Shown piece by piece: positions 1 through 51,832 of a DNA stretch of 51,832 nucleotides. The stretch is taken from contig JAGBTG010000008.1 of the NCBI GenBank assembly GCA_017631435.1, forward strand, positions 1 through 51,832, written 5' to 3'. Below the pieces are notes generated by a model. It saw only the letters and a list, made by a program, of their open reading frames with translations. It did not search any database and was not told the DNA's origin. The translations under genes were made by a program, and so were the position numbers. The stretch is from Bacteroidales bacterium (lineage in GTDB: Bacteria > Bacteroidota > Bacteroidia > Bacteroidales > UBA932). Each line of letters opens with the position of its first letter. Positions within the stretch are counted from its first letter, which is position 1.

Positions 1-2
1 AT

Positions 3-602
3 GCTGCGAAAAGGATGTCGGTGAAGATGAAACAGGATATGGCCGCACTTAACGGTGCTACTGCAGACAATTTTGCCGCATTGTACAAAGATGCCAAATT
101 CCACCAGGATGCAATGCTTAACAATGAGGTTGCAACTTTAAATACAGTTCTTGAGCTTGCACCTGCTTCTGCTGCACTGAAATCGTTTGTTGCAGCTATG
201 ACTGAGAGTGTGAAAGGGGTATGGAATGCAAACGGAAAAAGTATTGATGCAGCTATGAAAGCCAAGGCTTCTGCTCTTGGTGTTGCCCCTATTAAGGCTA
301 TTGTCCTTACCGCACAGGAGAAAGCTGCTGCCAAAGTGTTCCCTAAGAGCACTGCTAAAGTTAAGGAGTTCGGTTACGGAGTATTGAATACCGTTCCAAG
401 GGATCTGATGGCAAAATACGGTTTTGCACAGCGTGGTGCTGTCAAAAACGGCGGAGAGATTGCCAAACTTACCACTACCGGCACCAACAGCATTCTTGAC
501 ATAAAGAAAATGCTTGATGCCCAATTCCCAAGCACAGACTCACTTGAGACCATTACAAAATACATTGAAATGCTTAAAGAAGCCGGCCTGGTTACTTACT
601 AA
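3..602 (+). CDS. C-terminal part of an unidentified protein (5' end outside the window)
   Basis: The reading frame is open to the left edge, so this is probably the end of a longer protein. An ATG at 15 exists, but nothing marks it as a real start. About 195 residues are visible, mostly alanine- and lysine-rich helices. The last 45 residues (from LTTTGTNSILDIKKML to EMLKEAGLVTY) look like a small winged-helix-type tail of the sort found at the end of some Bacteroidetes secreted peptidases. That similarity is from memory and weak, so I assign no function. A strong hairpin terminator follows nine bases after the stop. Confidence 0.6.
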   Translation, partial: AAKRMSVKMKQDMAALNGATADNFAALYKDAKFHQDAMLNNEVATLNTVLELAPASAALKSFVAAMTESVKGVWNANGKSIDAAMKAKASALGVAPIKAIVLTAQEKAAAKVFPKSTAKVKEFGYGVLNTVPRDLMAKYGFAQRGAVKNGGEIAKLTTTGTNSILDIKKMLDAQFPSTDSLETITKYIEMLKEAGLVTY

Positions 603-610
603 ATGACAAT

Positions 611-640
611 AAAAAAGGGAGAAGCAATTCTCCCTTTTTT
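611..640. terminator. Bidirectional intrinsic terminator between convergent genes
   Basis: A perfect 13-bp inverted repeat (AAAAAAGGGAGAA, loop GCAA, then its complement) gives a GC core with a T-run on both strands. It ends the gene on the left (plus) and the C69 dipeptidase (minus), whose stop codon lies two bases away. Confidence 0.9.
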
Positions 641-641
641 A

Positions 642-2273
642 TTACTTGGCAACTGCCCTCTTGTATGTATCCGAGTAACCTGGGAACAGCGGTTGTGGCG
701 GAACTCTGTCCGAGTGTCCGTTGTTCTTGAATGAACCGTCTTCATTCTGGCGTTTGGTATTGCCGTCAATGAATTTTACCAAAAGGTACTCATCCAAAGC
801 TTTCCATTTTGCAAACAATTTTGCCGCCTCGTTTACAGAGAAATCTGTAAGATATTTCTGCACAGCCTTGCCAGGTTTGAGTTTAAGGGCAGCCTCATCT
901 GTAACTGCAACCGCCTCCATCATTGCAAGCTCGTGCGCATCAACATTCTCACGCACCTCCTTACCAATATGGTTGTAACGCAAATATGCAAATTGTGCAA
1001 TACGGTTCTGCAACCAGAACATTGCAGTTGGAGAGTACTCCAACATACTGCCGTTACCCAAAGCATAGTGCTCGGAAATTGCATTGATACTTGTATAGAA
1101 AGGAGAAAGTGGAGATGTACCGGCATCATCAACTGCAAACCAGAACAAACCGCCAATCTCATCAGGCAACCAGCCGCGGCATTGGCCTACAAACCAGAAT
1201 CCGGTCTGCTGTGTGGCAATTGCACGCTCGTTCAACCCTTTCTTGCCATCTATCTCAAAAGAAGATGGTCTCCAACGGTAAGGCAACTCATTGCCTCCAG
1301 CAGCAATACCCTTTGTCATATCAAACTCTGTTCCCTCATAGTGGTCGCGCATCATATCGGCAACATCCTTTACTGAAAGCTTCTCTTTAGCCTTAACATA
1401 TAACGGCATACGGTTTTTTGGATTGTCTCCGCGTGCAAAATCAAGATATTTGGACATATCCTCATCACCGTGTTTGTTGAAGAAGCTCCATACACGTGCC
1501 TCACAAGCTCTCATACCGGAGAAATCAAGCGGTCCGTATGTGTCTGCAAAACTGAAATCGCTGCCGTCACCCTCATAAAGGCCACACTCACGTGCGTGAT
1601 CTACCACATCTTTTGCATAAAGGCAGTTCTGAGGGTCATCTTTAGGGAATGTTGCTATACGTGCACAATTGGCGTGAGCCGAGATATAACCGTCGGGAAT
1701 ACGGATTGCAACCCATACTGCACCCTTGTTAAGGTTCTTGCCATTCTCATATTTAGGTTTGCGGGCAATTATGTCCATAAACCACACCTCATTCTTGTCC
1801 GCAAAGGAGATTGACTCACCGCTTGATGCATATCCGTACTCATCTGCCAATGAAGTGTAAATTTCTATGGCCTCACGCGCAGTTTTTGCCCTCTGCAGGG
1901 TAATGTAAATCAAAGAACCATAATCCAATATGGCAGTGGTATCACGGAATTCCTCTCTTCCTCCCCAAGTGGACTCTCCAATAAGCACCTGGTGCTCATT
2001 CATATTCCCGATAACATTATATGTATACGGCACCTGAGGAATATACCCCAAGAAACGCTCCTTACCCCATTCTCTTACCTCAATCATCTCACCGGGCTTG
2101 TGGGAACCGCGTGGCATATAAACCAAGGTACCAAAACGGGTATGCGAATCTGCCGCATAGCTTACCATCACCGAACCGTCTTTGCTGGCCCCTTTGGAAA
2201 CCAGCAGATTTGTACAGGCAAATGAGTTATAAACCAATGCCAGCAAACAAAATAAACATAGGATTTTTTTCAT
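642..2273 (-). CDS. C69 family dipeptidase (PepD-like Ntn-hydrolase)
   Basis: A 543-residue exported dipeptidase of family C69, which hydrolyses dipeptides in the periplasm. The N-terminus is a hydrophobic signal (MKKILCLFCLLALVYNSFA) followed directly by CTNLLVSKGASKDGS. In this family the Cys exposed by processing is the N-terminal nucleophile. Other family-typical stretches are GESTWGGREEF and the W/Y-rich middle region, and the length is usual. It is monocistronic and divergent from the serine-hydrolase lipoprotein, with a TATCTTTG promoter box 25 bases upstream of the ATG. Because the Cys follows the signal it could be mistaken for a lipobox, but position -3 (Ser) fits poorly and the family needs a free Cys. 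Confidence 0.92.
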   Translation of the reverse strand: MKKILCLFCLLALVYNSFACTNLLVSKGASKDGSVMVSYAADSHTRFGTLVYMPRGSHKPGEMIEVREWGKERFLGYIPQVPYTYNVIGNMNEHQVLIGESTWGGREEFRDTTAILDYGSLIYITLQRAKTAREAIEIYTSLADEYGYASSGESISFADKNEVWFMDIIARKPKYENGKNLNKGAVWVAIRIPDGYISAHANCARIATFPKDDPQNCLYAKDVVDHARECGLYEGDGSDFSFADTYGPLDFSGMRACEARVWSFFNKHGDEDMSKYLDFARGDNPKNRMPLYVKAKEKLSVKDVADMMRDHYEGTEFDMTKGIAAGGNELPYRWRPSSFEIDGKKGLNERAIATQQTGFWFVGQCRGWLPDEIGGLFWFAVDDAGTSPLSPFYTSINAISEHYALGNGSMLEYSPTAMFWLQNRIAQFAYLRYNHIGKEVRENVDAHELAMMEAVAVTDEAALKLKPGKAVQKYLTDFSVNEAAKLFAKWKALDEYLLVKFIDGNTKRQNEDGSFKNNGHSDRVPPQPLFPGYSDTYKRAVAK

Positions 2274-2297
2274 AATTCAATCTTGTTAATATTATAA

Positions 2298-2305
2298 CAA
2301 AGATA
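2298..2305 (-). promoter_or_regulatory. -7 promoter element (TATCTTTG) of the C69 dipeptidase
   Basis: An exact match on the minus strand to the Bacteroidetes -7 consensus TAnnTTTG, 25 bases before the dipeptidase ATG. No clear -33 TTTG is visible. It is back to back with the promoter of the divergent gene. Confidence 0.6.
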
Positions 2306-2316
2306 GAAATTTACCC

Positions 2317-2324
2317 TAAATTTG
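2317..2324 (+). promoter_or_regulatory. -7 promoter element (TAAATTTG) of the serine-hydrolase lipoprotein
   Basis: An exact TAnnTTTG match on the plus strand, 32 bases before the ATG at 2356. Its -33 region would overlap the -7 box of the divergent dipeptidase promoter, so the two promoters may compete. Confidence 0.6.
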
Positions 2325-2355
2325 TACAGCAAATAAAACTTCAAAACTTTTCACT

Positions 2356-3516
2356 ATGCGCATTTCTAAATTTTTTATGGCTGTTGCAGCATCTGTTATG
2401 GTGTTTGCAGCCTGCTCACCATCCACTGAGCAAAAAACAGATGAGGCTATCAATGCTGTAATGAATGAATTCCAGGCTGTTGGCATTGCCGCAACTGTTG
2501 TAAAGGACGGACAGGTGGTTTACAACAAGTCATTTGGGTATAAAGATCTTGAGAACAAGACCCCTCTTGCCAATGACAACGTAATGAGAATTGCCTCAAT
2601 TTCAAAATCATTTACCGCAACCTCATTGATGCAGCTTGTTGATAAAGGTATTGTTTCATTGGATGCTGATGTGAGTGACCTTATTGGTTTCAAAATCAGA
2701 AATCCTCATCATCCCGATATTCCAATTAACTTAAGGATGGTGCTTTCACACACTGCAAGTATCAAGGACAAAGAGGATTATTTCACATTGGACCATCTTA
2801 ACCCTGCTGTTTACGGAGATTGCATTGAATCATACTACACCTACAAACCTGGTGAGGACTACAACTACTCAAATATGGGATTGAACCTTGCAGGTACAAT
2901 TCTGGAAAAGCTGTCGGGAGTAAGGTTTGATGACTATGTAAGGGAAAATGTAATATGGAAACTGGGACTGTACGGAGGCCATAACATTGATTCTTTGGAT
3001 GCATCAAAATTTGCTTATATATACTCTGTTGAGGATGGAGAGTTCGTTAAGTCAGAGGGTGCTTACAGAAGCAGGGCTGCAGATATGCCAGGTTATGTTT
3101 TCGGATACTCCTCTCCTATTTTCTCTCCTACAGGTGGTGTTAAGATTTCAGCCCAGGATCTGGCAAAATATATGATGATGCATATGAACTATGGAGAACT
3201 TGATGGCACACGCATCATTTCACAGGAGAGTTCAAAAGCGATGCAGACACCTGTTGCAATAACCAAAGAGGGAGGTATAAACAATTATGGTCTTTGCCTT
3301 ACTGAGTTTCCCGATTATTTGGCAGACTACAATACACCCGGCAACTATCCTATTGGACATACAGGAGGCGCATACGGACTTAACAGCATAATGATCTGGA
3401 GCCCTGCTGACGGATGGGGAATAGTTGCAATGACAAACGGTTACAAATCTGTAGAAGGCAAGAGTTTCCTTAAAACACTTACAAACGCCATCTATGATGC
3501 TTGCGTAAAAGAATAG
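2356..3516 (+). CDS. Serine hydrolase lipoprotein, beta-lactamase class C / penicillin-binding-protein fold
   Basis: A 386-residue lipoprotein of the class C beta-lactamase-like family (esterases, D-aminopeptidases, PBP-related). The signal ends in VFAAC (Cys20). The SxxK motif is S81-I-S-K84 in RIASISKSFT, the second motif is Y171-S-N173 (YNYSNMG), and the third is the HTG of IGHTGGAYG near residue 340, so all catalytic residues are present. The substrate cannot be read from the sequence: members act on peptides, esters or cell-wall fragments, and true beta-lactamase activity is unlikely to be the role. It is monocistronic with a terminator just after the stop. Confidence 0.9.
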   Translation: MRISKFFMAVAASVMVFAACSPSTEQKTDEAINAVMNEFQAVGIAATVVKDGQVVYNKSFGYKDLENKTPLANDNVMRIASISKSFTATSLMQLVDKGIVSLDADVSDLIGFKIRNPHHPDIPINLRMVLSHTASIKDKEDYFTLDHLNPAVYGDCIESYYTYKPGEDYNYSNMGLNLAGTILEKLSGVRFDDYVRENVIWKLGLYGGHNIDSLDASKFAYIYSVEDGEFVKSEGAYRSRAADMPGYVFGYSSPIFSPTGGVKISAQDLAKYMMMHMNYGELDGTRIISQESSKAMQTPVAITKEGGINNYGLCLTEFPDYLADYNTPGNYPIGHTGGAYGLNSIMIWSPADGWGIVAMTNGYKSVEGKSFLKTLTNAIYDACVKE

Positions 3517-3532
3517 CCTTCTGCTATATGAA

Positions 3533-3568
3533 AAAAAAATCCTCAGAGCAATTCTGAGGATTTTTTTT
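3533..3568. terminator. Bidirectional terminator between the serine hydrolase and the tRNA genes
   Basis: A perfect inverted repeat (AATCCTCAGA, 5-nt loop, TCTGAGGATT) flanked by A and T runs. On plus it ends the serine-hydrolase transcript. On minus it begins one base after the end of tRNA-Gly and ends the tRNA unit. Confidence 0.9.
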
Positions 3569-3569
3569 G

Positions 3570-3642
3570 AGCGGAAAACGAGGCTCGAACTCGCGACCCC
3601 AACCTTGGCAAGGTTGTGCTCTACCAACTGAGCTATTTCCGC
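3570..3642 (-). tRNA. tRNA-Gly (anticodon GCC)
   Basis: The minus strand folds as a standard 73-nt tRNA. The acceptor is GCGGAAA/TTTCCGC, the D-arm GCTCAGTTGGTAGAGC and the T-arm GCGAGTTCGAGCCTCGT. The anticodon loop CTTGCCAA reads GCC. The CCA end is not encoded, unlike the neighbouring tRNA-Leu. It lies 14 bases downstream of tRNA-Leu and directly before a terminator, so the two are probably co-transcribed. Confidence 0.96.
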
Positions 3643-3656
3643 ATTGTTCATTTCAT

Positions 3657-3745
3657 TGGTGCTCGGGACGGGAATCGAACCCGTACGGGCATTTCTGCCC
3701 ACGGGATTTTAAGTCCCGCGTGTCTACCTATTCCACCACCTGAGC
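3657..3745 (-). tRNA. tRNA-Leu (anticodon UAA), CCA encoded
   Basis: The minus strand gives a class II tRNA of 89 nt including CCA. The D-arm is GTGGAATAGGTAGACAC, the anticodon loop CTTAAAA (UAA), the long variable arm GTGGGCAGAAATGCCC and the T-arm ACGGGTTCGATTCCCGT. The acceptor GCTCAGG/CCCGAGC has one A-C mismatch at the fifth pair. A TAACTTTG promoter box lies 15 bases upstream. Confidence 0.96.
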
Positions 3746-3759
3746 CAATGAACGGACCG

Positions 3760-3767
3760 CAAAGTTA
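3760..3767 (-). promoter_or_regulatory. -7 promoter element (TAACTTTG) of the tRNA-Leu/tRNA-Gly unit
   Basis: An exact TAnnTTTG match on minus, 15 bases upstream of the mature tRNA-Leu 5' end. That leaves a short leader for RNase P to remove. No -33 TTTG is evident. Confidence 0.55.
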
Positions 3768-3787
3768 AGAATAGTTTTGTATTAAGC

Positions 3788-3818
3788 AAAAAAAAGGTTG
3801 CCGCATGTGCGGCAACCT
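3788..3818 (-). terminator. Terminator of the susC-susD operon
   Basis: An 11-bp perfect stem AGGTTGCCGCA / TGCGGCAACCT with a 2-base spacer, followed on minus by nine T residues. It lies 24 bases beyond the susD stop codon. Confidence 0.9.
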
Positions 3819-3842
3819 CATATTCAGTTATAATATTATCTA

Positions 3843-5339
3843 TTAATAACCAGGGTTCTGCTGAGCCTCAATACCAGGGTTAGCATTGATCTCATCCTGA
3901 CCGATAGGAAGGATAGTCTTGAAGAAGTTTCTGGTAACAGGGCACTGCTCTACACCGTTAACTGTAGTTCTCAACTGACCTCTACCGCTTGCAGGAGGGT
4001 TAGTTCCTTTCTGGAATGCATCATCCTCATAGTAAACGGTCATATCCATACGCATCTGCTCAAAGAATACGATACCCTCTGTCAAGAACTCTCTTCTTCT
4101 CTCAGTCATGATATCCTCAAGAGTGATAGTTGCTGGAGCAACCCAGTCTGGGTTTCTTGAAGCAACTGGAGACAAGTACTCTAGAGCTTTAGCCTGGTTG
4201 TTTGTTCTAACTGCAGCCTCAGCAGCATTTAGAAGAACCTCTGACAAACGGATAACTTTAATGTTAACTGCAGTAGCATTCTCTTTACCGTCACCGCTAA
4301 GAGTTGTAGATCCGCTGTATTTGTAGCAAGAACCTTTACGTCCAGTACCATCCTCCTCATCAGACTGGTCTGAATCCATGATACCCCAACGTGCATCGTT
4401 AGCACCCATAATGTCAAACCAATACTGGCTAGCTAGGAATACACCACCTGCAGAGATACCGTGAGCACGACGTCTGTAGTAACATCCTGGAGAACCTGTT
4501 CCAAGGTCACCCTCGTTTACAAGAACGTTCAACTCAAAGATAGACTCTGAACCGAAAGTTCTAGCCCATGAAGCTGTCCAGTTAGAAGCGGTATAAGGAG
4601 TATAAACACCACTGTTGATGATACCCTCAGCAACTGTTAGAGCCTCTGAGAAGTTGTCCATATACATGTAAACTTTAGAAAGGATAGCCTGGTTAGCATA
4701 GTAGTTGATGAAACCGTTGTTAGCTTTTTTACCTAGAAGAGGGGCAGCATCTTTCAAGTCTTTAACAACCTGAGTGTAAACCTCCTCAACTGTGTTTCTA
4801 AGAAGTTGTGCAGAAGCATCGATAGGCTCAGTTACAACTGGAACACCGTAAGCATTCTTATCCATATTGTAAGGCTTACCATATAGGCGAACCAAGTCAA
4901 AGTGAATAAGCGCGCGGATAGTAAGTGCCTGACCTAGATAGTCATCCAAACCTGTAGCACCACCCTCTTTAAGAGAATAGATATTTTTAATGATGTTGTT
5001 TGCCTGTAGCAAGCAGTTGTACATTGTTGACCAGTAGCCAATATAAGAGTTTGAGCTCTGCTCATGTGTAAAGTAGTACCATGCATCACCACCGTTACCA
5101 GCTGAGTAAATGGTAAGGTCACCACCTTTAGCATCACCATAAATCAGGAAGTTTCTTCCATAATAGTTAGAACTGGTGAGTTTGTTCATCAAACCCTGAA
5201 CCATGATCTTTGCATCAGACACATTCTGAATAGAAGATCCAGAATCTACCTGGTTGCTAGGCTTTACATCTAGGAAGCTCTCACAAGAAGTGGCAAAGAT
5301 CAAAGCCAAAGCTGTTAGCAATATATTAATTCTTTTCAT
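3843..5339 (-). CDS. susD: SusD/RagB family nutrient-binding outer-membrane lipoprotein
   Basis: A 498-residue surface lipoprotein of the SusD/RagB family, which binds the substrate and covers the mouth of its SusC partner. The signal ends at Cys19 (LIFATSCESFLDVKP), a form typical of SusD proteins. The middle part is the TPR-like helical body (LGQALTIRALIHFDLVRLYG). The C-terminal MTERRREFLTEG motif is also typical of the family. It starts 20 bases after the susC stop, so it is the second gene of the operon. No glycoside hydrolase, peptidase or sigma/anti-sigma gene lies beside it, so the ligand is unknown. CTA leucine codons appear more often than in the neighbouring housekeeping genes. Confidence 0.95.
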   Translation of the reverse strand: MKRINILLTALALIFATSCESFLDVKPSNQVDSGSSIQNVSDAKIMVQGLMNKLTSSNYYGRNFLIYGDAKGGDLTIYSAGNGGDAWYYFTHEQSSNSYIGYWSTMYNCLLQANNIIKNIYSLKEGGATGLDDYLGQALTIRALIHFDLVRLYGKPYNMDKNAYGVPVVTEPIDASAQLLRNTVEEVYTQVVKDLKDAAPLLGKKANNGFINYYANQAILSKVYMYMDNFSEALTVAEGIINSGVYTPYTASNWTASWARTFGSESIFELNVLVNEGDLGTGSPGCYYRRRAHGISAGGVFLASQYWFDIMGANDARWGIMDSDQSDEEDGTGRKGSCYKYSGSTTLSGDGKENATAVNIKVIRLSEVLLNAAEAAVRTNNQAKALEYLSPVASRNPDWVAPATITLEDIMTERRREFLTEGIVFFEQMRMDMTVYYEDDAFQKGTNPPASGRGQLRTTVNGVEQCPVTRNFFKTILPIGQDEINANPGIEAQQNPGY

Positions 5340-5359
5340 TGTATTATCTTTTTAATGGA

Positions 5360-8300
5360 TTAGAAGCTTAATTCAACACCAAAAGTATAGGTCTTTCCTA
5401 CTGGAGTCTCCCAACCTCTTGTACCGTACTGGTTAACAACTGGGTCGGCATTTTTGTATTTAGAGAAAGTAAGAAGGTTGCTACCGTTGAAGTAAACGCG
5501 TGCGCTTGATAGACCGGCTTTCTTAACAATCTCCTTAGGAATTACGTAACCAACAGAAACGGTGCTCAATCTCAAGAATGAACCGTTGTAGATGTGACGG
5601 CTACCCTGCTGCATTGCATCTGTCCAGTCCTCACCGCTCAAACGAGGCTGAGTACCGTTAGGGTTTGAAGCTGTCCACATATTGTCATAGTAGTATTTTG
5701 CTCTTGTACGCTCCCAGTAGTAACCGTCATCAGCTACGTCTTTCTCAGCGCCGTCGAATACTTTACCACCAAGTTTGTAAGTGAAGTTCAAACCTAGAGT
5801 TACACCTTTCCACTCAAAGTCAGTGTTGAAACCACCGAACAATGCAGGATGAACGTCAGCTAGAACGATCTGGTCAGCGTCATTTTTGTCATAAACCACT
5901 TTTCTTCCGTTAAGGGTCATATCCTCATTCTCATTGTTTGAATACCAGATATTCTTACCGGTTGCTTTGTCAACGCCTGCCCACTCTCTACCGTATAGAG
6001 CCAAAGTAGACTCACCTTCTCTGTAGATGTAAGTTGCTCTTGCGTCACCACCTGTAGGGTCTTCCCAAATGATATCCTGACCACCGTACAATTTGGTTAC
6101 CTCAGATTTAACATGTGAACCGTTGATGCTTGCACTCCATCTGAAGTCTTTGTTAGTGATGATATCACCAGAAAGCTCAAACTCAATACCTTTATTGTTG
6201 ATCTCACCTACGTTCTTAAGTGTAGAGCTGAAACCTGTAATGTATGAGATTGGAACGTCCTGTAGAAGGTCTTTAGAATCTCTGTTGAAGTACTCAACGC
6301 TACCTTTGATTCTGTCATCCAAGAAACCGAACTCCAATGCGAAGTTTGAAGTATAAGAAGTCTCCCATGATAGGTTAGCGTCAGCTGCATTTGCTAGAGC
6401 ACCACCTGGCTCTCCACCATACTGGTATGAGTAGCTTGCCAAAGATCTCCAGCCATTGTTGCTTGAAGGAAGAGTACCGTTAACACCGTAAGATGCTCTT
6501 AGTCTCAAGTTGCTGATCCAATCAATATCTTTCATGAACTCCTCATCGTTGATTCTCCATGATCCAGCTACTGACCAGAAGTTACCCCAACGGCTGTCAG
6601 GACCTAGTTTTGAAGAACCGTCTCTACGATATGAAGCCGAGAAGTAGTATTTGTTGTCGTAGTTGTACTCTGCACGTGAAAGGATAGACACGATTGAGTT
6701 ACCCCAGTAGTATGCGTTAGCCTCAGTTGTACCGGCAGTCTGAACTACCTGTAGAGAAGAAACTGGAAGGTTTGTACCAGTTGAACGCATAAAGTCAGTA
6801 TTGTTTTTCTCTGCCTCGAAACCTGCCAAGAATGTTACATTGTGTTTCTCACCGAATGTATGGTTAAGGTTTGCAGTAGTAGAAGAAACGATAGTTGAGT
6901 AGTTTGTGAACATCTCACTTACAGTACCGTTATCACTTTTTGCATTGAAGTGGTCTTTGCTGTAGTAGATATGGTCTCTTACGCGAGTGTCATCATATGA
7001 GAATACTGTTCTAACATTAGCCCAATCAGTAAGTTTAACGTTGATAGTCTCGCTAACTGACATCTTGAAGTTCTTAGAGTAGTTATCCCACTGGTCTTTG
7101 TAGTACAACTGGTTGTAAGCGTAGCTACCAAAACGGTCAGTCCAAGGCTCGTTGTTCTTGTAGTTAGTTGGCCAGTAGAAGCCCCACAACAAGTTTCTTG
7201 TCTGCATGAAGAAGTTGGTATTGGTGTTACGTGTATCGTTGAAACCTACTCTGTCGGTGTGTGACAAGTTAACGTTGGTCATGAACTCCAACCAGTCACC
7301 AACTTTCTGTTTAACGTTTACGCGACCTGAAATACGCTCAAACTCATTGGTAAATACACGGCCTTTATCTTTAGTGTAAGCCAATGAAGTATAGTAAGAA
7401 GTAGTCTCGTTACCACCACTAACTGCTAGGTCATAAGTCTGGTATACACCTGTTCTGAAGTATGCATCCTCCCAATCGAAATAACGTTTAGCACGCTCAG
7501 CCAAGTTTTTAGCCTCTACATCGTTGGTAGGCTCAACAGTTGTAATGTTAAGTTTTGAGTATACACTGTTGCTCTCAGAAGTAATTTTGTAACCGTGTTT
7601 GTTGAACTTGCTGTTCAAAGAGTTAAGTGAGTATGCGCTTGCAGAAGCCTCATCTTTACCTGTAGCAGTTCTTGAATCATGCAATACCATATAAAGCATG
7701 TGAGCATTCTCCTCAGTGCTTGCAACCTCGTAGTTGTCAGTAGCCCATGATGGAGTGAATGCAACAGAAGCTCTTAGAGTTACTTTTGGTTTACCTGATT
7801 TACCTGATTTGGTAGTGATAAGGATAACACCGTTAGCAGCACGTGAACCGTAAAGAGCAGAAGCAGCAGCATCTTTCAATACAGTGATTGACTCAATGTC
7901 GTTAGGGTTCAAAGTACTCATTACACTGTTTGAAGTGTAGATGTAGTCACCCATCTGACCTGTACCACCAGAAATTGTTGGAACACCGTCAATTACGTAC
8001 AAAGGCTCGTTAGATGCGTTCATTGAACCGATACCGCGGATACGGATAGCAGAACCAGAACCAGCCTGACCTGAAGTCTGGGTAATCTGCATACCTGCAA
8101 CCTTACCGTTCATAGCCTGCTCGAATGAAACTGCAGGAGCATCTTTAATAGCGTCTTGCTTAACTACAGAAGCAGCACCTGTATAAGTACCTTTCTTAAC
8201 TGTACCGTAAGCAACAACCATAACCTCGTCCAAGTTTACAGTCTCAGGAGCAAGAGTAATGGTTACTCTCTCTCTACCCATAACTGGAACCTCGTGGTTG

Positions 8301-8530
8301 TGGAAACCGATTGAAGAAACTGCCAAAGTGGCTAGTTTAGGAAGAGTAATTGTAAAATTACCATCAACGTCTGTATAAGTACCGTTCTTGGTACCTTTTT
8401 CCATTACATACGCTCCAATGATTGGTAATCCGTCCTCTGAACCAACAACAGTACCTTTTACTGTTATTGACTGCGCTAACAACATTGTAGTACAAAATGC
8501 CATTAGCACCGATAGAATGAGTTTTTTCAT
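5360..8530 (-). CDS. susC: SusC/RagA family TonB-dependent outer-membrane transporter
   Basis: A 1056-residue TonB-dependent transporter that works with the downstream SusD lipoprotein to import an oligomeric nutrient. In order it has a signal peptide (about 1-19), a carboxypeptidase-regulatory-like beta-sandwich (about 22-105, ITVKGTVVGSEDGLP), the linker LDEVMVVAYGTVKKG, a plug domain with SGSAIRIRGIGSMNAS and LYVIDGVP (about 115-240), and a 22-strand-type barrel ending in YTFGVELSF. There is no N-terminal STN domain, so signalling through an adjacent anti-sigma factor is unlikely. Length and domain order are normal. The substrate cannot be deduced because the locus has no catabolic enzymes. 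Confidence 0.96.
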   Translation of the reverse strand: MKKLILSVLMAFCTTMLLAQSITVKGTVVGSEDGLPIIGAYVMEKGTKNGTYTDVDGNFTITLPKLATLAVSSIGFHNHEVPVMGRERVTITLAPETVNLDEVMVVAYGTVKKGTYTGAASVVKQDAIKDAPAVSFEQAMNGKVAGMQITQTSGQAGSGSAIRIRGIGSMNASNEPLYVIDGVPTISGGTGQMGDYIYTSNSVMSTLNPNDIESITVLKDAAASALYGSRAANGVILITTKSGKSGKPKVTLRASVAFTPSWATDNYEVASTEENAHMLYMVLHDSRTATGKDEASASAYSLNSLNSKFNKHGYKITSESNSVYSKLNITTVEPTNDVEAKNLAERAKRYFDWEDAYFRTGVYQTYDLAVSGGNETTSYYTSLAYTKDKGRVFTNEFERISGRVNVKQKVGDWLEFMTNVNLSHTDRVGFNDTRNTNTNFFMQTRNLLWGFYWPTNYKNNEPWTDRFGSYAYNQLYYKDQWDNYSKNFKMSVSETINVKLTDWANVRTVFSYDDTRVRDHIYYSKDHFNAKSDNGTVSEMFTNYSTIVSSTTANLNHTFGEKHNVTFLAGFEAEKNNTDFMRSTGTNLPVSSLQVVQTAGTTEANAYYWGNSIVSILSRAEYNYDNKYYFSASYRRDGSSKLGPDSRWGNFWSVAGSWRINDEEFMKDIDWISNLRLRASYGVNGTLPSSNNGWRSLASYSYQYGGEPGGALANAADANLSWETSYTSNFALEFGFLDDRIKGSVEYFNRDSKDLLQDVPISYITGFSSTLKNVGEINNKGIEFELSGDIITNKDFRWSASINGSHVKSEVTKLYGGQDIIWEDPTGGDARATYIYREGESTLALYGREWAGVDKATGKNIWYSNNENEDMTLNGRKVVYDKNDADQIVLADVHPALFGGFNTDFEWKGVTLGLNFTYKLGGKVFDGAEKDVADDGYYWERTRAKYYYDNMWTASNPNGTQPRLSGEDWTDAMQQGSRHIYNGSFLRLSTVSVGYVIPKEIVKKAGLSSARVYFNGSNLLTFSKYKNADPVVNQYGTRGWETPVGKTYTFGVELSF

Positions 8531-8575
8531 TAGAATATTTTTTAAGTGTTAGTTGGATTTTAACATACTATTATA

Positions 8576-8605
8576 CGAAGATAGTACTTTTTCTCAACAC
8601 AACAA
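8576..8605 (-). promoter_or_regulatory. Probable promoter of susC-susD
   Basis: On minus there is TTG, a 19-base spacer, then TATCTTCG, one base away from the TAnnTTTG -7 consensus. It lies 46 bases upstream of the susC ATG and would give a roughly 40-nt leader. Confidence 0.45.
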
Positions 8606-8674
8606 GAGATTTCCAAGAAAAACACACATAATTTTAGCCAAACTACACTATTTTCCGCAAAATTGTATCTATTA

Positions 8675-8716
8675 TAAAATAAAAGAAGGCCGGTCATTCT
8701 ACTTGACCAGCCTCTT
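8675..8716 (-). terminator. Terminator of the envelope operon, overlapping the end of its last gene
   Basis: On minus an imperfect stem (GAGGCTGGTCA with TGACCGGCCTTC, one G-U pair) is followed by TTTTATTTTAT. The stop codon of the OstA-like gene sits in the loop, so the last codons form part of the terminator. Confidence 0.75.
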
Positions 8717-10720
8717 CTGCAATTCCAGAATCTCCGTTGCGAGTTCCGGGAAATATTTCTTTGTAAAACTGTAATCTGGTATCAGGACATCACCCATCTC
8801 TTCTCTCCTGCTCTTCCTTACCTGACGTTGGGTTATTGCCTCTCTCGTCAATGGCCTTTCCTCCCCCCTCCAGTTGAATCCTTTCAGTTTCTGCTCCCCG
8901 TCGGGAAGATTATAGACAGGAAATACATTCTGTTTGAGATCCTCTATAGAACGCACCCTCTGCACCTCATTATTCTTCAGTTTCACCGTCATCATCCTGC
9001 ACTCTTCCCTGTCCATAAGGGTTATCACACTATCCTCCATCATATAGAACAAGGCTGTAACTCCTCCCAATGCATCAAATCTATAGAGTTCATTATCCTT
9101 GAAATATGCAGCCATCTCAGTGCTCTTTATCTGATTGAAATGCACTGAATCCTCCTGCGCAATAATAAAAGCATTTGTTATAAGGTTTATCTTGTTCAGG
9201 CTGTTGCTTTTTATCAGCGCCTGTATACTGTCTGCTGAGAACTGGTTCTTCCCATCCTGCCACATCACAGGGTTTGAATAGAACCGTGCCATGGAATCAA
9301 TTCCTGTAAATACCAGACTGTCACACTTGCCCTGCACATCACTCCTGTAAAACTTAACGTTATGAAAAGCATCTATGAAGTTTACATCGGAAGTATCACG
9401 CAACAGAGTCCCGGCCAATGTGTCTGCAGCAACTGGCATTGTTGTATCCTGCGCCACTAATGGAAGACCGGCAATTTCTCCATCTGAGTTCAGCTTTCCC
9501 TTTTTCGCACCACTCTCCAATGCCCCCTCTTTGGAATCATCCTTCTTCAATCCTTCCCCGCGGACATCTTTACCCGAAAGGGCCTTATCACCTTGAGAAT
9601 GCTTATTTTTCTTGGCCTCCCTCCTCTGCTTGTCATGTATTGCTATAGGATCTGTTCCCGACAACTGTAATCTCTCTTTTGCATGGGCAATCTGGGCACT
9701 GTCAACATCACACATCCTTTTTACATGGAATATGATTGAGTCAGCAGCAAGGAAAAGAGTATCTGCAACCCCATTTTCCACTGAATACATCGCTGCAACA
9801 GGAGAATCTGTCAGTTCAATTCTCTTTAATGAAGGCCTGTAGACGATTTTGTCTGCCATAGCTATTGAACTCTGCACTGTATCCAGAATCTGGACATTGC
9901 TGTAAAGGTCTGCATCGCCGGTATTTCTGTAATAGAGCAACCGGTCGGCCCACAACTCGTGAGTTGGATCCATGATGTAAGCATCCTTATCCAGTTCAAA
10001 CAGTTCAAGCCTACGGTGATACCTTCCCTGATTGGCATACAACATGCTGCTGTCTTTCCAACCGGTTGTCATTTTCTTGAATACAGCCACATCAGTCTGC
10101 GTATAATATTCAAGTTCTGTTGTGGATATGAAAACCGAATCGGCAAACATCTGCACCTGATCCATAAACGTAAACAGATTCTCCTTGGAGTAATACATTC
10201 CGTTTATGCTCTCAATAACTTTATTGTCGCTACTCTTTAGGGATGCCCCGTTAAAGAATGTGGCTATACTGTCTTTAGTATTATAATCCAAGTAGTTGGT
10301 CTTTAGAACATTGCCTTCACGGTCGAACAGCTGCACCAACGCACCCCTGAACTTTGCAAGGTTGTCGTTGGCCACATACTCTATCCTGTCGCTAGTAAGG
10401 GATGTGTTCTCCTGAAGAATCTCCACATTGCCTATTGCATCTATGATATTGGTGTTCACATTCCACAACGCCGTATCACACTTAAGATATGTATTATTGT
10501 GCAGGAATGTGGCAGGGCCTATCACTTTTCGCAAAGCAACACCGTCAACCTCAATCAGATGGGCAGACTCAGCCTCAACAAGGCGCACCAAAGAATCAGC
10601 ACCTCCAGCACCCTGGGCCATACCCTGGTACTGAAAGTGCATGAATATAATTACCAGAAAATATAATTTACTTAATCCAGCCCTCACGTTCAAAATTGCA
10701 TTGTTTAAACAGGTCATCAA
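8699..10720 (-). CDS. OstA-like / LptA-domain protein (LPS export)
   Basis: A 673-residue exported protein whose first about 330 residues are made of OstA/LptA-type beta repeats (YLKCDTALWNVNTNIIDAIG, EYVANDNLAKFRG, LWADRLLYYRNTGDADLY). This is the periplasmic bridge fold of lipopolysaccharide transport. A charged low-complexity linker (about 370-430, many K/D/E/G) separates it from a second OstA-like block near 450-600. The ATG at 10720 overlaps the upstream gene by 53 bases. A GTG at 10687 would leave a better signal peptide (VRAGLSKLYFLVIIFMHF) and may be the true start. It is the last gene of the operon, fitting a role with the two SurA-like chaperones in outer-membrane assembly. Confidence 0.85.
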   Translation of the reverse strand: MMTCLNNAILNVRAGLSKLYFLVIIFMHFQYQGMAQGAGGADSLVRLVEAESAHLIEVDGVALRKVIGPATFLHNNTYLKCDTALWNVNTNIIDAIGNVEILQENTSLTSDRIEYVANDNLAKFRGALVQLFDREGNVLKTNYLDYNTKDSIATFFNGASLKSSDNKVIESINGMYYSKENLFTFMDQVQMFADSVFISTTELEYYTQTDVAVFKKMTTGWKDSSMLYANQGRYHRRLELFELDKDAYIMDPTHELWADRLLYYRNTGDADLYSNVQILDTVQSSIAMADKIVYRPSLKRIELTDSPVAAMYSVENGVADTLFLAADSIIFHVKRMCDVDSAQIAHAKERLQLSGTDPIAIHDKQRREAKKNKHSQGDKALSGKDVRGEGLKKDDSKEGALESGAKKGKLNSDGEIAGLPLVAQDTTMPVAADTLAGTLLRDTSDVNFIDAFHNVKFYRSDVQGKCDSLVFTGIDSMARFYSNPVMWQDGKNQFSADSIQALIKSNSLNKINLITNAFIIAQEDSVHFNQIKSTEMAAYFKDNELYRFDALGGVTALFYMMEDSVITLMDREECRMMTVKLKNNEVQRVRSIEDLKQNVFPVYNLPDGEQKLKGFNWRGEERPLTREAITQRQVRKSRREEMGDVLIPDYSFTKKYFPELATEILELQKRLVK

Positions 10721-12032
10721 GTTTGATATATGTGACTGCCTGCTTCTCTTTTACGAACTTATCAATTGCCTCTGTCTGTCTCTTCCTGTCGGCAATTCCC
10801 TGAATTACCATATAATCATCCTTATATGTTGCAGGATGTGAAGGAATTACCTTATCAAGCTTAACTACCTTGTAAATTATGTTGCCGTTACGGCCCTCAT
10901 CATCCAAAGACTCGAAAGGCGCTGAGATTTCCCCCTCCTTCATACCCTTGATTACTGCATAGTCTGCCGGTTTCAACTGGTCTTTCTCAAAGAATGTTGA
11001 GCCAGTATTAGGGTCAACCATAACACCTCCACTTATTGCAGATTTTAAGTCTTCGGAATTGGACATGGCTGCAATCTCAAATGTAATGCTGTCTGCCTTT
11101 ACAAGAGTAACTATACTGTCAAGCTGATTGAAAGCCTTGTTTCTGTCTGCAGCAGTATATTTTGGTTTCAACAGGATATGCCTTGCATTGAACATCTCCC
11201 CATCCTTCTTTATCATCTGAATGATATGGAAACCGTCGGGAGTCTCAACTATCTGTGAAATCTGCCCCTCCTTCAAAGCCATTGCAGCATCACCAAATTG
11301 AGGCCAGAAAAGGTTTTTTGAAGCCATACCCAACTCACCGCCCCTGATTGCACTACCTGGGTCCTCTGAGTAAAGTGTTGCTATTGTACTGAATTTCTCG
11401 CCTTTCATAATTCTGTCCCTAAAAGCAAGAAGTCTCTCCTTGGTAGCAACTTTGGCAGCTTCCTGATCTGGATACAGAGCTATCTGGCTGATCTTGTACT
11501 GGGTAGAAATGATTGGAAGATCACTCTCGTCAACCTCCTTGTAGAATTGCTCAACCTCAGCCGGGGTAGACGATCCTGCAGCCATCATTATTTTCTGCTG
11601 CATCTGCTGCATAAGGCTCTGGTCTCTAAGAGCAGTTCTCCACTCCTCCTTAAGTCTGTAAAGGGGCTTTCCGAACCTCTTCTCTACCGCCTTTTCTCCA
11701 CCAAGACCTGTAAGGACATTGCTCACCCTATTTTGGAGTTCCATCTCCACATTGTCTTCACTTACAACAAGGCTATCCAGTTTTGCCTGGTTAAGAAACA
11801 GTTTATGCACCATCATATTCTCAAGCACCTGACACCTGGTATTGCGGTCAACGCCTCTTCCCTCAGCTGCCATTACCTGTATTTCACCCTCAAGTTGTGA
11901 CAAGAAAATGGCCTCGTTTCCTATAAGTACTATTGTCTTGTCAGCCAAACCGTTTTCATATCTCTGTGCATTCAGCGCCAATGGAACTGTCAAAAGGAAC
12001 GCTGCTACTGCACTAGTGAGAATTCTTCTCAT
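10668..12032 (-). CDS. Periplasmic peptidyl-prolyl isomerase, SurA/PpiC type
   Basis: A 454-residue exported chaperone of the SurA family, which escorts outer-membrane proteins. The signal peptide covers about 1-22 (cleavage after LALNA). A SurA N-terminal helical domain follows (about 30-170), then two parvulin domains. The first is near 175-285 (YSEDPGSAIRGGELGMASK, PDGFHIIQMIKK) and the second begins at ARHILLKP near 290. This is the classic N-P1-P2 layout. It overlaps the upstream gene by 20 bases and the downstream gene by 53, so translation is coupled. I do not assign the name surA firmly because Bacteroidetes carry several paralogues. Confidence 0.92.
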   Translation of the reverse strand: MRRILTSAVAAFLLTVPLALNAQRYENGLADKTIVLIGNEAIFLSQLEGEIQVMAAEGRGVDRNTRCQVLENMMVHKLFLNQAKLDSLVVSEDNVEMELQNRVSNVLTGLGGEKAVEKRFGKPLYRLKEEWRTALRDQSLMQQMQQKIMMAAGSSTPAEVEQFYKEVDESDLPIISTQYKISQIALYPDQEAAKVATKERLLAFRDRIMKGEKFSTIATLYSEDPGSAIRGGELGMASKNLFWPQFGDAAMALKEGQISQIVETPDGFHIIQMIKKDGEMFNARHILLKPKYTAADRNKAFNQLDSIVTLVKADSITFEIAAMSNSEDLKSAISGGVMVDPNTGSTFFEKDQLKPADYAVIKGMKEGEISAPFESLDDEGRNGNIIYKVVKLDKVIPSHPATYKDDYMVIQGIADRKRQTEAIDKFVKEKQAVTYIKLDDLFKQCNFEREGWIK

Positions 12033-12885
12033 TTTCCTCTGTAATTTTTAATTTATTATTATTGAGAGCATCATTGAGGATATCTCTCTGCAAGTTTGAA
12101 ATAAGTTCCTGCTTTCTCCTGCTTATGATAATCTCCCGTATTTTTTCTGCGTTATACTCCAGCGGTGTAACCACTCCAGGCTCCACATAATCAAGCACCT
12201 GAATAACATTGGTATATACACTGTCCTTATATTCAATTGCAAGCCTCTCCTTTTCAAGCAGCTGCTGCAACTGTGCAAGGGTTGCGCCAGACTCCTTTGC
12301 CACTACATTCAAATCAACCCAAGCTTCCTCGTAATGGCTATACTTGTATGCAGAATTAAAAGCCAACTGCTCTAGAGCCTCCAGATCTTCTATCTCCCTG
12401 CTCTTTGCCAGCCTCCTCATAACCTGCAAATTGGGAGAACTGTTCTGCATTTTTACAAGTCTCCCCTTAAACACCCCATTCTTCCCCACAAAACTGCCCT
12501 GATGGGCATTATAATACTCTTCTATCTCCCTGCCGGTTACAGTTGTATCCAGCCTCTCCTCCACAAATTTGTTCTCATAGCGGAACACCAGCAACTGTGT
12601 GCGGTAGTCCTCCAATAATCCTGCCACATCCTTGTCTGTCTTTGGCAATTGCTCTTCAGCCTTTTGCAGCATAAGCTGCTTTGTTGCCCATGAATATATA
12701 TATTGTTGGGCCAAAGATGCGCTGTCTTGCGATGATATCCCTTTGGGAATCACCTTTTCAAGATCTGTTTTGTATAATACAGCCCTTCCAATCTGCGCCA
12801 CCTTGTCACCCTTTGTAAAATTCTCATAAAGGGTGCATGAGCAAATTGAAAGAGCTGATATTATTATACAAACAATCCTGTTCAT
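12013..12885 (-). CDS. SurA N-domain-like lipoprotein (PpiC-related, without a clear parvulin domain)
   Basis: A 290-residue lipoprotein (lipobox SICSC, Cys17) resembling the N-terminal chaperone part of SurA-type isomerases: VAQIGRAVLYKTDLEKVIP, a helical block to about residue 130, and the REIEEYYNAHQGSF segment that often precedes a parvulin domain. A complete parvulin core (HILL, GGxLG, GFH) is not visible, so catalysis is doubtful and a holdase role is more likely. The C-terminal helices (IISRRKQELISNLQRDILN) match the swapped C-helix of SurA. It is translationally coupled to the full SurA-like gene downstream. Such unequal tandem pairs are common in Bacteroidales. Confidence 0.82.
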   Translation of the reverse strand: MNRIVCIIISALSICSCTLYENFTKGDKVAQIGRAVLYKTDLEKVIPKGISSQDSASLAQQYIYSWATKQLMLQKAEEQLPKTDKDVAGLLEDYRTQLLVFRYENKFVEERLDTTVTGREIEEYYNAHQGSFVGKNGVFKGRLVKMQNSSPNLQVMRRLAKSREIEDLEALEQLAFNSAYKYSHYEEAWVDLNVVAKESGATLAQLQQLLEKERLAIEYKDSVYTNVIQVLDYVEPGVVTPLEYNAEKIREIIISRRKQELISNLQRDILNDALNNNKLKITEENEKNSH

Positions 12886-12900
12886 CCAGAAAAGTAGGGA

Positions 12901-13173
12901 TTATTTTGTAAGGCCGCTCAATCTTACGAACAAAGCGTCAACACCCTCAAGCAATTTCTGGTTCAATGCCTTGAAATGTTTCTTGGCATCATCCTTAGGA
13001 TAATGGTTGATCTGCTCAAAAAGATTGTCACCAAGCTCAACAGCATCAGCAACGATTTTATTGGCCTCCTCCACATTCTTGTCCCTGTTAAGATACATAA
13101 ATACCCAACAGTCTGAAATTACCTCATTTACAAGGAAAATCACATCCTTCTTAAATGTTCTTAAATTTGCCAT
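12901..13173 (-). CDS. Small conserved helical protein of unknown function
   Basis: A 90-residue soluble, mostly helical protein (MANLRTFKKDVIFLVNEVIS...) with no signal peptide, membrane segment or recognised motif. A single Cys sits in ISDCWVFMYL. It lies 15 bases before the SurA-like lipoprotein gene and 36 bases after the epimerase gene, in the same direction, so it is very probably co-transcribed with envelope genes. Similar short proteins occur in Bacteroidales genomes, but I cannot name a family or function. Confidence 0.8.
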   Translation of the reverse strand: MANLRTFKKDVIFLVNEVISDCWVFMYLNRDKNVEEANKIVADAVELGDNLFEQINHYPKDDAKKHFKALNQKLLEGVDALFVRLSGLTK

Positions 13174-13209
13174 AGTATCTTAATCTTATTTAAATTTTGG
13201 TTCTGCTTA

Positions 13210-14391
13210 TTATAGGACAGGTTTTCCTACTGGCTCAAGTCCCAAACCTGGTTTGTCGTGCAAAGTGATCTTACCGTCAACAATGGTCATACCTTTGTAG
13301 CAGTCATTTGAGATAAGAAGGTTACCGTCAAGGTCTGCCCACTCTGTCTTAGGAGCGATCTGAGCACCTGCAGTAATTGCGCAAGAAGTCTCTGTCATAC
13401 ATCCGATCATAAGTTTCATATCCAATGTCTGAGCCAAGCTCACCATCTCTCTTGCCTCTCTCAAACCGGTACACTTCATCAATTTGATATTGATACCGTG
13501 GTATGCACCATGAAGTTTCTTAACGTCAACAAGTCTCTGGCATGCCTCGTCTGCAATGATTGGAAGAGGTGATCTCTCTGTCAACCACGCTGTCTGGTCC
13601 AAAGCATACTTACTCATAGGCTGCTCAATCATGTTTACATTGCGCTCAGCCAACCAGTGGATCATATCCAATGCATAATATTTGTCTTTCCAACCCTGGT
13701 TTGCATCAATGCAGATTACTGTATCTGTTACCGAACGGATTGTATTGATCATCATCTTGTCCTCAGCCTCTGTTCTACCCAATTTAACCTTGATAACCTT
13801 GTATGGAGAAGCTTCTCTGGTTTTCTCCCTTACAACCTCCTCTGTATCCAAACCTACTGTAAACGAAGTATTAGGACAAGTTGTAGGATCCCAACCCCAG
13901 ATCTTCCACCAAGGCTGTCCCATCATCTTACCTACCAAGTCATGCAAAGCAATATCGATTGCAGCTTTGGCTGCGCAGTTGTTGATTGCAATTGAATCAA
14001 CATATTTCATGATATCCTCAATCAAGAAAGGAGAAGCAAATTTGCTTAGGTCAACTTTCTTAAGGAACTCCATTACAGAAGCCTGAGTCTCACCCAAGTA
14101 AGGTGGCATAGCAGCCTCACCGTAACCCTCGTAGCCGTCCCAAGTGATCTTGGTAAGAACAATAGGGGTAGTGGTTCTTGATGAGTTTGCAATTGTAAAC
14201 ACATGTCTCATCTGAGCATCGTATGGAAGCCATGTAAGCTCCAATTTCTTGCTACCTGATTTCTTTTTTCCTCTCTCTGCCTGTGCAAAAAGTGTTGCAG
14301 GGTTAAGTACAGCAGCTGCAGCTGTTAGAAGACCTGCTGATTTCAAGAACGAACGTCTGTCTGTTTTCATATCGTATTGTGTGTGTTTCAA
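13210..14391 (-). CDS. Dipeptide epimerase, enolase superfamily, with Tat signal (L-Ala-D/L-Glu epimerase-like)
   Basis: A 393-residue enolase-superfamily enzyme of the dipeptide-epimerase type, which converts L-Ala-D-Glu from peptidoglycan to L-Ala-L-Glu. The Mg ligands and bases are visible: KVKLGR (KxK), CIDANQGW (Asp), MIEQPM (Glu), IADEACQ (Asp) and INIKLMKCTGL (Lys). The N-terminus carries a twin-arginine signal, DRRSFLKSAGLLTAAAAVL, so the folded enzyme should be exported, whereas E. coli YcjG is cytoplasmic. An ATG at 14370 (MKTDRR) is an equally good start. The reported ATG abuts the stop of the upstream NlpC/P60 gene, and the same enzyme pairing is known from murein recycling in other Bacteroidetes and Bacillus. 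Confidence 0.9.
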   Translation of the reverse strand: MKHTQYDMKTDRRSFLKSAGLLTAAAAVLNPATLFAQAERGKKKSGSKKLELTWLPYDAQMRHVFTIANSSRTTTPIVLTKITWDGYEGYGEAAMPPYLGETQASVMEFLKKVDLSKFASPFLIEDIMKYVDSIAINNCAAKAAIDIALHDLVGKMMGQPWWKIWGWDPTTCPNTSFTVGLDTEEVVREKTREASPYKVIKVKLGRTEAEDKMMINTIRSVTDTVICIDANQGWKDKYYALDMIHWLAERNVNMIEQPMSKYALDQTAWLTERSPLPIIADEACQRLVDVKKLHGAYHGINIKLMKCTGLREAREMVSLAQTLDMKLMIGCMTETSCAITAGAQIAPKTEWADLDGNLLISNDCYKGMTIVDGKITLHDKPGLGLEPVGKPVL

Positions 14392-15612
14392 TTATTTATA
14401 AAATTTCTGAATTGACCAAATGTCTTTGCCGGCATCTACATTACCCAAAATTCTCTGAGCACGGACAAGGCGTTTTGAACCGTCATAATAGTTTGCATCA
14501 CCAGGAACCAAACTGTTGATTCTCACTTTAGTAGCTGAGTGGATAAAGATACCGTCCTCAATGTAGATACCTACGTGTGTGATGCGCTCTTTTTTCTCAG
14601 CTGTAGCTTTTGTACCAAAGAAGATTAAGTCACCTTTCTTAAGGTTAGCCAAAGCCTCTCTTGTATGCTCACCGCCATCAACATATTTTGAGATGTCCAC
14701 GTTATCACCTGTAAGACACTGCTGGGATGCGTCTCTTGCAAGAACTATACCATTAAGGAAATAGGTTGATTTGCAGAAACCGCTGCAGTCTACAGCCTTG
14801 ATTGAAGTACCGCCCCACATATAAGGAACACCAATGAACTGTTTTGCAGTGGCAATGATATTCTCAGCGGTAGGATTGCGGCTGTCAAGCCATTTGTCAA
14901 AGTCTGTAAGGCAAGATTTGAGGATATAACCCTCTCTACCATCTGAGATGGCAACTTTCTGCCAAGCGCCCTGAACACCTTTGTCCAAAAGGATGTTACC
15001 CCAAACAACATCACTTACCATCTGGCTGCTTGCAGAAGGACCCTCATACATTGTAGTGTATTTTGTAGTGACAATCACTTTTTTAGCTGCCTGATAAGCA
15101 TCAAACTCAGCCTTGTCCATATAAGTTATGCTTCCCGACGAAACCCAAGAAATATAACCCTCAGGAGTAATAGCCCTTGTCCAGCCACCTTTTTTCTCCA
15201 ACACCTGAAGTGGAGTACCCATCATAACCTGGGTAGCAGACTCTGCACTGTATTTGCCTGCAGTACGGAAGTTGATTACCGACTGGTTTGAAACGCCATA
15301 TATCTTCTCTCCCAACTCAGCAGCAGGAAGCATGCTGATACTGTCGAGAACTGTAATTCCCTTATCTGCAAAAGCTTTTACGTATGCCTCTTTTGCCTCA
15401 GGCTGATTGGTAACACCTTTCAATGCGTAACCATTCTCGGTCTCAACAAGTTTCACCTCAAGTGTCTTGCTTCTCCCGTCGGGAGCATACTGTGATTTCA
15501 TCTCTTTTGAGATAGTCTCAAATGCAGCAGCCTCTTTGGAAACTTTCTCTCCGCCACAGCATCCGTAAAGGGCAACAACAGGAAGGGTTGCCAACAGAAT
15601 AAGTTTTTTCAT
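14392..15612 (-). CDS. NlpC/P60 cysteine peptidase lipoprotein with SH3-like domains (YkfC-like)
   Basis: A 406-residue lipoprotein (LYGCCG, Cys18) for cutting peptidoglycan-derived peptides. After an N-terminal domain of about 125 residues come SH3b-type segments (about 125-240, GTPLQVLEKKGGWTRAI and GAWQKVAISDGREGYI). The C-terminal NlpC/P60 domain has its catalytic Cys in AVDCSGFCKS and the His in ITHVGIYIEDGIFIHSA, with the usual WGGTS before the Cys. YkfC-type members release L-Ala-D-Glu, the substrate of the epimerase encoded directly downstream. First gene of the envelope operon, with its own TATATTTG promoter box. Confidence 0.93.
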   Translation of the reverse strand: MKKLILLATLPVVALYGCCGGEKVSKEAAAFETISKEMKSQYAPDGRSKTLEVKLVETENGYALKGVTNQPEAKEAYVKAFADKGITVLDSISMLPAAELGEKIYGVSNQSVINFRTAGKYSAESATQVMMGTPLQVLEKKGGWTRAITPEGYISWVSSGSITYMDKAEFDAYQAAKKVIVTTKYTTMYEGPSASSQMVSDVVWGNILLDKGVQGAWQKVAISDGREGYILKSCLTDFDKWLDSRNPTAENIIATAKQFIGVPYMWGGTSIKAVDCSGFCKSTYFLNGIVLARDASQQCLTGDNVDISKYVDGGEHTREALANLKKGDLIFFGTKATAEKKERITHVGIYIEDGIFIHSATKVRINSLVPGDANYYDGSKRLVRAQRILGNVDAGKDIWSIQKFYK

Positions 15613-15646
15613 GCGTCTAATAAGTCTTATTAATGAATATATCGTA

Positions 15647-15654
15647 CAAATATA
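15647..15654 (-). promoter_or_regulatory. -7 promoter element (TATATTTG) of the NlpC/P60 envelope operon
   Basis: An exact TAnnTTTG match, 34 bases before the ATG. A TTTG lies 17 bases further upstream, inside the T-run of the guaB terminator, so terminator and promoter share bases. Confidence 0.65.
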
Positions 15655-15671
15655 GAAAAAATGCTGTAAAA

Positions 15672-15701
15672 CAAAAAAAGGAGAGCATGATTTGCTCTCC
15701 T
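15672..15701 (-). terminator. Terminator of guaB
   Basis: A 9-bp stem AGGAGAGCA / TGCTCTCCT with a 5-base loop, followed on minus by TTTTTTTGTTTT. It starts 27 bases after the guaB stop codon. Confidence 0.9.
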
Positions 15702-15728
15702 TCTGCCATAAAATTAATGCGTTACGGC

Positions 15729-17225
15729 TTATTTGTCTTTAAGGATCACATCGTGTGCACCACCCTCAACAATTGAGGTTGATGAGACAAGTGTAATCTT
15801 GGCGTTCTTCTGGAAATCAGGAATGGTGATTGAACCGCAGCTGCACATTGTTGAAATGATCTTGCCAAGGGTAACATCAAGATTGTCCTTCATCTTTCCT
15901 GCATAAGGAACGTAGCTGTCTACGCCCTCCTCAAACTTCATTACGCCACCTTTGCCGCCCATATCATAGCGCTGCCAGTTGCGTGCACGGCTGGAGCCCT
16001 CTCCCCAGTACTCTTTTACATAGTTGCCGTTAATGTAAAGTTTTTTAGTAGGAGACTCGTCAAAACGGGCAAAGTAACGGCCCATCATAAGGAAGTCTGC
16101 GCCCATCGCCAAAGCAAGTGACATATGGTAATCATGAACAAGACCTCCGTCACTACAGATTGGAACGTAGATTCCGGTCTTCTCAAAATATTCATCCCTT
16201 GCTGCAGCAACATCAAGGATTGCAGTTGCCTGGCCACGGCCAATACCTTTCTGCTCACGGGTAATACAGATAGAACCTCCGCCAATACCAACTTTAATGA
16301 AGTCTGCACCGGCCTCAACAAGATAATCAAAACCCTCCTTGTCAACCACGTTACCGGCACCAATCAGCACTTTACCGTTATAAGTCTCTTTAACCCAAGC
16401 AATTGATTCTTTCTGCCACTCTGAAAATCCGTCTGATGAATCAAGACAAACTACATCAACACCGGCCTCTACAAGTGCAGGAACACGCTCTTTATAATCT
16501 CTTGAGTTGATTCCGGCACCAACAAGAAGCTCTTTGGTCTGAGGATCCAAAAGCTCGTTAGGATTCTCACGGTGTGACTCATAGTCTTTACGGAATACGA
16601 AGTATACAAGATTCTGGTTATCGTCAATGATTGGAAGGGCATTCAGTTTGTGGTCCCAGATAAGCTGGTTAGCCTCTGAAAGTGTGATACCAAGCTTGCC
16701 TACAGTAAGTTTCTCAAACGGTGTCATATAGTCTTTCACAAGAGCATCCTTGCCATCATGTGAAATCCTGTAATCCCTGCTGGTAAGCATACCAAGCAAC
16801 TTGCCGTTAGGAGTACCGTCATGGGTAACGCCCATTGTAGTGTGGCCAGTTGCCTCAACTATAGCCTCAACCTCTGCAAGAGTTGCATCGGGACGCACGT
16901 TGGAATCGCTAGGCACAAAACCTGCCTTGAATTTCTTCACTTTCCTCACCATCTCTGCCTGGTCCTCAATTGACTGCGAACCGAAAATGAATGACAGACC
17001 GCCATTACGGGCAAGGGCTATAGCCAAGCCATGGTCTGAAACAGACTGCATGATGGCAGAAACAAATGGAATGTTAAGTGAAATTGCAGGCTCCTCGCCT
17101 TTTTTGAATTTTACCAAAGGGGTTTTCAGAGAAACATTCTGTGGTGTACACTCCTTGGTTGTAAGGCCAGGTATCAAAAGATACTCGCCAAAAGTGCGGG
17201 AAACCTTCTCTATGATTTGCGCCAT
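15729..17225 (-). CDS. guaB: Inosine-5'-monophosphate dehydrogenase, protist-like variant
   Basis: Converts IMP to XMP with NAD+, the committed step of GTP synthesis. The start is the ATG at 17225 (MAQIIEK): GGAGG lies 5 bases before it, and the extra four residues of the longer frame begin with TTG. The protein has 498 residues. A CBS pair occupies about 105-220, the catalytic Cys320 is in [19 protein letters not shown], and the flap pair Arg419-Tyr420 is in [14 protein letters not shown]. These match, one residue out, Cys319 and Arg418/Tyr419 of Tritrichomonas foetus IMPDH, as recalled. Typical bacterial GuaB has GxGPGSICTTR instead. Monocistronic, own promoter and terminator. Confidence 0.95.
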
Positions 17226-17254
17226 ATTATCCTCCAATTTTTAAAAAAGTTTTG

Positions 17255-17262
17255 CAAATGTA
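17255..17262 (-). promoter_or_regulatory. -7 promoter element (TACATTTG) of guaB
   Basis: An exact TAnnTTTG match 29 bases before the guaB ATG. A TTG lies 20 bases further upstream as a possible -33 element. Confidence 0.65.
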
Positions 17263-17298
17263 CTACTTTCTAAAATTTAGTACAACAAAAAATAATCA

Positions 17299-17306
17299 TA
17301 TATTTG
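17299..17306 (+). promoter_or_regulatory. -7 promoter element (TATATTTG) of the yhcH-radical SAM unit
   Basis: An exact TAnnTTTG match 37 bases before the ATG at 17344, divergent from the guaB promoter. Confidence 0.6.
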
Positions 17307-17343
17307 TACACTTATTAAGATAAACCACGAAAATCCGTAAAAA

Positions 17344-17814
17344 ATGATACTAGATTCACTAAAAAGCTTTGAAAAATACCAGACCCTTCAGGAGGGTTTT
17401 GATAAAGTGTACCAGTTTATAAAGAAAAACGACCTTTACTCTATGGAGTGCGGCAAATATGAGATTGACGGCAAAAGAGTATACTGCACAATCTCAGAAG
17501 GCGAACTCAGGGATGTGGAGGAGGCCAAACTGGAGATCCACGATTCATACATTGATATCCATGTTCTTCTCGACGGTTCAGAGACTATCGGGATAAAGGA
17601 CCGCTGCAAATGCAATACCGACAACACCAAATACCAGGAGGCAGACGACATTGCATTCCTTGAGGATGAGCCTGAGAATTATGTAGTACTTGGCGTTGGC
17701 AACATTGCTGTGGTATTCCCTGCCGATGCACACGCTCCACTTTTGGGTACAGGCAACTACAAGAAAGCCGTATTCAAGGTTCATGTAGGCACCAATAGAA
17801 GCAGACTGAACTAA
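17344..17814 (+). CDS. YhcH/YjgK/YiaL family protein (DUF386)
   Basis: A 156-residue cupin-like protein of the YhcH/YjgK/YiaL family. Members are linked to sugar-acid or sialic-acid metabolism or bind a metal, but a general activity is not settled. Family marks are LEIHDSYIDIHVLLDGSE, which carries two of the metal-binding His residues, and VVFPADAHAP near the C-terminus. Length is normal. It is cytoplasmic, without a signal. The radical SAM gene starts six bases after its stop, so the two are likely co-transcribed, although no shared pathway is evident. Confidence 0.9.
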   Translation: MILDSLKSFEKYQTLQEGFDKVYQFIKKNDLYSMECGKYEIDGKRVYCTISEGELRDVEEAKLEIHDSYIDIHVLLDGSETIGIKDRCKCNTDNTKYQEADDIAFLEDEPENYVVLGVGNIAVVFPADAHAPLLGTGNYKKAVFKVHVGTNRSRLN

Positions 17815-17820
17815 CTTCAG

Positions 17821-18747
17821 GTGGACAAGAGGTACAACTCATTTGTGGGCTACTTCAAACAGAAGTACGGATGCCGTCTGCAGAAAATTGTTGTGGACGC
17901 AGGTTTCACATGTCCCAACAGGGACGGAAGCAAGGGTATTGGGGGATGCACATTCTGCAACAATGATGCATTCCACCCCAATTACTCCACTCCCGACAAA
18001 TCCATCTTCCAGCAGCTGGAGGAGGGGATTGAATTCCACCTCAACCGTTACCGCAAAACGGAGGATTACCTCGCTTATTTCCAGTCATACTCAAACACAT
18101 ACGCTCCACTGGAGCACCTGAAAGGGCTGTATGAGCAGGCCCTCGCCCACCCCAAAGTAAAGGGCATTGTAATTGGCACCAGACCAGACTGCATAGATGA
18201 GCAGAAACTCGATTACCTGGCAGAACTTGCCAAAGAAAAAATTGTGATTGTTGAGTACGGAATAGAATCCTGCTACGACAAAACCCTGCAGAGGATAAAC
18301 CGCGGACACGACTTTGCCACTGCCGTTGCTGCAGTGGAGGCTACTGCAGCCAGAGGCCTGCACCAGGGAGCCCATTTCATTTTCGGCCTTCCGGGTGAAA
18401 CCATCCAGGACATTATGGGCATGGCTTCCATCATAAACAGACTCCCTGTGAATTCAGTAAAGTTCCATCAGCTGCAGATTATCAAAGGGACACAGATGGA
18501 GGCAGAGTTTGCACGTTGTCCCCAGGATTTTGTACAGTGGAAACTGGATGAATACCTCGATTTCTTCATAGATTTCCTGGAGCTGCTCCGCCCGGACCTT
18601 TACATAGAACGTTTTGCAGGAGAAGTTCCTCCACGCTTTGTAAACTCAAGTCCTTGGGGGAAAGTGCGCAATGTTGAACTTCTGCAGATGCTTGACAAGC
18701 GCCTTGAGCAACGCAATACATACCAAGGGGCAAAATACGCACCATAA
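17821..18747 (+). CDS. Radical SAM protein, TIGR01212/YhcC family (GTG start)
   Basis: A 308-residue radical SAM enzyme of the YhcC family. The [4Fe-4S] cluster Cys residues lie in FTCPNRDGSKGIGGCTFCNN (about residues 30-48), where the long gap between the first and second Cys is typical of this family. Other marks are YFQSYSNTYAPLE, GTRPDCID and ESCYDKTLQRINRGHD. The reaction is not established. Translation starts at GTG six bases beyond the yhcH stop. No in-frame ATG fits the family N-terminus (YNSFVGYFKQKYG). Confidence 0.93.
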   Translation: MDKRYNSFVGYFKQKYGCRLQKIVVDAGFTCPNRDGSKGIGGCTFCNNDAFHPNYSTPDKSIFQQLEEGIEFHLNRYRKTEDYLAYFQSYSNTYAPLEHLKGLYEQALAHPKVKGIVIGTRPDCIDEQKLDYLAELAKEKIVIVEYGIESCYDKTLQRINRGHDFATAVAAVEATAARGLHQGAHFIFGLPGETIQDIMGMASIINRLPVNSVKFHQLQIIKGTQMEAEFARCPQDFVQWKLDEYLDFFIDFLELLRPDLYIERFAGEVPPRFVNSSPWGKVRNVELLQMLDKRLEQRNTYQGAKYAP

Positions 18748-18765
18748 CACAGGATTATAATAAAT

Positions 18766-18789
18766 AAAAGGGGGACAGTCCCCCTTTTT
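18766..18789. terminator. Bidirectional terminator between the radical SAM gene and the DUF4923 gene
   Basis: A 10-bp perfect stem AAAAGGGGGA / TCCCCCTTTT with a 3-base loop and T-runs on both sides. It serves two convergent genes. Confidence 0.88.
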
Positions 18790-18809
18790 ATGCCATAAGC
18801 AGTTGCACT

Positions 18810-19469
18810 CTACTTATTCATCTTATATCCTATAAGCGCACCGTCATAGTTATCCAATAGTGTAGATATTGTTGCCAAACTTGCCTTACCGCTAACTGAG
18901 CTTGCAGCTGAAACAACCTTCTTCATAAAAGACATTAGCTTGGTTGCATCAAACAAAAGGGCCAATGATGTTCCGGTATTTGCATAAATTGCGTTGACCG
19001 TACCCAAGTTCACTCTTCCAAGCGAGCCATACTTAAGAGTAATGATCTTATTCTCCTTATCTAACGAGTAGGTTCCTTTTAAGTTCTTCACTGAGCTTCC
19101 TATCTTTACTGTCTGCGTAAAAGTAGAATCAGAATTGAATGTATAGCTTAGCGACTCGTTTATGCCAATTTTTCCATAAAGTTTCAACAGCGTATTCTCA
19201 ATTTTGGTTGTTGCAGCTGCGCCACCGGCCTGTGCCAGAAGATTGTCGCTTTTGAACTGCACCTCAGGTGCACTGTATTTCCATGTTCCGTCAATTGAGA
19301 GATCGAGCTTGGACACTGCGCCTCCTACTACATTCTCTATGATTGAAGTCACAGTATTGTTAGTGGCCCCTGAGCCAAGTAGCTGATTGAGCACGGATTG
19401 TACTCCACTCTGAGCATTGGCAACCGACACCGAAAGCGCCACGGCAATTATTGTAAACAGTTTTTTCAT
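18810..19469 (-). CDS. DUF4923 family lipocalin-like secreted protein
   Basis: A 219-residue exported protein. The start is the ATG at 19469 (MKKLFTIIAVALSVSVANA). The longer open frame begins with a TTG and lacks a signal in the right place. After the signal comes a glycine/serine helical part (SVLNQLLGSGATNNTV), then a beta-rich part with the pattern IDGTWKYSAPEVQFKSDN and TYSLDKENKIITLKYG typical of the DUF4923 lipocalin-like family of Bacteroidales. It is expected in the periplasm or outer membrane. The function is unknown. It stands alone, between two bidirectional terminators and divergent from rpsO. Confidence 0.88.
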   Translation of the reverse strand: MKKLFTIIAVALSVSVANAQSGVQSVLNQLLGSGATNNTVTSIIENVVGGAVSKLDLSIDGTWKYSAPEVQFKSDNLLAQAGGAAATTKIENTLLKLYGKIGINESLSYTFNSDSTFTQTVKIGSSVKNLKGTYSLDKENKIITLKYGSLGRVNLGTVNAIYANTGTSLALLFDATKLMSFMKKVVSAASSVSGKASLATISTLLDNYDGALIGYKMNK

Positions 19470-19538
19470 TTTGTATGTTGTTTTTAATTTCAGAATTGGA
19501 CTCAAAATTGGGAAAATAGTTTAAAATCTCAAAAAAGA

Positions 19539-19570
19539 TTTGGTGGGTAATGGAAATATTTCTACTTTTG
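19539..19570 (+). promoter_or_regulatory. rpsO promoter with both -33 and -7 elements
   Basis: TTTG at 19539-19542, a 20-base spacer, then TACTTTTG at 19563-19570. This is the best full match in the window to the Bacteroidetes promoter (-33 TTTG, -7 TAnnTTTG). Transcription should start near 19574-19578. Confidence 0.8.
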
Positions 19571-19572
19571 CG

Positions 19573-19588
19573 GTCCCAATAATGGGAC
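19573..19588 (+). promoter_or_regulatory. Hairpin at the 5' end of the rpsO leader
   Basis: GTCCC AATAAT GGGAC forms a 5-bp stem with a 6-base loop, at or next to the predicted transcription start and 24 bases before the rpsO ATG. It could protect the 5' end or take part in S15 autoregulation. Neither is shown. Confidence 0.4.
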
Positions 19589-19611
19589 AAAACCTTTAAA
19601 AATCATTTGCA

Positions 19612-19887
19612 ATGGCTGAGTATTTAACTTCAGACAAGAAAGCAGAGATTTTCGGCAAATACGGAAAGTCTAATACAGACACTGGTTCTGTTGAGAGTCA
19701 AGTTGCTTTATTTTCCTACCGTATCGCTCATCTTACACAGCACATGAAAGAGAACCACAAAGACTTTGGTACTCAGAGATCACTTCTAAGATTGGTTGGT
19801 AAGAGACGTCAGCTTCTAGATTACCTAAAAGCTAAGGATATTGAGAGATACAGAGAGCTTATCAAGGCACTAGGCCTAAGAAAATAA
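19612..19887 (+). CDS. rpsO: Ribosomal protein S15
   Basis: A 91-residue 30S subunit protein that binds 16S rRNA helices 20-22 early in assembly. The family signature is intact: NTDTGSVESQVALFSYRI, LTQHMKENHKDFGTQRSLLRLVGKRR and LLDYLKAKDIERY. The length is close to the usual 89. It is transcribed alone from a strong promoter and ended by a strong terminator. Leucine codons include an unusual share of CTA (5 of 12), in common with the susCD genes. Confidence 0.98.
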   Translation: MAEYLTSDKKAEIFGKYGKSNTDTGSVESQVALFSYRIAHLTQHMKENHKDFGTQRSLLRLVGKRRQLLDYLKAKDIERYRELIKALGLRK

Positions 19888-19904
19888 GCCTTACCAAGGA
19901 ATAC

Positions 19905-19937
19905 AAAAAGGTTGCAGGATTCTGCAACCTTTTTTTT
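19905..19937. terminator. Terminator of rpsO, shared with the convergent small secreted protein
   Basis: An 8-bp GC core GGTTGCAG / CTGCAACC with a GATT loop, extended by A/T pairs and followed by eight T on plus. The A-run on the left side makes it usable on minus as well. Confidence 0.9.
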
Positions 19938-20450
19938 CTATTTCTTCTTCAACAGGTTCTTGCCCTTGTCAAGCAAGTTCTTGCCCTTTTCCTTGGCCAT
20001 GTCAATCGGATTTTTGATTTCTCCACCACTACTCCCACTGTATTTATTAAATTGCTTCCCAGTAAGAAAGTGGAATTTCCTGGTATACCCGCTGTCTTTA
20101 ATGGTGATTGTTTGCTTGGAGAGGTCAATTTCCTTACCCTTAACAACAACCAGATCCGGATCTGTAGTAATTGTAATGGAACCTCTTTTCTTTCCCTTTT
20201 CATACCCACCTTTCACATAGATATCGAAGGTTTCAGTGTTTCCGTTCTTCTTGTAGTTCCTCATTTCCATGGTACAGTCATCTTCACTATCGCCATCAAA
20301 ACGGTAAATCATGGCCTTACGGTTGATAAAATCGCGGATAGCCCATTGGGTACCCTTTGAATCAGCATAGCAGTGAATCTCCTCTTCCTGTGCAGAAGCA
20401 GACAAGCAGATAACTATCAGCATCAAAGCTGTCAATAATACTTTCTTCAT
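19938..20450 (-). CDS. Small secreted protein with lysine-rich repeat tail, unknown function
   Basis: A 170-residue exported protein with a signal peptide of 20 residues (cleavage after LSASA). The mature part is a predicted beta-rich domain (about 25-130) containing one Cys pair candidate (HCYAD, DDCTMEM). The last 25 residues are strongly basic with an internal repeat, KGKNLLDKGKNLLKKK, which could form an amphipathic helix that binds membranes or nucleic acid. I recognise no family. It is monocistronic, downstream of a possible TTACTTTG promoter and a leader hairpin. Confidence 0.8.
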   Translation of the reverse strand: MKKVLLTALMLIVICLSASAQEEEIHCYADSKGTQWAIRDFINRKAMIYRFDGDSEDDCTMEMRNYKKNGNTETFDIYVKGGYEKGKKRGSITITTDPDLVVVKGKEIDLSKQTITIKDSGYTRKFHFLTGKQFNKYSGSSGGEIKNPIDMAKEKGKNLLDKGKNLLKKK

Positions 20451-20474
20451 ACTTTATATCTTTATAAGTTTATA

Positions 20475-20512
20475 ATGCCTTTGATTTTCAGGCATAGCCT
20501 TTAGCAAAGTAA
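20475..20512 (-). promoter_or_regulatory. Possible promoter and leader hairpin of the small secreted protein
   Basis: TTACTTTG at 20505-20512 on minus approximates the -7 consensus with a spacing slip. It is followed within ten bases by a 6-bp hairpin (ATGCCT / AGGCAT, 20475-20495), so the hairpin would sit at the 5' end of the transcript, as at rpsO. A further TATATTTG at 20604-20611 is an alternative promoter. Confidence 0.35.
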
Positions 20513-20609
20513 GGGATATTTTTTCACTTTTGCAACATTGGTAGAAACCAGAAAAACATGAAACACAACTATACAGCTGACGCACTATTTATGGGTAAGA
20601 ATACAAATA

Positions 20610-20647
20610 TAAATAAAAAGGAGGCCGGATCAGATGACCGGTCTCCT
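20610..20647 (-). terminator. Terminator of pnp
   Basis: On minus a 9-bp stem GGAGACCGG / CCGGCCTCC (one G-U pair) with a 9-base loop, followed by TTTTTATTTAT, 23 bases after the pnp stop codon. Confidence 0.85.
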
Positions 20648-20670
20648 CATTATTATTGTCGGGAAGAGAA

Positions 20671-22920
20671 TTACTCACCTTTTGGTGCGTGGTTCTCTCT
20701 TGGACCTTTTTTGCCGAAATCTTTTCTTGGACCACGGTTGCCCTCTTTGCGGTCACCCTCCGGTCTTGGACGGCGTACAGGCTCAACATAACCCTCTGGC
20801 TTCTCTAGAAGCACTTTGCGAGAAAGTCTCATCTTGCCGGTCTTGCTGTCAATCTCAAGAAGTTTTACCTCAACCTCGTCACCTACGTTAAGGACATCCT
20901 CAGTTTTCTCAACTTTCTTCCAGTCGAGCTCAGAGATGTGAAGCAAGCCCTCTTTACCAGGAAGGATCTCTACAAATGCACCGAACTCAAGGATTGAAAC
21001 CACTTTTCCTTTGTAGATTGTACCTACCTCAGGAACGGTAACGATACCTTTAACCCATGCCAATGCAGCATCCATGCTCTCCTTGTTCTCACCAAAGATA
21101 TCAACTACGCCGAATGAAGCGTTGCCCTCTTTAACCTCAGTGATGGTAACGGTTGTACCGGTCTCTTTCTGGATTTTCTGGATAACCTCACCACCTTTAC
21201 CGATGATAGCACCAATGAACTCACCCGGTACTCTAAGCTGAACGATTCTTGGAGTATGAGGTTTAAGCTCTGGTCTTGGCTCGCTGATGGTCTTCATCAT
21301 CTCACCCATAATGTGCATACGGCCCTGACGTGCCTGCTCAAGAGCTTTCTCAAGAACCTCGTAAGAAAGGCCGTCAACTTTGATATCCATCTGGGTAGCA
21401 GTGATACCGTCTACAGTACCGGTTACTTTGAAGTCCATATCACCCAAGTGATCCTCGTCACCTAGAATATCTGAAAGGACTGCATATTTACCGGTTTTTG
21501 AGTCTGAAATAAGACCCATTGCAATACCTGATACAGGTTTCTTAATCTTGATACCGGCATCCATAAGTGCTAGGGTACCTGCACATACAGTTGCCATTGA
21601 AGATGAACCGTTAGACTCAAGGATATCTGATACTACGCGTACTGCATATGGATTCTCCTCTCCTACTGGAACCATAGGTTTAAGGGCTCTGAAAGCAAGG
21701 TTACCGTGACCGATCTCCCTACGGCCGATACCTCTCGAAGCTTTTGCCTCACCTGTTGAGAATGGAGGGAAGTTATAGTGAAGTACGAATGGCTCAGTGC
21801 TCTGGACAAGAACCTCGTCCATCTCTTTCATATCCATCTTGGTACCAAGGGTTACAGTTGTAAGGGACTGTGTCTCACCTCTGGTGAAGATTGCAGAACC
21901 GTGTGCGCATGGAAGGTAGTCTACCTCGCACCAGATAGGACGGATCTGAGTAGTTGTTCTGCCGTCAAGTCTGATACCCTCATCAAGGATCATGTTACGC
22001 ATAGCCTCTTTCTCAACATCGTGGAAATAGCGGGCTACCATAAATGCCTTCTCCTCTCTCTCCTCCTCTGGGATAGTCTCAAGGAACTCCTGGTGAACAG
22101 CCTCAAATGCATCACCTCTCTCGTGTTTGCTTGTACCGCTCTTTGCAATCTCGTAGCATTTGCCATAGCAGTACTCGTGGCAAGCTGCTCTAAGAGCCTC
22201 GTCATTGGTCTCGTGGCAGTACTCCCTTTTCTGAGTCTTGCCAACCTCCTCCATAAGCTCAAGCTGAGCCTGGCACTGTTTCTTAATCTCCTCGTGAGCA
22301 TATTTGATAGCTCCCAACATTACAGCCTCGCTAACCTCTTTCATCTCACCCTCAACCATCATGATGTTATCCATGGTTGCAGCTACCATAATGTCAAGAT
22401 CTGCATTTGCCATCTGGCTGAAAGGAGGGTTGATACAGTACTCGCCATTGATTCTGGCAACTCTCACCTCTGAAATAGGGCCGTTGAAAGGAATGTCACT
22501 TACTGCAAGTGCTGCAGAAGCTGCCAAACCAGCAATTGCATCTGGCTGTATATCCTTCTCAGCTGAGATAAGGTTTACTGTAACAAAAACCTCTGCGTGG
22601 AAATCGTCTGGGAAAAGAGGTCTAAGGGCACGGTCAATAAGACGGGCTACCAAAATCTCAGAATCTGAAGCCTTACCCTCACGTTTCATAAAACCGCCAG
22701 GGAATCTACCTGCAGCTGCGAATTTCTCTTTGTAATCTACCTGCAAAGGCATGAAATCCACATTCTCTTTTGCATCTTTAGCGCAGGTTACTGCAGCAAG
22801 AAGCATAGTCTTGCCCATCTTAACCACAACAGAACCATCAGCCTGTTTAGCCAATTTTCCTGTCTCAATTTCAATTGTTCTGCCATCGCTTAGCTGGATG
22901 GTCTTTTTAACTACATTCAT
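20671..22920 (-). CDS. pnp: Polynucleotide phosphorylase
   Basis: A 749-residue 3'-5' exoribonuclease of the RNA degradosome that phosphorolyses RNA to nucleoside diphosphates. The two RNase PH cores are visible: the first from [20 protein letters not shown], with [14 protein letters not shown], and the second with [18 protein letters not shown] and [13 protein letters not shown]. An all-alpha linker lies between them. The KH domain has [18 protein letters not shown] and the S1 domain [20 protein letters not shown]. The C-terminus is a short R/K/G-rich tail ([15 protein letters not shown]). Length is normal. Monocistronic behind a structured leader (see 22935-23010). Confidence 0.98.
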
Positions 22921-22934
22921 TATTGTTTATACAT

Positions 22935-23010
22935 CGTTGCAGCCCGCCTCCCCCTATGGGAGTTGAATTATTAAACGTTTACAGCCTTTTGTCTGCAGCG
23001 GGCTACGTTT
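22935..23010 (-). ncRNA. Structured 5' leader of the pnp mRNA
   Basis: In the RNA, GUAGCCCGC (23006-22998) pairs with GCGGGCUGC (22947-22939) to give a 9-bp outer stem with one G-U. An inner hairpin CUCCC / GGGAG (22962-22948) is stacked beside its 3' strand. The element lies wholly between the predicted promoter and the pnp start. E. coli pnp is autoregulated through an RNase III-cut leader stem. An analogous role here is inference. Confidence 0.5.
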
Positions 23011-23031
23011 TGTTTGCAGACAAAAATCGGG

Positions 23032-23039
23032 CAAAGATA
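23032..23039 (-). promoter_or_regulatory. -7 promoter element (TATCTTTG) of pnp
   Basis: An exact TAnnTTTG match 112 bases before the pnp ATG, giving an unusually long leader for this genome, about 105 nt. Confidence 0.6.
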
Positions 23040-23173
23040 GTATTTTTTTCTCCACAACCTACTCATTAACAGAAAAAAACATCTCCCAGATATCCCTCTA
23101 TACCCATACATTTAATATTCGCAAGACTGTCTTCCTGTTGTAAACCCACCCTCTCAACGCTAGCTACCAATCA

Positions 23174-23196
23174 AACTAGAGATGTAAGCTCTAGTT
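23174..23196 (-). terminator. Weak hairpin over the stop codon of the DUF4304 gene
   Basis: A perfect 8-bp stem AACTAGAG / CTCTAGTT with a 7-base loop that includes the stop codon in one arm. The T-run on minus is only TTTG, so termination is uncertain. Confidence 0.4.
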
Positions 23197-23637
23197 CATT
23201 GAAAAAAATTGCTTAACTTTTATTGGTATATCATTTCTTTTAAGAAGAGATGATCCCAAAAACATCTTAATATCATTAACTGAGTTAATTCTAGACATTT
23301 CAGAGAAAATATATTTGTTTAATATTAATTCTATTTCCTGAATTCTTTGATTATCATCAATTTCGTTATCTAAATTAAGAAGATCCCAAAGATGAACTCT
23401 TTGAAGCTCATCGTCAAAGTGAAGTCTATCCTCAATATGCATATTTGTAGAATCTAATTCTAGGTTATTTATGTTATAGCCATAATTGATATAATAATTA
23501 CTTCCAAAATTTGATTTCTGCAACATGATGATTTTAGTTATATCATCCTTGATATTTATCCATTTATTACCTCTTTTTTTAAAATAGTTTTTCATCATTA
23601 TTTTATTAAATGACGATATGAACGACTTTCTTTCCAT
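23191..23637 (-). CDS. DUF4304 family protein in an AT-rich patch
   Basis: A 148-residue soluble protein. The opening FNKIMMKNYFKKRGNKWINI, then IIMLQKSNFGSNYYINYGYN, fits DUF4304, a family of small acidic cytoplasmic proteins scattered among bacteria and often found in accessory regions. Some relatives are suspected immunity or defence-associated proteins, but no toxin gene lies nearby. Base use is clearly richer in A and T (Asn, Ile and Lys codons AAT, ATT, AAA) than in the flanking pnp and glyA genes, which suggests recent acquisition. No strong promoter is visible: TATCTTTA near 23745 is one base off the consensus. Confidence 0.75.
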   Translation of the reverse strand: MERKSFISSFNKIMMKNYFKKRGNKWINIKDDITKIIMLQKSNFGSNYYINYGYNINNLELDSTNMHIEDRLHFDDELQRVHLWDLLNLDNEIDDNQRIQEIELILNKYIFSEMSRINSVNDIKMFLGSSLLKRNDIPIKVKQFFSMN

Positions 23638-23770
23638 ATTTAGTATAAATTAATACTATATTCCATTCTCCTCCATATTCTTGCTACGTCTCAAGTTTTG
23701 GGCTTGAGGGATAGGACTTTATGCGGCTACTAAGTAGTCTGCTATAAAGATACGGGAAATTATCGGGAAG

Positions 23771-23814
23771 GAAAAAAGGCTAACCTCAAAGTCTTTGACT
23801 TTTTGGTCAGCCTT
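23771..23814 (-). terminator. Terminator of glyA
   Basis: On minus AAGGCTGACC pairs with GGTTAGCCTT (one G-U), with a smaller AAAGTC/GACTTT hairpin in the loop, followed by TTTTTTCC. It lies 26 bases after the glyA stop. Confidence 0.8.
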
Positions 23815-23840
23815 ATAAAATATCTGCAAGGAAGAGATTC

Positions 23841-25121
23841 CTACCACGCATTCAATGGTCTGCCGGCCATCAGCTGATGGGCTGCTGCCTTAACCTCTTC
23901 TCTGGTCTTCTCGCACTCAGGGTTGCTCAATACTTTGTCTACAAGCTCCACAATGAGTGCCATATCTTTCTCTACCAAACCTCTTGAGGTTACTGCAGGG
24001 GTACCTACGCGGATACCTGAAGTCTGGAATGGAGAACGGCTGTCGAATGGAACCATGTTCTTGTTTACTGTAATGTCTGCTGCTACAAGAGCCTTCTCTG
24101 CAACTTTACCTGTAAGTTCAGGGAACTTGGTTCTGAGGTCAATCAAAAGAAGGTGGTTATCTGTACCGCCAGATACTACTTTGTATCCTTTTGCCATGAA
24201 AGCCTCGCCCATGGCAGCTGCGTTTTTCTTAACCTGAACCTGATACTCCTTGAACTCAGGCTGCATCATCTCAAAGAATGAAACTGCCTTAGCTGCAATA
24301 CAGTGCTCAAGCGGACCGCCCTGGATACCTGGGAACACACTTGAGTTAAGCACTGCCGACATCATCTTCACAGCACCTTTTGGAGTTTTCAAACCCCATG
24401 GATTCTCAAAGTCCTTACCCATAAGGATGATACCACCACGAGGGCCTCTTAGAGTCTTATGTGTTGTTGAAGTTACAATGTGAGCATATTTTACAGGGTT
24501 CTTCAAAAGGCCTGCTGCAATAAGACCTGCAGGATGGGCCATATCTACCCAGAAGATAGCACCAACTTTGTCTGCGATTGCACTCATTCTCTCCCAATCC
24601 CACTCTCTTGAGTATGCCGATGCACCGCCAATGATAAGTTTTGGTTTGTGCTCAAGTGCCTTTCTCTCCATATCATCGTAATCAACAAGACCGGTCTCCT
24701 CGTTAAGGCCGTAAGCAACAGCATTGTAAAGGATACCTGAAATGTTTACAGGAGAACCGTGGGTAAGGTGGCCACCCATAGAAAGGTCCAAACCCATAAA
24801 TGTCTCGCCAGGTTTGATACAAGCTGTCATTACAGCCATATTTGCCTGAGCACCTGAGTGTGGCTGCACGTTTGCATACTCAGCCTCAAAAATCTCTTTC
24901 AAACGGTCAATCGCAAGCTGCTCTATCTGGTCTACTACCTCGCAACCGCCATAATATCTTGCGCCGGGATATCCCTCTGCATATTTGTTTGTACAAACAG
25001 AACCCAAAGCCTCAAGCACCTGGTTGGATACAAAGTTCTCTGAAGCGATAAGCTCAATACCGTTAAGCTGTCTGCTCTCCTCTTTCTTAATAAGGTCTAA
25101 AATTTGAAGATCTTGTTTCAT
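23841..25121 (-). CDS. glyA: Serine hydroxymethyltransferase
   Basis: A 426-residue PLP enzyme that interconverts serine and glycine and feeds one-carbon units to tetrahydrofolate. The start is the ATG at 25121 ([15 protein letters not shown]): the longer frame begins with TTG and adds nine unrelated residues. Marks include [28 protein letters not shown], the substrate and PLP region [13 protein letters not shown], the PLP-lysine motif [15 protein letters not shown] and the C-terminal [12 protein letters not shown]-like stretch ([13 protein letters not shown]). Length is normal. Monocistronic with its own promoter and terminator. Confidence 0.98.
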
Positions 25122-25179
25122 ATTGTAATAAAGTGTTTTAATCTGCAATTGATTTTACTGCACAACCATGCATCAAAGA

Positions 25180-25187
25180 CAAATATA
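25180..25187 (-). promoter_or_regulatory. -7 promoter element (TATATTTG) of glyA
   Basis: An exact TAnnTTTG match 58 bases before the glyA ATG, back to back with the promoter of the divergent methyltransferase gene. Confidence 0.6.
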
Positions 25188-25199
25188 GTCATTTTCGGT

Positions 25200-25207
25200 T
25201 ACATTTG
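25200..25207 (+). promoter_or_regulatory. -7 promoter element (TACATTTG) of the SpoU methyltransferase gene
   Basis: An exact TAnnTTTG match 60 bases before the ATG at 25268. The two divergent -7 boxes are only 12 bases apart. Confidence 0.55.
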
Positions 25208-25267
25208 TTAAATTTTTATATTCCGCATTTTATACACATCTTTGCACACTATTCAACAGGAGATACA

Positions 25268-25840
25268 ATGCACAGAAAATTGAAGAACAACGAGCTTGGA
25301 AGGCTTACCGAGGAGCAGTTCAAGCAGGCCGAAAAGATAAATGTAACAGTGGTTCTTGACAATATCCGCAGCCAGCACAACATTGGGGCGGCATTCAGGA
25401 CATCAGACTCTTTCCTAATTGAGAAGATTATCCTTTGCGGATGCTGTGCAACCCCTCCAACTGCCGAAATCCACAAATCTGCCCTGGGGGCGGAGTTTTC
25501 TGTAGACTGGATTTACACAAAGGAGACCACAGATGCCGTTGCCGCACTTAAGGCTGAGGGATACACCATCATCAGCATAGAGCAGGCTGAGAATTCCCTC
25601 AAACTTCAGGATATAGCAGAGTATCTTTCTCCCGACAGCAGTTCAGAAAATTTATCGGGAAGAAAATTTGCCCTTGTTTTTGGAAATGAGGTAAAAGGAG
25701 TACAGCAGGAGGTTGTGGATATGAGTGATGCTGTGATTGAGATACCTCAGTTTGGCACAAAACACTCTCTCAACATTTCCGTTTCTTTGGGAATTGTCCT
25801 TTGGGAGTTCTGCAAAAATCTGAAAATAGGGAGACAGTAA
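25268..25840 (+). CDS. SpoU/TrmH family RNA 2'-O-methyltransferase
   Basis: A 190-residue SPOUT methyltransferase acting on tRNA or rRNA ribose. The start is the ATG at 25268 (MHRKLKNNEL), which has AGGAG six bases upstream. The open frame extends 21 codons further up, but those residues do not fit the family. Motif 1 is NIRSQHNIGAAFRTSD, motif 2 ALVFGNEVKGV and motif 3 IPQFGTKHSLNISVSLGIV, all intact. The target nucleotide cannot be told from sequence. It is a single-gene unit, divergent from glyA. Confidence 0.92.
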   Translation: MHRKLKNNELGRLTEEQFKQAEKINVTVVLDNIRSQHNIGAAFRTSDSFLIEKIILCGCCATPPTAEIHKSALGAEFSVDWIYTKETTDAVAALKAEGYTIISIEQAENSLKLQDIAEYLSPDSSSENLSGRKFALVFGNEVKGVQQEVVDMSDAVIEIPQFGTKHSLNISVSLGIVLWEFCKNLKIGRQ

Positions 25841-25865
25841 AATTGCTGACCGGTACCCATAAAGC

Positions 25866-25897
25866 AAAAGAGGCAACCTTCCGGCTGCCTCTTTTTA
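25866..25897. terminator. Bidirectional terminator between the methyltransferase gene and the rnf operon end
   Basis: A 10-bp stem AAAAGAGGCA / TGCCTCTTTT with a 10-base loop and T-runs on both strands. It ends the plus methyltransferase gene and the long minus-strand run that includes rnf. Confidence 0.88.
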
Positions 25898-25900
25898 TAT

Positions 25901-26200
25901 TTATGGATTCATCATGTCCATATTCCTGAAATTGAGAATTTCGTAGATGGCTTCTATAGCCACTGCCGCAGGACCTTGCGGATCTATCATCTTGGCCTTG
26001 GTGTAGGCGTTGATGGCTTCTCCCCACAGTTGCTGCCTGCGGTAAATACCACCCAGCAAGTACCAGCCGTACGAATCTTTGGGGTTATTCTCCAAAAGCG
26101 TATTGAGCTGTGTATATGCCTCATCCAACTTACCCTCCCTAAGGAGTGCCTCTATCTCAAGAGTTGTGAGGATCTGTGATATTGCCTTCTTTTTCTCCAT
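25901..26200 (-). CDS. Small tetratricopeptide-repeat protein
   Basis: A 99-residue cytoplasmic protein with two TPR-like helix pairs: EALLREGKLDEAYTQLNTLL (about 17-36) and YGWYLLGGIYRRQQLWGEAI with NAYTKAKMIDP (about 44-75). It has no signal peptide. It is the last gene of the rnf run, 14 bases after rnfA, and would be co-transcribed with it. A role as a scaffold is possible, but nothing specific is visible. Confidence 0.85.
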   Translation of the reverse strand: MEKKKAISQILTTLEIEALLREGKLDEAYTQLNTLLENNPKDSYGWYLLGGIYRRQQLWGEAINAYTKAKMIDPQGPAAVAIEAIYEILNFRNMDMMNP

Positions 26201-26214
26201 TTCTCTCTATTGAA

Positions 26215-26814
26215 CTATACCAATCCAGAGAATCCCATGAATGCCATTGCAAGGATACCTGCAGTGATCAAAGCGATTGGGTTTCCTTTCATTGCTTTAG
26301 GAACATTGTTCAAGTCCAATTGTTCTCTAAGACCTGCAAAAAGTGTCATTGCCAAACCGAAACCAAGTGCACTTGCAATTGCATATACAACTGACTGTGC
26401 AAGGTTAAGCATATGAGGGTCACCACCAAAGGTAAACTCTTTTGACACTACAAGAATTGCAACTCCCAATACAGCACAGTTAGTGGTGATAAGTGGAAGG
26501 AAGATACCCAATGCCTGGTATAGTGAAGGGCTGATCTTTTTAAGGATAATCTCCACCATCTGCACAAGGGCAGCAATTACAAGGATGAAAGTGATGGTCT
26601 GCATGAACTGGATCTCAAGCGGAACCAACAGGTAGTTCTGTACAAGGTAGGTAACCAAAGTTGCCACTGCCATTACAAAGCAAACTGCACCACTCATACC
26701 TACTGCTGTAGAAACCTTGTTTGATACGCCCAAGAAAGGACATACTCCAAGGAACTGTGCCAACAGGATATTGTTGACAAATACAGCTGAAATGATAATC
26801 AATATATATTCCAT
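26215..26814 (-). CDS. rnfA: Rnf electron-transport complex subunit A
   Basis: A 199-residue integral membrane subunit of the Rnf complex (ferredoxin:NAD+ oxidoreductase that pumps Na+ or H+). It has six hydrophobic helices and the paired-Cys motifs of RnfA/Rnf[16 protein letters not shown] in helix 1 and [12 protein letters not shown] in helix 4. These Cys bind an intramembrane [2Fe-2S] cluster shared with RnfE. It is the sixth rnf gene in the order B-C-D-G-E-A, 22 bases after rnfE. Confidence 0.97.
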
Positions 26815-26836
26815 ATCTATTGTTCTATAGGGTTAA

Positions 26837-27418
26837 TTATTTAGCTTTTGCTTTGTTGAACAACATCATAAGGTAACCAAGTACAAGGAATGCACCTGGA
26901 GCAAGGACGAATGCCAACATACCGTCTGCATCACAAAGTTTTGTACCGAATACAGAAAGGCCGCCCAACAACTCTCTCACAAAACCGATAACTGTAAGTG
27001 AAAGTGAGAATCCCAAACCGATACCGATACCGTCGAAAGCTGAATCAACTACTGAGTTCTTGCATGCAAATGCCTCTGCTCTACCCAATACGATACAGTT
27101 TACTACGATAAGCGGAATGAACAATCCCAATGTCTCATATAGTGACGGTACATAAGCCTGCATCACAAACTGAAGTACAGTTACCAATGAAGCAATGATC
27201 ACAATGTAGCAAGGGATCTTAACCTTTGAAGGGATAAGGGAAGCTACTGCAGATATAAGCATGTTTGAAAGTACAAGGACAAATGTTGTAGCAAGTCCCA
27301 TACCCAAACCGTTTACTGCTGAGGTAGTGGTTCCTAGAGTAGGACACATACCCAAGACCAAAGAAAAGGTTGGATTATCTTTAATGAAACCTTTTGTTAT
27401 CAAACCTAGTTTACTCAT
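26837..27418 (-). CDS. rnfE: Rnf electron-transport complex subunit E
   Basis: A 193-residue membrane subunit homologous to RnfA. The start is the ATG at 27418 (MSKLGLITKGF), directly after the rnfG stop: the longer open frame begins at a non-ATG codon inside rnfG. Cys motifs are LGMCPTLGTTTSA and IVVNCIVLGRAEAFA. It forms the Fe-S-bearing half-channel with RnfA in the membrane. The spacing to rnfG is one base. Confidence 0.97.
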   Translation of the reverse strand: MSKLGLITKGFIKDNPTFSLVLGMCPTLGTTTSAVNGLGMGLATTFVLVLSNMLISAVASLIPSKVKIPCYIVIIASLVTVLQFVMQAYVPSLYETLGLFIPLIVVNCIVLGRAEAFACKNSVVDSAFDGIGIGLGFSLSLTVIGFVRELLGGLSVFGTKLCDADGMLAFVLAPGAFLVLGYLMMLFNKAKAK

Positions 27419-27419
27419 A

Positions 27420-28019
27420 TTAGTTCTGTTGAGCCTCCTCACTCTTGTTTATGTTAAGGAAAGCATTGTATGCGTTGTTGATTACATCAATGAATGCTCT
27501 TGAAGTGATGGTTGAAGCAGTGATTGCATCAAAGTTACCGCCATCTTTCTTAACAGCAAACTTGAAGTTAGGGTCGCCAGGATTGGTACCCTGGAACTGT
27601 GTAATGAAGTGGCTCTCGCTGTCGGAAATCTTTGCACCAAGGCCTGGAGTCTCAGCATGTGAGATTACAGAGGTGTTTACGATTGCTCCGTCGGGAGTAA
27701 AACCAACCATAAGTGTGATGTTTCCACCGAAACCTGCTGATGAAGATGCCTCAATTGCATAACCTACAATCTCCTCACCCTTCTTTGCAGGGTAAACTGT
27801 TGCGGTTTTGCCGTTGGCCTCTACAGTGAATTTCTCTGCAGAAGGGGCATTGTCAAATGCAGGAACCACGCCGCCTATAGCGGTATTGATTTTTGCAGTC
27901 TGTGCAGCTGCAATAGGCTCTGCTGTAAGAGCATAAAGGCCACCCAACAATGCAGCAGATACAAGACATACTGCAAAAAGGGTTACAACCATATTTGTTA
28001 GTGTAGATTCTCTAGCCAT
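27420..28019 (-). CDS. rnfG: Rnf electron-transport complex subunit G (covalent FMN)
   Basis: A 199-residue subunit with one N-terminal membrane helix (about 9-32) and a periplasmic FMN-binding domain. The flavin is attached by ApbE to a Thr in the ASTITS motif (GNFDAITASTITSRA, about residues 160-174), which fits the flavinylation consensus D-x-x-[ST]-[GA]-[AS]-T-x-[ST] loosely. Ser stands where Gly or Ala precedes Ala in many homologues. Conserved SHAETPGLGAKI is present. Its start overlaps the rnfD stop by one base. Confidence 0.95.
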   Translation of the reverse strand: MARESTLTNMVVTLFAVCLVSAALLGGLYALTAEPIAAAQTAKINTAIGGVVPAFDNAPSAEKFTVEANGKTATVYPAKKGEEIVGYAIEASSSAGFGGNITLMVGFTPDGAIVNTSVISHAETPGLGAKISDSESHFITQFQGTNPGDPNFKFAVKKDGGNFDAITASTITSRAFIDVINNAYNAFLNINKSEEAQQN

Positions 28020-29011
28020 TATTTTGCCTCCTTACCAAATCTTTTAGGTTTACAGAACATGTTGATTAGAGGAACAGTTGCATTCATGATAAGGATTGCA
28101 AATGAAATACCCTCAGGATAAGCACCGAACTCACGGATAAGGATTGTGATGATACCGATACCAATACCAAAGATAACCATTCCCTTAGGCTCCATTGGAG
28201 AAGTCACATAGTCTGTTGCCATAAAAATTGAACCTAGCAACATACCACCTGTAAGCAAGTTGAAGATTGGATCTGTGAACTGCTCAGGGTTGCACAACCA
28301 AAGGATACCTGAGAATACGAATACTGTACCCCAGATTGAAAGTGTGATATGAGGACGGATAACTCTTCTAACCAAAAGGTAAACGAAACCAAGAAGAAGA
28401 GCGATTGCCGAGATCTCACCTGCAGAACCGATTCTGGTGAAAAGCATCTGTGCATATGAGAAATTGTGCTCAGCATAGATCTGGCTTAGGGTCATGCCCT
28501 GTGCCAATCCCTCTTTAACAATACCTAGAGGAGTTGCACCTGAAACGCCGTCGAAAGCAAACCCGAATGTAGACTCTGGAGTGCTCCAGTCTGTCATGAT
28601 TACAGGGAATGAGATAAGAAGGAATACACGGCCTACCAATGCAGGGTTGAACAAGTTCTGTCCAAGACCTCCAAAAGTCATTTTTGCAACGCCGATTGCT
28701 ACAATTGAGCCAATTACAACTACCCACCAAGGAGTGTTGATTGGAACGTTAAGTGCCAAAAGAAGACCTGTAATGACTGCAGAGTAGTCACAAATGGTAA
28801 CTTTGGTTTTAAGCATGAACTTTGCAATGACATACTCAACTGCAACGCAGGCAAGTACACCAACCAAAGCCAATTTCAATGCAGACAGACCAAAGCAATA
28901 TATAGAAACCGCTACAGTAGGAAGCAGCGCAATCACTACGTCCCTCATCAAGCTTTTGGTATTATCCTTCCCATGGATATGAGGAGAAGGTGATACAAGC
29001 AGTTTTTTCAT
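28019..29011 (-). CDS. rnfD: Rnf electron-transport complex subunit D (covalent FMN)
   Basis: A 330-residue polytopic membrane subunit that carries FMN bound to Thr in the motif DGVSGATPLG (about residues 155-164). The N-terminus MKKLLVSPSPHIHGKDNTKSL, the amphipathic start that precedes helix 1, is typical. About nine membrane segments are visible. With RnfG it passes electrons on the periplasmic side. It is 27 bases downstream of rnfC. Confidence 0.96.
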   Translation of the reverse strand: MKKLLVSPSPHIHGKDNTKSLMRDVVIALLPTVAVSIYCFGLSALKLALVGVLACVAVEYVIAKFMLKTKVTICDYSAVITGLLLALNVPINTPWWVVVIGSIVAIGVAKMTFGGLGQNLFNPALVGRVFLLISFPVIMTDWSTPESTFGFAFDGVSGATPLGIVKEGLAQGMTLSQIYAEHNFSYAQMLFTRIGSAGEISAIALLLGFVYLLVRRVIRPHITLSIWGTVFVFSGILWLCNPEQFTDPIFNLLTGGMLLGSIFMATDYVTSPMEPKGMVIFGIGIGIITILIREFGAYPEGISFAILIMNATVPLINMFCKPKRFGKEAK

Positions 29012-29038
29012 TTTATTTCCTAGTTTTTAAAGTCTGAA

Positions 29039-30370
29039 TTATTTTTTAGGACGGCTACGCATGATTTTCATCACGTTTGCTTTAGCCAATCTGATATTGT
29101 CCAAAAGCGGAATGTATGCAGGACAGGTGTACAAGCAGCAACCGCACTCAATACAGTCGTAAATCTTGCCTGCCTCAAGGTCATCCATTCTGCCCGCTTT
29201 AGCCAACTTGTTGAGCAAGTATGGCTCCAAGCCCATAGGACAAGCCTCAATACATTTTCCGCAACGGATACAGTTGCTCTCAGGCTGTCTCTTTGTCTGC
29301 TCCTCAGTAAGGAACAAAACTGATGATGAACCTTTAAGTGTTGGAGCATCAAGGTTTGCAATTGCCTTACCCATCATAGGACCGCCGCTGATAGCTTTTG
29401 CTGCAGCCTCAGGAACACCTCCTACAGACTCAATCATCTTTGATAGAGGGGTACCTACCCTATGTTTGTAGTTCTTCTGCTGAGGACAGCATTCACCTGT
29501 AATTGTCATGATACCCTCAAACAGAGGTTTGTTCTTCTGGACAGCCTCATATACTGCCAATGCAGTACCAACGTTCTGCACTACAGCACCTGTATCAATA
29601 GGCAATCCCATTGAAGGAACCTTTCTGCCTACTACAGCATCAATAAGCTGTTTCTCACCACCCTGAGGATATTTCTTCTTAAGTGATACAATCTTTATCT
29701 GAGGGTAAGCCTTTGCTTTCTCGGTCATGATTCTGATAGCCTCAGGCTTGTTCTCCTCAATGCCCACAAAACCCTGTGTAACATTAAGGGCTTTCATCAT
29801 GATTGCAGCACCGATAAGAACCTGCTCAGGCATCTCAAGAAGTACCCTGTAATCTGAAGTAAGATAAGGCTCACACTCTGCACCGTTGATGATAAGGAAC
29901 TCTGCCTTCTTGCCTGGAGGAGGAGAAAGTTTTACGTTTGTTGGGAATGTTGCACCACCCAAACCTACTACTCCACACTCTTTGATCTTCTCGATAATCT
30001 CTTTTGAATCAAGTTTGATCTCCCTTGCAATCTCCTCAGAACGGTCGATTGTCTCAACCCACTCGTCACCCTCTACCTCAATCACTACAGCCTTGCATGG
30101 GTTGCCTGCCAAATCCTTGATAATCTCAATTCCCTTAACTGTTCCAGACACACTTGAGTGTACTGGAGCAGAAATGAAACCGTTTGCATTTGCAATAAGC
30201 TGACCTACCTTTACCTTGTCTCCAGGAGCAACAATAGGCTCAGCGGGAGCACCAAGGTGTTGACCCATGGAAATATAGGCAACCTCAGGTATAGGGAAGC
30301 TCTCAATTGCAGCATTTGCAGATATTTTACTGTCATGTGGATGAACTCCACCTATTGAAAACGTCTTCAT
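29039..30370 (-). CDS. rnfC: Rnf electron-transport complex subunit C
   Basis: A 443-residue peripheral subunit that binds NADH and FMN and two [4Fe-4S] clusters. The N-terminal barrel-sandwich part (IANANGFISAPVHSSVSGTV) is followed by the NADH/FMN Rossmann-like domain (GVVGLGGATFPTNVKLSPP, INGAECEPYLTSDYR). The C-terminal ferredoxin part has CIRCGKCIEACPMG and CIECGCCLYTCPAY (about 370-420). It starts 10 bases after the rnfB stop. Confidence 0.97.
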   Translation of the reverse strand: MKTFSIGGVHPHDSKISANAAIESFPIPEVAYISMGQHLGAPAEPIVAPGDKVKVGQLIANANGFISAPVHSSVSGTVKGIEIIKDLAGNPCKAVVIEVEGDEWVETIDRSEEIAREIKLDSKEIIEKIKECGVVGLGGATFPTNVKLSPPPGKKAEFLIINGAECEPYLTSDYRVLLEMPEQVLIGAAIMMKALNVTQGFVGIEENKPEAIRIMTEKAKAYPQIKIVSLKKKYPQGGEKQLIDAVVGRKVPSMGLPIDTGAVVQNVGTALAVYEAVQKNKPLFEGIMTITGECCPQQKNYKHRVGTPLSKMIESVGGVPEAAAKAISGGPMMGKAIANLDAPTLKGSSSVLFLTEEQTKRQPESNCIRCGKCIEACPMGLEPYLLNKLAKAGRMDDLEAGKIYDCIECGCCLYTCPAYIPLLDNIRLAKANVMKIMRSRPKK

Positions 30371-30380
30371 ATCTGATTCT

Positions 30381-31277
30381 CTATTTTTCCTGGTTATTAT
30401 TATTCTCAGCCGGTTTCTCTGCAGCAGGAGCGGCAGGAGCAGCTGGAGCCGCAGGTTTCACAGGGAAGTTCACTTTGTGAATTGCACCTGTAGGACACTC
30501 TGCAACACATTTTGTACAAAGTTTACATTTGTTGAAATCAATGTAAGCAACATTGTTCTCAACCTTGATTGCCTCAAACGGACAAACTTTGGCACATTTG
30601 CCGCAACCGATACAAGCTGCCTTACAAGCTTTTCTTGCAACAGCACCTTTATCCTGGCTTACGCAAGAAACAAATACCCTTCTTCCTTTAGGGCCTTTGT
30701 TCCTAAGCTCAATCACAGCCTTAGGACAAGCCTTCACACATGCGCCACAAGCTGCACATTTCTCCTCGTCAACAACAGGAAGACCAGTTGCAGGATCCAT
30801 TGAAAGCGCGCCAAAATTACACGCTTTAACGCAGTCTCCACAACCTACGCAGCCATATTTACAACCGGTATCGCCTGAGTAAAGGGCTGCTTTTACAGCA
30901 CAACTCACAGCACCGTCGTAAACATTTGTCTTAGGGCGGTTCTCACAAGTTCCGTTACATCTTACTACGGCAACCATCGGAGCCTTCTCGGCAACCTCAA
31001 AGCCCAATGCATCTGCAACCTTCTTCATTGTTGCATTGCCGCCTACTGGGCAGAAAAGAGAATCCAGATTGTCGGCTTTGGTACAAGCCTCTGCAAAAGC
31101 CCTACATCCTGCCTGGCCACAACCGCCACAGTTGGCACCCGGCATGATAGCTTCTACAATGTCAATTCGAGGATCTTCTTCTACCTTGAATTTTTGTGCT
31201 ACAAAATAAAGCACAACAGCCAGCAAGAGACCTAGAACGCTCAAACTGGCTACGGTAAAGATAATAGTAGTACTCAT
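30381..31277 (-). CDS. rnfB: Rnf electron-transport complex subunit B (ferredoxin-type)
   Basis: A 298-residue membrane-anchored ferredoxin subunit, the entry point for electrons from ferredoxin. It has an N-terminal membrane helix (about 6-27), a GANCGGCGQAGCRAF cluster domain (about 48-76), then at least two pairs of CxxCxxCxxxCP ferredoxin motifs (CAACGACVKACPKA, CIGCGKCAKVCPFE, CKLCTKCVAECPTG). It ends in an alanine/proline-rich tail with four PAA-type repeats and NNNNQEK, which is not part of the core fold. It begins directly after rseC. Confidence 0.96.
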   Translation of the reverse strand: MSTTIIFTVASLSVLGLLLAVVLYFVAQKFKVEEDPRIDIVEAIMPGANCGGCGQAGCRAFAEACTKADNLDSLFCPVGGNATMKKVADALGFEVAEKAPMVAVVRCNGTCENRPKTNVYDGAVSCAVKAALYSGDTGCKYGCVGCGDCVKACNFGALSMDPATGLPVVDEEKCAACGACVKACPKAVIELRNKGPKGRRVFVSCVSQDKGAVARKACKAACIGCGKCAKVCPFEAIKVENNVAYIDFNKCKLCTKCVAECPTGAIHKVNFPVKPAAPAAPAAPAAEKPAENNNNQEK

Positions 31278-31706
31278 TTATATATTGTTTTTAGCTATTG
31301 TAAACACAAATTTGTCTGCAATCTTATCCCTAAACAGGTAAACCACAAGGTAATAGACGCAAACAGCAACTGCAGCAGCAAGCCCAGCATGGAGCTCGCC
31401 AAACCCAAGTCCTTGCAAAGTTAGTAAAAAAATCAATAGAATAGCCAACGGAATCACATAAGATATCCATACGGCCTTGAATCCCATAGACCTTTTCATT
31501 GTAACCTCAACCTCATCTCCCAACTGATATTCGCCATTATTGAAATATGCAACATCAATTATCTTGTCCTTGGTATCACCGGCACTGCAGAACCCCTTGG
31601 CATGGCAAGCGGCGCACATTGACTTGTTTATTATCTCAACTCTGATGTTCCCCTCCGATATCTCCACTATGGTACCCTTGTGGGAAACTGACTTTTTCTC
31701 GCTCAT
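31278..31706 (-). CDS. rseC: RseC/SoxR-reducing-system family membrane protein
   Basis: A 142-residue protein of the RseC family, in which members help reduce SoxR or modulate sigma-E and frequently sit next to rnf genes. Its N-terminal part has the Cys cluster C31-x2-C34-x5-C40 (CAACHAKGFC), followed by two membrane helices (about 75-95 and 100-125). It is fused into the rnf run: the DUF3108 stop lies two bases upstream and rnfB begins directly after it. It probably supports assembly or redox balance of Rnf, by inference from context. Confidence 0.9.
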   Translation of the reverse strand: MSEKKSVSHKGTIVEISEGNIRVEIINKSMCAACHAKGFCSAGDTKDKIIDVAYFNNGEYQLGDEVEVTMKRSMGFKAVWISYVIPLAILLIFLLTLQGLGFGELHAGLAAAVAVCVYYLVVYLFRDKIADKFVFTIAKNNI

Positions 31707-31708
31707 CC

Positions 31709-32512
31709 TTATTTCTCCATTTTACTTGTAAGAGGGGCCTTCAAATTACTGTACGAAACCAGTCTCCCCTGAACTTTTCCAACTATAATTGGTGACTCAA
31801 ACAGCAACGGCACCTTGTTCACGTCATCAGTAACCCACACTGTCATGTCCTCCTTTCCTGTAAACACACTGCCGGCAACAAGCCTCACCGCAAACTTCAG
31901 CGTGTTGAATGTTCCCAATCCCTTTATCTTCTTTACCTCCTTGCCCAAATATACATAATAAAAATTATACACATCGTCATCTATGGCAAAGGAAATGGGC
32001 TGCTTCTCCCCCACAGGGATACTCTCAAAATCAAAAGTCCTCACCTTATAAAACAGTGAAGGAATGTCCATCGTATTGCCGGTTCCTGTAAGCAACGAAT
32101 CAACCGGAGTACGGTCATATTTCTGTATGGTTGCCCTTATCAGGTTTGTATCCCTGTCAAAATGAAAAGTATTCTTTATCCTGTATTTGCCCTCCAGGGT
32201 ATTCCTGTAAAAATAATGCGGCCTTATTGGATCCTCATAAAACTTGCTCTCAAAATGTTCCCTCACCTTAAAGATGATGTCATAAAATTTATATGTCTTG
32301 CCTGTAATGACACTATGGAACATACCGTCTGAATATGAGAGGTTTGTCACAGCCTGCCCCACATCTGTATTTATGGCGGCCCATTTGTATGTCACCTCAT
32401 AGGTAAGGCTCTCGCCATCAATATATGGAAGATCCACCTTCTGCCCAAACACAAAAGATGGGGAGACAAGCATCACCAAAGCTGCCAATATAATTTTCAA
32501 ACCTTTCTTCAT
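31709..32512 (-). CDS. DUF3108 family secreted protein
   Basis: A 267-residue exported protein. The start is the ATG at 32512 (MKKGLKIILAALVMLVSPS), which gives a clean signal peptide with cleavage near FVFGQ. The longer frame reaches into dnaB and has no signal at its N-terminus. After the signal the pattern LPYIDGESLTYEVTYKWAAI and VWVTDDVNKVPLLFESPIIV marks DUF3108, a periplasmic beta-rich family of unknown function. It lies 10 bases after dnaB and 2 bases before rseC. Confidence 0.88.
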   Translation of the reverse strand: MKKGLKIILAALVMLVSPSFVFGQKVDLPYIDGESLTYEVTYKWAAINTDVGQAVTNLSYSDGMFHSVITGKTYKFYDIIFKVREHFESKFYEDPIRPHYFYRNTLEGKYRIKNTFHFDRDTNLIRATIQKYDRTPVDSLLTGTGNTMDIPSLFYKVRTFDFESIPVGEKQPISFAIDDDVYNFYYVYLGKEVKKIKGLGTFNTLKFAVRLVAGSVFTGKEDMTVWVTDDVNKVPLLFESPIIVGKVQGRLVSYSNLKAPLTSKMEK

Positions 32513-32522
32513 CCCGACAAAT

Positions 32523-34067
32523 CTAGAAATCCGTATTTTCAAACTCATTTCCGGCGAACTCATTTCCGCCGCCGAATCCGCCTCCACCAAGGCCATCATC
32601 CTCAGGAGCATTCATACTTGACCCATACTCCGCATGCGCGGCAGGAGCCGGCATATCCATAGCCGGATCTGTGATATCCACAAATCTCACCTCAGAATTA
32701 CGGAACTTCATCTGTACATCACATACAGAACCGTTACGGTGCTTGGCTATGATAATCTCAGTAAGTCCAGCCTGCGACGGATCCTCTGTCATGCCATAAT
32801 AATCAGGCCTGTGGATGAACATTACAATATCCGCATCCTGCTCAATAGCTCCAGACTCCCTCAAGTCACTCAGCTGGGGCCTCTTGGCACCTCCACGGGT
32901 CTCCACGGCACGGCTAAGCTGTGAAAGGGCAATGATAGGAATATTCAACTCCTTGGCAATTGCCTTAAGCGATCTTGAAATTGAAGAAACCTCCTGTTCA
33001 CGCATACCTTTCAGCTCAGGTGGTCCTGTCATAAGCTGCAGGTAGTCAATGATAATAAGCTTCACCCCTGCATTTGCAACAAGTCTGCGGGCCTTTGAAC
33101 GGAACTCAAAAATTGAAAGTGAAGGGGTATCATCAATGTAGAGCGGAGCCTCCGAAAGCTGGTTCAGCTTGCTGTCGAGCTGCGCCCACTCATACTCCTC
33201 CAGTTTTTTTCCTCCTCGTATTTTCTCGGCAGAGAGTCCTGTCTCACTCACCATAAGACGCTTTACCAGCTGCACCGACGACATCTCCAGAGAGAACACC
33301 GCCACCGGAACATTGTGGTCGACAGTCATATTCCTTGCCATGGTAAGTACAAAAGCGGTCTTACCCATTGCAGGTCGCGCTGCAATGATGATAAGGTCGG
33401 ACGCCTGCCATCCATAGGTAACCCTGTCTATTCCAGTATAACCGCTCGGCACACCACTCAACCCGTCCTGCCTGTTCTGCACAGACCTCAAATCATCAAT
33501 GGCCTCATTAAGGATATCCTTCACAGACTGGGTCTCCTTCTTCATGTTTTTCTCGGCCAGGTTGAAAAGCTTCTGCTGGGTAGTATCCAGAAGGTCATCC
33601 ACTGTAATGGTATCATCGTACGATTTCTTCTGCACATCGTACGAGATGGATATCATCTCCCTCTGTATATATTTCTGCAACAGCACCTTGGTATGGAAAT
33701 CCAGGTGGGCGGCAGCACCAATCCTCAAACTCAGCTGGCTAAGGTAGACAGGACCTCCAACTTCCTCAAGATCGCCGGTCTTGTTCAGTTCCTGCGCAAC
33801 TGTATAAATATCAATTGGATGGTGTTTTCCCGCAAGAGCAGATATAGCCTTGAATATCTTCCTGTTGGCTTCCTTGTAGAAACACTCCGGCATTAGGACA
33901 TCCAACACGTCTGCAACGGAGTTTGGCTCCAGCAGCAGCGCACCCAATACCGCCTCCTCAATATCTAGGGCCTGTGGCGGTTTCCTTCCGCTCTCAAGTC
34001 CTATCATTTCAAGGTTCTTTATCTGATTCGATTCCTGTTGTCTTTTGTTTCCGTAACTCTTTGCCAT
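32523..34067 (-). CDS. dnaB: Replicative DNA helicase
   Basis: A 514-residue hexameric helicase that unwinds DNA at the replication fork. The N-terminal domain begins PPQALDIEEAVLGALLLEP. The RecA-type motor has the Walker A motif AARPAMGKTAF, the Walker B strand LIIIDYLQLM and the arginine-containing AIALSQLSRAVETR-type region (IALSQLSRAVETR). No intein is present. The tail is glycine-rich and acidic (DDGLGGGGFGGGNEF), as in other Bacteroidetes. I chose the ATG at 34067 (MAKSYGNK). An ATG at 34088 adds seven residues and cannot be excluded. Confidence 0.97.
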   Translation of the reverse strand: MAKSYGNKRQQESNQIKNLEMIGLESGRKPPQALDIEEAVLGALLLEPNSVADVLDVLMPECFYKEANRKIFKAISALAGKHHPIDIYTVAQELNKTGDLEEVGGPVYLSQLSLRIGAAAHLDFHTKVLLQKYIQREMISISYDVQKKSYDDTITVDDLLDTTQQKLFNLAEKNMKKETQSVKDILNEAIDDLRSVQNRQDGLSGVPSGYTGIDRVTYGWQASDLIIIAARPAMGKTAFVLTMARNMTVDHNVPVAVFSLEMSSVQLVKRLMVSETGLSAEKIRGGKKLEEYEWAQLDSKLNQLSEAPLYIDDTPSLSIFEFRSKARRLVANAGVKLIIIDYLQLMTGPPELKGMREQEVSSISRSLKAIAKELNIPIIALSQLSRAVETRGGAKRPQLSDLRESGAIEQDADIVMFIHRPDYYGMTEDPSQAGLTEIIIAKHRNGSVCDVQMKFRNSEVRFVDITDPAMDMPAPAAHAEYGSSMNAPEDDGLGGGGFGGGNEFAGNEFENTDF

Positions 34068-34158
34068 GCTGCAGATAATACAAAACATCCTCCAGCCCCA
34101 AGATATTTTCTCTTAAGGTAAAGAGGATGCCTATCACATAATATTGATTTATAAAATC

Positions 34159-34983
34159 TTATTGCTCGTTCTCAAACTCAGGGCTTATAAGTATTCTACC
34201 GCAATACTCACAAACGATGATCTTCTTGCTCAACGCAATGTCCAACTGTCTTTGAGGCGGAATCTTGTTGAAACAGCCGCCACAAGCATCTCTCTTTACA
34301 GTTACCACTGCCATCTTGTTCCTCAAATTTGAGCGCACTTTCCTGTAAGCGTTCAACATTCTTGGCTCAATCTGTGCCTGAAGCTCCTCAGACTGTTTAA
34401 GAAGCATCTCCTCCTCTTTCTGAGTCTCCTCAATGATGGTCTCAAGCTCTTTTCTCTTGTTTTCCAAATCCACGCTTCTGCCCTCAAGTACAGCTGTAGC
34501 CTCAACCAAAGCATTCTTCTTCTCTACAAGCTGTTTGCCGGTATCGTTGATCTTCTTCTCAGCAAGCTCAATCTCAAGGCTCTGGAACTCAATCTCCTTT
34601 GACAATGAATCGTACTCCCTGTTGTTCTTTACATTATTTCTCTGAGCCTCATACTTCTCAATCAAAGCCTTACTGCTCTCAATGTCAATCTTTTTCTGTG
34701 CAATGAATGCCTCTCCGTCTTTAATGTCCTTCTCAAGGTGGGCAATTCTGGTATTCAATCCTTCAATCTCATCCTCAAGATCCTGCACCTCCAATGGAAG
34801 CTCTCCTCTCAACAGATATATCTTGTCAATTTTTGTATCTGTCTGCTGCAGTCTGTACAATAGACGAAGTTTGGTCTCCATGCTTACATCAGACCCCAAA
34901 TCTTTGGCAATCTGCAAAGAAGTAAAAGTCTCGCCCTCAACTACTGGGGGGATAACTGTGTTGGTTTTCTTACTTGTAGCCAT
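34159..34983 (-). CDS. Coiled-coil protein with C4 zinc ribbon (zf-RING_7 family)
   Basis: A 274-residue cytoplasmic protein: a long coiled coil (about 45-200, EVQDLEDEIEGLNTRIAHLE, KKNALVEATAVLEGRSVDLE) followed by a C-terminal zinc ribbon with CGGCFNK and CEYCGRIL (about 233-260). The family is widespread and usually linked to nucleic acid or to the neighbouring Nif3-like gene, which here lies nine bases upstream. The exact role is unknown. Confidence 0.9.
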   Translation of the reverse strand: MATSKKTNTVIPPVVEGETFTSLQIAKDLGSDVSMETKLRLLYRLQQTDTKIDKIYLLRGELPLEVQDLEDEIEGLNTRIAHLEKDIKDGEAFIAQKKIDIESSKALIEKYEAQRNNVKNNREYDSLSKEIEFQSLEIELAEKKINDTGKQLVEKKNALVEATAVLEGRSVDLENKRKELETIIEETQKEEEMLLKQSEELQAQIEPRMLNAYRKVRSNLRNKMAVVTVKRDACGGCFNKIPPQRQLDIALSKKIIVCEYCGRILISPEFENEQ

Positions 34984-34992
34984 ACTTTAGCT

Positions 34993-35763
34993 TTAATAGT
35001 AGTATATAGGATTATTATTTTCTTTACTAATTGAAACTGCAAATGTAGGAAAATTTTCGGAAAGTATATTTGCAAACAGCCCAACTATTCCATATTCGCT
35101 GGAATAATGGCCAATATCCATCACCATAAACCCTTTTTCCGTGTAAAATTCATGATATGTGACATCTCCGGTAACATACACCTGGGCCCCGCTTGCCATC
35201 GCCTCCGGAATAAAGGACCTTCCGCTTCCCCCACACACTGCCACTCTGGATATTTTTCCTTCTACAGGAGCCGAACACCTTATCACATCCACCCCAAAAG
35301 CCTCTTTCACCTTAGCAGCAAACTCCGCAGCATCCAGTTCCTCCTCCATATTCCCGACAATTCCGAAACTGTCGGGAAGAAGGGCCTCACAATCCTTCAG
35401 GCCAAGTTTTTGCGCCATAAGGCCACTCACTCCGCCGGCAGCCTTATCCATATTGGTATGGGCCGCATAGATTACAATGCCGTTTGAAATGGCCTTGCAG
35501 ATCACCCTACCCAACCAGTTTTGTGGAGAGATCTTCTTCACCCCTGAAAAAATCAACGGATGGTGGGTTATTATAATATCCGCGCCACAGGCGATTGCCT
35601 CATCAACCACCTCCTCCGTGCAATCCAGGGCAATGAGCGCCTTTGACACCTCCTGCTGGGGATCTCCTATACAGAAACCGCAATTGTCCCACTTCTCCTG
35701 CTGGGCCAGAGGTGCAAACTGCTCAATTGGAGCCACCAGCTCAAATGCCTTCACCTTCTTCAT
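34993..35763 (-). CDS. Nif3-like dinuclear metal centre protein
   Basis: A 256-residue member of the Nif3/YbgI family, which forms a hexameric toroid with a two-metal site. Its ligand motifs are THHPLIFSG, AAHTNMD and the C-terminal MDIGHYSSE. Some relatives have GTP cyclohydrolase I type 2-like annotations without firm activity. The length is close to E. coli YbgI. The large inserted PII-like domain found in many Bacteroidetes members is absent. It shares 23 bases with the end of the merR gene upstream. Confidence 0.9.
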   Translation of the reverse strand: MKKVKAFELVAPIEQFAPLAQQEKWDNCGFCIGDPQQEVSKALIALDCTEEVVDEAIACGADIIITHHPLIFSGVKKISPQNWLGRVICKAISNGIVIYAAHTNMDKAAGGVSGLMAQKLGLKDCEALLPDSFGIVGNMEEELDAAEFAAKVKEAFGVDVIRCSAPVEGKISRVAVCGGSGRSFIPEAMASGAQVYVTGDVTYHEFYTEKGFMVMDIGHYSSEYGIVGLFANILSENFPTFAVSISKENNNPIYYY

Positions 35764-36121
35764 CTTCGTTCAAATGTTTCTTGTCCAACTCTTTTGATAT
35801 TGCCACAAGCTTCTCCTTAATGGCAGAGAGCCTGCTTATAACCTCAACCCTGCGGTCATCTCCGGTAATGTTGTCCTTCATCCTTCTGGCTGCACCCTCA
35901 AGGGTCATACCCCGCTCCTTCACCAGATAATATATAACCTTGAAATTGGACATATCCTTGGCCGTAAAAAGCCTGTTGCCCTTCTTGTTCCTTGCCGGCT
36001 TTATGAAATCGGGGAACTTGCCTGCCCAAAAACGGACAAGCGACACATTTACATCCAGTTCTTCCGAAACTTCCCCTATAGTATAATAGAGTTTTTCTAC
36101 GGGTTTATCCTTGTATGGCAT
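35741..36121 (-). CDS. MerR-type transcriptional regulator
   Basis: A 126-residue DNA-binding protein. The start is the ATG at 36121 (MPYKDKPVEKLYYTIGEV): the longer frame begins in the M23 gene and adds 43 residues unlike the family. The winged helix covers YYTIGEVSEELDVNVSLVRF, followed by RNKKGNRLFTAKDMSNFKVI. A short C-terminal coiled coil lacks effector-binding Cys residues, so the signal is unknown. MerR genes next to M23 peptidase genes and alaS are a recurring Bacteroidetes arrangement. It lies 14 bases after the second M23 gene. Confidence 0.88.
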   Translation of the reverse strand: MPYKDKPVEKLYYTIGEVSEELDVNVSLVRFWAGKFPDFIKPARNKKGNRLFTAKDMSNFKVIYYLVKERGMTLEGAARRMKDNITGDDRRVEVISRLSAIKEKLVAISKELDKKHLNEDEEGEGI

Positions 36122-36135
36122 ATCCAAAATATTTT

Positions 36136-37089
36136 CTAATCCAATGATTGGCCTGTGTTTGCTGTAACCACAGCCATATCGCGGTACATCTGTGGGGTAA
36201 TTGACGAAAAGAAGTAATCCATGGGATCCATTACCTTCCCTTTGTACCACACCTCATAATGCAGATGCGGCGCAAAGGACATTCCTGTAAGCCCCACTTC
36301 TGCAATCTCTTCTCCCTGCTTAACCCTCTGTCCTTTCCTTACTCTTATTTTTCCAAGATGGTTATATACAGTAACATAACCATTACCATGATCTATGGTT
36401 ACACTGCTTCCCTCCCTTCTTCCGTTCCTCACAGCCTTTACAACCGTGCCATCTGCGCCTGCCAGCACCGGAGTTCCGGAAGCAGCCAGCAAATCCATTC
36501 CGTTATGTATGGCAACCGTCTTGTAGAACGGATTGATCTTCTTCCCTACAGAAGCCCCCGACTGCCTTATGGAAAAATCCTTTACTGGCACAATGCTCGG
36601 GATAGCCGTCACCCCTGAGCCCAAAGAGTCCAAAGCGCCCCTTATCCCCTCAAATGTGGTCTCCACCCGGGCCATTCCCCTCTCCATAACAGAAAGCCTC
36701 ATCTTTGAATCTTCTACAACAGACTCAATCCTTGTGGTATCAATACCTGCAAACATGTCATAATCGCCATATGCGGAATACACCGGGGGCTCAGCATTGA
36801 ATATGCTCCTGTAAATCTCCCTATCCCTATGCTGCAGGTTCTTTATGGTATTGTCGAGCTGTTGCAGCCGGCCATGCAGCTTCCCATACTCAACCTCCAT
36901 CAGTTCAGTCTCACGCGCCAATTCCCTCTCCTGCTCCGTGCTGATAAAAAGTGAAAACACCGCATAATACAGCACAGCCAGCACAAGGCTCAGACAAAAA
37001 TACTTCACCACCACCCATATCCATCCCCAAAGCCCTCTACTGTCTTCAACAAAGTTGAGATCATCCTTATCAAACCTGTACTTTCCCAT
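36136..37089 (-). CDS. M23 family (LytM-type) membrane-anchored peptidase, second of a tandem pair
   Basis: A 317-residue protein with one N-terminal membrane helix (about 25-50), a periplasmic coiled coil (about 50-90, QERELARETELMEVEYGKL) and a C-terminal LytM/M23 zinc peptidase domain (about 185-300). The metal ligands are present: AIHNGMDLLA (HxGxD-type) and the HLHYEVW motif (HxH). It should cut peptidoglycan cross-links. Its ATG overlaps the stop of the upstream paralogue (TAATG), so the pair is translated together. Confidence 0.92.
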   Translation of the reverse strand: MGKYRFDKDDLNFVEDSRGLWGWIWVVVKYFCLSLVLAVLYYAVFSLFISTEQERELARETELMEVEYGKLHGRLQQLDNTIKNLQHRDREIYRSIFNAEPPVYSAYGDYDMFAGIDTTRIESVVEDSKMRLSVMERGMARVETTFEGIRGALDSLGSGVTAIPSIVPVKDFSIRQSGASVGKKINPFYKTVAIHNGMDLLAASGTPVLAGADGTVVKAVRNGRREGSSVTIDHGNGYVTVYNHLGKIRVRKGQRVKQGEEIAEVGLTGMSFAPHLHYEVWYKGKVMDPMDYFFSSITPQMYRDMAVVTANTGQSLD

Positions 37090-38042
37090 TATTTTGGCCT
37101 CACCATCTCCTTATACTCCTCTCCCCTCACGTCCTCATTGTAATAATTCAGCGGATTTACCCTCCGCTCCCTGTAAATCACCTCATAATGCAGGTGCACA
37201 CCCTTTGATTTTCCGGTATTTCCCATTGTGGCAATCTGTTCGCCTCTGGTAACCTTATCTCCAACTTTCACCAGCATTGTCTGCAGATGCGCATATCTTG
37301 TCTTGTAACCGAACCCATGATCCACAACAATTTCCCTGCCATATCCAAAAAAATTCCTCCTCACGGTAACCACAGTTCCATCACCCGGCGCATATATCGG
37401 TTCCCCTTTATCTCCCGACAGGTCTATACCCTGATGCATCCTCCTTCCACCATAAACAGGATCTGTCCTATAGCCGAAAAGACTGGAGAGCCTCACCTTC
37501 TCCAATGCCACGGGAGGTATGGCCGGCACACACTGAGCCATCTCTCCTGTCCTTTTTGCCAGAAGCGACACCTCATCATATGAACGGGACTGCACAAAAG
37601 CCTTCTTGTAGATGACATCCATTTTCTTTACAGCATCCAACAACGCAGTTGAATTGGACACTGCCTCAAGATGCGCATACCTGTTCACACCTCCAAAACC
37701 TGCATTTCTCACATCTTCGGAAAGCTCATCCATACCAAAAACAGGCCTATAGATGTTGTTGTCACGCATCTGGAGTTCCCTCAATGCAATATCATTCTGC
37801 TGGAACTGCCTTTCCAGCAAATTGAACCTTGAGGTTACAGACGCATGCTTCTGTTTGAGGTAAGCTGTCTTTGGTGTGTCATAACCCAGGACCTGGGTGT
37901 AGAAACAGTAATATCCTATTGAAGCAATCAGGCTAAGTCCGAAAAGAAACAACCCTTTTGACAATCGCCTTCTGAACGGACTCCTATACTCCTCATATGC
38001 CAGTGTCCGGGCATTGAACTCATATCTTTTCTTTCTGGACAT
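37089..38042 (-). CDS. M23 family (LytM-type) membrane-anchored peptidase, first of a tandem pair
   Basis: A 317-residue paralogue of the downstream gene, with the same length and plan: a basic N-terminus, a membrane helix (about 30-50), a coiled-coil linker, and a catalytic M23 domain with RMHQGIDLSG and VHLHYEVIYR. All ligands are intact. The equal length and shared plan suggest an old duplication, though the sequences have drifted far. First gene of the long minus-strand run, divergent from alaS, with its own TATATTTG promoter box. Confidence 0.92.
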   Translation of the reverse strand: MSRKKRYEFNARTLAYEEYRSPFRRRLSKGLFLFGLSLIASIGYYCFYTQVLGYDTPKTAYLKQKHASVTSRFNLLERQFQQNDIALRELQMRDNNIYRPVFGMDELSEDVRNAGFGGVNRYAHLEAVSNSTALLDAVKKMDVIYKKAFVQSRSYDEVSLLAKRTGEMAQCVPAIPPVALEKVRLSSLFGYRTDPVYGGRRMHQGIDLSGDKGEPIYAPGDGTVVTVRRNFFGYGREIVVDHGFGYKTRYAHLQTMLVKVGDKVTRGEQIATMGNTGKSKGVHLHYEVIYRERRVNPLNYYNEDVRGEEYKEMVRPK

Positions 38043-38069
38043 CAGATAAAAACCCTATTTTAACAGATG

Positions 38070-38077
38070 CAAATATA
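38070..38077 (-). promoter_or_regulatory. -7 promoter element (TATATTTG) of the M23-merR-nif3-dnaB-rnf run
   Basis: An exact TAnnTTTG match 28 bases before the first M23 ATG. It is the only good promoter match I noticed upstream of this run. Internal promoters, for example before dnaB or rnfB, cannot be excluded. Confidence 0.6.
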
Positions 38078-38097
38078 AAAAATAAAATTAAAAAGAT

Positions 38098-38105
38098 TAT
38101 TTTTG
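38098..38105 (+). promoter_or_regulatory. -7 promoter element (TATTTTTG) of alaS
   Basis: An exact TAnnTTTG match 23 bases before the alaS ATG, divergent from the M23 promoter. Confidence 0.6.
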
Positions 38106-38127
38106 CATCTAATTTAATTATACGGAT

Positions 38128-40743
38128 ATGACTTCAAACGAGATAAGAGAAAAGTTCCTGGAATTCTTCCGTTCCAAAGGACATACCATAGTGCCGTCGG
38201 CTCCAATGGTAGTAAAGAATGACCCTACACTAATGTTCACAAATGCCGGAATGAACCAGTTCAAGGATTGGTTCCTTGGCAACAGTGAGGTAAAATACAA
38301 AAGAGTTGCAGACTCGCAGAAATGTCTCCGTGTAAGCGGAAAGCATAACGACCTTGAAGAGGTAGGCCACGACACCTACCACCATACAATGTTTGAAATG
38401 CTGGGCAACTGGAGTTTCGGCGACTATTTCAAGACCGAGGCTATAGACTGGGCTTGGGAACTCCTTACAGATGTATACAAACTGGATCCTGAGAGACTTT
38501 ACGCTACAGTATTTGAAGGGTACGAGGCAGACGGTGTCCCTATGGACCATGAGGCAAAAGAGGCATGGCTAAAACACCTTCCTGCCGAGAGGATTATCCT
38601 TGGCAACAAGAAAGACAACTTCTGGGAGATGGGAGAGACCGGACCTTGCGGTCCTTGCAGCGAGATCCACATAGACCTCAGAAGCGACGAGGAGCGTGCA
38701 CAGGTTCCAGGCGTTGAGCTTGTAAACCAGAGCCACCACCTTGTAATTGAGATCTGGAACCTTGTATTCATGCAGTTCAACAGAAAGGCAAACGGCTCAC
38801 TTGAACCGCTTCCACAGAAGCATGTGGATACAGGAATGGGCCTTGAGAGACTTTGCATGGCATTGCAGGGCAAGAAGAGCAACTACGATACAGACGTGTT
38901 CCAGAACATGATCTCCGAGATTTCACGCATCAGCGGAGTAGAGTACAAGGCAGAGGGTGAAACCGGCGTTGCCATGAGGGTAATTGCAGACCACATCAGG
39001 GCCATCAGCTTCTCAATTGCAGACGGCCAGCTCCCTTCAAACGTAAAGGCCGGATATGTTATCAGACGAATCCTCAGAAGAGCAGTAAGATACGCATATA
39101 CATTCCTCAAGATGGACGAGCCGCTCATGTGCAGGCTTGTACCTGCACTGGTTGCCCAGATGGGAGATGCCTTCCCTGAACTCAAGGCACAGCAGACCAT
39201 TGTGGAGAAAGTGATCAAAGAGGAGGAGGAGGCATTCCTCAGAACACTCGATAAAGGAATCAAGCTTATTGAGGGAATCATCAAGGACAACGCAGAGACC
39301 AAGTTGGTTTCAGGCAAAGATGCATTTGTCCTTTATGATACTTTCGGCTTCCCGATAGACCTTACAGAACTTATTGCCAAAGAGAACGGCTACACAGTAG
39401 ACCTTAAGGGCTTTGAGGCGGAGCTGCAGCAGCAGAAGGAGCGTAGCCGCAACGCTACAGCCGTTGAGGAGGGTGACTGGGTAGAGGTAAATCCTTATGT
39501 TGCAACCGAGTTCACAGGATATGACAGCATTGTGGAAGAGGGGGTGAAACTGCTCAAGTACAGAAAGGTAAAATCTAAGAACAAGGAGAGCGTACAGCTT
39601 GTATTTGACAGAAGCCCATTCTATGCAGAGAGCGGCGGACAGGTTGGAGACTGCGGCTGGATTGAATATGAAGGAGGCGAAAAGATTGAGATTGTAAACA
39701 CCGTAAAGGAGAACGGTCTTCCTGTACACATTGCCACTACAATTCCTTCAAACCCTCAGGCAACCTTCACAGCAAGGATTGATGCTGCAAGAAGGGAAGC
39801 TGTAACCAACAACCATACAGCAACCCACCTTCTTCACAAAGCGTTGAGGGAGACTTTGGGACTTCACATTGAGCAGAAAGGCTCATCTGTAACCGCTACA
39901 GGTTTCAGGTTTGACTTCTCCCACTTTGAGAAGATAGACCCGGTAACTCTAAGGACAGTTGAGAAACTTGTAAACAAATACATCCGCGAGAACAGGCCAA
40001 GAAACGAGTTCAGAAACATGCCTATTGAAGAGGCAAAAGAGAAAGGTGCAATGGCATTGTTTGGAGAGAAATACGGTGATACAGTACGTGTAATCCAGTA
40101 CGGAGACTCCATTGAGCTTTGCGGAGGTACTCACGTGGAGGCTACAGGTCAGATAGGATTCTTCAAAATCGTATCTGAGGGAGCTGTGGCTGCCGGTATC
40201 AGAAGAATAGAGGCAACTACAGGAGTACACGCAGAAGAGTTGCTATACACTGTAGAGGATTTGCTTGGACAGGTTAAATCATATTTCAACAACACACCTA
40301 ATGTTGCAGCTTCCATCAAAAAACTTATTGCCGACAACGACTCGCTCAAGAAGGATGTGGAGACATTCATGAAAGAGAGGGCAATTTCCCTTAAAGATGC
40401 CCTTATCAAGAATGCACAACAGATAAACGGGGTAAATGTTCTTGGTTTGAAAGGCACGTTTGGTGCAGATCTTGTTAAGAATATAGCGTTCCTTGCAAAA
40501 CAGGAGTGCACCGGCACAGTTATGGTTGCCGCTACTGAGTATGAGGGAAAACCTACCCTTACACTTATGTATACAGATGACCTCGTTGCCAAAGGTGCAA
40601 ATGCAGGCAAGGATATCAGGGAGGCCGCCAAGTTCATTATGGGTGGTGGCGGCGGACAGCCTGGCCTTGCCACTGCCGGCGGAAAGAACACCGCAGGCCT
40701 TGACGAGGCTTACAACAAACTGATTGAGATAGCTACAAAATAA
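38128..40743 (+). CDS. alaS: Alanyl-tRNA synthetase
   Basis: An 871-residue class II synthetase. The catalytic core spans about 1-460 ([35 protein letters not shown], the motif 3 region [13 protein letters not shown]). The editing domain has [11 protein letters not shown] and the zinc motif [13 protein letters not shown] near 665-680. The C-terminal DHH-like oligomerisation part ends at [17 protein letters not shown]. Length is normal for the family. The first of four plus-strand genes that run on into the permease, fmt and thiamine pyrophosphokinase. Confidence 0.98.
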
Positions 40744-40754
40744 TTTGTCACGCT

Positions 40755-42230
40755 TTGAAGAAACTGGACCTGTTTGTACTCAAGTCCTTTTTGGGACCGT
40801 TCATAATGACACTGCTCATTGTACTGTTTGTACTGTTGATGCAGTTCCTGTGGCTATACATAGATGAGCTGGTAGGAAAGGGCCTTGGGCTTGGTGTGAT
40901 TCTGGAATTTCTGGGATGGGGCAGCGCAACACTGTTCCCGCTTGCCCTCCCATTGGCCACCCTCCTGGCTTCCATCATGACAATGGGAAGCTTTGGAGAG
41001 AATAATGAGCTGCTTGCAATGAAGGCTGCAGGTATTCCTCTGCTTAGGATACTTGCACCGCTTATTGTACTGTCGGGAGTAATCAGTGTTGCAGCATTCT
41101 TTGCCTCAAACAACCTCATTCCGGTGGCATATGAAAAGATCTACTCATTGAGGGATGACATAGGCAAAACCAGGGAGGAGATAAAGATTCCTACCGGTGT
41201 CTTCTACAACGGTATAGACGGCTATACCCTCAGGGTTGTGGAGAGGGATGAAAACAATGTGATGCACAATGTGATGGTCTATGACCACAGCAAGAACAAC
41301 GGAAACATCAGTGTAACCGTTGCCGATTCCGGCATCATAAACATGAGCAGCGACAAGACATGCCTTACGTTTACCCTCTACAACGGCACAAACTACGAGG
41401 AAACCAATACAAAACAGAAGAGGGATACAACCCTGGCATTGCAGAAGGTAGACTTTACAATGCAGGAGATTGTAATTCCGCTATCAAATTATGCCTTCAA
41501 GAAATCAGACGGTTCAAAATTCAGCAACGAGGTGATGACCAAAGGGCTTGCCCAGCTGAGGATTGACAGGGATTCCCTTGAACAGAAAAAAGAGAAGCAG
41601 CTTGACCAGCTCACAAAGAGGGCAACATACTCTGAACATATGCCCAACATGAGCCAGATCATTGCTGCAAAATCAGATTCTACAAAATTCAAGGGCAATC
41701 TGAACATAGATTCACTGTTCACATGGAAAGATCTTGAGCAGGAATGCGAAGTGTACAGGGCTGCAGCAGAGAAAGCCGACCAACAGCTTACACAGGTACA
41801 ATATTTCCCGGTAGAACTCAACCAGGTTGCATATCCTTTGAGAAGGACCATTCAGGAGAGTTTCAGAAAATTCACACTTTCCATTGCATGCCTTATCTTT
41901 TTCTTCATTGGAGCCCCACTGGGTGCCATCATAAGAAAAGGTGGACTAGGTACTCCTGTAATTGTATCAATGCTGTTCTTTGTTGTATACTGGGTAGTTG
42001 ACATAAGTGGTAAAAAGCTGGCCAATGATGGAGCCATCACCCCATTCCTGGGTGCATTTATATCCACTTTTGTACTGATGCCTATAGGTGCATTCCTTAC
42101 ATGGCAGTCTACAAAAGACTCTGCATTGTTCAATGCTGATGCATATGTATCATTCTTCAAGAACCTCTTCTCAAAAGCCAGATGGCGTGCAGCCGGAAAG
42201 CTTATAAAGACCAGGTTCCTGAACAAATAA
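40755..42230 (+). CDS. LptF/LptG (YjgP/YjgQ) family permease with long periplasmic part; TTG start
   Basis: A 491-residue membrane protein of the LPS-export permease family. Three N-terminal helices (about 12-35, 50-75, 95-125) are followed by a beta-jellyroll periplasmic region extended by a coiled-coil insert (about 265-350, many K/E/Q), then three C-terminal helices. Usual members have about 360 residues, so the insert adds over 100. Translation apparently starts at TTG (LKK read as MKKLDLFVLKSFLGPF), eleven bases after the alaS stop. No ATG or GTG fits the conserved N-terminus. It probably pairs with the permease at 43926-45020. Confidence 0.88.
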   Translation: MKKLDLFVLKSFLGPFIMTLLIVLFVLLMQFLWLYIDELVGKGLGLGVILEFLGWGSATLFPLALPLATLLASIMTMGSFGENNELLAMKAAGIPLLRILAPLIVLSGVISVAAFFASNNLIPVAYEKIYSLRDDIGKTREEIKIPTGVFYNGIDGYTLRVVERDENNVMHNVMVYDHSKNNGNISVTVADSGIINMSSDKTCLTFTLYNGTNYEETNTKQKRDTTLALQKVDFTMQEIVIPLSNYAFKKSDGSKFSNEVMTKGLAQLRIDRDSLEQKKEKQLDQLTKRATYSEHMPNMSQIIAAKSDSTKFKGNLNIDSLFTWKDLEQECEVYRAAAEKADQQLTQVQYFPVELNQVAYPLRRTIQESFRKFTLSIACLIFFFIGAPLGAIIRKGGLGTPVIVSMLFFVVYWVVDISGKKLANDGAITPFLGAFISTFVLMPIGAFLTWQSTKDSALFNADAYVSFFKNLFSKARWRAAGKLIKTRFLNK

Positions 42231-42237
42231 TTTACCT

Positions 42238-43236
42238 ATGACCAAAATTTCGCCTAAAATAGTATACATGGGGACACCGGAGTTTGCGGTTGCCCCATTG
42301 CAGGAACTTGTAAAGTGCGGCTACAACATTGCCGGCGTTGTTACTGTTCCCGACAAACCCAGCGGACGCGGACTTAAAGTAAACAAGAGCGCAGTAAAAC
42401 TTTATGCCGAGGAGCACCTGATTCCCAACGGTACCAGACTGATGCAGCCCGTATCCCTAAAGGACGAAGGGTTCCTTGCAGAACTTAGGGAACTTGATGC
42501 AGACCTCTTCATTGTAGTGGCATTCAGAATGCTACCGGAAGTTGTATGGGCCATGCCAAAGATGGGTACATTCAACCTTCACGGATCCTTGCTGCCCCTT
42601 TACCGTGGCGCCGCTCCAATCAACTGGGCCATTATCAAAGGCGAGAAAACAAGCGGTGTAACCACATTCCTTATAGACAAGGAGATTGACACAGGAAATA
42701 TCCTTATGCAGAGGGAGTGCCCCATTGGAGAGAGGGAGAATGTAGGTTCCCTCTACGACAGGCTTATGGGAATTGGAGCCAACCTGGTTGTAGAGACAGT
42801 TGACGGGCTTGTGAAAGGGGAACTCACCCCTATGCCACAGAGCGGCAAAATTACCGGCGCCCCAAAACTCAACAAGGAGATTGCACGTATCAAGTGGGAC
42901 ATGAACGATCATGACCAGCCCGGTTCAACCAGTGCAGAACTTATAGACAGGCTTGTAAGGGGACTCTCGCCTTATCCAGCAGCCATTACTGCTATGACAG
43001 ACGGAGAGAAGACATTTGAGTTCAAAGTATTTGAAACATCAATTGTTAAAGGGAACCCTGAGGCAGGCATTGATGCCGGAACCATAAAGAGTGACGGCAA
43101 GAACTATGTGCATGTATATTGTGCAGACGGCTCTGCAATCTCGCTGGATGAGATTCAGATGGCCGGCAAGAAAAGGATGCAGATAAAGGACTTCCTGCTT
43201 GGATTCAGGAACATCGGACAATACAAGTTCATCTGA
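42238..43236 (+). CDS. fmt: Methionyl-tRNA formyltransferase
   Basis: A 332-residue enzyme that formylates the initiator Met-tRNA using 10-formyl-THF. The N-terminal formyltransferase domain has VYMGTPEFAVAPL, the catalytic NLHGSLLPLYRGAAPINWAI and DKEIDTGNIL. The C-terminal domain binds tRNA (LSPYPAAIT). Length is normal. It lies seven bases after the permease gene and five bases before the thiamine pyrophosphokinase gene, which suggests co-transcription with alaS, another translation gene. Confidence 0.97.
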   Translation: MTKISPKIVYMGTPEFAVAPLQELVKCGYNIAGVVTVPDKPSGRGLKVNKSAVKLYAEEHLIPNGTRLMQPVSLKDEGFLAELRELDADLFIVVAFRMLPEVVWAMPKMGTFNLHGSLLPLYRGAAPINWAIIKGEKTSGVTTFLIDKEIDTGNILMQRECPIGERENVGSLYDRLMGIGANLVVETVDGLVKGELTPMPQSGKITGAPKLNKEIARIKWDMNDHDQPGSTSAELIDRLVRGLSPYPAAITAMTDGEKTFEFKVFETSIVKGNPEAGIDAGTIKSDGKNYVHVYCADGSAISLDEIQMAGKKRMQIKDFLLGFRNIGQYKFI

Positions 43237-43241
43237 TACAT

Positions 43242-43922
43242 ATGAACCGGGAGAAAAAATCCATAGTCATTCTGGCAGACGGGAACTATCCCGTTGCCCC
43301 ATATCCGCTTGAACTTTTGCAGAAGGCAGACTGCATCATATGCTGCGATGCGTCTGTCCTCAAGCTCAAGGGGGTTGAGCCACATTATATTGTGGGGGAC
43401 ATGGATACTCTTGGAGCAGAGTATGCAGAAAAATACAAGAATATAATACACAAAAGCAGCTGCCAGGAAACCAACGACCAAACCAAGGCCTTCAGTTTTG
43501 CCTTGGGGCTTGTACCTCCGGGTACAGAAGCCGACATACACATTCTGGGGACAACCGGAGGAAGGGAAGACCACACCTTGGGCAACATCTCACTCCTTAT
43601 GGAGTACACAAAAAGCACCGGAAAAGCCATTGCCCCATTCAACAATATAATGCACGAAGGTATAAATGTGGATATAGTTACCGACAACGGAATCTTCACC
43701 CCACATTTCAACTCCTTTGAGAAGAGGTGCAGGGCAGGTCAGCAGATATCAATCATCTCATTTGACAATACAATAAGGATAAAGTCTACAGGTTTGCGCT
43801 ATCCTACAGACAATGCCACATTTGAATTCTGGTGGAGCGGCACATTGAACGAAGCCACAGGGGAAAGTTTTTCCCTTGAGTTCAGCCACAGCGCCCCTGT
43901 ACTGCTTTTCATGCTTTACTAG
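43242..43922 (+). CDS. Thiamine pyrophosphokinase
   Basis: A 226-residue enzyme that makes thiamine diphosphate from thiamine and ATP. Motifs are ILADGNYPVAP, the metal site VGDMDTLG, ETNDQTKAFSFAL and GTTGGREDHTLGNISLL, all in the right order. The C-terminal beta-domain ends at HSAPVLLFML. It is the last gene of the alaS run. The opposite-strand permease ends four bases beyond its stop codon, leaving no room for a terminator, so the two transcripts must overlap at their 3' ends. Confidence 0.94.
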   Translation: MNREKKSIVILADGNYPVAPYPLELLQKADCIICCDASVLKLKGVEPHYIVGDMDTLGAEYAEKYKNIIHKSSCQETNDQTKAFSFALGLVPPGTEADIHILGTTGGREDHTLGNISLLMEYTKSTGKAIAPFNNIMHEGINVDIVTDNGIFTPHFNSFEKRCRAGQQISIISFDNTIRIKSTGLRYPTDNATFEFWWSGTLNEATGESFSLEFSHSAPVLLFMLY

Positions 43923-43925
43923 CCC

Positions 43926-45020
43926 CTATTTGGGAGCCATCCTGTAAAGCACAACTGCAACAACAGCAAACAGGATATTAGGAAGCCAAATGGCTACAAA
44001 AGGTGGCAGGGTATCTGTGTGCACAAACATCTGGCTGAACCTCATGAACAGGATATAAGAGAAACTCAAGGCAATACCTATACCAATATTGAGACCAATT
44101 CCACCCCTTCTTTTCTGGGAAGAGAGTGATACTCCAATAACCGTAAGAATAAATGCTGAAAACGGGAGAGCTACCCTTGTGTGCTTTTCTATAAGAGCAA
44201 ATTTCACCATCTGGTCTCCTCTCATCTGCTGAGTGGCAATCAGCTCGTTCAATTGTGGATAATTGAGCGTTTCCACAGTCTTCTTTCTCCTGTAAAAATC
44301 GTCTACAGTAATTACCAGTGCGGTATCAAGACGCCTTCCGGTTGTGATTACCTCACTGTTGCCCATATACTCCCTCAAATGATAATTACGCAATGACCAG
44401 CACCCCTTTACAGAATCCCACTGCGCACTCTCGGCACTAAGTTTTGAAATGATCTTGTGACCGTCAAGACTCTCAAGGGTAAATTTGTATCCGGTGTTGT
44501 TCCAGGTACTGAAAGACTCCATATACATGAAAGTTCCCGGAGATATCTGGTAGTGCATGTTCCTGTTGGAGTTCTCAAACTTCTTCTTTATATATTTCTG
44601 TTCAAAGTCTATCCTCCCCTTGTTGGCTGAAGGAATTACAAAAAGGTTGAGTACCAGACTGAACGCCGCGATTGCAAATGCGGAAAGCATATACGGATAC
44701 ATCATTCTCTTAAAACTGATACCTCCGGCCAGTATTGCAATGATCTCCGAGTTTGCGGCAAGTTTTGATGTAAAGAAAATAACCGCAATAAAGACAAACA
44801 TAGGTGAGAACATATTCATGTAATACGGCACAAAATTGGCGTAATAATCAAATATGATCTCATTAAGAGGGGCACTCTTATCTACAAAGTCATCTATCTT
44901 CTCACTTATATCAAAGATGATGACAATGCCTATGATAAGGAGAATTGCAAAGAAATAGGTTCCAATGAATTTCCTTATTATATACCTGTCTATCTTGGTT
45001 ATGTTGAAATTATATCTCAT
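43926..45020 (-). CDS. LptF/LptG (YjgP/YjgQ) family permease
   Basis: A 364-residue membrane protein of the YjgP/YjgQ family, which with an ABC ATPase extracts LPS from the inner membrane. Three N-terminal helices (FIGTYFFAILLIIGIVIIF, FVFIAVIFFTSKLA, AFAIAAFSLVLNLFVIPSA) and three C-terminal helices flank a periplasmic jellyroll (about 135-270). Length is standard. It follows tgt with no gap (stop and start adjoin), a pairing common in Bacteroidetes. The second, larger permease of the window is at 40755-42230. Confidence 0.93.
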   Translation of the reverse strand: MRYNFNITKIDRYIIRKFIGTYFFAILLIIGIVIIFDISEKIDDFVDKSAPLNEIIFDYYANFVPYYMNMFSPMFVFIAVIFFTSKLAANSEIIAILAGGISFKRMMYPYMLSAFAIAAFSLVLNLFVIPSANKGRIDFEQKYIKKKFENSNRNMHYQISPGTFMYMESFSTWNNTGYKFTLESLDGHKIISKLSAESAQWDSVKGCWSLRNYHLREYMGNSEVITTGRRLDTALVITVDDFYRRKKTVETLNYPQLNELIATQQMRGDQMVKFALIEKHTRVALPFSAFILTVIGVSLSSQKRRGGIGLNIGIGIALSFSYILFMRFSQMFVHTDTLPPFVAIWLPNILFAVVAVVLYRMAPK

Positions 45021-46151
45021 TTAGATCTTTGTCTCAAGTTTTTTCACTGCAGCTTCCTTCCACTGTGCAAAGTCTCCGGCCTTTATATGTATGCGGGCCT
45101 GACGCACCACATCAAGGTAGAATGCAAGGTTATGCTCACTCGCAATCTGCGCAGCAAGCATCTCTCCCGCAACAAAAAGATGCCTCAAATATGCTTTTGT
45201 ATACACTTTGTCTACAAATGACGTGCCTTGAGGATCAAGCGGTGAGAAATCATCTGCCCATTTTTTGTTCCTTATGTTTATCATACCCTCCCAGGTGAAC
45301 AGCATTCCGTTACGTCCGTTACGGGTAGGCATAACACAGTCAAACATGTCCACACCTCTGGCAATCCCCTCAAGAAGGTTTGCAGGGGTTCCCACACCCA
45401 TAAGGTATCTCGGTTTCTCTTTTGGGAGAATAGGGTCAAGCACTTCAAGCATCTGGTACATCTGCTCTGTAGGTTCTCCTACAGAGAGTCCACCAATGGC
45501 ATATCCGTCCCTATCGAGCGAAACGGCATGCTCAGCCGCCATCCTTCTCAAATCAGGGTATACACAACCCTGTACTATAGGGAAGAAGAACTGCTTATAG
45601 CCATATAGCGGATCAGTGCTGTCAAATCTCTTTATGCACCTCTCAAGCCAGCGCTGGGTAAGTTTCAATGAATTGAGGGCATAAGAATGGGTAGCATCAC
45701 CTGGGGTGCACTCATCCAATGCCATGATTATATCAGCACCAATTATCCTCTGTGTATCTACGTTGTTTTCTGGGGTGAAGGTATGTTTGGAGCCGTCAAT
45801 ATGGGAGCGGAATGTGCAACCGTCCTCTGTAAGCTTTCTGTTGGCAGCCAAAGAGAAGACCTGGAATCCGCCGCTGTCTGTAAGCATAGGCTTGTCCCAA
45901 GAAATGAATTTATGCAAACCACCGGCCTTGTTTATTATGTCGAGACCCGGACGGAGATAAAGGTGATAGGTATTTCCCAAAATAATCTGGGCATTGATAT
46001 CATCCCTCAAATCCCTGTGGTATACTCCCTTTACAGAACCTACAGTTCCTACAGGCATAAAAATTGGCGTCTCAATCACTCCATGGTCTGTATAAAGTAA
46101 TCCACATCTTGCAGATGATTGCGGGTCTTGTGCTATTCTCTCAAAATTCAT
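45021..46151 (-). CDS. tgt: tRNA-guanine transglycosylase (queuine/preQ1 insertion), without the usual zinc cysteines
   Basis: A 376-residue enzyme that replaces guanine 34 with preQ1 in tRNAs with GUN anticodons. The start is the ATG at 46151 (MNFERIAQ): a 177-residue N-terminal extension in the open frame lies antisense to the divergent gene and is not coding. Asp92 (MLTDSGGFQVFS) and the nucleophile Asp271 (FDCVMPTRNGRNG) are present. In place of the zinc motif CxCxxC the sequence reads QGTSFVDK (about 308-315), with only the His340 equivalent retained in SEHNLAFY. The loss may be general for this clade. Works with queG at 49322. Confidence 0.95.
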   Translation of the reverse strand: MNFERIAQDPQSSARCGLLYTDHGVIETPIFMPVGTVGSVKGVYHRDLRDDINAQIILGNTYHLYLRPGLDIINKAGGLHKFISWDKPMLTDSGGFQVFSLAANRKLTEDGCTFRSHIDGSKHTFTPENNVDTQRIIGADIIMALDECTPGDATHSYALNSLKLTQRWLERCIKRFDSTDPLYGYKQFFFPIVQGCVYPDLRRMAAEHAVSLDRDGYAIGGLSVGEPTEQMYQMLEVLDPILPKEKPRYLMGVGTPANLLEGIARGVDMFDCVMPTRNGRNGMLFTWEGMINIRNKKWADDFSPLDPQGTSFVDKVYTKAYLRHLFVAGEMLAAQIASEHNLAFYLDVVRQARIHIKAGDFAQWKEAAVKKLETKI

Positions 46152-46172
46152 GTTTTCGTCTCCTATAAACGG

Positions 46173-46180
46173 CAAAATTA
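46173..46180 (-). promoter_or_regulatory. -7 promoter element (TAATTTTG) of tgt
   Basis: An exact TAnnTTTG match 22 bases before the tgt ATG chosen here, which supports that shorter start. Confidence 0.6.
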
Positions 46181-46194
46181 ATAAAAATAACTTG

Positions 46195-46202
46195 TATTTT
46201 TG
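46195..46202 (+). promoter_or_regulatory. -7 promoter element (TATTTTTG) of the bifunctional-nuclease-like gene
   Basis: An exact TAnnTTTG match 25 bases before the ATG at 46227, divergent from the tgt promoter. Confidence 0.6.
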
Positions 46203-46226
46203 TATATAGGATAAAATGTAGATGAT

Positions 46227-46787
46227 ATGAAAAGGATACGACTGGATATAGGGGCCCTTACCGCTTCGCCTGCAAACGGAGGGAGTTTCATGTTTTTCTT
46301 GTACCGCGAGGGGATGGACAAATGCCTGCCCGTACAGCTTTCTCCTCCCGACATGCATGCAGTACTTTCCAACTTCAACCAGCAGGAACCGCATCATACA
46401 CCCACTGTCCACAATCTCTTTGTATCCACCCTGCAGCAGTTCAGGATTGAGCTGCTTGAAGTTACCGTTACAAGAGACGATGAGCACGACTGCTTTGCCT
46501 GCGAACTTCTGATGTTTGACGGAGAGAAGGAGGTAAGGAGAACCTCCGGATTCATAGATGGAGTGATACTGGCCAAAATCTTCGCTTGCCCTATATACAC
46601 AAACGAAGAATTGATGGAGAAATATGCCTCTGCTATAGACATTGTATCCGAGAAAATTGTTAAAAAGGAGATACACCTGCAAAAACTGAAAGAAGAACTG
46701 GCCAATGCTGTTGCAGCAGAAGACTACGAGAAAGCTGCAAAAATAAACAGGGCAATTGAAGAGTTGAACAAAGAAAATCCAGAATGA
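46227..46787 (+). CDS. Bifunctional-nuclease-domain (DUF151) protein with UVR motif
   Basis: A 186-residue cytoplasmic protein. Its first about 130 residues match the DUF151/BFN domain (ESTTGGRSFMxFLY-like start GSFMFFLYREGMDK, HTPTVHNLFVSTL, GFIDGVILAKIFACPIY). The last about 40 residues form a UvrB/UvrC-type helical hairpin (LKEELANAVAAEDYEKAAKI) that mediates protein contacts. This combination is known from Bacteroidetes. A nuclease function is inferred only from plant BFN relatives. The stop overlaps the start of the transporter gene (ATGA). Confidence 0.9.
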   Translation: MKRIRLDIGALTASPANGGSFMFFLYREGMDKCLPVQLSPPDMHAVLSNFNQQEPHHTPTVHNLFVSTLQQFRIELLEVTVTRDDEHDCFACELLMFDGEKEVRRTSGFIDGVILAKIFACPIYTNEELMEKYASAIDIVSEKIVKKEIHLQKLKEELANAVAAEDYEKAAKINRAIEELNKENPE

Positions 46788-48181
46788 TGAACATGAAAAG
46801 ATCAGTTTTTACACTCCTGTTGCTGGCAATCTGCAGCTGCGCATTTGGTCAGGACGGCTCCATTGCCAGCATACTTGCCGGAAAAACAATCAATTTCTCC
46901 ATCGTTTCAATCCTGAAGGGTATATTTGGGATAGCCGCCATCATGCTTATATGCTGGCTTTTCAGTGCAGACAAGAAAAACATAAACTGGAGCACTGTAG
47001 GGAAAGCTCTTGTATTGCAGTTTGTTATAGCCATTTCTGTACTGGCGTTCCCGGCGGTACAGTCCATATTTGAAATGCTGGGGAGCCTGTTCATTTCAAT
47101 ATTGTCATGGACCAAGGCCGGGTCCAATTTCCTGTTCGGGAGTCTGATGGACACATCCAGGTTCGGGTATGTTTTCATGTTCCAGATTCTCCCTACAATA
47201 ATATTCTTCTCAGCCCTAATGAGCCTTTTCTTCTATCTTGGCATTATGCAGAAGATTGTTTGGGCAATGGGATGGTGCCTTACCAAAATTATGAAACTGT
47301 CGGGAGCAGAATCTCTTACCTGTGCTGGAAATGTCTTTCTTGGGATGTCTGAAGCCCCTCTTATGGTAAAGGAATACATTCCAAAGATGACTACTAGCGA
47401 ACTGGTGCTAATCATGACCTCCGGAATGGCTACCATGTCTGGAGGAGTATTGGCTGCATATATAGGGATGCTTGGCGGTGGGGACGCTGCAATGGAGATG
47501 GAATTTGCCAAACATCTTCTTTCAGCCTCTGTTATGGCAGCTCCGGGGGCAATTGCATTGTCGAAGATAATAATGCCGCAAAGGGAAGAAGTTGACAACT
47601 CCCTTCATATTTCAAAGGAAAAACTTGGGAAGAACCCTCTTGATGCCATCTCCAACGGTACGTCAGACGGATTGAAGCTTGCAGCCAATGTTGCAGCCAT
47701 GCTTCTTGTATTTTATGCCCTTATAGCCGGGGCAAATGCCGTGCTGGGATGGATAAGTTTCCCCGCTGTTGATGCTTGGATTGCTGATCTGTCGGGAGGA
47801 AAATATACAGATCTTTCCCTGCAGGCTATTCTGGCATTTTTGTTCTATCCAATAATATGGATCACCGGAATTCCGGCTGAAGATATAGGCCTGGTAGGGA
47901 GGTTGTTTGGCGAAAAGCTCATCCTTACTGAGTTTGTAGGGTACCAGAGCATGGCCCAAATGCTCCATGAAGGGGCATTCTCCTGCGCAAAATCCGCAGT
48001 AATGGCTGCCTATGTGTTGTGCGGATTTGCAAACTTTGCCTCTGTAGGTATCCTTATAGGTGCTGTAGGGGGAATTGCTCCAAACAAGAAACACATCCTT
48101 ACACAGTACGGATTCAGGGCACTTCTGGCATCTTCTCTGGTGGCACTGATGTCTGCGGCAATGATTGGAATGTTCATGTAA
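46784..48181 (+). CDS. Concentrative nucleoside transporter (NupC/CNT family)
   Basis: A 465-residue membrane transporter for Na+- or H+-coupled nucleoside uptake. Many hydrophobic helices are evident, with the family pattern SEAPLMVKEYIPKMTTSELV, the Gly/Ser-rich turn TSGMATMSGGVLAAYIG and, near the end, GFANFASVGILIGAVGG. An extra N-terminal hydrophobic stretch followed by FGQDG resembles a signal peptide, seen in Bacteroidetes CNT members. ATGs at 46784, 46787 and 46793 are all possible; the first overlaps the upstream stop (ATGA). Confidence 0.93.
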   Translation: MMNMKRSVFTLLLLAICSCAFGQDGSIASILAGKTINFSIVSILKGIFGIAAIMLICWLFSADKKNINWSTVGKALVLQFVIAISVLAFPAVQSIFEMLGSLFISILSWTKAGSNFLFGSLMDTSRFGYVFMFQILPTIIFFSALMSLFFYLGIMQKIVWAMGWCLTKIMKLSGAESLTCAGNVFLGMSEAPLMVKEYIPKMTTSELVLIMTSGMATMSGGVLAAYIGMLGGGDAAMEMEFAKHLLSASVMAAPGAIALSKIIMPQREEVDNSLHISKEKLGKNPLDAISNGTSDGLKLAANVAAMLLVFYALIAGANAVLGWISFPAVDAWIADLSGGKYTDLSLQAILAFLFYPIIWITGIPAEDIGLVGRLFGEKLILTEFVGYQSMAQMLHEGAFSCAKSAVMAAYVLCGFANFASVGILIGAVGGIAPNKKHILTQYGFRALLASSLVALMSAAMIGMFM

Positions 48182-48199
48182 CAAAAATATTCATGCAAT

Positions 48200-48229
48200 G
48201 AAAAAAGGAGACCGGCGGGTCTCCTTTTC
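48200..48229. terminator. Bidirectional terminator between the transporter and threonine dehydrogenase genes
   Basis: A perfect 11-bp stem AAAAGGAGACC / GGTCTCCTTTT with a GGCG loop, flanked by A and T runs. Confidence 0.92.
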
Positions 48230-48248
48230 TTCCTTTTGGATATATCTC

Positions 48249-49211
48249 CTAATACTCTCCGTTCTCAACTTTTTTCCTGCAGGCAGCAAGCATATCGTCA
48301 ATCACTGCATCCATGCCCCATTTAGGGTTCCAGCCCCACTCTTCCCTTGCACAGGTATCATCTAGACAATCTGGCCATGAAGCCGAAATCTGGGCTTTTA
48401 CAGGATCTATCTCATAATCCCATGTGAATGAAGGGACACGTTTCTTTATCTCAGTAAACAGCTGCTCAGGGGTAAAGCTCATTGATGTTACATTGAAACT
48501 GTTCCTGTGTACCAACTTGCTTGGATCAGCCTCCATAAGCTGGGTCATTGCCTCAAGGGCATCCGGCATATAGAGCATATCCATATAAGTGTCCTGAGGA
48601 ACCTCACAAGTATATTTTCCACGTTTTGCAACCTCATAGAAAACTTCCACTGCATAATCTGTTGTACCGCCTCCTGGCAGTGCTCCATTTGAGATGATGC
48701 CAGGGAAACGTACGCTCCTTGAGTCAACGCCAAAACGTGAATGGTAATAGTCACTCAACATCTCTCCGGTAACCTTACATACACCATAAATTGTATTTGG
48801 TCTCATTACTGTATCCTGCGGGGTCTTGTAATGTGGGGTATTCTCACCAAACGCACCAATTGAACTTGGAGTAAAGATTGAGCACTTGTACTCCTGGGCA
48901 ATGTTCAACGAGTTGAGCAACGCTCCCATATTGATATTCCATGCAAGCTGTGGGTTCTTTTCTCCTGTTGCAGAAAGCAACGCCACAAGATTGTATATTG
49001 TATCAATACCCTCACTCTTCACAAATTTTGCATACGCCTCCATCTCAAGGGCATTCATCACCACTGCTCTGCTGTTCTGACCCAATTTTGCCACTATCTC
49101 AGGCCTCAAATCAGCTGCTATTACATTGTCGTATCCATAATTCTTCTGCAAGTGAGGAACAAGTTCCGTACCTATCTGACCACCTGCACCAAGTACCAAA
49201 ATCTTTTTCAT
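48249..49211 (-). CDS. SDR-type L-threonine 3-dehydrogenase (NAD-dependent epimerase/dehydratase family)
   Basis: A 320-residue short-chain dehydrogenase. The NAD motif is LVLGAGGQIGTELV. The catalytic YxxxK is YGVCK in RPNTIYGVCKVTGEML, with Ser/Thr in FTPSSIGAFG. These, and GGTTDYAVEVFY with YMDMLYMPDALEAM, fit the SDR form of threonine dehydrogenase that gives 2-amino-3-ketobutyrate, as in Flavobacteria. A sugar-nucleotide epimerase is less likely because the active-site loops match the former. The partner lyase gene is not in the window. Monocistronic. Confidence 0.9.
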   Translation of the reverse strand: MKKILVLGAGGQIGTELVPHLQKNYGYDNVIAADLRPEIVAKLGQNSRAVVMNALEMEAYAKFVKSEGIDTIYNLVALLSATGEKNPQLAWNINMGALLNSLNIAQEYKCSIFTPSSIGAFGENTPHYKTPQDTVMRPNTIYGVCKVTGEMLSDYYHSRFGVDSRSVRFPGIISNGALPGGGTTDYAVEVFYEVAKRGKYTCEVPQDTYMDMLYMPDALEAMTQLMEADPSKLVHRNSFNVTSMSFTPEQLFTEIKKRVPSFTWDYEIDPVKAQISASWPDCLDDTCAREEWGWNPKWGMDAVIDDMLAACRKKVENGEY

Positions 49212-49249
49212 CTATAGAATGTATATGGTTAATCAGTCAATTACCTATA

Positions 49250-49257
49250 CAAATGTA
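49250..49257 (-). promoter_or_regulatory. -7 promoter element (TACATTTG) of the threonine dehydrogenase gene
   Basis: An exact TAnnTTTG match 38 bases before the ATG. Confidence 0.55.
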
Positions 49258-49309
49258 ATACTTTTACCATAACAATTTATTTTTTTCAACGGTTTATTGC
49301 CAAAAACTT

Positions 49310-49317
49310 TAATTTTG
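49310..49317 (+). promoter_or_regulatory. -7 promoter element (TAATTTTG) of queG, touching the start codon
   Basis: An exact TAnnTTTG match ending four bases before the ATG at 49322. If used, transcription would begin at or next to the ATG, giving a leaderless mRNA. Confidence 0.5.
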
Positions 49318-49321
49318 TATC

Positions 49322-50284
49322 ATGTCATTATCCGGAGCAGAAATATACCGTCTTATTGAAACCCGGGCCCAAGAGCTTGGTTTTGCAGATTTTGGCTGTG
49401 CTCACGCCGGCGAACTGCCCAATTGCATGCAGCAACATTATATGGAAGCCCTTGCAAACGGACATTTTGCCAATATGGAGTATCTTGGCAGAAACCTCGA
49501 CAAAAGGTTCAATCCGCAACTTCTGGTTGAAGGGGCCCGATCAGTAATGGTTTTCCTGGCACCATACTCACTTCCACAAGGCGTTCATCCTCCAAAAGGG
49601 TTCGCACAGTTTGCCCTTGGGGAGGATTACCACATAGCCATAAAGGAAAAGCTCTTTGCAATCATGAAGGAACTCCTGGCACATTTCCCCGAATTTCAGG
49701 GAAGGGCATTCACAGACTCCGCCCCTGTAATGGAAAGATATTGGGCAACCAGTGCAGGGCTGGGATGGATAGGGAAGAACAATTTCCTCATCAGCAGAAC
49801 CTGTGGCATCAAAAACCTCATTGGGGTGATTATCAGCAACCTGGAAATTCCTGCAACTTTGGATATTCTTCCCGACAAACACCTGCAGACAACAGCCTCC
49901 TGTGGAGAATGTACCAGATGTCTCAGCGCATGTCCAAGTGGAGCCCTGCGCAGACCTTTCTGTACTGATGCGAGGAAATGCATATCATACCATACCATTG
50001 AGAACAGGAAGCTGCAGGAGGATATTGCATCGGGAGCCGCACCACATTTTGCCGGGGCAATTTTCGGCTGCGACAGATGTCTGGATGCCTGCCCATGGAA
50101 CAGTGCAAACAAAACAGGATGGGGGGTGTTCCATAAAAATGCAGAGTTTCTGTCGGGAAGAAATGAAGAGTGGTGGATGGGAATTCCGGAGAATGAATTC
50201 AAAAAAAGATTCAAAGACACCTCTCTGCTTAGAGGTGGACTGCAAAATATCAAAGCCTCCATTCAGTGGGGCAAAAAGGAGTAA
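49322..50284 (+). CDS. queG: Epoxyqueuosine reductase
   Basis: A 320-residue cobalamin-dependent enzyme that reduces epoxyqueuosine to queuosine in tRNA, the last step of the pathway in which tgt inserts the base. The N-terminal region (AQELGFADFGCAHAG, MEYLGRNLDKRFNP) and FTDSAPVMERYWATSAGLGW are typical. The two [4Fe-4S] motifs are CGECTRCLSACPSGAL and CDRCLDACPWN. Length is slightly shorter than E. coli QueG. The downstream GSCFA gene starts two bases after the stop. Confidence 0.95.
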   Translation: MSLSGAEIYRLIETRAQELGFADFGCAHAGELPNCMQQHYMEALANGHFANMEYLGRNLDKRFNPQLLVEGARSVMVFLAPYSLPQGVHPPKGFAQFALGEDYHIAIKEKLFAIMKELLAHFPEFQGRAFTDSAPVMERYWATSAGLGWIGKNNFLISRTCGIKNLIGVIISNLEIPATLDILPDKHLQTTASCGECTRCLSACPSGALRRPFCTDARKCISYHTIENRKLQEDIASGAAPHFAGAIFGCDRCLDACPWNSANKTGWGVFHKNAEFLSGRNEEWWMGIPENEFKKRFKDTSLLRGGLQNIKASIQWGKKE

Positions 50285-50286
50285 CA

Positions 50287-51162
50287 ATGGGGAATTTGGC
50301 TTTCAGCACACCGGTAGAAATAAAGAGAAGCAATTTGGAACTTGGCTACGGGAGCAAGATTATGATGCTTGGCTCATGCTTCACCACCGAGGTGGGCAAA
50401 ATCATGCAGGACTACAGGTTTGATGTAATGGTGAACCCGTTTGGAGTCCTGTATAACCCTGCATCAATACTGTCATCTGTAAGAAGAATGGTATCAGACA
50501 CCCGTTTTACCTTTGATGATACTGTTGAAACCAACCCGTCAGACAAGGGCGTGGCAAGAAAATATGCAAGCTTTTACCACCACAGCTCTTTTGCACGCCT
50601 CACCCCTGAGGAATTTCTGGAGAATGCCAATGCTCACCTAGCCAAAGCACATAGATATCTTCAGGAAGCAGATACTGTAATCATCACACTTGGCACTGCT
50701 TGGATATTCAGACATATTGAAAAGCAGATCATAGTCTCAAATTGCCATAAAAGGAGTGCAAAGGAATTCAACAGGGAGCTTCTCACTGTAGAAGAATGCA
50801 TGAACTGCCTGCAGGAGATTGCAGATCTTCTCCCCCACAAGAAAATAATTTTCACCGTAAGCCCTATCAGGCACTTCAAGGACGGAGCCCACGGCAACCA
50901 GATAAGCAAATCAACATTACTGCTTGCAGTAAATGGAGTTATCGGTTCATGCGCCAATTGTAGCTATTTCCCTTCATACGAAATAATGATGGATGAGCTG
51001 AGGGATTACCGTTACTATGCAGAGGACATGGTACACCCCTCTCCCCTTGCAGTAAAATATATCTTTGAAAAATTTACTCACGCCCACATTTCACCTGACG
51101 CAATTAAACAAATGGAAAGCAATATGCGTTTAACTAAAGCAGAGAGTCATATTCAGAAATGA
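50287..51162 (+). CDS. GSCFA family protein
   Basis: A 291-residue protein of the GSCFA family, named after the LGSCFTTEVGKIM motif seen here at about residues 28-40. It is SGNH-hydrolase-like, with a possible catalytic Ser in GSCF and Asp/His near DMVHPSPLAV. The start is the ATG at 50287, with AAGGAG 5 bases upstream. A GTG further up lies inside queG. It has no signal peptide, so it is cytoplasmic, and the substrate is unknown. It is translated directly after queG. HFKDGAHGNQISKS is also conserved in the family. Confidence 0.9.
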   Translation: MGNLAFSTPVEIKRSNLELGYGSKIMMLGSCFTTEVGKIMQDYRFDVMVNPFGVLYNPASILSSVRRMVSDTRFTFDDTVETNPSDKGVARKYASFYHHSSFARLTPEEFLENANAHLAKAHRYLQEADTVIITLGTAWIFRHIEKQIIVSNCHKRSAKEFNRELLTVEECMNCLQEIADLLPHKKIIFTVSPIRHFKDGAHGNQISKSTLLLAVNGVIGSCANCSYFPSYEIMMDELRDYRYYAEDMVHPSPLAVKYIFEKFTHAHISPDAIKQMESNMRLTKAESHIQK

Positions 51163-51198
51163 TTCTCAAAGTTTAAGTTAAACAAAATTGTTTGTGCC

Positions 51199-51369
51199 AT
51201 GAAAAAATACGAATGCGACGCATGTGGATGGGTATATGACCCTGAATACGGCGATCCCGACGGAGGCATCCCTCCAGGTATCCCTTTTGATGAATTGGGC
51301 CCAACATGGGTATGTCCAGGCTGCGGCTTGGGCAAAGAGGCCTTCTTTGAAATCAAAAAAGGGCACTAG
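51199..51369 (+). CDS. Rubredoxin
   Basis: A 56-residue rubredoxin, a small one-iron electron carrier. The sequence begins MKKYECDACGWVYDPEYGDP and ends EIKKGH. The four iron ligands are Cys6-x2-Cys9 and Cys39-x2-Cys42 (WVCPGCGLGKEAF). The GGIPPGIPFDELGPTW middle is the standard rubredoxin loop, and length is normal. It lies 36 bases after the GSCFA gene with no terminator between them, so it may be co-transcribed. In anaerobic Bacteroidetes it usually serves oxygen and peroxide detoxification. The end converges on the rRNA-linked repeat array. Confidence 0.95.
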   Translation: MKKYECDACGWVYDPEYGDPDGGIPPGIPFDELGPTWVCPGCGLGKEAFFEIKKGH

Positions 51370-51414
51370 AGACCGCGTCAACTGCCTGGGAGAGCAGGTA
51401 GCACACTGCAGTAC
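51370..51414. repeat. Decayed remnant of the 5S-linked repeat
   Basis: GGGAGAGCAGGTAGC (51388-51402) matches, with one change, the GGGAGAGTAGGTAGC that ends spacer B. The preceding GCGTCAACTGCC resembles the GCGTCTGATGACGCC of the full units. This looks like a third, eroded spacer unit, directly after the rubredoxin stop. Confidence 0.6.
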
Positions 51415-51449
51415 AAAAAAAAGAGGATAACCATTTCTGATTATCCTCT
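51415..51449 (-). terminator. Terminator copy in repeat unit A
   Basis: On minus AGAGGATAA pairs with TTATCCTCT across a 10-base loop and is followed by eight T. It faces the rRNA direction only, since the plus side has no T-run. Confidence 0.8.
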
Positions 51450-51564
51450 GAAGGTTGGCGGCTACCTCTTTTGTCAACGACTCACGCCGGGTGCGGCTCC
51501 CGGGCTTCCGTTACACACGCCCTCCGCCGGGCGTCTGATGACGCCGTGAGAGTAGGTAGCTGCA
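51415..51564 (-). repeat. 150-bp repeat unit A (rRNA-terminator copy plus GC-rich spacer)
   Basis: This unit is a copy, with four mismatches in 150 bases, of the one at 51565-51714. It contains a terminator hairpin (51415-51449), the last bases of 5S rRNA (GGTTGGCGGCTACC on plus) and a GC-rich spacer that folds on itself (for example GGCGTCTGATGACGCC). Differences are at 51478, 51490, 51547 and 51562. Confidence 0.9.
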
Positions 51565-51599
51565 AAAAAAAAGAGGATAACCATTTCTGATTATCCTCT
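51564..51599 (-). terminator. Terminator copy in repeat unit B
   Basis: Same 9-bp hairpin (stem 51572-51580 with 51591-51599) followed by nine T on minus. Confidence 0.8.
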
Positions 51600-51714
51600 G
51601 AAGGTTGGCGGCTACCTATTTTGTCAACGGCTCACGCCGGGTGCGGCTCCCGGGCTTCCGTTACACACGCCCTCCGCCGGGCGTCTGATGACGCCGGGAG
51701 AGTAGGTAGCTACA
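51565..51714 (-). repeat. 150-bp repeat unit B (rRNA-terminator copy plus GC-rich spacer)
   Basis: The second full unit, exactly 150 bases after unit A. Its spacer ends with GGGAGAGTAGGTAGC on plus (51696-51710), which is the same 15 bases as the 3' strand of the 5S rRNA on minus (plus 51761-51775), in inverted orientation. The third copy of the common part continues into the real 5S gene up to 51768. Confidence 0.9.
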
Positions 51715-51749
51715 AAAAAAAAGAGGATAACCATTTCTGATTATCCTCT
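51714..51749 (-). terminator. Terminator directly after the 5S rRNA
   Basis: Same hairpin (stem 51722-51730 with 51741-51749) and T-run on minus, immediately 3' of the 5S sequence. It is the primary terminator of the rRNA operon, followed by two further copies. Confidence 0.85.
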
Positions 51750-51751
51750 GA

Positions 51752-51832
51752 AGGTTGGCGGCTACCTACTCTCCCACTTGGTATAGCAGTACCATCGGCG
51801 CTAACGGGCTTAACTTCTCTGTTCGGGATGGG
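51752..51832 (-). rRNA. 5S ribosomal RNA, 3' part (runs off the window)
   Basis: The minus strand reads CCCATCCCGAACAGAGAAGT, then TTAAGCCCGTTAGCGCCGAT and GGTACTGC, then GTGGGAGAGTAGGTAGCCGC. These are the standard inner and 3' parts of bacterial 5S rRNA. About 80 of the usual 110 bases are present, and the 5' part, with the 23S and 16S genes, would lie to the right. The exact 3' end (between about 51751 and 51756) is inferred. Confidence 0.95.

Follow-up and report, generated by a model that had tools for sequence, protein, structure and literature searches.

The end of a bacterial rRNA operon is usually treated as settled, consisting of a 5S gene and a terminator. The stretch of DNA analyzed here (the window) is a Bacteroidales contig of 51,832 nucleotides, the entire contig C54 of a 2.17-Mb assembly with 59 contigs and 88% completeness. 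It ends in a 5S gene followed by three terminators at regular spacing, with inverted pieces of 5S sequence and GC-rich spacers between them. This raises the questions of how such a boundary could have been built and what it would do to RNA polymerase leaving the operon.

Anatomy of the terminator array

A tandem repeat search (TRF) of the window returned a repeat of period 150 at 51415-51768, with 98% matches and a score of 680, the runner-up scoring 64. Within it are three hairpins on the minus strand, at 51722-51749, 51572-51599, and 51422-51449, each with 12 pairs and a T-run and spaced exactly 150 bp apart, as the initial annotation had described. All three have the makeup of an intrinsic terminator, that is, a stable hairpin with a T-run directly after it, lying in the direction of the upstream gene. 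A scan of 51150-51832 for terminator-like sites gave four, namely, these three and one weak plus-strand site, compared to a mean of 0.7 in shuffled sequences. From the contig end inward, the features are as follows.

51753-51832, minus strand: 5S rRNA gene, 3' part, cut by the contig end (Rfam RF00001, 48.2 bits)
51722-51749, minus strand: intrinsic terminator 1 (12 pairs, loop of 4; T-run reaches 51714)
51696-51710, plus strand: inverted 5S piece of unit 1, GGGAGAGTAGGTAGC as read on the plus strand (exact copy of 15 nt; fold z, -9.4)
51619-51695, minus strand: R1 copy 1 (covariance model match at 51617-51698, 100.1 bits; this copy is also in the model's alignment)
51600-51618, minus strand: 5S tail and terminator leader, copy 2, TAGGTAGCCGCCAACCTTC
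51572-51599, minus strand: intrinsic terminator 2, identical to terminator 1
51546-51560, plus strand: inverted 5S piece of unit 2 (one mismatch)
51469-51545, minus strand: R1 copy 2 (covariance model match at 51467-51548, 98.8 bits; this copy is also in the model's alignment)
51450-51467, minus strand: 5S tail and terminator leader, copy 3
51422-51449, minus strand: intrinsic terminator 3, identical to terminators 1 and 2
51388-51402, plus strand: inverted 5S piece of unit 3, GGGAGAGCAGGTAGC, with no R1 after it (one mismatch)
51199-51369, plus strand: rubredoxin gene, convergent with the rRNA operon (Pfam PF00301, E value 5.6e-19; synteny, the same neighbor in three sister species)

The 53-nt terminator segments are identical in all three copies. 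The two full 150-bp units differ at 4 of 150 positions (51468/51618, 51480/51630, 51547/51697, and 51562/51712), all outside the terminators, and this direct comparison gave exactly the number first reported. Also borne out were the inverted pieces of the 5S 3' end, described earlier as exact or one-base variants: after each T-run, 15 nt from near the 3' end of the 5S gene recur inverted on the plus strand, matching at 15/15, 14/15, and 14/15 nt in units 1, 2, and 3. When unit 1 is folded as a single strand, an outer stem of 15 bp (51696-51710 pairing with 51761-51775) closes around the entire terminator, and none of 200 shuffled sequences was equally stable; the corresponding z value for unit 2 is -6.6. 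Units 1 and 2 each hold a GC-rich spacer of ~77 nt. Unit 3, which had been thought to contain a decayed third spacer, does have the inverted 5S piece but no recognizable spacer element, the model of the spacer described below matching the window only twice.

Two other rRNA operons of the same genome were available for comparison. The terminator of the operon on contig C2 is identical to that of the array (119 nt at 100%), and that of the operon on C45 differs. An Rfam search of the array raised only the 5S gene to the gathering score.

The rubredoxin stretch was matched in 5 of 38 relatives of the same genus. In three of these sister species (G024, G007, and G006), the rubredoxin gene adjoins a 5S end with one terminator and neither array nor R1; the other two (G015 and G036) have the stretch with no exact 5S tail beside it. 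Because three sister species keep the junction with a single terminator and without R1, the array is probably recent. At the rubredoxin-5S junction, no relative was seen to combine a terminator and an inverted tail without tandem duplication.

The spacer is a dispersed structured repeat

The spacer had been described as unrelated and structured, and its being unique to this one locus would have counted against that picture. It is instead a copy of a dispersed repeat, here called R1. It recurs five more times in the window's own genome, on contigs C26 (a full copy and a partial one), C56, C28, and C27, and same-genus relatives have copies too. Fifteen copies were aligned, which defines R1 as an element of ~80 nt with four helices that show compensatory changes, 97.0% of the cells being paired. 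The covariation score was 0.221, compared to a mean of 0.058 in shuffled alignments (0 of 500 as high) and 0.009 to 0.030 when the pairing partners were slid. A covariance model built from this alignment matched 26 of the 199 family genomes, from 6 of 25 genera. Genomes with a match had 1 to 15 of them, and these are lower bounds because the filters were strict and 23 candidates were scored per genome. R1 is at times tandem, with three copies 110 bp apart in one genome (G239) and 127 bp apart in another (G168).

Beyond the family, a degenerate R1 pattern retrieved 33 stretches from the genome_contigs collection, 30 in Bacteroidales records and 3 in unrelated genera; in 22 of the 30 Bacteroidales records, the titles name herbivore gut samples. 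The stretches in Cupriavidus, Bryobacterales, and Streptosporangium were set aside as chance, as the remainder of R1 is, judged by eye, missing from their flanks. Nothing in genome_contigs matched an exact 25-nt spacer pattern, no viral contig carried the degenerate pattern, and a query with 80 nt of R1 matched no plasmid or phage record. We dropped the idea of R1 as an integron attC-like site because its right end has no constant core.

Insertion is best seen at the C27 site. There, the flanking genes are shared with three sister species (G006, G007, and G024) that have no R1, and in two of these the terminator is clearly the same as well; past its T-run, the window's genome continues with R1 and another ~100 bases. 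R1 is also missing from five relatives at the C28 site, a weaker comparison because their flanks have diverged. R1 thus shows what is expected of a mobile repeat, being present in one genome and absent from its relatives at a given site, at C27 and less firmly at C28. For flank tests, we used the 32 of 52 unique copies that were full length and had enough flank. In 8 of 32 copies, a convergent terminator had its T-run fused, to within 2 nt, to the right end of R1, compared to 34 of 1,360 control tests (Fisher P = 2e-6); the left end was so fused in none of 32. A looser test, counting any terminator at ≤60 nt, was weaker than the fusion test (12 of 32 copies, compared to 27 of 144 control windows). 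By these comparisons, R1 is an inserting repeat that often lands beside terminators. The two copies in the window are unlike the eight fused ones, as it is their left end that faces the 5S terminator, 28 to 29 nt from the start of the T-run.

Outer inverted arms (score of ≥14) flank 13 of 32 copies, compared to 0 of 32 with reversed and 3 of 32 with permuted sequences, but direct repeats reached 7 of 32. Three sequence types occur among the arms: the 5S tail in the window (2 copies), a GTCCCCC type in this genus (4 copies), and a GCC..AGAACC type in genus g11 (7 copies). With respect to the features of MITEs, the outer inverted arms differ between loci, and neither a target duplication nor a transposase was established.

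Two side observations concern the settings of R1. In genome G005 (locus L052), two copies lie in tandem at ~340 bp directly behind a 5S terminator, ahead of a gene that by eye is htpG-like. At loci L005, L013, and L048, R1 is nested in a larger hairpin element with GTCCCCC...GTGATTTG arms, an arrangement that occurs once in the window's genome (G000) and three times in G007.

Inverted copies and second terminators at other 5S ends

We collected 5S ends across the family by an exact 21-nt tail, which retrieved 55 of 249 genomes; those with no assembled or identical tail are thus unrepresented. Rows alike over the 120 nt that follow the tail were treated as one, by which two like operons of G047 count once, and G005 and G006 were added by hand. 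This gave 108 rows, of which 106 were testable, one having no T-run and one being too short.

An inverted copy of the 5S end or leader (score of ≥11) was present within 60 nt after the T-run at 18 of 106 ends, compared to 1 of 106 for reversed, 2 of 106 for direct, and 0 of 106 for complement controls. These bracketed ends are spread over 17 genomes and 7 genera. When downstream stretches were swapped between ends, 129 of 2,120 reached the threshold, as relatives share tails and some flanks, and for the same reason the 18 ends cannot be taken as independent of one another. The 5S tail proper is inverted in five of them (G000, G022, G047, G049, and G160), over 15 to 22 nt; the other 13 mainly have the stretch between 5S and hairpin, the leader, in inverted form. 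In genus g14, comparison by eye found that leader and inverted copy covary between genomes (CAAAGCC/GGCTTTG, CAGGCC/GGCCTG, and CAAGCC/GGCTTG), whereas at one end of this genus, L249, the leader differs with no matching change in the inverted copy.

A second terminator copy scoring ≥18 was found at 8 of 106 ends from four genera (G000, G022, and G014 of genus g1; G047 and G214 of g10; G226 of g21; and G235 and G265 of g5), and reversed controls peaked at 13. Seven of these eight ends were also bracketed (Fisher P = 9.4e-6). This cutoff was set after the scores were known, but the association persisted at lower ones; at ≥16, 9 of 106 ends had a second copy and 8 of the 9 were bracketed, and at ≥14, 9 of 12 were. 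The seven tandem ends other than that of the window's genome are without R1, several having other hairpin-forming spacers, and R1 is therefore not needed for such arrays. The single-contig genome G047 has the same kind of layout, with another spacer, at two rRNA operons. Among the open-access papers retrieved, none had a title or abstract opening that described rRNA terminators, bracketed or in tandem, accompanied by inverted 5S tails, and passages of PMC12306157 likewise contained nothing on such ends.

Exact inverted tails were found in 2 of 295 genomes of the order, the window's genome and G409, which belongs to another family. In the latter (L340), the 5S terminator is followed directly by what by eye is the C-terminal end of a tyrosine recombinase (integrase) gene; as the match sits in this apparent gene end, we discounted it as probably a coincidence. 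Separately, a second sequence of the GAACCGACG...AAGCGAG type, alike by eye, follows the inverted 5S tail at three loci from two genera (L158 and L161 from G047 and L162 from G160). Other spacers behind 5S terminators, with CCCTCCC...GGGAGGG or CCCCCTTCC...GGAAGGGGG hairpins, occur at L175, L227, L251, and L254 and are perhaps another widespread repeat.

Origin and possible action of the array

Taken together, the parts of the array are ordinary, and it is their assembly that is unusual and recurrent. The account we favor, with moderate confidence and from comparison of sequences, is that the array is a locally multiplied boundary of the rRNA operon, in which template switching provoked by the hairpin, entry of R1, and tandem duplication would have followed one another, and which would terminate RNA polymerase in steps. 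The terminator hairpin may have led replication to switch templates and so to copy the 5S end in reverse complement immediately beyond the T-run. R1, as an element prone to settle beside terminators, would then have entered, and tandem duplication would have multiplied the unit of terminator, inverted tail, and R1. Identity among the copies could have been kept through recent origin or gene conversion.

Template switching has been described by Monttinen and Loytynoja (PMC8794818) as a source of reverse-complement repeats and of new stems in rRNA. The likeness to the window is that a reverse-complement copy of nearby sequence produces a new stem, and such a copy of close-by sequence at a hairpin is what the 18 of 106 5S ends display. 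The switches described there are within microRNA loci and rRNA genes, whereas here they would have occurred repeatedly behind the rRNA terminator, with tandem duplication in addition.

As to action, polymerase leaving the operon would meet up to three intrinsic terminators, so that run-through toward the convergent rubredoxin gene would fall stepwise, and the outer stem could form only in transcripts already past a terminator. The array is thus probably a stepwise fail-safe terminator facing a convergent gene. The initial annotation had offered a stepwise terminator cassette as one of three readings; what stands of it is the anatomy, that is, three complete terminators here and tandem second terminators at 8 of 106 5S ends. 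Intrinsic (rho-independent) terminators are used in tandem at the ends of rRNA operons, and the array resembles these in having more than one hairpin with a T-run in series behind the operon. It differs in that its copies are identical and at a fixed period, an inverted 5S piece brackets each one, and a dispersed repeat occupies two of the gaps.

Alternatively, the bracket itself might be under selection. The run-through 5S 3' strand and its inverted copy could form an RNase III-type substrate by which precursors are trimmed or destroyed, or the DNA could take up supercoiling behind this heavily transcribed operon by forming a cruciform. The binding of gyrase by some REP arrays, the 15-bp outer stem with its z value of -9.4, the recurrence of brackets in 7 genera, and the joint changes of leader and inverted copy in genus g14 all speak for selection of some kind. 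The compensated arms of g14 fit selection and repeated template switching alike, however, and the uncompensated leader of L249 speaks against strict selection. As 88 of 106 ends are also under the threshold, we consider a selected bracket unlikely. We give a somewhat slimmer chance to a broader version, in which bracketed terminators are a recurrent device of the family: the inverted 5S tail would capture the run-through 5S 3' end in a cleavable duplex, and terminator-seeking R1 and other small repeats would spread and multiply the units.

The array could also be a relic of recombination between oppositely oriented rRNA operons that left an inverted 5S fragment, later homogenized. In favor of this earlier proposal, the units are homogeneous, the inverted pieces of the array derive from 5S, and the C2 operon has the identical terminator. 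But the spacer is a repeat from elsewhere and not rRNA, and the survey found only 15 to 22 nt of 5S inverted at five ends and mainly leader at the other 13, which points to a local event at the hairpin. We regard such a relic as very unlikely.

The suggestion that the spacers encode small structured RNAs, set free between one terminator and the next, draws on the R1 pairing, which is kept by compensatory change, but it fares worse still. The two window spacers fold little or no better than shuffled sequences (z values of -1.6 and -0.7, with 14 of 200 and 46 of 200 shuffles equally stable), and R1 acts as an inserted repeat. Nor was a promoter-like site found near the array: 51150-51832 contains no sigma-70-like promoter, and 51341-51832 contains no match to the -33/-7 pattern of Bacteroidales-type promoters. 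A small-RNA role is most improbable. Equally hard to credit is an assembly artifact at a repeat-rich contig end, despite the contig ending inside the 5S gene and a 150-bp period near short-read length, as the differences between units sit at fixed positions, sister species share the synteny of the flank, and the two like-built operons of single-contig G047 argue against artifact as a general cause.

At this locus, then, the rRNA boundary has been rebuilt with inverted 5S or leader sequence, with a terminator that was copied, and with a dispersed repeat; other genera have related layouts with other spacers. For the study of hairpin-driven template switching, such rebuilt and recurrent boundaries make rRNA operon ends a natural choice. 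R1, a defined element for which sites with and without it are known, is suited to tests of insertion next to terminators.

Affinities of R1 and candidate mobilizers

R1 resembles the REP/BIME sequences mobilized by TnpA-REP (RAYT) in being a short palindromic intergenic repeat that is sometimes tandem. It differs in being about 80 to 130 nt long, with several hairpins, in low copy, and rarely next to a Y1 transposase gene. As defined in PMC3733652, GTAG/CGTC REPs are palindromes of 20 to 40 nt with an unpaired GTAG or CGTC tag; in R1, of ~80 nt and four helices, CGTC varies where present and lies inside a stem. REP copy number is usually over 100 per genome (PMC2817692), and the R1 counts, as lower bounds, are below this. 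Bacteroidetes TnpA-REP genes (subclass 2.6) are reported to be flanked by "atypical secondary structures" that are also found elsewhere in the genome (PMC6006769).

We looked for R1 near matches to Y1_Tnp in two sets, which overlap in three places (G100 and G101 being the same as G128 and G111). R1 lay within ~1.5 kb at 0 of 12 loci (from 20 matches) in one set and 1 of 22 loci (from 22 matches) in the other. The link to RAYT is weak, with no clear transposase partner for R1. The one R1 copy found near a RAYT-like Y1 transposase gene is in G008 (L311, 712-859), ~470 bp from the open frame.

Group IIC introns insert in association with terminators, and R1 shares with them a position beside intrinsic terminators. 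It is far too short for such an intron, and in an Rfam search of eight R1-carrying loci, the only families to reach the gathering score were those of rRNA and tRNA.

Genes matching PDDEXK_2 (Rpn-type) were a further candidate, with R1 present at 5 of 30 loci (30 of 34 matches being covered). As three of these are copies of a single long unit within one genus, PDDEXK_2 was not adopted as the mobilizer. The g11 loci L278 (565-660, 928-1023, and 2455-2550), L271, L292, and L296 have R1 ~400 to 500 bp upstream of the genes for these Rpn-type nucleases, in the same orientation. At L282, in genus g1, both R1 and PDDEXK_2 are present, in an arrangement unlike that of the g11 loci.
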